Shown here: positions 1 through 29,505 of the stretch, piece after piece
Position numbering within the stretch: position 1 is the stretch's first letter
How the letters are laid out: the number at the start of each line of letters is the position of its first letter
Position numbers and translations under genes: made by a program
Notes under the pieces: generated by a model
The model's database searches: none
What the model saw: the letters and a program-made list of their open reading frames with translations, nothing else
Told to the model about the DNA's origin: nothing
Virus record (IMG/VR): IMGVR_UViG_3300042307_000273
Coordinates: 1-29,505 of that record
Direction: 5' to 3' (one strand)
Source: a virus
DNA length: 29,505 bases

Positions 1-2
1 AG

Positions 3-128
3 TAAATTATGAAAGTAGATAGAATAGTTATCCAAGTCCTAAATCAAATAGCAGACCGCAGCGAACGAGGACTTGAGAAATACGGAACGAACCTCGAAAG
101 AACCGACCTTGAGACGTTAGATTGGTTA
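3..128. repeat. Terminal direct repeat, left copy (circular overlap)
   Basis: These 126 bases are identical to the last 126 bases of the window. Position 2 differs (g here, a at 29379) and position 1 matches again. The overlap carries the start of the MazG-like gene and the stop of the exonuclease gene, and both read naturally across the join. This is the signature of an assembled circular or circularly permuted genome, or of a short true terminal repeat. The sequence alone cannot separate these. Confidence 0.9.
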
Positions 129-209
129 CAACACGCCCAAGAGGAGGCAATGGATTTATGTCTATATTTAGAACGATTAAAAGAGCAAATCAAAAACAAA
201 CAGTTATGA
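9..209 (+). CDS. Small MazG-like (nucleotide pyrophosphohydrolase-like) protein
   Basis: This 66-residue protein has a basic N-terminal helix, then KYGTNLERTD, then a helix with WLQHAQEEAMDL. The EExxD arrangement in that helix resembles the metal-binding acidic helix of the all-alpha MazG/dUTPase-like NTP pyrophosphohydrolases. Similar short proteins (KYG...LERTDL...WLQHA.EEA.D) are common in phages. If it is active, it would hydrolyse (d)NTPs or modified dNTPs in the cytoplasm. The protein is short for a complete MazG fold, so it may be a minimal or structural relative. Its ATG overlaps the exonuclease stop (ATGA) across the circular join, and its own stop overlaps the next ATG, so it belongs to the recombination/early operon. 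Confidence 0.55.
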   Translation: MKVDRIVIQVLNQIADRSERGLEKYGTNLERTDLETLDWLQHAQEEAMDLCLYLERLKEQIKNKQL

Positions 210-385
210 GTTGTGAACCATTAAACGAACTGCCACCACGAAAAGACGAATACGAGGACGCAATCACGGACTTACATTTTCTTTATGACCTATTGAGATG
301 CGAAGGACACGACCCTAAAAGTTCATTTATGAAAGGAATTAAATACGCACACGATTACTTAGATGATAAACCAATAAACAAGTAA
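206..385 (+). CDS. Small hypothetical protein, 59 aa
   Basis: I do not recognise this protein. It is acidic, with PPRKDEYEDAITDLHFLYDLL near the start and GIKYAHDYLDD near the end, and both look helical. The frame stays open upstream to an ATG at 122, but I chose the ATG at 206 because it forms the ATGA overlap with the upstream stop that is typical of this operon, and because 122 lies inside the MazG-like gene. Only two bases separate its stop from the next gene. Confidence 0.65.
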   Translation: MSCEPLNELPPRKDEYEDAITDLHFLYDLLRCEGHDPKSSFMKGIKYAHDYLDDKPINK

Positions 386-387
386 AT

Positions 388-624
388 ATGAGTTACGAAC
401 ACAAAGCAAACACGGGAACGCTTTTCCCTAACAACAAAAAGGCGGACAATCACCCGGACTACAAAGGTAAAATTAAAGTAGGCGACCAAGAGTACGACCT
501 TGCAGGATGGGTTAAGACTACGGACAAAGGACAATTCCTTTCGTTGAAGGTATCAGAGCCGTTCAAACCCGAACCGCAGAACACTTCAGAAAAAATTGCT
601 AACTCTTCAGGACTTCCGTTTTGA
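388..624 (+). CDS. Small conserved phage protein with SSB-like C-terminal tip
   Basis: This 78-residue protein has NTGTLFPNNKKADNHPDYKG followed by GDQEYDLAGWVKTTDKGQFLSLKV. The beta-rich pattern of short strands with a W-x-K motif recurs in small phage proteins that are sometimes suspected of being OB-fold or ssDNA-associated. It ends in SSGLPF. Terminal LPF/IPF is the tip used by bacterial SSB to recruit partner proteins, but the acidic residues that normally precede the tip are missing here. It sits in the recombination operon, where a DNA-binding role would fit. The function is inferred, and no catalytic residues are visible. Confidence 0.6.
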   Translation: MSYEHKANTGTLFPNNKKADNHPDYKGKIKVGDQEYDLAGWVKTTDKGQFLSLKVSEPFKPEPQNTSEKIANSSGLPF

Positions 625-839
625 GAATAGGAGAACTCACCGCGCTCAATGGCTTTCTTCGGGAGGCTATTGGTGCGCGCTTGGAGACTGAGTCGATGAG
701 GTCTTTTTGTAGACGGTCTAAAGTTCAAAGTTCCCAAGTGAAGAAACTACTAAACAACGAAGGCGGTCTAAACACGACCACGGTAGAACGTATAGCCCAC
801 GCACTAATTGACGGACGTTATGAGGCGAAGGAAGATTGA
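621..839 (+). CDS. Small helix-turn-helix DNA-binding protein
   Basis: This 72-residue protein contains an XRE/Cro-type helix-turn-helix: SMRSFCRRSKVQSSQVKKLL followed by TTTVERIAHAL. It probably binds DNA as a phage regulator. The proposed start is TTG at 621, which overlaps the upstream stop as TTGA. The alternative is the ATG at 696, which would still leave a complete HTH of about 47 residues. The TTG start is favoured because translational coupling is the rule in this operon. It lies just before the weak terminator and the promoter at 958-983, so it might regulate that promoter, but no operator could be assigned. Confidence 0.6.
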   Translation: MRIGELTALNGFLREAIGARLETESMRSFCRRSKVQSSQVKKLLNNEGGLNTTTVERIAHALIDGRYEAKED

Positions 840-942
840 TAAAAATCATCGGCACTACCGAACGCAAAGACGAACTAAGCACGACATTTGCCGTTACATT
901 TTCCAATTACCGCCATTTGAGCGTTTGAACCCTGACGAATAA
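820..942 (+). CDS. Possible very small basic protein, 40 aa
   Basis: This ORF starts with ATG at 820, overlaps the HTH gene by 20 bases and stops with TAA at 940-942. The predicted product is very basic (MRRRKIDKNHRHYRTQRRTK at the start) and ends in LPPFERLNPDE. It would be the last gene of the operon before the hairpin and T-run at about 928-955. The overlap and basic composition suggest a nucleic-acid-binding peptide. With this length, chance cannot be ruled out. Confidence 0.4.
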   Translation: MRRRKIDKNHRHYRTQRRTKHDICRYIFQLPPFERLNPDE

Positions 943-955
943 GTTGGGGTTTTTT
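928..955 (+). terminator. Weak possible terminator ending the recombination operon
   Basis: AACCC (928-932) can pair with GGGTT (947-951), leaving a 14-nt loop, and T residues continue to 955. The stem is short, so this is a weak intrinsic terminator at best. Its position, between the end of the operon and a new promoter, supports the assignment. Confidence 0.35.
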
Positions 956-957
956 CG

Positions 958-983
958 TTGGTTAAAAAATAATCGTATATTTG
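958..983 (+). promoter_or_regulatory. Host-type promoter (TTG / TATATTTG) for the 1000-4102 gene block
   Basis: TATATTTG at 976-983 matches the Bacteroidota -7 consensus TAnnTTTG. TTG at 958-960 could be the -33 element, although the 15-nt spacer is shorter than usual. The ATG of the next gene is at 1000, which leaves a leader of roughly a dozen bases. The bases after the -7 box (GGTTAAAATTTAAGCA) are nearly identical to those after the minus-strand promoter at 11484-11491. Confidence 0.6.
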
Positions 984-999
984 GTTAAAATTTAAGCAC

Positions 1000-1257
1000 A
1001 TGGAGTATCTTTTTTTAGTTGCGATGGGGTGGTTTATCCAAGAGTTTGAGCCTTTCAAGTTTGTAGCGGATTGGATTTACACACGAATTAAACCGCACCC
1101 AGTAATCGAGTACGTTTTTGGCTCGTTGGAGTGTTGGCAATGCTGTACATTCTGGTCAGCGTTAGCCATTACTTGGTCGTTTGAAAAGGCGGTAGTCTCT
1201 TCGTTTATTGTTTTCGGTCTTCAACTATTGCATGAAGGATGGATGCGCAGGAAGTAA
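1000..1257 (+). CDS. Small integral membrane protein with CWQCC motif
   Basis: This 85-residue protein has about three hydrophobic stretches: residues 3-14, 50-60 and 65-78. Between the first two lies LECWQCCTFWSA. A CxxC-type cluster next to a membrane helix is seen in small phage membrane proteins of the DUF1360 type, but I cannot assign the family firmly. It is the first gene after the promoter at 958-983 and overlaps the next gene by 19 bases. It would act in the inner membrane of the host; the role is unknown. Confidence 0.65.
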   Translation: MEYLFLVAMGWFIQEFEPFKFVADWIYTRIKPHPVIEYVFGSLECWQCCTFWSALAITWSFEKAVVSSFIVFGLQLLHEGWMRRK

Positions 1258-1442
1258 GCCTATTTGAGCAACTGAAAGACGAATTCAATGCAGGCAAGGT
1301 CAACAAGGTGACTATTGTAAGGGTAAGAGACGTTTACAATAAATACTCGGACCGCCAAGTGACCTATTGTATGTGTTCATCGGTTCAGCGACGCATCTAC
1401 GCGAAAGATTTTCTAGATTGGTATGAAAGTCGAAATAGATAA
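1239..1442 (+). CDS. Hypothetical small protein, 67 aa
   Basis: This is a short mixed-charge protein (EVSLFEQLKDEFNAGKVNKV; later YCMCSSVQRRIYAKDFLDWY). Two Cys residues in YCMC and the basic QRRIYAK segment are its main features. It could be a small DNA-binding or regulatory protein, but I see no diagnostic motif. It overlaps its neighbours by about 19-20 bases on both sides, so it is embedded in the operon that also encodes the sigma-like protein. Confidence 0.55.
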   Translation: MDAQEVSLFEQLKDEFNAGKVNKVTIVRVRDVYNKYSDRQVTYCMCSSVQRRIYAKDFLDWYESRNR

Positions 1443-1926
1443 ATTCTATACCGAGAACTACGGAACGCTTGTTTTAGCTGCGAAAAGACGAATAACGCAG
1501 TTAAAGAAGAACATTGAACCCGAAAGTTTGGTGTCATCATCTTATTTGTATGTGGTAGGGAAATCGGACACAATCACGGAAGACGAAATACCGCGTTTAG
1601 CCTTCGGGTTTATCTTACTTGAATTGATACGGACCAACTCGCAGACGAACCTGAAAGAACGGCTTAACCCGGTAGACCTCGACTTCGATATTAGCGACAC
1701 GAATAACCAAAGCGAACAGATGCTACTTAAAATAGATGTAAGCGACTTTGTGAATACTCTTAACCGAATGGACCAAATCATCTTTGAAGTCTATTTCAAT
1801 AAGGGGAAAACGACTAAACGCGACTTGGCAGAGCATTTTAACATTGACCCAAGTAGTGCATTGATTTACATAAACGACATAAAGACGAAATTTAAGAAAT
1901 ATGTTAAAGATAAAAGACCAGTATAA
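1423..1926 (+). CDS. Putative phage sigma-70-like RNA polymerase factor
   Basis: This 167-residue protein has a two-part architecture like small sigma factors. The N-terminal helical part (FYTENYGTLVLAAKRRI ... PESLVSSSYLYV) resembles region 2. The C-terminal part (LNRMDQIIFEVYFNKGKT, then TKRDLAEHFNIDPSSALIYI) resembles the region 4 helix-turn-helix. It would redirect host RNA polymerase to phage promoters. It sits behind a host-type promoter, and five copies of a non-host promoter-like motif (AACC, 19 nt, TACTT) occur elsewhere in this genome, which fits a middle/late switch. Sequence similarity to sigma factors is by pattern only; a generic HTH regulator is the alternative. Confidence 0.5.
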   Translation: MKVEIDKFYTENYGTLVLAAKRRITQLKKNIEPESLVSSSYLYVVGKSDTITEDEIPRLAFGFILLELIRTNSQTNLKERLNPVDLDFDISDTNNQSEQMLLKIDVSDFVNTLNRMDQIIFEVYFNKGKTTKRDLAEHFNIDPSSALIYINDIKTKFKKYVKDKRPV

Positions 1927-2182
1927 AGGGGTTAGCGTTGAGTACTCACTTGGAAGCGTCAGAGTGACGAAGAAAATTGAAGCGTTGACCGAAAAGGATA
2001 TTGAGACAGCCAAAAAGTGGGGTTTGAACTTGGGTAAATACTTTGAGGAAGAGGTCGAAAAGACGGAACAACCAACCGAAGAACCAACCATACTAGCAAC
2101 AATAAGCTATGAAGGTATAGTAATAGAACAATCCGAACTTCAAGCGGTAGCATTTAACAAACCTAAACGCAAAAGAAAATGA
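1901..2182 (+). CDS. Hypothetical protein with Lys/Arg-rich C-terminus, 93 aa
   Basis: The N-terminal half looks like a compact alpha/beta unit (VSVEYSLGSVRVTKKIEAL, then EKDIETAKKWGLNLGKYF). A Glu/Pro/Thr-rich linker follows, and the protein ends in the basic tail KPKRKRK. I do not recognise the family. The basic tail suggests nucleic-acid contact. It overlaps the sigma-like gene by 26 bases and the following membrane-protein gene by ATGA, so the three are probably translated together. Confidence 0.6.
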   Translation: MLKIKDQYKGVSVEYSLGSVRVTKKIEALTEKDIETAKKWGLNLGKYFEEEVEKTEQPTEEPTILATISYEGIVIEQSELQAVAFNKPKRKRK

Positions 2183-2349
2183 AAATTAGTCATGTATTCG
2201 CTTTCCTAGTCGCTTGTTTTGTGTTCGTGTCGGCACTTTGTTTGATTTACAACGATGCTCACCACGCGATGCAGTTTAGTGGTTGGTCACTTATTAGTTA
2301 CCTTTGTTATATAATTGCCTTAACGGGCGAAAATGGAAATAATGGCTAA
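2179..2349 (+). CDS. Small two-helix membrane protein, 56 aa
   Basis: The ATG at 2179 overlaps the upstream stop (ATGA) and the frame runs to TAA at 2347-2349. The product starts MKISHVFAFLVACFVFVSAL, a long hydrophobic helix, and has a second hydrophobic stretch, WSLISYLCYIIAL, near residues 36-48. The short C-terminus is GENGNNG. A small inner-membrane protein is likely; the function is unknown. Coupling at both ends supports it as a real gene. Confidence 0.6.
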   Translation: MKISHVFAFLVACFVFVSALCLIYNDAHHAMQFSGWSLISYLCYIIALTGENGNNG

Positions 2350-2542
2350 GTACTATCTTTTGGACACAGGAAGCAAAATGACTTCCTTTGCCGTAGCACT
2401 TGACAAGCACCTTCGCGATGGAGGCGACCACGTTGTTTTGTACCTTACAGATACGGATGGACTTTTGTGTCTTGAGGAAATTACAGAGGATGAATTTTTA
2501 GACCATTATAGCAACAAAAAGACGAACGAAAATGGAAAGTAA
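2342..2542 (+). CDS. Hypothetical acidic protein upstream of the ParB-like gene
   Basis: The start is taken as ATG at 2342 (MAKYYLLDTG); ATG at 2333 in the same frame would add three residues. The protein is about 66 residues, with alternating strands and helices (FAVALDKHLRDGGDHVVLYL, LCLEEITEDEFLDHY) and a polar tail. I do not recognise it. It overlaps the ParB-like gene by 11 bases, so it may belong to the ParB-ABC/GNAT cassette. Confidence 0.6.
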   Translation: MAKYYLLDTGSKMTSFAVALDKHLRDGGDHVVLYLTDTDGLLCLEEITEDEFLDHYSNKKTNENGK

Positions 2543-3047
2543 ATTAGTAAAAATATCAGAGGTAAGATTAAACCCTAACAACCCTCGCCAAATCAAAGAC
2601 GACAAGTTCAAAAACTTAGTATCATCTATTAAGGACTTTCCAGAGATGCTAGACATACGACCTATCGTAGTGAATACCGACATGGTTATATTAGGGGGTA
2701 ACATGAGGTTTCGTGCTTGTAAGGAAGCAGGGTTAAAACAAGTGCCCGTAATTGTAGCAGATAACTTAACGGAAGACCAACAACGTGAGTTCCTGATTAA
2801 AGACAACGTAAGCGGTGGCGAATGGGACTGGGACTTGTTAGCGAATGAATGGGACGTTGAACAACTTGAAGAATGGGGCTTAGATATTCCTAAAATGCTT
2901 GGTGCTGACGATGAGTTAACGGATTTATCCAGTTCAATAGATAGCCTATATAGAATTGAGGTCGTATGTAAAGACGAAGAACACCAAGAAAATGTATATA
3001 ACAAACTAATAGAACAAGGATACGAATGCCGACTTTTGACATTATAA
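2532..3047 (+). CDS. ParB/Sulfiredoxin-fold protein
   Basis: This 171-residue protein carries an N-terminal ParB-like domain. ISEVRLNPNNPRQI is the first strand region, and GGNMRFRACKEAG (residues about 55-67) is the ParB box, which in this fold binds nucleotide. The domain is followed by residues EDQQREFLIKDN, as in phage ParB-domain proteins. The last ~35 residues (YRIEVVCKDEEHQENVYNKL and on) form a separate small alpha/beta unit. The usual chromosomal ParB DNA-binding HTH is absent, so a partition role is unlikely. It overlaps the ABC/GNAT fusion gene by 22 bases. This pairing suggests a joint role, possibly in nucleotide-dependent DNA modification or DNA sensing; that part is inference. 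Confidence 0.75.
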   Translation: MESKLVKISEVRLNPNNPRQIKDDKFKNLVSSIKDFPEMLDIRPIVVNTDMVILGGNMRFRACKEAGLKQVPVIVADNLTEDQQREFLIKDNVSGGEWDWDLLANEWDVEQLEEWGLDIPKMLGADDELTDLSSSIDSLYRIEVVCKDEEHQENVYNKLIEQGYECRLLTL

Positions 3048-4102
3048 AAGAAGTAAGACCGTCTAAAACATTTAGAGTGGCTTCAGTGATTGGTAAATTT
3101 GATTTGCAATCAGAAAATATCGTTGAACACTTTAAAGGAGATATAGACATACCTAACGAATGGCAAGTTGGTTTAATCGTTGGTAAGAGTGGAACAGGTA
3201 AAACTACAATAGCAAAACAATTATTTGAAGATGCTTATATAACGTCTTACGATTACTCAGCAGAAACCGTGCTTGACGATATGCCTAAAGAATGTAGCGT
3301 TGAACAAATCACTTCGGCTTTCAATTCAGTTGGTTTTTCAAGTCCACCGAGTTGGTTGAAACCTTATTCAGTTTTAAGTAATGGGCAAAAGATGAGAGTT
3401 GACCTTGCCCGTGCTATATTAGAAGACAATGAACTATTTGTCTTCGATGAGTTTACGAGTGTTGTAGATAGAAACGTGGCGCAGATTGGTTCGTTTGCAA
3501 TGCAGAAAGCGATTAGAAAGACGAATAAAAAATTTATAGCAGTAACTTGTCACTTTGACGTACAAGATTGGTTACTTCCCGATTGGGTGTTTAATACTGA
3601 CACGATGACCTTTCAAAGTTTTGAAGGGCAAAAAAAAAATAGACCAAAAATTGAATTTGAAATATACCAAACAGGAGATAAGTCAATTTGGAAAATGTTT
3701 GCTAAGCACCACTATTTAAGTCACACGCACAATAACGCAGCAAATGTGTTTATAGCGATGGTTAATGGTGAAGTAGCAGGTTTCCTTAGTGTGTTACATT
3801 TGCCTCATCCAAAAGCGAAAACAATTAAAAAGGTTCATCGTTTGGTTATATTGCCTGATTATCAAGGCGCAGGTATAGGAATTAAATTTTTGAATGAAAT
3901 AGGAAATATATATAAACGGGACAAATGGAGATATACTATTGTAACTTCATCACCAAGTTTAATTAATGCGTTAAAGAAGTCTAATTTATGGGCTTGTAAA
4001 CATTTAGGAAGAATGTACGCTAAAACTGGTATCTTGCACGGAAGTAATGATAGTAACCAAAATTCTAAAAATAGGATTACCGCCTCGTTTGAATTAAAAT
4101 AA
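3026..4102 (+). CDS. ABC-type ATPase fused to a GNAT acyltransferase domain
   Basis: This 358-residue protein has two domains. Residues about 20-200 are a soluble ABC ATPase: Walker A GKSGTGKT (53-60), signature LSNGQ (117-121), Walker B LFVFDE (137-142) and switch His176 in CHFD. There are no membrane segments, so it is not a transporter. Residues about 210-340 are a GNAT fold: HHYLSH (228-233), FIAMVNGEVAGF, then HRLVILPDYQGAGIG, where QGAGIG (280-285) is the acyl-CoA pyrophosphate loop. The arrangement matches the known class of ABC ATPases fused to a predicted acetyltransferase (COG2401-like). The linker contains a run of ten A residues. Phage Mu Mom shows that GNAT-fold enzymes can modify phage DNA bases, so DNA modification is a reasonable but untested role. 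Confidence 0.85.
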   Translation: MPTFDIIKEVRPSKTFRVASVIGKFDLQSENIVEHFKGDIDIPNEWQVGLIVGKSGTGKTTIAKQLFEDAYITSYDYSAETVLDDMPKECSVEQITSAFNSVGFSSPPSWLKPYSVLSNGQKMRVDLARAILEDNELFVFDEFTSVVDRNVAQIGSFAMQKAIRKTNKKFIAVTCHFDVQDWLLPDWVFNTDTMTFQSFEGQKKNRPKIEFEIYQTGDKSIWKMFAKHHYLSHTHNNAANVFIAMVNGEVAGFLSVLHLPHPKAKTIKKVHRLVILPDYQGAGIGIKFLNEIGNIYKRDKWRYTIVTSSPSLINALKKSNLWACKHLGRMYAKTGILHGSNDSNQNSKNRITASFELK

Positions 4103-4119
4103 CGTGAAAAAAACGTGAT

Positions 4120-4494
4120 ATGGCTAATGAACAAAATTTAAAAAAGTTTACTTCGGAATACCAACCCGAGAAAAATGGACGACCTCGCAAATGGATAAGC
4201 GAACTTAAAGACAACGGCTACAAATCTTCGGAAGTGAATGACTGCATTCTCGTAATGCTATCAATGACCATTGAGGAACTTGCTGACGTATATAAAAACC
4301 CAAAGGCAACGATACTCGAAAAGACGGTTGCAAACGCTCTTAAACGCTCACTTGAAAAAGGTAGTTTATATTCTATTGAAACGCTACTTAGCAGAGCAGT
4401 AGGTAAGCCAAAGGAAAGCGTAGACCATACAACCGCAGGAGAACGTATAGGCGAAATTCAAGTTAATATTGTCAATGCAGATAAACGCAACTAA
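4120..4494 (+). CDS. Terminase small subunit-like protein
   Basis: This 124-residue protein begins FTSEYQPEKNGRPRKWISEL, the GRP-rich N-terminus seen in many small phage terminase-associated proteins. A helical region follows (LEKTVANALKRSLEKGSLYS, ETLLSRAVGKPKE). It lies immediately before, and overlaps, the large terminase gene, which is the normal place for the DNA-recognising small subunit. It would recognise the packaging site and regulate the large subunit. The basic N-terminus is consistent with DNA binding. Assignment rests on pattern and position. Confidence 0.75.
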   Translation: MANEQNLKKFTSEYQPEKNGRPRKWISELKDNGYKSSEVNDCILVMLSMTIEELADVYKNPKATILEKTVANALKRSLEKGSLYSIETLLSRAVGKPKESVDHTTAGERIGEIQVNIVNADKRN

Positions 4495-5626
4495 CATCTT
4501 CGCGAGAAATTGGGACGCGCTTACTAACCGAGAAGTTAGGTTTATAGTTAACGAGGGTGGCTCGCGTTCAAGTAAGACCTACTCACTTTGCCAAATGGTC
4601 ATCGTGTACTGCATTCAAAACCCCAACAAGGTGGTGAGTATAGTTCGCAAGACCTTCCCAGCTTTGAGGGCTACAGTGATGCGCGACTTTTTCGAGATTC
4701 TTAAAGACCTAGAAATTTACGAGAAAGCCAACCACAATATGAGTGAGAACATTTACCGCTTTCCTAACGGGTCAATTGTAGAATTTTTCAGCGTGGATGA
4801 CGAGCAGAAAATCAGAGGTCGTAAGCGAGATATTGGTTGGTGCAACGAAGCGAATGAGTTATGGTTTGAGGACTTTCAGCAGTTGAACATGAGAACCGAG
4901 GACAAGTTGATTTTTGACTACAACCCTTCGGATTCTTCAAGTTGGCTTTACGAGTTACCACCCCACGAAAGTCAGTTAATCAAGTCAACGTACCGGGACA
5001 ACCCTTTTCTTCCTGAAAGTATCAAACGCCAAATCGAGGACCTTAAACGAACCGACGAAGCACTCTATCAAATCTATGCGTTAGGCGAGAAGGCAATAAG
5101 CAAATCCAACATCTATAACAACTGGACGTTTACTAAGTCGCGGCCTGCGAGGTTCACTAGTTTCGTCTACGGCCTTGACTTCGGTTACAATCACCCGACG
5201 GCCTTAGTGAGGGTCTATTGGTCAGACGGTGACATTTACATTGAGCCCGTGATTTATCAAAGCTACCTAACCACTTCGGAACTCATTCAGAAGTTCAAAG
5301 ACCTTGACATTGAAAAGACGGTCGACATTATGGCGGACTATTCACGCCCCGAAATAATCGCCGAGATGCAGAACGCAGGTTACAACGTGAACAACGCAAA
5401 CAAGGTCGTGAAGATGGGGATAAACTACGTTAAGACCTTCGGGGTATTTTGCGAGGACGAGCCGAACATCAAAAAGGAGTACGATAACTATAAGTGGAAA
5501 AAGGTTGGCGACTTGATTCTAGACGAACCCGTCAAACTTTACGACGATGCAATGGACGCGGTCAGGTACGCGACGACCTACATAAAGGAGATGTACTACA
5601 CCGACGATGGTTATGTAGCCTTCTAA
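4475..5626 (+). CDS. terL: Terminase large subunit (PBSX/T4-like packaging ATPase-nuclease)
   Basis: This 383-residue motor packages DNA into the prohead. The ATPase domain has EGGSRSSKT (Walker A, residues 27-35), the RKTFPALRATVMRDFF coupling region, and a Walker B-like region ending GWCNEANEL. The nuclease domain has YGLDFGYNHPTAL with its metal-binding Asp, DIMADYSRPEIIAEM, and the third acidic site DDAMDAVRYATTYI. Length and order match the Terminase_3/PBSX family. The ATG at 4475 is preferred over an in-frame TTG six bases upstream. The gene overlaps the small subunit by 20 bases and is followed by the first copy of the AACC-TACTT motif. Confidence 0.92.
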   Translation: MQINATNIFARNWDALTNREVRFIVNEGGSRSSKTYSLCQMVIVYCIQNPNKVVSIVRKTFPALRATVMRDFFEILKDLEIYEKANHNMSENIYRFPNGSIVEFFSVDDEQKIRGRKRDIGWCNEANELWFEDFQQLNMRTEDKLIFDYNPSDSSSWLYELPPHESQLIKSTYRDNPFLPESIKRQIEDLKRTDEALYQIYALGEKAISKSNIYNNWTFTKSRPARFTSFVYGLDFGYNHPTALVRVYWSDGDIYIEPVIYQSYLTTSELIQKFKDLDIEKTVDIMADYSRPEIIAEMQNAGYNVNNANKVVKMGINYVKTFGVFCEDEPNIKKEYDNYKWKKVGDLILDEPVKLYDDAMDAVRYATTYIKEMYYTDDGYVAF

Positions 5627-5648
5627 CCAAAACACGGACGCATTACTT
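5625..5648 (+). promoter_or_regulatory. Putative phage-specific promoter, copy A
   Basis: AACCAAAAC begins at 5625 and TACTT begins at 5644, exactly 19 nt apart start to start; the ATG of the tail gene follows at 5657. The region is nearly the same as copy B at 9704 (AACCAAAACACG shared). Confidence 0.55.
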
Positions 5649-5656
5649 TTTAAGGT

Positions 5657-7066
5657 ATGGCAATAACACTCATAGCAAAACCGCAAGGCTTCACACCTGC
5701 TTACAACCCTTGCAAGTATATCTTCAACAGCACCAACAAAAACAACGAGGGGTTCAGATACATTTTCGACATCTACGAAAGTGGCACGGCAAATAAGATA
5801 GCCGAGTATCGCGTCCTGCCAACTTATGGGACGGGTTACGGCGAAGTTGACCTAAGCAAGTTGTTAAGTTCAAAGGTCTCAATCGATTTTGACCCGACTA
5901 ACTATTCCGAAGTTGACACGCCAAACACGAGGTATAAATACGATGTCAAGGTAGGCGAAGAGTTTATTGTCACGTATAACTACACCGCATCACTTGTGAA
6001 CAACGGGGGCAATGTAAAGATAACACCAACCACCGCACATACCTTCCAAGTAGGCGACCAAGTTGTAGTTGACGCAGGAACGAACACTTTAATCACGGGC
6101 TTGTGGACGGTCTTGTCAATTACGGGAACGACTGACTTTACTATTAGTGCTTTTTGGTCCAACGTTACAGACCCAACGGAAAACGGGACGGTGACCTATG
6201 CGGACAAGCGGAAGACGGTTACACGTGACATTGAGGACGAGTTAAACAAGTGGGTGTTTAATGGTGCGCTACCTTGGGCGAAGTTTAGTACTTACAACTT
6301 CAACAACTATTTGCTCGACGATACCTCGGCTTTGTTCTTGACGTCTTGCCCTTACCGCAACGGCTTAGTAATAACAGCAACGCAAGAAATATGGTTTAAT
6401 GGTTTTAACAACTCGGTGACGGGTCGAATGATTTTCAACAACTCCAATGGGGATTCGTTTTATTATGACGTTACCAATACTGAAATAACTACTCAGTTAC
6501 AAGTCGCTGGACCTAACATGAACCTTACACTTTTAAGCGGTTCATTCCCTTTGATTAAACCCGATACGACTTACTATGAATTTTATTTCATTGACGCATC
6601 TGCACCGCCCGACTCACAGACTTACACTTTTACTATTGACCAACGTTGCGCGATTAACCCTTTTCACTTGGTGTTCTTGGACCGAATGGGGTCTTGGGGT
6701 TCGTTTGCTTTCCAACTTAGATATACTGAAAATGGCTCGGTAACTAAGCAGTCGTTTAACAAAGACGTTCAAGGAAAAGTTGGTGGCACTGAGTGGACTT
6801 ACGTAAATAGTGAGGCGGGGTTAACGACTTACTCAAGCGTGGTCGAAAAGACCTACACACTAAACACCAATTGGATGAGTGAAGGGATGGCGGTGTACTT
6901 TCAAGAATTGATATCGTCCCCTTCGGTGTACTTTTGGAACGGTCTAGAATATCTTTCGTGTCAAGTGATGGACAACTCATTTGAGGTGGAAAAGAAACGC
7001 AACAAGAACCTATTTAAAAAGACGGTGACCATTAAGTTGGCTAACCAAGACAAGGTAAATATATGA
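5657..7066 (+). CDS. Large tail/virion structural protein, 469 aa
   Basis: I recognise this as the type of beta-rich structural protein found next to tail genes in Bacteroidota phages, but I cannot name its exact role. It is rich in Thr, Asn, Tyr and Gly, with few charged helices. An internal section (residues about 105-175) reads like an Ig- or OB-like insert (VKITPTTAHTFQVGDQVVVD). The C-terminus, KKRNKNLFKKTVTIKLANQD, is basic. It overlaps the next large tail gene by ATGA and follows a putative phage promoter. A distal tail or tail-tip component is the best guess. Confidence 0.6.
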   Translation: MAITLIAKPQGFTPAYNPCKYIFNSTNKNNEGFRYIFDIYESGTANKIAEYRVLPTYGTGYGEVDLSKLLSSKVSIDFDPTNYSEVDTPNTRYKYDVKVGEEFIVTYNYTASLVNNGGNVKITPTTAHTFQVGDQVVVDAGTNTLITGLWTVLSITGTTDFTISAFWSNVTDPTENGTVTYADKRKTVTRDIEDELNKWVFNGALPWAKFSTYNFNNYLLDDTSALFLTSCPYRNGLVITATQEIWFNGFNNSVTGRMIFNNSNGDSFYYDVTNTEITTQLQVAGPNMNLTLLSGSFPLIKPDTTYYEFYFIDASAPPDSQTYTFTIDQRCAINPFHLVFLDRMGSWGSFAFQLRYTENGSVTKQSFNKDVQGKVGGTEWTYVNSEAGLTTYSSVVEKTYTLNTNWMSEGMAVYFQELISSPSVYFWNGLEYLSCQVMDNSFEVEKKRNKNLFKKTVTIKLANQDKVNI

Positions 7067-9705
7067 ATGTAAAAATACAACTTGAGACGGGCTACCTTGA
7101 CGTGAAAGAGGGGACTGCTTTCCCTTTGAACTTTGGGGTTGCTGACATTCGCGACGTGTCGAAAAAGTCGGGAGCGTTTAGTAAGACGATTACTTTAACT
7201 GGAACGGACAACAATCACAACTTACTGAATCATTACTACGACGTAAATATCCAAGCGGGGACGTTCAACATAAACACCTTGACGCGATGTTCGATTATTC
7301 AGAATGGAATACCAGTTTTAGAGTCGGGCTACCTTCAACTTATTTCTGTTAATAAGACTCAAGTAACTGCGGATTACGAAAACGAGGTCGAATATGAGGT
7401 GCTGATAAAAGACGAAAGTTCAGAGTTCTTCACCAAGTTGGGAAATAAGGAATTGACCGACCTTGACTTTTCAGACTTGAACCACGAGTATAGAGCCGAG
7501 AATGTAATTGATTCTTACGACCACACCCAAGCCGACGGGTATAAATACCTACTTCCGTTTAAGGATTCGAACAGCTACTTACTGCAGGAATTGAAACCTG
7601 CGATTTATGCAAAGACGTACTTTGACCGCATCTTTAGCAACGCAGGATTTTCGTACACTTGGAATACTTTAAGCGCGGCACATTTCGACAAACTCATAAT
7701 ACCATTTAACGGAGAGGGTTCGCTTGTTGACTACAACGACTATTTAGTAGAAGCGACAAATTCAATAGTAACGTCGGGAGGTTCAACTACATTTTTTGAC
7801 CCATTGACGGGGTGGACTGAGACGCAAGACAACTTCAACTTATTTGCTCCCACTACGGGAACATACGACGTACCTTTGAACTTGCAAGGCGGTGAAAATA
7901 TAGCCATCGAAATAACGTACACCGCAGAAATAAGCCTTACCAATTCGAGCGGACTATTTGCATTTTTGCAGTCAGGCGCTACGACTTACTCGCCAATTTT
8001 CGCGGTAAATAAAAACGGAACTTTATACACTATTTCAGCAACGCCCCAAGGTATTCCCGTTTCGTTCTTTTCTTTTATACCAAACGGCACTACTTTGATG
8101 GGGACGGTTTCGGGGACAATTACGATGTTAGTGAGTAACGTAATAACTACCGACACGCTCGACTTGTTAGGTGGGTGTTCAATGAATATCGGAACGACTT
8201 GGTTTGCTGGTGGTGTACCTACGCCAATAATCACTACGTGCGACTTTACAAATCTTTCGGTTCGTATCTTACCTTCGTCAAACATTCTCGGTTATGGTGC
8301 TGTTATCGACATGAACAACGCTGTACCTAACAAGGTAAAACAAGCGGACTTTATTAAGTCTCTGTTTACGATGTACAACTTGTACGTTGAACAAGACCCC
8401 GAGATGTCGAACAACCTCATCTTAATGCACCGAGACGACTATTACGATTCGGGCGCAGAAATAGACTGGACGTATAAGTTAGCAAAAGACAAAGACCAAG
8501 CACTTCAATTCCTGCCCGAACTAAGCGCGAAGAAATTAATACTTACCTACAAACAAGACAGCGACGACCCGAATAAGATGTACTTCGAAGCGACCAAGGA
8601 AATTTACGGGCAACTAGAATATATATTCGACAACGAGTATGTGAAGGGAATAGACACTAAAGAAATCGTGTTTTCACCTACACCAATTGAGCGCAGTACC
8701 TTCAACGCTTACTTGCCTACTTTGTCAGGTGCGCCAAAAGTGAACATAAGAATTCTGTACGATGGTGGCGAGGGGACTTGTGATGCGTATAATTTATACA
8801 ACTACGGAACGACTGGTGAGACAAACGTAACGACTTATCCAATACTTCACCATTGGGACAACCCTACCAACCCGACATTCGACATTTTATTCGGACAGCC
8901 CGACTATATGTTTTATGAGGGGTATACAATCACGAATAATAACCTATACAACCTATATTGGAGACGCACGGTTAACCAAATCAATGTAGGTAAGATGTTG
9001 ACGGCTTACTTTAACTTACGCGAAGACGACATTCAAAGCCTTAAGTTAAACTCAAAGGTCCGAATAGACAACAGTTGGTGGACCATTAACAAGGTCATCG
9101 ATTACGATTGTAATGCGAACAACTTAACGAAAGTAGAGTTGATGTCAGCAGACACGGAAATAGATTTGGCTCCGTTTAAAAAAGGCGACGTTACTCCGAC
9201 CACGGTAGGCGACTTGTCAAGCCACACGGGAAGCATACACTGGAATAATAGTTTTGTCGGCAATACTATACCTTCGACTTCGGTCAGCGCGATTTACGGA
9301 CAAGGTAACGTTATTCAACCCGGTGTTAATGGTATTATTGTAGGCAATGGTAAGATGCTCGACCAAACGGGTATCGTCACCGAGCGACTAGGTGCGGACG
9401 TTGCGAATGTCAAGACGCTCAACTTGTCGGGTGCTGTTGCTTTTAAGGTCATCGACACGGGTGTAAATTACTACATGACAAGCGAGGACTATTGCGTTGT
9501 TTGCACACCACCTGCAGCAATAGATGTTTACTTACCACCTGCGGAAATAATCGGCAAAGTGGTAGTTATTAAGTCAACGGATTACAATACTTTTCTATAT
9601 CCAACTTCCGCGACAATAGACGGCTCGGGTGCAACGATTACAATAGCACCATTTGACAGCCTTACTTTAATCTGTTACGCTTCGGGAAAGTGGGCAATCA
9701 TTTAA
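7063..9705 (+). CDS. Large tail tip/hub-like protein, 880 aa
   Basis: The N-terminus (VADIRDVSKKSGAFSKTITL followed by TGTDNNHNLLNHYYDV) matches a recurrent N-terminal pattern of Bacteroidota phage tail proteins. The middle is a long beta/helix mixture. The last ~85 residues (CTPPAAIDVYLPPAEIIGKV, then TIDGSGATITIAPFDSLTLI and GKWAII) look like the beta-structured terminal domain of tail fibres or tips. That suggests the N-terminal part docks in the tail and the C-terminus faces the host. It is the largest gene in the genome and is translationally coupled to the 469-residue tail protein. Hub or tip-attachment is inferred; no enzymatic motif was seen. Confidence 0.65.
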   Translation: MNVKIQLETGYLDVKEGTAFPLNFGVADIRDVSKKSGAFSKTITLTGTDNNHNLLNHYYDVNIQAGTFNINTLTRCSIIQNGIPVLESGYLQLISVNKTQVTADYENEVEYEVLIKDESSEFFTKLGNKELTDLDFSDLNHEYRAENVIDSYDHTQADGYKYLLPFKDSNSYLLQELKPAIYAKTYFDRIFSNAGFSYTWNTLSAAHFDKLIIPFNGEGSLVDYNDYLVEATNSIVTSGGSTTFFDPLTGWTETQDNFNLFAPTTGTYDVPLNLQGGENIAIEITYTAEISLTNSSGLFAFLQSGATTYSPIFAVNKNGTLYTISATPQGIPVSFFSFIPNGTTLMGTVSGTITMLVSNVITTDTLDLLGGCSMNIGTTWFAGGVPTPIITTCDFTNLSVRILPSSNILGYGAVIDMNNAVPNKVKQADFIKSLFTMYNLYVEQDPEMSNNLILMHRDDYYDSGAEIDWTYKLAKDKDQALQFLPELSAKKLILTYKQDSDDPNKMYFEATKEIYGQLEYIFDNEYVKGIDTKEIVFSPTPIERSTFNAYLPTLSGAPKVNIRILYDGGEGTCDAYNLYNYGTTGETNVTTYPILHHWDNPTNPTFDILFGQPDYMFYEGYTITNNNLYNLYWRRTVNQINVGKMLTAYFNLREDDIQSLKLNSKVRIDNSWWTINKVIDYDCNANNLTKVELMSADTEIDLAPFKKGDVTPTTVGDLSSHTGSIHWNNSFVGNTIPSTSVSAIYGQGNVIQPGVNGIIVGNGKMLDQTGIVTERLGADVANVKTLNLSGAVAFKVIDTGVNYYMTSEDYCVVCTPPAAIDVYLPPAEIIGKVVVIKSTDYNTFLYPTSATIDGSGATITIAPFDSLTLICYASGKWAII

Positions 9706-9727
9706 CCAAAACACGAACACACTACTT
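9704..9727 (+). promoter_or_regulatory. Putative phage-specific promoter, copy B
   Basis: AACCAAAACACG begins at 9704 and TACTTTAAAGG begins at 9723 (19 nt start to start); the ATG is at 9736. The distance from TACTT to ATG is 13 nt, as in copy A. Confidence 0.55.
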
Positions 9728-9735
9728 TAAAGGTT

Positions 9736-10209
9736 ATGGAAGGTCAATTTAAAATAAAGTATAAGACACGTTTTAAGCTACAGAAAGCTATCCAACAAAC
9801 CATTAACCAAATTGGATTCAATGAGAGTGGAGAGGGCACAGGAACGATGCACGACTCAATTAGAATTTCTGCAGCAAGTGGTGACCTTAATAAATTATAC
9901 GTTACGATTAACGCTATCTTTTATTACATGTTCTTGGACAAGGGCGCGAAGTTGACAAATGGCGGCGAGATTCGACCTTACTTCATTACTCAAAAAGCAA
10001 TTGAGTCACCTTTAGGACAACAGTTCATTTCAGATGCTGTAGGTGAATACTTGGAGTGGATGCAGAAAACCTATCCTATCTTAGACGTTGCCACAATCAA
10101 CGTAACACCTGACAATATCAAACTTGAACTTACCTATAATTTGTTTGGTGCTGACGGCTCTAAGTGGAACGGAGAATTTAACTACGCTACGAATTGGTGG
10201 AATTGGTAA
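9736..10209 (+). CDS. HK97 gp10-like tail completion/neck protein (putative)
   Basis: This 157-residue protein has the order of elements seen in gp10-like neck proteins. There is an N-terminal helix (KLQKAIQQTINQIGF), a DSIRIS segment, then YYMFLDKGAKLTNGGEIRPY. The last resembles the 'G-x-x-xxx-RPF' loop before the C-terminal helix. It ends with Trp-rich NWWNW. It would help join head and tail or complete the tail. It converges with the minus-strand pair: only one base lies between its stop and theirs, and no hairpin terminator is visible there. The assignment is by pattern. Confidence 0.55.
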   Translation: MEGQFKIKYKTRFKLQKAIQQTINQIGFNESGEGTGTMHDSIRISAASGDLNKLYVTINAIFYYMFLDKGAKLTNGGEIRPYFITQKAIESPLGQQFISDAVGEYLEWMQKTYPILDVATINVTPDNIKLELTYNLFGADGSKWNGEFNYATNWWNW

Positions 10210-10210
10210 A

Positions 10211-10948
10211 CTACTCTTTATTCAGTTGTAACTCTTCGACCATTGACAGCATATTAAACACAAAGACCAAAGGTAGGTCGGTGACTGCATCTATTTTGGT
10301 TAGGTCTTGGTTAGATAGGTCGTAAAGTAGTTTTTCCCACGACCATTTGTTGAAACGCTTTTCTTCGGCTTCGGCTTTTAGGTCCTCTTCGTCTAGTTCT
10401 TCGGGTTCGCTTTCTTCGATTACGGGGTTAAACAGATTTTCGTAGCGTTTCTTAAAGTCGTTTGAATAGGTCACGTAGTTATTTACCGCGCCGAACACGT
10501 CGTTAATTGACAACTCATTAAATACCTCTTTGCGTTCGTTTAGTTTGTAGGTGTAAGGTTCAAAAACAAGATTGCCCCACTCGTCACTTTTCCAACGCTT
10601 GTAAAGTATAGATAGAATGAGGGTAAAGTTTTCCGCTAAATTGGTTGTATAGTATTCAAGGTCGATAAACTCACCCAACGTAAGCGCGTCCAACGGCTTT
10701 AATCTAAACCCTTTCACCAAGTCTTTCGGCTTATTGGACGGCTCACGCTTAATAAACTGAACCTTTGAAGCGAGGTTTAGCAGTTCTTCGGGGTCGAGGT
10801 CTTCTAACTCTTCGGGGTCTGTATCGGAGAGTATTGAAAGAGCCTCAATAGTTTGTAGGAATACGCTGTTAAATTCGTTCGGGTCAATTAGACTCAGTTC
10901 CTGCCATTGGCTCACTGTTACTTGCGTCCAGTTCTTTGGTAGTTTCAT
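10211..10948 (-). CDS. Putative tail-assembly chaperone, paralogue 2 (minus strand)
   Basis: This 245-residue protein starts MKLPKNWTQVTVSQWQEL. Its middle contains LTLGEFIDLEYYTTNLAENF followed by ILSILYKR. A Glu-rich linker (residues about 178-197) leads to a C-terminal unit, FNKWSWEKLLYDLSNQDLTK. The N-terminal ~120 residues share a residue pattern with the upstream minus-strand gene (P-x-x-x-x-x-[LV][ST]V-x-Q-[WF]-x-EL; IL-x-[IV]L[YF]KR), so the two appear to be paralogues. A chaperone core plus a C-terminal extension, overlapping a partner gene, recalls lambda G/GT. Its ATG lies inside the end of the partner gene, with a 65-base overlap. The function is inferred. Confidence 0.5.
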   Translation of the reverse strand: MKLPKNWTQVTVSQWQELSLIDPNEFNSVFLQTIEALSILSDTDPEELEDLDPEELLNLASKVQFIKREPSNKPKDLVKGFRLKPLDALTLGEFIDLEYYTTNLAENFTLILSILYKRWKSDEWGNLVFEPYTYKLNERKEVFNELSINDVFGAVNNYVTYSNDFKKRYENLFNPVIEESEPEELDEEDLKAEAEEKRFNKWSWEKLLYDLSNQDLTKIDAVTDLPLVFVFNMLSMVEELQLNKE

Positions 10949-11468
10949 CGACTTTTTTCTCGGCTATTTTAGTAATCTTCGAAAGTATTTCCATTATATA
11001 CGGGAAGGCAATTTCCGCGTTTTGCTTTTTCATTAAGTTCACCTTAAACTTTAGATGTGCAGGTGCGTAATGTTCTGTACGTGTTAAATCCGTACGTTTA
11101 AAAAGTATGGCAAGAGTTTGAGCGCAAAAGTCATCGGCTTGGCTTCGGTAAATTCGCTCTAATAACCCAAGGTCTTTAACACCTATAGACTCACTCGCTT
11201 GATATGTGTATTTATCAATGACTAATTCAGTCACCTTTTCACCTTGTGGTACTTCGGACTTGTTGAATAGTTTAATATAATGTGTAAACTCCTCAAGTTC
11301 CATTTTGTCAAACGCCTTTTCAGGGACACCTAGATAGATAAACTTTTCAATCCACTTTTCAATGGTATCTAGTTCTTGGTTATTCTCAATTTTGTTCAGT
11401 TCGTCGAATTGTTGAACGCTCAACTCGTTTAGGTGGTTGGGTATTTCAACCCCGTACATTTGTATCAT
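10884..11468 (-). CDS. Putative tail-assembly chaperone, paralogue 1 (minus strand)
   Basis: This 194-residue protein starts MIQMYGVEIPNHLNELSVQQ and is mostly helical, with IGVKDLGLLERIY and LAILFKRTDLTRTEHYAPAH. It parallels the other minus-strand protein through its first ~140 residues. It would act first on the minus-strand transcript, driven by the TAnnTTTG box at 11484-11491. Near its end the minus strand reads GAG AAA AAA GTC six bases before the partner's ATG, so frameshifting into the partner frame (+1 or -2) is conceivable. The partner has its own good start, so separate translation is the simpler reading. Confidence 0.5.
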   Translation of the reverse strand: MIQMYGVEIPNHLNELSVQQFDELNKIENNQELDTIEKWIEKFIYLGVPEKAFDKMELEEFTHYIKLFNKSEVPQGEKVTELVIDKYTYQASESIGVKDLGLLERIYRSQADDFCAQTLAILFKRTDLTRTEHYAPAHLKFKVNLMKKQNAEIAFPYIMEILSKITKIAEKKVDETTKELDASNSEPMAGTESN

Positions 11469-11483
11469 TGCTTAGATTTTAAC

Positions 11484-11491
11484 CAAAGGTA
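11484..11491 (-). promoter_or_regulatory. Minus-strand host-type promoter -7 box (TACCTTTG)
   Basis: Read on the minus strand, TACCTTTG fits TAnnTTTG. It is followed by GGTTAAAATCTAAGCA and then the ATG at 11468. The same downstream sequence, with one substitution and one extra base, lies between the -7 box at 976-983 and the ATG at 1000. A TTG about 24 nt upstream could serve as the -33 element. Confidence 0.5.
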
Positions 11492-11512
11492 TAAAAATAT
11501 TGTTTAAAAATT

Positions 11513-11536
11513 AACCAAAACTTTTTTAGTGTACTT
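11513..11536 (+). promoter_or_regulatory. Putative phage-specific promoter, copy C (divergent region)
   Basis: AACCAAAAC begins at 11513 and TACTTATTAAG at 11532; the ATG is at 11546. This plus-strand motif shares the 77-base divergent region 11469-11545 with the minus-strand promoter. The two share the TTAACCAA/TTGGTTAA octamer, so they may compete. Confidence 0.55.
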
Positions 11537-11545
11537 ATTAAGTCA

Positions 11546-12499
11546 ATGGAAGGACTACCGACTTACAAAATCACAATCGACGAAGCATACAACGACGGCA
11601 CTGAACCGCTTGGAGTTGATGCTATCGCGTTCACGTCAAACCCTGCCGTATTGGTTAAGGGCGTAGCGTTTAAGTCCCAAGCAAAAAGCCACTTCGCAGA
11701 CGAAAAGAAATACCGCATTACTGCACCTGCAATGATACCAATGGACATCTATCGCAGAGACGACGAGATGGGTGAGTATTACGTTCAGTTTACCGAGACC
11801 GAGATTGATACAATCTTCAAAGACTTCATGCTCAACTTGAACAACCGCAACTTGTTTAATCTTGAACACGAAAGCGACAAATTAGTACCTGCCTACATTC
11901 TCGAGGCTTGGCTTGTTGACAACCCCGACGCGGACAAAGCAAAAAGCACGTTCGGTATTTCAGTACCTAAAGGGACACTTATGGTGACGGCTCAAGTAAC
12001 CGACACCGACTACTACAATAAGTTAGTCGAAGCGGGTCAAGTAGGCTTTTCTATCGAGGGCTTTCTAGGTCTTAAATTAAGCAACCAAATAAAAACAAAT
12101 AGTATGTTACCAGACGGAAAACACACGCTTGAGGACGGAACGGTAATCGTTGTAAAAGACGGTGTAGTCGTAGAAGTTCAAGAGCCACAAGCCGAAGAGG
12201 TAGCGATGGAAGTTGAAGCGTCGAAAGATGAGGAAATGGAAGAATCAAAAGAAGAGGTAGTTGTCGAAGAAGAGACAATTGTCGAAGAAGTTGAGGCGGC
12301 TATTGACCCCGTTGCAGATGCGGAAGCTATCCTTGCAATCGTTAACCCAGTTCTTGAGCAGAGAATTAGCGAGATTTTGCAAGTAATCGCAGACCTTAAA
12401 AACGAATTAACTGAAACGGAAGAAGTCGCGTCCGTTGAGGAAATTGAAATGAGTGCGGCACAGAAATTTAGTAATGTAATTAACTTCTTAAAGAAATAA
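11546..12499 (+). CDS. Prohead protease (XkdF/S78_2-like) fused to scaffold
   Basis: This 317-residue protein has a protease domain in residues ~55-180. NLFNLEHES carries the candidate catalytic His108, and GQVGFSIEGF carries the candidate nucleophile Ser169. The lead-in FTETEIDTIFKDF and the FGISVPKGTLMV segment match phage serine proteases of the XkdF type. Residues ~190-317 are extremely acidic and helical (Glu/Val-rich), as expected of an internal scaffold, ending in AAQKFSNVINFLKK. The protease would cleave the scaffold during capsid maturation. The fused arrangement saves a gene. It lies three bases upstream of the major capsid gene. Confidence 0.8.
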   Translation: MEGLPTYKITIDEAYNDGTEPLGVDAIAFTSNPAVLVKGVAFKSQAKSHFADEKKYRITAPAMIPMDIYRRDDEMGEYYVQFTETEIDTIFKDFMLNLNNRNLFNLEHESDKLVPAYILEAWLVDNPDADKAKSTFGISVPKGTLMVTAQVTDTDYYNKLVEAGQVGFSIEGFLGLKLSNQIKTNSMLPDGKHTLEDGTVIVVKDGVVVEVQEPQAEEVAMEVEASKDEEMEESKEEVVVEEETIVEEVEAAIDPVADAEAILAIVNPVLEQRISEILQVIADLKNELTETEEVASVEEIEMSAAQKFSNVINFLKK

Positions 12500-12502
12500 G
12501 AA

Positions 12503-13432
12503 ATGGCTAAAAAGTACAAATTCGACTTGACAGTTGACGCGAGCGCGTTACTTCAAGCAAACCCATCAGAGTATTACTCTATCCTTTACGGAATGGAGAA
12601 CGCAGTAACTAACTACCGTGTCCTTCCGGGTATCAAAAACAAAACAAAAATTGCAACGGTTGTATTTGACAAGGTTCTTGCTGAGGCAGGGTGTGACTTT
12701 AATGCAGTTGATGGAAAGGTTAGCGCAGTAGAAATTGACGTATGTGCGTTGACTTCACAAGCATCTGTATGTCAGTACGACCTTGAGCAGTCTTGGTTGG
12801 CTTTGGAAATGGCGAAAGGTTCTAACTCAGATTTTTCTGTTGCATCTTTCATGAATTTCTTTTGGGGTCAAATGGCGAAGAAAGGACACCAAGAACTTGC
12901 ACAGTTAATGTGGCAAGGTGACACGCTTAGTGAAGGCGCTCTTGGTCTTTGTGACGGTTGGATTAAGCGTTTATGTGAGGCTGGTGACTACATTCCTGCA
13001 GGAACTGCTGCAATTGATTCTACAACGGTTCTTGCTACTTTCGGAACTGTTTTAAATGACGCTACACCTGAAATGTTGGTTAACCCTGCTAATATGCAGT
13101 TTAAAGTTTCTCCTGACGTTGCTGCAGCTTACCGCATCGCTACAGCATCAACTAACAACGTGACTAACGTAACTGTTGGTTTGTCTTTGACTTACCTTGA
13201 CATTCCAGTTGTTGTTGAGTATGGTCTTCCCGCTTCAACTATAATTTTAAGTGATTACACGTCATTTATTTATGCTTTAGATGCTGAAGGTGACCAAGAC
13301 AATCTACAAATCGTTGACTTTAGCAAGACTACACTTGACCGTCGTATCGGTGCGCGTGCTGACTTCAAAGCAGGTTTCTATGTTGTTAACACAACTCAAA
13401 TTGTAGTTTGGGGAGACATCTGTCCAGCATAA
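12503..13432 (+). CDS. Major capsid protein (HK97-fold, putative)
   Basis: The product is 309 residues, follows the protease-scaffold and is followed by a strong terminator, the usual setting of an abundant capsid protein. The sequence shows features of Bacteroidota phage capsid proteins: FFWGQMAKKGHQELAQLMWQ, a central domain with NPANMQFKVSPDVAAAYR, and a C-terminus DRRIGARADFKAGFYVVNTT. Codon use is rich in preferred codons, consistent with high expression. No N-terminal delta domain is obvious, which fits a separate scaffold. The HK97 fold is assumed from context, not seen. Confidence 0.8.
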   Translation: MAKKYKFDLTVDASALLQANPSEYYSILYGMENAVTNYRVLPGIKNKTKIATVVFDKVLAEAGCDFNAVDGKVSAVEIDVCALTSQASVCQYDLEQSWLALEMAKGSNSDFSVASFMNFFWGQMAKKGHQELAQLMWQGDTLSEGALGLCDGWIKRLCEAGDYIPAGTAAIDSTTVLATFGTVLNDATPEMLVNPANMQFKVSPDVAAAYRIATASTNNVTNVTVGLSLTYLDIPVVVEYGLPASTIILSDYTSFIYALDAEGDQDNLQIVDFSKTTLDRRIGARADFKAGFYVVNTTQIVVWGDICPA

Positions 13433-13448
13433 CATTTATTTAGCTAAT

Positions 13449-13477
13449 AGGGGGGTCTAAACCGCCCCCTTTTTTTT
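13449..13477 (+). terminator. Strong intrinsic terminator after the capsid gene
   Basis: A run of six G residues (13450-13455) and following GT pair with ACC-G-CCCCC (13461-13469) around a CTAA loop, then a run of eight T residues follows. It sits 17 bases after the capsid stop and should limit read-through to the tail tube gene. Confidence 0.85.
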
Positions 13478-13498
13478 AAACTTTAAATACTAAATAAA

Positions 13499-14005
13499 AT
13501 GGCTTGTTCAACAATCGAAACAATCCTTAAAGGATGTGAAAACAACATCGGGGGAATCACCTCGATTTACATAAACGACATGGACAACATGACGGGAACT
13601 ATTGTCGAGGCTAACTACATTATTTCTAGCTTCGGTACTTTAGCAGACCCATTCATTCCATTCGAGTTCAGACGTAATACGGGAATGTACACGGAAGAGG
13701 CAGCAATTGACTTGGTTAATGGTTCGTCTTTCTACACTCAGACAATTACTTTGATTTTCCACCGACGCGAGGCGGCTAAATCTAAAGCTATTAAAGTTCT
13801 TGGAGAAGGTCAACGCGACTTGGCTTTAGTAGTTGGTGACGCTAACGGGAAATATTGGTATTTTCCAAACGCTCAATTGACAGCCGTCACGGAAGGGTCG
13901 GGCACAAGTAAAGCCGATGGTAGTAAGTACAGCGTTACATTCGTAGCGGAAGCGGAACAGCTCGCTTACGAGGTTGCTGCGGCGGAAATTCCTGACATTA
14001 TCTAA
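13499..14005 (+). CDS. Major tail tube protein (putative)
   Basis: This 168-residue protein follows the capsid gene and is framed by two strong terminators, as expected of a highly expressed tail tube monomer. The pattern GCENNIGGITSIYINDMDNM, the central NTGMYTEEAAIDLVNGSSFY, and LALVVGDANGKYWYF match tail tube-like proteins common in Bacteroidota phages. It has no signal peptide or coiled coil. The start is preceded by an A/T-rich leader without a Shine-Dalgarno sequence. The tail tube assignment rests on pattern and context. Confidence 0.75.
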   Translation: MACSTIETILKGCENNIGGITSIYINDMDNMTGTIVEANYIISSFGTLADPFIPFEFRRNTGMYTEEAAIDLVNGSSFYTQTITLIFHRREAAKSKAIKVLGEGQRDLALVVGDANGKYWYFPNAQLTAVTEGSGTSKADGSKYSVTFVAEAEQLAYEVAAAEIPDII

Positions 14006-14024
14006 TTAGATAAACACGAATTTA

Positions 14025-14053
14025 AGAGGGGGTTTTAATTAGCCCCCTTTTTT
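14025..14053 (+). terminator. Strong intrinsic terminator after the tail tube gene
   Basis: AGGGGG (14027-14032) pairs with CCCCCT (14043-14048) across a 10-base A/T-rich loop, and a run of six T residues follows. It lies about 20 bases after the stop and just before the next AACC-TACTT motif. Confidence 0.85.
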
Positions 14054-14057
14054 ATTT

Positions 14058-14081
14058 AACCAACTTTTCAGATTCTTACTT
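14058..14081 (+). promoter_or_regulatory. Putative phage-specific promoter, copy D
   Basis: AACCAAC begins at 14058 and TACTTATTAAG at 14077 (19 nt start to start); the ATG is at 14093. The TACTTATTAAG box is identical to copy C. Its position right after a terminator makes a promoter role logical. Confidence 0.6.
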
Positions 14082-14092
14082 ATTAAGATAGT

Positions 14093-14440
14093 ATGATATA
14101 CATCGAGAAAAATTCACTCAATACATTCGCGTTAACGCTTACCGAAAGTGCTACACTATCCGCACCGAATTGGTTGTTTAAATTCGTTTGGGAAATGGAC
14201 GAGACACTTGCGCCTATTTACTGGGTAGGTGTCGACAATTCAAGTTATCCTGACCGCTACAATTTATTCTATTTAACGGAAGGTGTAGACGAGACGTTTA
14301 AACTTGGTCAATACCGCTACGAGATTTACGAAAGTCCCGTGCCGATTGTAGTTGACCCAAACACGAATTCAAACGGACTTGATTTAGTTGAGGAAGGGCG
14401 AATGGTTGTCGAAGGTATATCTAATTCAATTTATGATTAA
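14093..14440 (+). CDS. Small structural protein before the portal, 115 aa
   Basis: This beta-rich protein has an N-terminal NTFALTLTESATL and a C-terminal GLDLVEEGRMVVEG, a tail seen in small structural proteins of Bacteroidota phages. No enzymatic motif is present. Its TAA overlaps the portal ATG as TAATG. It may be an adaptor or capsid-associated protein; I cannot tell which. Confidence 0.6.
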   Translation: MIYIEKNSLNTFALTLTESATLSAPNWLFKFVWEMDETLAPIYWVGVDNSSYPDRYNLFYLTEGVDETFKLGQYRYEIYESPVPIVVDPNTNSNGLDLVEEGRMVVEGISNSIYD

Positions 14441-15729
14441 TGGGACTACTAGGAAAGTTTAAGAAAGACGACACGTTAAAAGTTGTCGACACGGGTTACC
14501 AAAGTTTCAGCACTCCATTTTTGCGTGTGCCTGAAGGAAATTTGTCTTTACCATTTGTAGATGTGCGTTACACTACGCAAGGTTACATTCGTTTTGGGAG
14601 TGACAATTTATTTCCGCAGTACATGAACCAAATGTATTACATGTCACCTTTACACGGGGCAATTGTAGACTTTAAGACCAACGCAACTATTGGAGGGGGG
14701 TATACATTCGACGAAAGCAAGTTGACCGACATGGAGAAAGTGGTGCTTTATGCGTTTGGTAAAAAGATAGGATTTAAAGACACTATCAAAGTAGTTACTA
14801 AGGACGTTATTTTGCACGGACGGGTTTACTTTTCCATCGAACTCAAGAACGGAAAGACGCATAACGTCAAAAGAATCGCACCCGAAAAGGTCCGCATTAA
14901 CCAAGCGAAAACTTTGTACGCTGTTAACGAGGATTGGCAGTATGGAATGCAAATAACTACATACGAACCATATCACCCGGAGTGCAAAGACGGTACTTAC
15001 CTATACGTTTATGAACAAAAGTCAGTAGGTCAAGATTACTATCCTTTACCTCAGTACACGAGTGCGTTAAACTTCGCTTTTTTAAGTGGTGAATTGTCCT
15101 ACTTGCAGAAGTCCAACATTCAAAATAGCATTTTCCCTTCGTTTGCAATGATGTTTCCTAAGAAGCCACAAGGACCTGAAGAAATGCAGTTAATCAAAGA
15201 CACCGTTAACAAGCTGAAAGGCGCGGAGAACGCAGGAAAAGCGGTTGCATTCTTTGCTAACAATAAAGAAAGTTTGCCCGATTTGGTAAACGTACCTACA
15301 AATTCAAACGATGAACTATTTAGAGGGGTTTCTGAACTTAACACCGAGCAGATTTGTTTTGCCCACACCATCGACCCTATACTTTTGGGGGTTAGAACTT
15401 CGGGGGCTTTGGGTTCTGGTTCAGATATCAAACAAGCCTACGTAATTTTTGAGAAGAATACTATCATTCCACTACGCGAAACCGTGACTGACATCATAAA
15501 CGGACTTTTAAAAGTGGTTGGTATAGATGCAAAGGTCGAAATTACTAACTACCAAATCGTAAATGAGACAATTACAAGCGTAAACGAAAAAGGACGTGAC
15601 GTGATAAACTCGCTCAACGCAATGAACCCTACTTTGGCTACTAAAGTTTTGGAGAACATGACCGCAAACGAGATTCGTGAACTTGCATCTTTGCCTCCAT
15701 TACCTGACACTCAAACACCGACATTATGA
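14440..15729 (+). CDS. Portal protein
   Basis: This 429-residue protein has the size and order of a portal. An N-terminal strand region (GYQSFSTPFLRVPEGNLSLP) is followed by a wing domain with YYMSPLHGAIVDFKTNATIG. The long C-terminal helices include LKGAENAGKAVAFF and the loop ILLGVRTSGALGSGSDIKQA. That last segment, 'HTIDPILLGV...GSDIKQAY', is a common portal tunnel/crown region. The dodecameric ring would form the DNA channel at one capsid vertex. It overlaps the connector gene by four bases (ATGA at 15726). It lies downstream of capsid and tail tube genes rather than next to terminase. Confidence 0.8.
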   Translation: MGLLGKFKKDDTLKVVDTGYQSFSTPFLRVPEGNLSLPFVDVRYTTQGYIRFGSDNLFPQYMNQMYYMSPLHGAIVDFKTNATIGGGYTFDESKLTDMEKVVLYAFGKKIGFKDTIKVVTKDVILHGRVYFSIELKNGKTHNVKRIAPEKVRINQAKTLYAVNEDWQYGMQITTYEPYHPECKDGTYLYVYEQKSVGQDYYPLPQYTSALNFAFLSGELSYLQKSNIQNSIFPSFAMMFPKKPQGPEEMQLIKDTVNKLKGAENAGKAVAFFANNKESLPDLVNVPTNSNDELFRGVSELNTEQICFAHTIDPILLGVRTSGALGSGSDIKQAYVIFEKNTIIPLRETVTDIINGLLKVVGIDAKVEITNYQIVNETITSVNEKGRDVINSLNAMNPTLATKVLENMTANEIRELASLPPLPDTQTPTL

Positions 15730-16241
15730 TTTACTTCGTAACCGAGAACTTTCTAAAGATAAACACACCGATAACGCGTAACGTCGATGTAACTGATGTG
15801 TACCCATACGTCAAACCTGCCTCTGATATGAGACTTCAGGCGATTCTAGGCAGTTATTTCTACAACTATTTGTTGACTGAGTACAACGCGCAGAACTTAA
15901 CACCCGACGAAGAAACGCTTGTCGAGAAAATTCAATTTGTTGTAGCGTGGAGAGCCGCCGAACAAGCCGCTTTCGGACTAACATACCAACTTAAAAACAA
16001 AGGTATACAACAGCAAAACGGCGACTACTCTTCTAGCGTGTCTCAAAGTGAAACCGCGTTCGTTATGGACCACTACGGACAGATGGCTGCTTTTTACGAA
16101 AAGCGTTTGACTAACTACATTCTAGAATATAAAAATTTATACCCTCAATTCACGAGCGACCTCAATAGAGATTCGGACATTAAGCCCGTGGGAGGTTGTG
16201 GAAATAAAGGAGACTACGACAATACAATGATGATATTGTAA
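15726..16241 (+). CDS. Head-tail connector-like protein
   Basis: This 171-residue protein has an N-terminal FVTENFLKINTPITRNVDVT, then helices with LGSYFYNYLLTEYNAQNLT and VVAWRAAEQAAFGLTYQLKN, ending in GGCGNKGDYDNTMMIL. The alpha-helical layout and place just after the portal fit a neck/connector protein of the gp6-like or DUF6712-like class in Bacteroidota phages. It would bridge portal and tail. The stop overlaps the tape measure ATG by one base (TAATG). Confidence 0.65.
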   Translation: MIYFVTENFLKINTPITRNVDVTDVYPYVKPASDMRLQAILGSYFYNYLLTEYNAQNLTPDEETLVEKIQFVVAWRAAEQAAFGLTYQLKNKGIQQQNGDYSSSVSQSETAFVMDHYGQMAAFYEKRLTNYILEYKNLYPQFTSDLNRDSDIKPVGGCGNKGDYDNTMMIL

Positions 16242-18229
16242 TGGCAGACCAAGAAATAAATATAAAACTCAACGGGGTTGCACAAATCCGCGCTGAACTT
16301 AAAGCCTTAAAGGGTGAACTTGCCAATGCAACCGACCCCACACAAATGGCTAAACTCGCAGAACAAGCGGGGGAACTTTCGGACAAGTTAAAAGATGCTA
16401 ACGAAAAGGCTGCGGTCTTCGCGTCGGGTTCACGTTTTGAACAGACGAGTAACGCTTTCGGGTTAATGCAATCACAACTCATGTCGATGGACTTTGAGGG
16501 TGCTGCAGAATCGGCTCAAATGTTCGCTGGTAACTTAGGGAAGATTGACGGCAAAACTATTTCCTCATCTTTGAAGGGGTTAGGTTCTACCGTTGCGTCT
16601 GTTGGTGGTGCGTTCCTAAAACTTGGTGCGCAGATTTTGGTTAATCCTATCTTCTTAATTGCTGCGGTGGTTGCTGGAATTGTTGCGGCGCTTTATACTT
16701 TAGCCGAAAGGTTAGGTTTCGTGACTAAGTTTATCGACTTCTTAACGGCTGCATTTAAGCCACTCATTGACGCGGTTAAGTGGTTCTTGGACTTAATGGG
16801 ACTTACGTCTTTTGCTGCTGACGAATCACTTGCTAAAACGACGGCTGCACTTGAGGAAGAAAAAGAAAAACGTCAAGAGGTTCTCGGTCAGATGGACTAC
16901 AAAATTGCATTACTTGAAGCGGAAGGTAAGTCAACACTTGCCCTTCGAATTGAGCGCAATAAATATATGCAAGAGGAAATTGCCAACCAACAAAAGTTGT
17001 TAAAGTTCATGGACAACAACTTCTTGAACCAAACGAAACTATACAAAGAGACGGTTACGGCAAACAAGAAAAAAGCGGAAGAAATCCAAATCGAAGAGGT
17101 CAAGCTAAACCAAGAAGTAATTAACGAAGGTAAGAAGGCAGCCGAAGCACAAAAGCAATTTTTAGCAGACCGACTTGCCGCGACCCGTTTAATCGAAGAC
17201 CTGCGTGTTGGAGTAATGCAAGACGGTATCGAGAAAGAACTTGAAGCAAACCGACTTAAATACGCACGTTTACAAGAAGACGTTTTAAAGAACGAAAAAT
17301 ATAATAAAGACGAACGTGCTAAACTCAACGCTTTGTACGTTCAAGAAGCCGAACAAACTGCTAAAGATATTAATCAAAAATACGTTGACGCGGAAGCTAA
17401 GAAACAGGAAGAACTCGCAGCGAAACGAAAGGAAGAACAAGAGAAAATAATTGCAGACCAAGACGCTTTATTTGCAATGCGCCAAGCATTAACGCAAACC
17501 CAACAAGAAGCGGAAATAGCGCAGATAGTTGCGGACAGCGAAGCGAAACTTGCACTTGAGGGAATTACCGCAGCAGATGAGGTTTTAATAGCTGAAGACA
17601 CCGCTAAAAAGATAGCTGATATAAATCAAAAATACCGCGACGAAGAACTACAAAAAGAAAAAGAAAAGCGTGATTCTCAAATTAAGATAGCCGAAGATTA
17701 CGCTAACTCTATTAATAACCTTGCAGAAACCGCGTTTGTGTTAGCGGAAAGATTTGGTAAACAAGACGAGGTCAGTAAGGAGAAAAGAGCAAAGCGTCAG
17801 TTTGCAGTTCAGAAAGCAATGCAGTTATCACTCGCAATTATTGACGGGTTCAAAGCGGCTCAAGCGTCTATTGCACAATTTCCACCCGTTACACCTATTG
17901 GTATTGCTGCGCTTGTTGCTACTATTTCTGCATCGGTTGCAAACGTGGCTAAAATTGCAAGTACACAATACGGCTCAAAAAGTTCGGGCGGTGGTGGCGG
18001 TGGTGGCGGTAGTACTGACGTGTCAACTATGGCAGGAAACGCAAACGCTGGAGGAGGTGCGCCTTCATTCTCACTTTTCGGACAAGGTAACAACATGAAC
18101 ACCACGGGCGGACCGCAAGACGTTGAGAACAATAACAACCAACTCACGGTAAAAGCAGTGGTCGTCGAAAGTGACGTAACTTCGACACAAAACAAGGTAA
18201 AGAAAATGCAAGAAAACGCTACATTATGA
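16241..18229 (+). CDS. Tape measure protein
   Basis: This 662-residue protein is mostly helical. The N-terminus (LNGVAQIRAELKALKGELAN) is a coiled coil, and a hydrophobic stretch (LVNPIFLIAAVVAGIVAALY, residues ~130-150) is typical of tape measures. A long Glu/Lys/Ala coiled coil spans ~200-500, with a second hydrophobic region at 560-590. A Gly run of eight residues (from ~605) precedes a flexible C-terminus. At 662 residues the tail would be about 100 nm by the usual ~1.5 A per residue rule. It has no peptidase or lytic domain. It is the longest coiled-coil protein in the virion module. Confidence 0.88.
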   Translation: MADQEINIKLNGVAQIRAELKALKGELANATDPTQMAKLAEQAGELSDKLKDANEKAAVFASGSRFEQTSNAFGLMQSQLMSMDFEGAAESAQMFAGNLGKIDGKTISSSLKGLGSTVASVGGAFLKLGAQILVNPIFLIAAVVAGIVAALYTLAERLGFVTKFIDFLTAAFKPLIDAVKWFLDLMGLTSFAADESLAKTTAALEEEKEKRQEVLGQMDYKIALLEAEGKSTLALRIERNKYMQEEIANQQKLLKFMDNNFLNQTKLYKETVTANKKKAEEIQIEEVKLNQEVINEGKKAAEAQKQFLADRLAATRLIEDLRVGVMQDGIEKELEANRLKYARLQEDVLKNEKYNKDERAKLNALYVQEAEQTAKDINQKYVDAEAKKQEELAAKRKEEQEKIIADQDALFAMRQALTQTQQEAEIAQIVADSEAKLALEGITAADEVLIAEDTAKKIADINQKYRDEELQKEKEKRDSQIKIAEDYANSINNLAETAFVLAERFGKQDEVSKEKRAKRQFAVQKAMQLSLAIIDGFKAAQASIAQFPPVTPIGIAALVATISASVANVAKIASTQYGSKSSGGGGGGGGSTDVSTMAGNANAGGGAPSFSLFGQGNNMNTTGGPQDVENNNNQLTVKAVVVESDVTSTQNKVKKMQENATL

Positions 18230-19770
18230 CAAGCTATATAACATTACTTAGTAAAATCGAGCAGTTTTGTAACGCTCACTTGCAAATCAAAAAATACGGA
18301 GGGGAATTTAGGGAGCAGATGCCTAACTTTTCCACGAAAGACGAAAAATACCCAGTGGTTTTTGTTGAACCCGTTAGTGATTTAGAGGACCTAAACACGA
18401 ACCAATTTAGCATAAACGTCTATTGCGTTGACATAATCCAAAAAGACCGCGCAAATCTAAATACAATTGTTAGTGATTGTCAGTTGATACTAAAAGATAT
18501 GTACGTTTATTACACAAACGACATGGACGCGCAGTTAGATGTGGTAGGGACTTCAACAATGACACCAATAAATAACTTCGACCTTGACTACGTGGCGGGG
18601 TGGGTGATGAGCATCACGTTTGAAGTGGCTACATACGGACCTTGCGAGATACCAATGAACCCAATTGAACCAAATCCACCAATTGTTTGTGAAGATGGAA
18701 GCGTTGAAAACTCAGATGGAAGCTACACGGCAACGGTTGAAAGTGGTGGTTTACTTGTTTTGCCTGACGTTAACTTAATTGTTAAAGACCAAGACGGAAA
18801 TATACTAAGCGACGAGATTTACCCAAGCGTTCAAGACGAAGAAATAATTGTAACACTTCCTGCGTGTGAACCTGCTACCTACGACCTTTACAATTCAGTT
18901 CCTACCTTAATCACTTCGGGTTCTATTGACTGCGGTGACAACGCGACAATAACAGCACCCGACGGAATTGTACACATTAAGAAAGAAGATGACGGCACAC
19001 TTGCCAACGTTAGCACACCTTCAAACGCTACAACTGAGTACATTATTCAAAACAATGACATCACAGTTAACGGCGGTAACCTATTCACACTACACGCAGA
19101 GGAGCCGTTGGACATTCGTTTGCAGAATCAAACTGGAGGCACGATAACACCACAAAGCGTAACGCACAACGGAAACCAAGACCACGTCGACATCGTAATT
19201 AATACGTCTTCATTTATGCCCGTAGGCGCGACCTTGCAAAAGACGGGACAAACAACTTCTTACAATGCCTTGGACGATGGCGCAACGCAACGCGGAAGGC
19301 TCACGAACTTCACAACTTTACCTTCAAATAATCCTTTCGGGAATACTAACCGATTTACAAATAAAAACGGAGGGCAAGGTTATGGCGGTGGGGTTGCAAT
19401 TGATTGGTCCACGTTTAACGGGTCAACGGTACTTGCTTACTATTTCGGAGATTCAACTACAAGAACTTGGGCAACGCAACTTTCACAATACGCAAACAGC
19501 ACAATTGAAGGTTTAAATGGTTGGAGATTGTTTAACATTTACGAGGCAATGAACATAATGAATTTCGAATTTCCGAATAGTCTTTTATACAACTATCCAC
19601 CATTCAATTTAACTCGTCGTTATATGTTCGTGTCTACCAATCAAACAGGAACTGCAGCAATATCAACAGAAACTGGAGGACCAAACCCATTCACTTCTAC
19701 TAATAAAGGTAACTCACTTTGGGGAATCTGGGTGCGCGTGTGCAACGTAAACGGAACTACAATATCTTAA
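18226..19770 (+). CDS. Tail-terminator-like domain fused to a receptor-binding-type domain
   Basis: This 514-residue protein has two different parts. Residues ~1-140 (LLSKIEQFCNAHLQIKKYGG ... YPVVFVEPVSDLEDLNTNQF ... LKDMYVYYTND) look like a small tail terminator/completion protein. A beta-rich linker follows (GGLLVLPDVNLIVKDQDGNI). Residues ~340-514 resemble the DUF1566/Lcl C-terminal domain, a C-type-lectin-like fold: WATQLSQYANSTIEGLNGWR, then a WR-x-x-[NT]-IYEAM pattern and a final LWGIWVRVCNVNG. The fusion would put a receptor-binding module on a tail completion protein. The domain calls are by pattern. Confidence 0.6.
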   Translation: MTSYITLLSKIEQFCNAHLQIKKYGGEFREQMPNFSTKDEKYPVVFVEPVSDLEDLNTNQFSINVYCVDIIQKDRANLNTIVSDCQLILKDMYVYYTNDMDAQLDVVGTSTMTPINNFDLDYVAGWVMSITFEVATYGPCEIPMNPIEPNPPIVCEDGSVENSDGSYTATVESGGLLVLPDVNLIVKDQDGNILSDEIYPSVQDEEIIVTLPACEPATYDLYNSVPTLITSGSIDCGDNATITAPDGIVHIKKEDDGTLANVSTPSNATTEYIIQNNDITVNGGNLFTLHAEEPLDIRLQNQTGGTITPQSVTHNGNQDHVDIVINTSSFMPVGATLQKTGQTTSYNALDDGATQRGRLTNFTTLPSNNPFGNTNRFTNKNGGQGYGGGVAIDWSTFNGSTVLAYYFGDSTTRTWATQLSQYANSTIEGLNGWRLFNIYEAMNIMNFEFPNSLLYNYPPFNLTRRYMFVSTNQTGTAAISTETGGPNPFTSTNKGNSLWGIWVRVCNVNGTTIS

Positions 19771-19772
19771 TT

Positions 19773-20003
19773 ATGGCAAACTATAAATTTATCTTTTTCG
19801 AAGAAACAATAAGCGACCCAACTATAGAGGTGGTTTATATTACGGATGACCTACGCAACAAAGGGGTCCGTGTTGACGTTCTTTTGTCTACACCTGCACA
19901 AGACTACGGGGTTAACTTAGACGGGTTTACCTACACTTCGACGTTTACCACTGCTGAGGTTGTTGAGTGGACTTTTCACGAACTGACTAAGTACGAAATA
20001 TGA
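19773..20003 (+). CDS. Small hypothetical protein between tail and lysis genes, 76 aa
   Basis: The ATG at 19773 is chosen because the open frame upstream lies inside the receptor-binding gene. The protein starts MANYKFIFFEETISDPTIEV and is beta-rich (VRVDVLLSTPAQDYGVNL). It may be a small tail or chaperone protein. Its stop overlaps the holin ATG (ATGA). Confidence 0.6.
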   Translation: MANYKFIFFEETISDPTIEVVYITDDLRNKGVRVDVLLSTPAQDYGVNLDGFTYTSTFTTAEVVEWTFHELTKYEI

Positions 20004-20413
20004 AGTATTTAATCACGGCACTCGTAGCGGTTTATTCGTTTTTTGCACCCATTCAAGTTATATTGTTGGTCATTGGATTGGCTATTTTCATTGATACCAT
20101 TGTAGCCATAAGACTAACTACCGAAAAGTTTAGCAGTCGACGTTTGCGAAAGGGACTAATCGGTAAAATGATTACTTACCAAAGTGCGGTTATTCTGTTT
20201 TTCCTTATTGATTACGCAATGGTAAATGAAATGGTCAAGACGGTCTTTTCGGTTGATTACACGTTGACTAAATTGGTCGGTTTATTCCTTGCCTCCATCG
20301 AGGTAGTAAGCATTGACGAAAAGATACGCGTAAGATACGGGGACGACAAAGGTTTCATTGCCCGTTTCAAGTCATTTATTAAGAAAGCCAAAGCAATTAA
20401 AGATAGTTTTTAG
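20000..20413 (+). CDS. Holin (putative)
   Basis: This 137-residue protein has about four hydrophobic segments: residues ~1-15, 18-37, 61-73 and 85-101. It ends in a basic tail, ARFKSFIKKAKAIKD. The pattern FIDTIVAIRLT then SSRRLRKGLIGKM resembles the phage holin family of Gram-positive and Bacteroidota phages (Phage_holin_4 type). It would form holes in the inner membrane at the end of infection. It is followed directly by the spanin and endolysin genes, completing a lysis cassette. Confidence 0.75.
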   Translation: MKYLITALVAVYSFFAPIQVILLVIGLAIFIDTIVAIRLTTEKFSSRRLRKGLIGKMITYQSAVILFFLIDYAMVNEMVKTVFSVDYTLTKLVGLFLASIEVVSIDEKIRVRYGDDKGFIARFKSFIKKAKAIKDSF

Positions 20414-20872
20414 ATGAGGTATTTATTTTTGATTTTATTACTTGCTTCCTGCTCGGTTCAGAACTTAATCACACGAGCGGAACGTAAAGGCTACCGATGC
20501 GACACCATTACGGACACTATTCGTGTGGTTAAAGTGGATAGTTTTCTAGTAATTAAGCACGATACGACCTTTTGGGAGAAAATAATCACGTCAAAAGATA
20601 CTATTATACACTATAGAACTTCCTACATTCCAAAAACACGCTACGAAATACGCTACGATTACAAGCGATTTAACGACTCTTTGAAAGTAATTCGATTAAT
20701 GTATAAGGACAGCCTGCGAAATGCGCTTAAAACGCGTGAAAATGACTTAAAAAAGGAACGTATAAGTGTAAAACGTTCTCCACTAAACCAATTTAAGAAT
20801 TTGTATATAATTTCTGGGTTCATTATGACCCTCATTTTTTTATTTATTCTATTTAGAAAAGCCTTAAATTAG
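20414..20872 (+). CDS. Putative unimolecular spanin (lipoprotein with C-terminal TM)
   Basis: This 152-residue protein begins MRYLFLILLLASC, a lipoprotein signal with the lipid-modified Cys at 13. The middle (~20-125) is polar, with Asp/Thr strands and then a charged helix (DSLRNALKTRENDLKKER). Residues ~129-147 form one membrane helix (LYIISGFIMTLIFLFILF), with a short basic end. An outer-membrane lipid anchor plus a C-terminal inner-membrane helix is exactly the topology of u-spanins, such as T1 gp11. It would fuse the two membranes after endolysin action. It lies between holin and endolysin. Confidence 0.75.
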   Translation: MRYLFLILLLASCSVQNLITRAERKGYRCDTITDTIRVVKVDSFLVIKHDTTFWEKIITSKDTIIHYRTSYIPKTRYEIRYDYKRFNDSLKVIRLMYKDSLRNALKTRENDLKKERISVKRSPLNQFKNLYIISGFIMTLIFLFILFRKALN

Positions 20873-20886
20873 TCGAAAAAAAGACT

Positions 20887-21450
20887 ATGGATTTAGAAAC
20901 TTATGTAAAATTTATTAAACGCTGGGAAGGTGGTCTTAGCCTTGACCCTTCGGACTCCTGCAGTGCGATGTTTTGCCCGACACCATTAAAAGGAAAGAAA
21001 TACCACACAAACATGGGTATCTGTTACAGCACTTGGGTTGGTATGTTTGGCAAGAATAACGACGAAAGATTCTTAAACATGAACTCAGAAGATTGGTTCA
21101 AAGTATTTAAGAAAGGTTATTGGGACGGAGTTCGAGCAGACGAATTCAAATGTTTTTCTGTTGGAGTCATCGTTTCGGGAATGGCTTGGGGTTCAGGTCA
21201 GCACCGCGCAATCATAACACTTCAACAAGCCTTGAATAATCTAGGGAAAAACGTCGCCATTGATGGAAAGATAGGACCAAAGACTTTGAAAGCTGCGAAC
21301 GAACTAGATGACCGCATTTTATTTGATGAATTGATTAGACTGCGCGAAGCCTTTTTTATCGCGATTAGTAAACCCGGAATGAAGAACGCGAAATTTCGTC
21401 GCGGTTGGCTTAACAGACTCTCAGACTATTACGACACCTTCCGTCCGTGA
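20887..21450 (+). CDS. GH108-type endolysin with peptidoglycan-binding domain
   Basis: This 187-residue protein carries KFIKRWEGGLSLDPSD, where Glu14 in W-EGG is the expected catalytic acid of glycoside hydrolase family 108 (N-acetylmuramidase). GICYSTWVGMFG follows. The C-terminal ALNNLGKNVAIDGKIGPKTL is the PG_binding_3-type domain that normally accompanies this catalytic domain. It would degrade the peptidoglycan. There is no signal peptide, so export depends on the holin. A short 14-base gap separates it from the spanin gene. Confidence 0.85.
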   Translation: MDLETYVKFIKRWEGGLSLDPSDSCSAMFCPTPLKGKKYHTNMGICYSTWVGMFGKNNDERFLNMNSEDWFKVFKKGYWDGVRADEFKCFSVGVIVSGMAWGSGQHRAIITLQQALNNLGKNVAIDGKIGPKTLKAANELDDRILFDELIRLREAFFIAISKPGMKNAKFRRGWLNRLSDYYDTFRP

Positions 21451-22427
21451 GTTACAAGAAAGATATTGTAAACGAGTTTTTAGAGCGGTTTCCTTCCGCG
21501 CCTACAAGTTTACTCGCGAAAATGTTAAACACTAACCACCCGTTAGACTTTCCCACTTACGATGCCGCGCGTTCGCTTGTTAGATACTATCGCGGTGAAC
21601 ATAACAAGAAACAAAAAGAACCTATGAGAACAAACGAAGAACGAAAAGCCGCGCAAGGTTGGAACAAGTTACCTGAAAGCGACTACAAAGAACAAGAGCC
21701 TTTTCAAATACCTACGGGCAACAACCGAGTATTAATACTTTCGGACATTCACCTTCCGTATCATGATGTTGACGCTTTAAGTTTAGCACTTGAGTGGGGT
21801 TACCAAAGAAAACCTAACGCTATTGTATTAAATGGTGACACGATGGATATGTACCAAGCGTCAAGATTCGTTAAAGACCGCAGACTTCGTGACCTTGCAG
21901 GGGAAATAGAAATGACACGCGACTTTTTGCGCCAATTAAAAGAAGAGTTTGACTGCCCTATATACTTTAAGATAGGCAACCACGAAGACAGATGGGAAAA
22001 CTACTTAAAGACGGTCGCGCCTGAATTGTTAGGTATCGCAGACTTTGAACTTAAAAACGTTCTTCGATTCGGTGAATTGGGAGTAACTGAAATTAAGAGT
22101 AAGCAAGTTATTAAGATTGGTAAATTAAGCCTTCTACATGGTCACGAAATGCACACTATCTTTAGCCCCGTAAATAGCGCGAGAGGTTTGTACATGAGAG
22201 CCAAAGTAAGTTCTATGGCAGGACATAACCACCAAACAAGCGAACACAGCGAGAATGATTTGAATGGCAACGTAGTAACTTGTTGGAGTATCGGCGCACT
22301 TTGTGGCCTTAGACCAGACTATATGCCCGTCAACCGCTGGAATCACGGCTTTGCCTACGTTGAAACAGAGCCTAACGGTGATTTTGTAGTGCAGAATTTG
22401 AGAATCATTAACGGCAAAGTGAGATAA
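21447..22427 (+). CDS. Calcineurin-like metallophosphoesterase with N-terminal helical domain
   Basis: This 326-residue protein has all five metal-binding blocks: DIH (100-102), GD (130-131), GNHE (177-180), HGH (231-233) and GHNH (259-262). Residues 1-60 form a separate helical domain (NEFLERFPSAPTSLLAKMLN, then ARSLVRYYRGE), which may bind DNA or protein. The start is GTG at 21447, overlapping the endolysin stop as GTGA. It could act on nucleic acid ends, cyclic nucleotides or phosphoesters. Its place at the end of the lysis operon does not tell which. It is followed by the GAAA terminator. Confidence 0.85.
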   Translation: MSYKKDIVNEFLERFPSAPTSLLAKMLNTNHPLDFPTYDAARSLVRYYRGEHNKKQKEPMRTNEERKAAQGWNKLPESDYKEQEPFQIPTGNNRVLILSDIHLPYHDVDALSLALEWGYQRKPNAIVLNGDTMDMYQASRFVKDRRLRDLAGEIEMTRDFLRQLKEEFDCPIYFKIGNHEDRWENYLKTVAPELLGIADFELKNVLRFGELGVTEIKSKQVIKIGKLSLLHGHEMHTIFSPVNSARGLYMRAKVSSMAGHNHQTSEHSENDLNGNVVTCWSIGALCGLRPDYMPVNRWNHGFAYVETEPNGDFVVQNLRIINGKVR

Positions 22428-22432
22428 ATACC

Positions 22433-22440
22433 TATATTTG
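22433..22440 (+). promoter_or_regulatory. TAnnTTTG box (TATATTTG) ahead of a terminator hairpin
   Basis: TATATTTG is followed by CCTACACA. The same box with CCTAAACA occurs at 27846, so a promoter role is plausible, although no TTG is found at a normal upstream distance. A transcript from here would be only about 60 nt before the terminator at 22479-22504. Confidence 0.4.
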
Positions 22441-22478
22441 CCTACACAAGTTTTGTTTTTTTCATGTTAGGTACAAGA

Positions 22479-22504
22479 AAGGCGGTCGAAAGGCTGCCTT
22501 TTTT
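22479..22504 (+). terminator. Strong terminator with GAAA tetraloop ending the late operon
   Basis: AAGGCGGTC (22479-22487) pairs with GGCTGCCTT (22492-22500) through nine pairs, two of them G-U, around GAAA (22488-22491). T residues run from 22499 to 22504. This is the clearest hairpin of the region and closes the tail-lysis transcription unit. Confidence 0.85.
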
Positions 22505-22632
22505 ACGTTTATAGTCACAGTTTTAATCTAAATTCGTGACAAAGTGAATTTTTTTTTCGTTCTGAAACCCTTGTAAACATTGACTTTCTGAAAAAACTTT
22601 GATTTTTTTTGTTAAAAAAGTGTCGACAAGTA

Positions 22633-22662
22633 TTGTGTATTAAAAATAATGCAGTACATTTG
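22633..22662 (+). promoter_or_regulatory. Host-type promoter TTG-N19-TACATTTG for the early operon
   Basis: TTG at 22633-22635 and TACATTTG at 22655-22662 have a 19-base spacer, the best match in the window to the Bacteroidota consensus. TGTCGACA (22621-22628) lies just upstream. The leader is A-rich and the first ATG is at 22700. The spacer (GTGTATTAAAAATAA) recurs at the promoter 27824-27853. Confidence 0.75.
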
Positions 22663-22699
22663 TAAGGTCAATAAGGCACAAAACAAAAAACAAAACGGA

Positions 22700-22816
22700 A
22701 TGAAAAACTTAATCAACTATTTCACACCACGCAACTCAGAAGAGCGGTCATCGCTTATCGGAATGTTCGCAGGACTTTTAGTATTGGCAGTTGTATTTTA
22801 TTTTTACTCACTTTAA
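22700..22816 (+). CDS. Small single-span membrane protein, 38 aa
   Basis: The first ATG after the early promoter opens a 38-codon frame. It starts MKNLINYFTPRNSEERSSLI and ends with one hydrophobic helix, GMFAGLLVLAVVFYFYSL. The product would be an inner-membrane microprotein, possibly acting on host membrane proteins early in infection. It is short, but the promoter, A-rich leader and clear TM helix support it. Confidence 0.6.
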   Translation: MKNLINYFTPRNSEERSSLIGMFAGLLVLAVVFYFYSL

Positions 22817-22826
22817 TTTTTAAACC

Positions 22827-23036
22827 ATGGAAAAACAAACTTTTATTGACTGGGTTATTGAATTTGTAAACGACCCTTTATTTCACCAACTAAGCGCAGA
22901 AAAGAAAGCGGAAACCTACACACGAATGAATAACCGTTTCGACGAGAAAATGACCGAAGCGTATTACAACGGTTACTGCGAGGGCAAACGAATAGGTCTG
23001 AAAGACGGAATCGATTTAGCAACTAAAAACAATTAA
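22827..23036 (+). CDS. Hypothetical early protein, 69 aa
   Basis: This helical, charged protein starts MEKQTFIDWVIEFVNDPLFH and ends GKRIGLKDGIDLATKNN. There is no recognised domain. It lies ten bases after the membrane microprotein gene and two bases before the zinc-finger gene, so it is part of the same early transcript. Confidence 0.6.
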   Translation: MEKQTFIDWVIEFVNDPLFHQLSAEKKAETYTRMNNRFDEKMTEAYYNGYCEGKRIGLKDGIDLATKNN

Positions 23037-23038
23037 TC

Positions 23039-23212
23039 ATGTACGAAGAAATAATAACAAGATGCGAGTATTGTCGCGGAACTGGAATGGGCGAATATGT
23101 AACCGAGTACGGTCCTTTTGGTCGCTCAGTATTGGAGACCTGCCACGAGTGCGAAGGTGACGGAATGATAACCAAACTAATCGAGATACCTTATGAAGAA
23201 GAACAAGATTAA
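23039..23212 (+). CDS. DnaJ-type zinc-finger microprotein, 57 aa
   Basis: The ATG at 23039-23041 opens 57 codons to TAA at 23210-23212. The product has two repeats of the DnaJ zinc-finger motif CxxCxGxG: CEYCRGTG (residues 9-16) and CHECEGDG (35-42), with an acidic tail EEEQD. One zinc ion is the likely ligand. DnaJ fingers bind unfolded proteins or other partners, so it could act as a chaperone-like or host-interacting factor. The next gene starts inside its C-terminus. Confidence 0.75.
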   Translation: MYEEIITRCEYCRGTGMGEYVTEYGPFGRSVLETCHECEGDGMITKLIEIPYEEEQD

Positions 23213-23348
23213 GTGTGATTTAATGCACTTTCAAGAGCAATTTAAGCGACAGTTGGCAATCACCCACGCAGATAGAAAGAAATGGTGGACCAACTACAAC
23301 GCAGAACTAGTTAACAGAATATCAGAAATTAAAAAAGCAAACGGATGA
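23193..23348 (+). CDS. Small basic hypothetical protein, 51 aa
   Basis: The ATG at 23193 overlaps the zinc-finger gene by 20 bases and stops at 23348. The protein is Lys-rich (MKKNKIKCDL; THADRKKWWTNYNAELVNRI) and probably one or two helices. No function can be assigned. Its TGA overlaps the next ATG (ATGA), which supports it as a coupled gene. Confidence 0.55.
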   Translation: MKKNKIKCDLMHFQEQFKRQLAITHADRKKWWTNYNAELVNRISEIKKANG

Positions 23349-23491
23349 AACGATTTAAAGTAATTTACAAAGGCTTCGCGCACAAGACTTGGACCGAGAT
23401 GTTTAAGATAGTGACAGCAGTAAGCAAAGAAGACGCACGAAAGAAAGCGGATTTATGGGAGGGAGTAATAATTGACATTTACGAGATATGA
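23345..23491 (+). CDS. Small hypothetical protein, 48 aa
   Basis: This frame starts at the ATGA overlap at 23345 and ends at the next ATGA overlap at 23488-23491. The product starts MKRFKVIYKGFAHKTWTEMF and continues AVSKEDARKKADLWEGV, a beta-beta-alpha-like pattern found in small phage proteins. No function can be assigned. Double coupling makes it a likely gene. Confidence 0.6.
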   Translation: MKRFKVIYKGFAHKTWTEMFKIVTAVSKEDARKKADLWEGVIIDIYEI

Positions 23492-23796
23492 CACCAGTAG
23501 AAAAAGCCAAAGAACTTTACGATAAATTTGAAGACGTAATGATTGATGCAGATGCGTATTTTGTCGAAAGTGGTGGTTACCGAGCTGCGATAAAAGCAGT
23601 TGAACAGATTCTAAAAGAAAGCAAAACTCCTGAAATTTCACACCGTATAGATTCTTACAAAACGGCTCAAGATTTTAACAATAATTGGAAGCACATTAAA
23701 GACCAAATCGACTATTTCACATTGAATCAATACTCTTATTGGCAGCAAGTAAAACAAGAATTGGAATATATGCATACTAAACACCTACCAAAATGA
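23488..23796 (+). CDS. Hypothetical protein, 102 aa
   Basis: This mostly helical protein starts MTPVEKAKELYDKFEDVMID and contains RAAIKAVEQILKESK and YWQQVKQELEYM. The N-terminal 'KAKELYDKF' with 'A...AV..IL' is common in small phage proteins of unknown function. It overlaps both neighbours by four bases. I see no catalytic residues. Confidence 0.65.
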   Translation: MTPVEKAKELYDKFEDVMIDADAYFVESGGYRAAIKAVEQILKESKTPEISHRIDSYKTAQDFNNNWKHIKDQIDYFTLNQYSYWQQVKQELEYMHTKHLPK

Positions 23797-24044
23797 ACAA
23801 CGACTTAAAACTCATTTCTTCCATCGCAATACTTCCAGTACTTGCTGACTTCCTCGAAGACCTAAACGAAGAAAAAGCGTTTCGTACTGAAATGAAAATG
23901 GCAACGCAGAACCTCATCAATCAAATCAGAAAACTCGATGAGCGCGTAATGAAAAACGCATCACCAGAAACATCAGAACAACAAGTAAACATACAAATAG
24001 CATTCAGACAATGGTTAAGCACAGCACATACGGAAGAAAAATAA
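23793..24044 (+). CDS. Hypothetical helical protein, 83 aa
   Basis: This protein starts MNNDLKLISSIAILPVLADF and continues with a charged helix (EEKAFRTEMKMATQNLINQI) that could form a coiled coil. Its end overlaps the DnaA-like gene by 34 bases, so the two are coupled. A role as an accessory protein to replication initiation is possible, based on position alone. Confidence 0.6.
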   Translation: MNNDLKLISSIAILPVLADFLEDLNEEKAFRTEMKMATQNLINQIRKLDERVMKNASPETSEQQVNIQIAFRQWLSTAHTEEK

Positions 24045-24448
24045 AATATATTTTATCTAAGATACCAAAGCGGTCATTTTACACGATGCACGAGTTCTTT
24101 TTGGTTTGTCCTTACACTCACGAAGAATTGAAAATCGCAAACCGCTCACGCGACCGAATGCAATGGAGACAGCTTGGAATGGCTTGGGCAACTTTAACCG
24201 GGTTGTCTTTAGCTGAGTCGGGAAAGCTATTTAACAAAGACCACGCAACGGTTATTTATTCGCAGGAAATGATAGTTTTGGCTCTCGATGGTTACCACCC
24301 ACTACTCGCGGAAAAGTTGAACGAGGTGCTGGAGTGCATCGAAATCACGAATGCTCATGCTAACGACTACAATACCGCTTTGATTATTTCGGCGAGACGT
24401 ATTGAGAGTCTGTTGAAAAATAGATACAAACGTTTAAACCAAATTTAG
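24011..24448 (+). CDS. DnaA domain IV-like DNA-binding protein
   Basis: This 145-residue protein lacks the AAA+ domain of DnaA. It has the C-terminal DNA-binding pattern: RMQWRQLGMAWATLTGLSLA, followed by the signature-like GKLFNKDHATVIYSQEM (KDHATV at 76-81). In DnaA the segment reads F-x-x-RDH-[ST]TV and contacts the DnaA box. The protein probably binds phage or host DNA at an origin and helps initiate replication. It precedes the structured RNA and the replication protein/helicase genes. No cluster of DnaA boxes was found nearby. Confidence 0.75.
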   Translation: MVKHSTYGRKIKYILSKIPKRSFYTMHEFFLVCPYTHEELKIANRSRDRMQWRQLGMAWATLTGLSLAESGKLFNKDHATVIYSQEMIVLALDGYHPLLAEKLNEVLECIEITNAHANDYNTALIISARRIESLLKNRYKRLNQI

Positions 24449-24460
24449 AATATAGTACTT
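24437..24460 (+). promoter_or_regulatory. Putative phage-specific promoter, copy E (upstream of the ncRNA)
   Basis: AACCAAATTT begins at 24437, and TACTTATATTAG begins at 24456, again exactly 19 nt start to start. No start codon follows closely. The structured RNA begins a few bases downstream, so here the motif would drive a non-coding transcript. Confidence 0.55.
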
Positions 24461-24465
24461 ATATT

Positions 24466-24567
24466 AGTAGACAAGTTCACATCCTACATTATATGAACTT
24501 TAAAGGTGTTATTAGCCCTTGCAATGAATGACAGGTAGGATGGTCAGGAGTTGTGAGGGTTTTTTTA
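24466..24567 (+). ncRNA. Structured ~100-nt RNA with two hairpins and complementary loops
   Basis: The intergenic stretch of 136 bases contains no ORF. Hairpin 1: AAGTTCA (24473-24479) pairs with TGAACTT (24494-24500), with a 14-nt loop. Hairpin 2: CCCTTGCAA (24516-24524) pairs with TTGTGAGGG (24551-24559) with two G-U pairs, topped by TGAC (24529-24532) with GTCA (24543-24546) and a 10-nt loop. The first eight loop-1 bases, CATCCTAC (24480-24487), are the exact reverse complement of the last eight loop-2 bases, GTAGGATG (24535-24542). A 7-T run follows hairpin 2. This suggests a kissing-loop RNA with its own terminator. The 5' end is inferred from promoter copy E. The function is unknown. 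Confidence 0.65.
24514..24566 (+). terminator. Terminator hairpin of the structured RNA
   Basis: The outer stem of hairpin 2 (24514-24524 with 24551-24561) is followed directly by T residues 24560-24566. It would release the RNA about 20 bases before the replication gene unless the hairpin is refolded or read through. Confidence 0.6.
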
Positions 24568-24580
24568 TTTAATACATTTA
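24551..24580 (+). promoter_or_regulatory. Possible weak host-type promoter TTG-N19-TACATTTA
   Basis: TTG at 24551 and TACATTTA at 24573-24580 have a 19-base spacer as in the 22633-22662 promoter, with the last base differing from TAnnTTTG. It overlaps the 3' arm of the RNA terminator. Transcription would start at or very near the ATG at 24585, so a nearly leaderless mRNA is implied. Confidence 0.35.
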
Positions 24581-24584
24581 CAAA

Positions 24585-25172
24585 ATGAGTAAAGAAAAGG
24601 AAAGGGAAACAATGATTGTATATCGGTCATTTTTCGAGTCACTAAAAGGGTGCGAAAAGACGGTTCAAGCTGATGTTTGGAACGCAATTTTTGAAATGGG
24701 TTTTAATCAAAAAGAGATTGAACTCGATGGGTTAAGTAAAACTTTATGGTTGCTTATTAAGCCACAAATAGAAGCGAATCTAAAGCGATTCTTAAACGGA
24801 AGTAAACCAAAACAGAAGCAAAACGTAAGCGAAAAGGAAGCAAAACCGAAGCAAGAACTAAGCAAAAGTGAAGCTAATAACAATAACAATAACAATAACA
24901 ATAATACTATACCAACTCTTGACGAGTTTGTGGCTTATGGATTAGTTCAACTTCCTGACGTTTCAAAAGACGCTTTGCGCCTTAAATACCATTCTTGGGT
25001 TAGTAATGATTGGTGTGTAAGTGTTGGAGGTAAAACACGAAAGATTAAAAACTGGAAGTCAAGCCTAAACAATACTTTACCATACTTACAAAAAGAACCT
25101 CAAGTCGAATTAACACAAGACCAAATTTTCTATAATAACGTAATGAGACAAATAAATGAACGAAACTCTTAA
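24585..25172 (+). CDS. Phage replication protein (DUF6291-like N-terminus)
   Basis: This 195-residue protein begins with YRSFFESLKGCEKTVQADVW and GLSKTLWLLIKPQIEANLKR, the helical N-terminal domain typical of phage replication proteins of Bacteroidota (DUF6291-like). A Lys/Gln/Glu-rich linker and a run of ten Asn follow. The C-terminal unit (TLDEFVAYGLVQLPDVSKDA ... YHSWVSNDWCVSVGGKTRKI) resembles DnaT/DnaD-type helicase-loader ends. It would load the helicase encoded next. It overlaps the helicase gene by 17 bases. Confidence 0.65.
   Translation: MSKEKERETMIVYRSFFESLKGCEKTVQADVWNAIFEMGFNQKEIELDGLSKTLWLLIKPQIEANLKRFLNGSKPKQKQNVSEKEAKPKQELSKSEANNNNNNNNNNTIPTLDEFVAYGLVQLPDVSKDALRLKYHSWVSNDWCVSVGGKTRKIKNWKSSLNNTLPYLQKEPQVELTQDQIFYNNVMRQINERNS
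24876..24905 (+). repeat. AATAAC hexamer microsatellite encoding Asn10
   Basis: Five tandem AATAAC units (the last is AATAAT) give ten Asn codons in the linker of the replication protein. Repeat number can change by slippage in steps of two Asn without breaking the frame. Confidence 0.95.
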
Positions 25173-26031
25173 ATACCTTTTCGACTACAAAGACGGAAAG
25201 ATAAAGCAAGGTCTTGGTTTGGATATTGAGTTGGACACTTACCTTCGATTTAAACCAAAGCAACTAAACATCATTCTCGGACACGACAACGTAGGGAAAA
25301 CGTATTGGATTAATTGGTACTTCCTTGCGCTTACGACAAAGCACGGTTTGAAATGGTGTATTTGGTCTGGAGAAAATCAGAGCGGTCAAATTATGCGCGA
25401 CCTCATTCAAATGTACACGGGAATTGCTTACAAGAATCTAACAAAGTCTGAAATTCAAGACACCTACCACTACCTTGAGCCGTTTTTTCAGTTCGTACCA
25501 AACGACAAACTTTACACCCCGGAAGAACTACTCGACATTTTCGGCAAGTCGGAATGCAACGCTTGTTTGATTGACCCGTTCACTGGGTTGGACAGACAAA
25601 TGGGTTATGAAGCTAACTACAAGTTTCTAAACATGGCTCGGCAGTTTTGCAATACCACGGGAAAGACCATCTACATAAACACGCATCCAACATCCGAAAG
25701 TGGACGGAGTGGAATGCTATACGGAGATGACCAAAAGGAATGGAAAGGACACCTTAAGCCACCATTAAAAGACCACGTTGAAGGTGGAAAGGCTTTTCTT
25801 AATCGCTGTGATGACATGATTGTAGTTCACCGCTTAGTAAAACACGAACATATGAGATACGAAACAATGATTTCAGTAGAAAAAGTCAAAGACACGGACA
25901 CGGGCGGTAAACAAACTATGCTAAATATCCCCGTTTTGTTTAATTTTAACTCAGGTTTAGGTTTTCGATGCGGTGGAGTTGACCCAATAGTGAGACCAAA
26001 GACGAAAAAAAATAACGATTTACCTTTTTAA
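25156..26031 (+). CDS. DnaB/RecA-fold replicative helicase
   Basis: This 291-residue protein has a RecA-type ATPase core. LNIILGHDNVGKTYWINWYF contains Walker A GHDNVGKT. WCIWSGENQSGQIMRDLIQM is the motif-1a region, ECNACLIDPFTGLD is Walker B, and TIYINTHPTSESGR is the sensor/motif 3 region. The N-terminal primase-interacting domain of cellular DnaB is missing, as in many phage helicases. The C-terminus is KKNNDLPF, which resembles the DLPF tip of Bacteroidota SSB. It would unwind DNA at the phage replication fork. Confidence 0.8.
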   Translation: MNETLKYLFDYKDGKIKQGLGLDIELDTYLRFKPKQLNIILGHDNVGKTYWINWYFLALTTKHGLKWCIWSGENQSGQIMRDLIQMYTGIAYKNLTKSEIQDTYHYLEPFFQFVPNDKLYTPEELLDIFGKSECNACLIDPFTGLDRQMGYEANYKFLNMARQFCNTTGKTIYINTHPTSESGRSGMLYGDDQKEWKGHLKPPLKDHVEGGKAFLNRCDDMIVVHRLVKHEHMRYETMISVEKVKDTDTGGKQTMLNIPVLFNFNSGLGFRCGGVDPIVRPKTKKNNDLPF

Positions 26032-26033
26032 TT

Positions 26034-26825
26034 ATGAAAATAGGATGGTTTTCATGCGGTGTTACTTCCGCAGTAGCTTGTAAATTAGCGATTGAGATTT
26101 ACGGCAAAGATGAAGTTGAACTTTACTATATGGTAATTGATTCAGCACATAAAGACAATGAGCGTTTTATTGAGCAATGTGAAAAATGGTATGGTAAAAA
26201 GATTAACCGAGTGCGTTCAGAAAAATATACAGACCAATTTGATGTAATTGAAAAAATTAGATATATAAACGGACCAACTGGCGCACCTTGCACCTTGCAT
26301 TTGAAGAAAAATGTAAGATATAAAATTGAAAAAGAAATTGATTTTGACGGTCAAATTTTCGGTTTTGAGTTTGAGAAAAAAGAAATTAACCGCGCTATTA
26401 GATTCAGTCAACAATACCCACAAGCGAAACCATTATACCCACTGATTGACCGAAAGATGACTAAAAGCCAATGCGCTGAATTGCTACTTAAAAACGGAAT
26501 TAAGCTACCTAAAATGTACGAATTAGGTTTTCATAACAACAATTGTATTGGGTGCGTGAAAGGTGGCAAAGGTTATTGGAATCACGTTCGTAAACATTTC
26601 CCGAATGAGTTTAAAAGGATGGCAGATTTAGAGATTAAAACGGGCGCGAGTTGTATTAAGGGTAAATTTTTGACCGACCTTAAACCAAATGAAGGTAAAC
26701 ACGAACCGCCAATTGTTCCCGACTGCGGTACATTTTGCGAAATTGAGTTTGCAGATGTTATTGATGCAAACACGGAACAAGTTTTAGCTGGTTACACAAC
26801 TATAAAACAACTTAAACTATTTTAA
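26034..26825 (+). CDS. PAPS reductase-like PP-loop (adenine nucleotide alpha-hydrolase) protein
   Basis: This 263-residue protein starts with a PP-loop variant (WFSCGVTSAVACKLAIEI; SCGVTS in place of SGGxDS). It has a central APCTLHLKKNVRYKIEK segment and a distinctive Cys unit, NNCIGCVKGGKGYWNHVRKH, with a further Cys pair near the end (PDCGTFCEIEF). Such phage proteins are usually annotated as PAPS reductase-like. They may activate substrates by adenylation or transfer sulfur. The Cys residues could hold an iron-sulfur or zinc site. It could be part of a nucleotide or DNA modification pathway, but there is no direct evidence. Confidence 0.75.
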   Translation: MKIGWFSCGVTSAVACKLAIEIYGKDEVELYYMVIDSAHKDNERFIEQCEKWYGKKINRVRSEKYTDQFDVIEKIRYINGPTGAPCTLHLKKNVRYKIEKEIDFDGQIFGFEFEKKEINRAIRFSQQYPQAKPLYPLIDRKMTKSQCAELLLKNGIKLPKMYELGFHNNNCIGCVKGGKGYWNHVRKHFPNEFKRMADLEIKTGASCIKGKFLTDLKPNEGKHEPPIVPDCGTFCEIEFADVIDANTEQVLAGYTTIKQLKLF

Positions 26826-26826
26826 C

Positions 26827-27099
26827 ATGAAAGAACTTGACATTTTAACCGCACAAATAAACCTTCGCACACTTGACCGAGCGTTGACGATGAGCATTGA
26901 CGACCTAAAGACGAAACACACGCACCGAGTTGATTTGATTAAGCCGATGGAAGAAAGACAAATCGAACTGAAAGAAGCTATTTTAACATTTTACCGAGTT
27001 TGCGAAGACCACAAGCAAGTGATTAAGAAACTCTACGCACTACACGCTGAGAATTTAGAACTGAAAAAACAAGTTAACGACTTAAAGATATTGTTATGA
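26827..27099 (+). CDS. Coiled-coil hypothetical protein, 90 aa
   Basis: This protein is nearly all helix, with heptad-like Leu/Ile spacing (LIKPMEERQIELKEAILTFY; LHAENLELKKQVNDLKILL). No catalytic motif is present. It probably forms a dimer and works as an adaptor. It overlaps the next gene by ATGA and lies one base after the PP-loop gene. Confidence 0.65.
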   Translation: MKELDILTAQINLRTLDRALTMSIDDLKTKHTHRVDLIKPMEERQIELKEAILTFYRVCEDHKQVIKKLYALHAENLELKKQVNDLKILL

Positions 27100-27317
27100 A
27101 TGTATATGATTTGACTAATTGTTTAATGAGAGATGAGGATTTTATTATAACGGCTTATTTCTTTTGTGATACGTCCTTAATTCAAGAGGGAAATATAGTT
27201 TTTGTAAATGGTTTTATGTATAAAATAATAGATTGGGAATATTACTCAATTAAATCTAAAGTGCAAAAAGCAAAATTGACTTTAGAAAAATTAAACCCTA
27301 CAGATTATATTATATGA
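27096..27317 (+). CDS. Hypothetical AT-rich small protein, 73 aa
   Basis: This protein starts MNVYDLTNCLMRDEDFIITA and is beta-rich (GNIVFVNGFMYKIIDWEYYS). The codons are unusually A/T-rich compared with the neighbouring genes, which could point to recent acquisition or relaxed selection. No function can be assigned. It overlaps both neighbours by four bases. Confidence 0.6.
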   Translation: MNVYDLTNCLMRDEDFIITAYFFCDTSLIQEGNIVFVNGFMYKIIDWEYYSIKSKVQKAKLTLEKLNPTDYII

Positions 27318-27835
27318 AGTCATGTAAAAAATGCGGTGAAACCTTTACACCATTTTCGACTTTAGACAAGCATTGTTATGTCTGCAAAAAGACGGAACAA
27401 GCGTTAAAGAACCTCGCCAAAATCAAAAAGGAAAAGGTCAAAAAGCAAAAAGAAGACCTACTAACCACTTCGGACTACCTTAAACTTGCGCAACAAGTGT
27501 TTAATAAGTGGGTAAGGCTACGAGACAAAGACAAAGGTTGTATAAGTTGCGGTAATCCACTCGGCGCAAAATACGATGCTGGGCACTTTTGGAGCGCTGG
27601 AGGTCATTCTGCGGTAAGATTTCACCCTAAAAACGTACACGCTCAATGTGTGGCATGCAACCAACACAAACACGGTAATTTAATAGCCTACCGCGAAGCC
27701 TTAATAAATAAAATAGGTTTGGAAAGTTACGCTTGGTTAGAAAGTTTTGCCCACGACACGAAGAAATGGGATAAAGAAGAGTTAAAAGAAATAATCTCTT
27801 TGTATAAAAAAAAGATAAAAGATAGTGTGTATTAA
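27314..27835 (+). CDS. ninG: NinG-like HNH/zinc recombination protein
   Basis: This 173-residue protein has two Cys clusters: C4-x2-C7 with C21-x2-C24 at the start (a zinc ribbon), and the NinG core GCISCGNPLGAKYDAGHFWS followed by GHSAVRFHPKNVHAQCVACN. The His and Cys spacing fits an HNH-like nuclease fold. NinG (Rap) of lambda supports Red-dependent recombination and Holliday/D-loop processing. Here it sits immediately upstream of an ERF annealing protein and an exonuclease, a good functional match. A basic linker (IKKEKVKKQKEDLL) separates the two halves. Confidence 0.85.
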   Translation: MKSCKKCGETFTPFSTLDKHCYVCKKTEQALKNLAKIKKEKVKKQKEDLLTTSDYLKLAQQVFNKWVRLRDKDKGCISCGNPLGAKYDAGHFWSAGGHSAVRFHPKNVHAQCVACNQHKHGNLIAYREALINKIGLESYAWLESFAHDTKKWDKEELKEIISLYKKKIKDSVY

Positions 27836-27853
27836 AAATAAAGCGTATATTTG
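27824..27853 (+). promoter_or_regulatory. Host-type promoter (TATATTTG) for the recombination operon
   Basis: TATATTTG at 27846-27853 is preceded by GTGTATTAAAAATAA, the same 15 bases found in the promoter at 22633-22662. A TTG -33 box is not exact. It lies over the end of ninG, and an A-rich leader leads to the ATG at 27877. Confidence 0.65.
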
Positions 27854-27876
27854 CCTAAACATAAAAACAAAACACG

Positions 27877-28428
27877 ATGAAAAAAACAGAACAAACCATT
27901 GAAGAAGTGGTAAAAGTAGCGGGTCTTTACCCGAAGCTACACGCTGCAAAGCAAAAAATCGGTAAGGTAGTGAAGAATGCCAACAACCCACATTTCAAGA
28001 AGTCATACGCTGACATCAATTCGTTACTTGAGACAGTTGAGCCTATCCTACTTGAACACGGATTACTACTTTTACAGCCAATTATTGACGGTTATGTGAA
28101 CACGATGATTATTGACATTGACAATGGAGATTCAGTTAGTTCGTCTCTTCGACTTCCTGACGTACTTGACCCACAAAAATTGATTGGCGCTACGACCTAC
28201 TACCGAAGAGCGTCTTTACAATCGCTTATGAGCCTTCAGGCGGTGGATGATGATGGTAACGAAATTAGCGCAACGGTCAAAAACACGAAGCCAACCATCA
28301 CGCAAGAACGCTTTGAGAATGGACTTACTCAAATCGAAGAAGGTAAACTTACACCCGAAGCATTTAAGAAGGCACTAAGCGGGTTTCAATTAACAGACTT
28401 ACAAACTAAATCACTTTTATTGTTATGA
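27877..28428 (+). CDS. ERF-family single-strand annealing recombinase
   Basis: This 183-residue protein has the ERF pattern: NNPHFKKSYADINSLLETVE, PILLEHGLLLLQPI, then SSSLRLPDVLDPQKLIGATT and YYRRASLQSLMSLQAVDDDG. ERF proteins (as in P22) anneal complementary single strands during phage recombination and replication. It partners with the exonuclease two genes downstream. The C-terminal ~50 residues are a separate helical tail. It is the first gene of its operon and overlaps the next by ATGA. Confidence 0.85.
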   Translation: MKKTEQTIEEVVKVAGLYPKLHAAKQKIGKVVKNANNPHFKKSYADINSLLETVEPILLEHGLLLLQPIIDGYVNTMIIDIDNGDSVSSSLRLPDVLDPQKLIGATTYYRRASLQSLMSLQAVDDDGNEISATVKNTKPTITQERFENGLTQIEEGKLTPEAFKKALSGFQLTDLQTKSLLLL

Positions 28429-28721
28429 AAAAAATAACTCAAGAAGCGGTTAATTGTTTTTTAAACGCTAAAGAATTTAAAAAGTCAAATATGATAATTG
28501 AAGTTTTACCAAACGTAACAATAATGAAGTTGCATGGTAATTCAATAGCTTATCTTTACAATGACCCAAATAAAACTTTATCAATAACAAATTGTGGTTG
28601 GTTTAGTAATACAACTAAAGAAAGATTAAATGCTATACCAAATGTAAATATTTATCAAAAAAACTGGGAATGGTATTTAAATGGCAAACAATGGGATGGA
28701 AAATTAATTGATATATTATGA
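28425..28721 (+). CDS. Small phage protein with NWEWYLNGKQWDG motif, 98 aa
   Basis: The ending TTKERLNAIPNV...IYQKNWEWYLNGKQWDGKLI is a recurrent motif of small phage proteins of unknown function. The front part has alternating strands (IIEVLPNVTIMKLHGNSIAY). It sits between annealing protein and exonuclease genes and overlaps each by four bases. A link with recombination is possible by context only. Confidence 0.6.
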   Translation: MKKITQEAVNCFLNAKEFKKSNMIIEVLPNVTIMKLHGNSIAYLYNDPNKTLSITNCGWFSNTTKERLNAIPNVNIYQKNWEWYLNGKQWDGKLIDIL

Positions 28722-29389
28722 AAATTCGCTGCAGCTCGTTAGGTAAACTTATGACTTCCCCCAAATCAAAGGGGGAGGTTCTTTCTCAAACCGCTAAAAC
28801 GTATTTAAAGGAACTTGCCTTAGAGAAAAAGTTCGGTATCAGAAAAGAATTCTCAAGCCGTTACACGGACAAGGGTAACACTCAGGAAGACCTAGCTATC
28901 GAAATGGCTTCACAAGTCCTTAAATTGCCTTTTGCGCTCAAAAACACGGAATACTTTGAGAATGAATTTATCAAAGGAACACCTGACCTCATCTTAGAAG
29001 ACGAAATAATCGACATCAAATGCAGTTGGGACGGGACAACCTTTCCTTGGTTTGAGGAAGAACTTCCAAATAAAGATTATTTTTGGCAGTTGGTAGGTTA
29101 CTGTTGGCTCACTGGACGTTCAAAGGCGCGTGTCGTTTATTGCTTAGTCGACACTCCCGAAGACATCGTGCAGGACGAAATTAGACGTACTTCTTGGAAA
29201 AAGTTTGAGATTGATGTAACGGAAGAAACCGAAAACGAAGTCCGAGCGAAACACGAATTCTCTCATATTAGCGAAAATAAGCGCGTTAGAGCGTTCCAAG
29301 TAGAGTTAAACGAAGCTAATATCGAACAAGTCAAAGAAAAGCTGTCACACGCAAGAGAATACTATAACGACTTAATCAATAAATTATGA
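28718..29389 (+). CDS. PD-(D/E)XK exonuclease (YqaJ/lambda Exo-like)
   Basis: This 223-residue protein has the nuclease core. SSRYTDKGNTQEDLAIEMAS supplies the first acidic helix. KGTPDLILEDEIIDIKCSWD is the PD...(D/E)xK segment, here D...DIK with Asp in the usual Glu position. WQLVGYCWLTGRSKARVVYC is the final Q-containing helix. It would resect double-strand ends to give 3' tails for the ERF protein. It ends with the ATGA overlap on the MazG-like gene. In the left copy of the overlap, residue 221 would read Ser instead of Asn. Confidence 0.82.
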   Translation: MKIRCSSLGKLMTSPKSKGEVLSQTAKTYLKELALEKKFGIRKEFSSRYTDKGNTQEDLAIEMASQVLKLPFALKNTEYFENEFIKGTPDLILEDEIIDIKCSWDGTTFPWFEEELPNKDYFWQLVGYCWLTGRSKARVVYCLVDTPEDIVQDEIRRTSWKKFEIDVTEETENEVRAKHEFSHISENKRVRAFQVELNEANIEQVKEKLSHAREYYNDLINKL

Positions 29390-29505
29390 AAGTAGATAGA
29401 ATAGTTATCCAAGTCCTAAATCAAATAGCAGACCGCAGCGAACGAGGACTTGAGAAATACGGAACGAACCTCGAAAGAACCGACCTTGAGACGTTAGATT
29501 GGTTA
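29380..29505. repeat. Terminal direct repeat, right copy
   Basis: This is an exact repeat of 3-128, offset by 29,377 bases. It begins inside the last codons of the exonuclease gene and ends within codon 40 of the MazG-like gene copy. Confidence 0.9.
29386..29505 (+). CDS. MazG-like protein, partial duplicate made by the end overlap
   Basis: The ATG at 29386 overlaps the exonuclease stop (ATGA), and 40 codons identical to those of the gene at 9-209 follow before the window ends. It is the same gene seen twice because the contig ends overlap, not a second copy. Confidence 0.85.
   Translation, partial: MKVDRIVIQVLNQIADRSERGLEKYGTNLERTDLETLDWL

Follow-up and report, generated by a model that had tools for sequence, protein, structure and literature searches.

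A linear 29.5-kb IMG/VR virus record, the whole of which is referred to here as the window, carries a predicted RNA of about 95 nt, built of two hairpins with mutually complementary loops, and this kissing-loop RNA is almost certainly a conserved element. Judged from sequence comparison, it belongs to a widespread family across phages of Flavobacteriia that is absent from Rfam 15. The reading that we favor, with a probability of roughly 0.6, is that of a leader/attenuator tuning the expression of a replication initiator, its loops kissing within one molecule. Comparison among relatives is what brings out the fold and the family, as well as the promoter box, the location ahead of replication genes and, in a subgroup, a second complementarity. 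The features of the window that are relevant here are the following.

24011-24448, plus strand: upstream gene, small protein with a DnaA C-terminal DNA-binding domain (PF08299)
24460-24467, plus strand: -7 promoter box TATATTAG, one mismatch versus the Bacteroidota TAnnTTTG
24472-24566, plus strand: predicted RNA, about 95 nt, from the inferred transcription start to the end of the U-tract
24473-24479, plus strand: hairpin 1, 5' strand AAGTTCA (minimum-energy fold; covarying helix in 92 relatives)
24480-24487, plus strand: loop 1 kissing sequence CATCCTAC (covarying 8-bp helix with 24535-24542)
24488-24493, plus strand: loop 1 spacer ATTATA (6 nt long in 64/77 members)
24494-24500, plus strand: hairpin 1, 3' strand TGAACTT (minimum-energy fold; covariation)
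24501-24515, plus strand: A/T-rich linker TAAAGGTGTTATTAG (TTATT-like motif in most members)
24516-24525, plus strand: terminator hairpin (hairpin 2), outer 5' strand CCCTTGCAAT (helix 98.8% paired in relatives)
24526-24528, plus strand: hairpin 2 internal loop GAA, opposite GGA at 24547-24549 (tandem-GA type)
24529-24532, plus strand: hairpin 2, inner 5' strand TGAC (minimum-energy fold)
24535-24542, plus strand: loop 2 kissing sequence GTAGGATG, pairing with 24480-24487
24543-24559, plus strand: hairpin 2, 3' side GTCA-GGA-GTTGTGAGGG (minimum-energy fold; covariation)
24560-24566, plus strand: intrinsic-terminator U-tract of seven T (sequence)
24585-25172, plus strand: downstream gene, DUF6291 protein, taken as a replication initiator/replisome organiser
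25156-26031, plus strand: gene for a DNA primase/helicase-type protein (PHROGs matches)

The minimum-energy fold of the window RNA contains both hairpins, the first with a 7-bp stem (AAGTTCA/TGAACTT, 24473-24479 / 24494-24500), and the second composed of an outer helix of 10 bp, G-T pairs included (CCCTTGCAAT/GTTGTGAGGG), and an inner one of 4 bp (TGAC/GTCA). A sequence-only reading had pointed to perfectly complementary 8-base loops, seven T residues behind the second hairpin, no internal ORF (there is none of note at 24466-24567), and a location between a DnaA-like gene and replication genes, and all of these are indeed features of the window, the genes being those for the DnaA C-terminal-domain protein upstream and for the DUF6291 and then the primase/helicase-type protein downstream. 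The motif that it took for a promoter is also present, but it is a Bacteroidota sigma-A -7 box rather than a "phage-type" promoter. The fold energy of the window RNA by itself is unremarkable (z -1.7). A descriptor combining the -7 box, hairpin 1, the loop-loop complement, the terminator hairpin and the T-run has a single match in the window and 5 matches in 1.03 Mb of order-1 randomised sequence, and lone matches without context thus need to be viewed with caution. As to known families, a search of the whole window against Rfam 15 returned none at or above the gathering score, in agreement with the earlier statement that purine and preQ1 riboswitch cores are not matched; near the RNA, only chance matches were seen up to E=10, and the other classes of the element and the cultured isolates produced nothing except a tRNA. 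A 12-mer further upstream, CAAAACTCCTGA (window 23622-23633), is complementary at 11/12 positions to the 3' side of hairpin 2 (24544-24555); this is probably a chance match, while an upstream transcript carrying it could in principle open the terminator. A function as a replication origin or primer was considered and rejected, the window possessing neither iterons nor a skew switch.

Further evidence comes from relatives. A scan with the DnaA-like protein produced 66 loci, and in most of the close relatives the stretch following this gene contains an RNA of the same layout but of a different sequence, with loops again complementary (for example GCTTCCAC/GTGGAAGC, GCTCTCAC/GTGAGAGC and GGTCTCAC/GTGAGACC). 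A first alignment, A1, consisted of 17 representatives selected with the loop-loop criterion, and, being circular for the kissing helix if used alone, it was employed for building a covariance model without the loop-loop pairing. The first 73 loci contained 65 matches to this model. A further set of loci, collected with a pattern confined to part of loop 1 and therefore not chosen for pairing, contained about 62 good matches, and the loci reached through replication-region proteins about 70. In the alignment of the 92 distinct matches (A5), 96.7% of the cells of the kissing helix are paired, with 171 two-sided changes versus 60.5 in shuffles (0/500 shuffles), and registers slid relative to the helix are at most 43% paired. 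Most of the unpaired cells belong to six rows whose alignment is faulty at the loop; with these rows left out, 681/688 cells are Watson-Crick pairs and one is a G-U pair. Hairpin 1 and hairpin 2 helices covary as well. Covariation had been named in advance as the decisive check, and the relatives do preserve the loop pairing through compensatory changes in both loops. One alternative, in which the upstream operon simply ends in an intrinsic terminator and the loops match by chance, would account for the strong hairpin and the T-run, but it is refuted by the covarying loops, with the conserved -7 box and the low chance rate of the descriptor also speaking against it, and we assign it a negligible probability.

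Within this family, the RNA variants are freely combined with upstream and downstream alleles, and the element is mostly single per genome. Two of the members (L102:5003-5093 and L103:14814-14904) are identical over about 90 nt save for the kissing sequences, GTCTCTCAC/GTGAGAGC in one against GCCTTCCAC/GTGGAAGC in the other. The idea that the loops are under diversifying selection was dismissed, as the kissing sites evolve more slowly (0.016/site) than the stems (0.038 and 0.058). The relatives were obtained via IMG/VR and the replication protein. Among isolates, neither nucleotide similarity searches nor searches with the DnaA-like protein detected any, and a single scan of genome contigs returned chance matches in Methylobacterium. 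No published description of the element was found in a literature search that reached few subscription papers.

The conserved parts of the element include its promoter. The G of TAnnTTTG is at position -5 in Flavobacterium johnsoniae (PMC6847099), and by this rule transcription in the window would start at about 24472, with hairpin 1 beginning at the next base. Across the family, the -7 box is exact in 69/89 cases and has one mismatch in 17 more (86/89 total), compared to 7/890 exact occurrences in random control windows, and it ends mostly 4-5 nt 5' of the RNA start. A scan for sigma-70-type promoters carries no meaning in Bacteroidota. An antisense RNA was considered as a candidate and rejected, since 1/92 members has an exact opposite-strand -7 box within 70 nt, versus 76/920 controls.

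The geometry of the two hairpins bears on whether the loops pair within one molecule or between two, both of which had been proposed from the window alone. The kissing helix, of 8 bp in the window, ranges from 6 to 9 bp in the family, and hairpin 2 has 17-20 nt ahead of its kissing sequence in the members measured. The stretch between the top of hairpin 1 and the foot of hairpin 2 remains at about 19-26 nt whether the loops are long or short, the short-loop classes having kissing loops of 6-7 nt and little or no spacer, while the length of stem 1 varies from 3 to 8 bp. Such near constancy next to a variable stem suits intramolecular pairing, with no need for dimerization. A dimerizing RNA, its loops pairing between two molecules as in the packaging RNA of phi29, would be consistent with mutually complementary loops, which could join two molecules, and covariation would be the same for both cases; however, a near-constant stretch is expected only within one molecule, and the RNA is located in the replication region, away from packaging genes, and has no Rfam match. 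This makes dimerization highly improbable, and a packaging-RNA role finds no support in the location of the RNA or in Rfam. The energy of the loop-loop duplex is confined to a narrow range (-11.4 +/- 0.9 kcal/mol, compared to a standard deviation of 2.7 for random 8-mers), and hairpin 1 alone is weak (-3.4 kcal/mol), which makes the kissing helix the main stabilizer of the 5' half.

The internal loop of hairpin 2 in relatives, as seen by eye, is GAA/GGA, GAT/TGA or the loop-E-like AGTA/GAA. The loop-E-like version occurs in both orientations (L006 and L044 versus L011 and L045), and loop-E and tandem-GA loops replace each other between members, as if they were interchangeable three-dimensional modules. 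The conservation of a non-canonical internal loop, whether tandem GA or loop-E in either orientation, along with the fixed lengths of spacer and linker, could be expected of a leader sensing a metabolite or a protein, that is, a riboswitch or a protein-binding leader in which the kissing loops serve as a scaffold. However, no sequence core is common to all classes, the short-loop classes are entirely devoid of the spacer, and no riboswitch of Rfam is matched, so that we regard a sensing leader as improbable.

The link to replication genes that had been suggested for the window holds steadily across the gene contexts of the relatives. Among 108 contexts, the upstream gene encodes a DnaA C-terminal-domain protein in about half, and other upstream genes often end like those for a single-strand-binding protein. 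A second, distinct stand-alone family with the DnaA C-terminal signature (L195-L213) is also found 5' of the RNA elsewhere. Of about 100 first downstream genes, 51 belong to one group, the one containing DUF6291, and others are small ORFs or NUMOD4-HNH endonucleases ahead of the DUF6291 gene. Conversely, most of the DUF6291 genes in the replication-protein set have the element in front. The assignment of DUF6291 as an initiator is inferred from PHROG matches, which are weak and point to primosomal and replisome-organiser families, from the annotation in Harreka_1 and elemoC, and from gene position. In one locus (L008) a DnaD-like helicase loader occupies the place of DUF6291, and in another (L042) a replisome-organiser-like protein does. 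The gene after the RNA, directly or past a short insert, thus appears to be typically a replication initiator, of several unrelated families, suggesting that the element tracks gene function rather than one gene family. In the window, the replication operon also includes a phosphoadenosine-phosphosulfate-reductase-like gene (26034-26825; PHROG 424, E 2e-50).

The distance to the next gene is short. The start codon lies 18-29 nt from the start of the T-run in about 90/108 contexts (25 nt for the DUF6291 ATG in the window), and an exact -7 box is present inside this gap in only 3/92 cases. The gap is too small for another promoter, so that polymerase must pass the terminator to reach the downstream gene, an arrangement typical of leaders. 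The element is not indispensable, since about 9/80 DUF6291 loci are without it, as is a 28-kb relative (G027; locus L028) in which the DnaA-like and DUF6291 genes (L406/L407) are adjacent, with no RNA between. This relative represents a natural deletion for comparison. Second copies of the element, with another kissing sequence, have been noted in three cases (L009:4264-4344, L239:3954-4031 and, in tooticki6-1, L322:11603-11690), and these directly precede NUMOD4-HNH endonuclease genes, as if the RNA and the endonuclease were travelling as a pair.

The DUF6291 replication protein is also encoded in cultured phages, and phi19:3, phi13:2, Harreka_1, 11b, tooticki6-1, hemulen9-1 and elemoC possess the same layout 5' of DUF6291, with unrelated sequence. 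The covariance model fails to recognize these elements reliably (best E 0.75). When whole genomes were scanned with the descriptor, one element was found in 11b, one in Harreka_1 and two in tooticki6-1, the other of which precedes a NUMOD4 endonuclease gene. The descriptor misses the element of phi19:3, in which hairpin 1 is weak, and it has no match in the whole genome of P12024S. With sequenced isolates (11b, Harreka_1, tooticki6-1, elemoC, phi19:3) among its members, the family is directly testable.

In part of the family, loop 2 has a further possible partner. In short-loop members and in two sets of mutually related long-loop RNAs, loop 1 is repeated just 5' of the start of the replication gene, 0-12 nt before the DUF6291 start codon (L246, L256, L257, L258, L262, L270 and others), as GTCGCAG, GTTGCAG, AAGCAG, AGGCAG, GTGCAG or CTTCGAC. 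The repeat changes in step with loop 1, and the six loop variants each agree with their own start region. A match of 6-7 nt is seen in 12 of the 60 distinct pairs and one of 4-5 nt in none, compared to 0.75 on average and at most 4 over 5000 permutations; the 12 matches are not independent events, as the repeat variants share ancestry. With loop 1 repeated at the initiator start, loop 2 has two possible partners. In the subgroup with GTGCAG, the RNA and the initiator are separated by about 1.9 kb with other genes, a thymidylate-synthase-like ORF among them, and the repeat is kept, which hints at action at a distance, or at a relic. This separation counts against the leader reading. The repeat is not a general rule, own matches for all genes numbering 10/86 versus 53/633 in the control, and the window's own RNA and nearly all long-loop members lack it. 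Nor do the loop 8-mers recur at any other conserved site across 11 near-complete long-loop genomes.

The main rival reading is that of a stand-alone small RNA acting in trans, whose terminator loop would pair with the initiator start region or with host mRNAs, and whose loop 1 would mask loop 2 or time its release. The RNA has its own promoter and terminator and a hairpin at its extreme 5' end, as would be expected of such a molecule, and loop 2 complements the initiator start in the subgroup, even across 1.9 kb. However, the absence of further conserved sites in the 11 genomes just mentioned argues against this role, the loops vary among phages of apparently similar hosts, making a fixed host target unlikely, and the gap to the next ORF is short whichever ORF follows, again the geometry of a leader. 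We consider the trans-acting role on its own rather unlikely, and the leader and trans roles could both apply at once.

For the leader/attenuator reading, the following sequence of events can be proposed. Its first steps are those backed by comparison: the position of the Bacteroidota -7 box puts the start of transcription at the opening base of hairpin 1, and this hairpin joins the terminator hairpin via a loop pairing that is preserved by compensatory change, with the U-tract next and the start codon usually 18-29 nt on. Polymerase would mostly stop at the U-tract, freeing the RNA of about 95 nt, and the remaining polymerases would read through to produce the initiator mRNA. Between loop 2 and the hairpin end lie 15-18 nt, so loop 2 would exit the polymerase at about the time the U-tract is reached, and it is due to this coincidence that the kissing fold is proposed to determine the ratio of termination to read-through. 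We infer from this arrangement that the RNA is transcribed, that attenuation lets part of the polymerases through and that the kissing helix exerts the control. In the repeat-bearing subgroup, loop 2 may instead cover the initiator start, as a second, translational brake. More tentatively, the terminator loop may choose between its own 5' loop and the initiator start region, with the accumulating RNA feeding back on initiator synthesis; such a feedback RNA, if real, would represent a self-contained, copy-number-like control of phage replication that dispenses with a separate antisense RNA. Should the RNA indeed control the supply of initiator, this would reveal how replication onset is timed in these phages, and a compact RNA switch usable with the Bacteroidota transcription machinery would become available.

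We know of no precedent for a terminator hairpin whose loop ties it to the 5' end of its own RNA, and none was found in a literature search reaching few subscription papers, but parts of the arrangement have parallels in known systems. One example is the purine riboswitch, in which two hairpins are in loop-loop contact upstream of an expression platform. Unlike purine or preQ1 riboswitches, the window RNA has no ligand core, and its terminator hairpin itself bears a kissing loop. Another example is the C4 antisense RNA of phages P1 and P4, a small phage RNA that regulates early genes through pairing with separate leader sites; the long-loop genomes, by contrast (11 near-complete), have no further conserved target, and a C4-like target is seen solely as the start-codon repeat of the subgroup. 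A third example is the pRNA of phi29, of about 100-170 nt, whose covarying complementary loops pair between molecules and which serves the packaging motor. The window RNA is likewise a phage RNA of similar size with covarying complementary loops; however, it precedes replication genes, ends in a terminator and is matched by no model, and it lies at 24.5 kb, with the portal-protein gene at 14.4 kb, rather than at a genome end by the packaging genes. Finally, in the plasmids pT181 and pIP501, the rep leader contains an intrinsic terminator, and RNA loop-loop contacts control initiator supply. An antisense promoter on the opposite strand, a trait of these plasmids, is not enriched among the 92 members. 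The window RNA resembles these systems as a terminator leader directly before an inferred initiator gene, but the plasmid leaders have as their partner an antisense RNA transcribed from the other strand, whereas in the window both complementary loops reside within one RNA.
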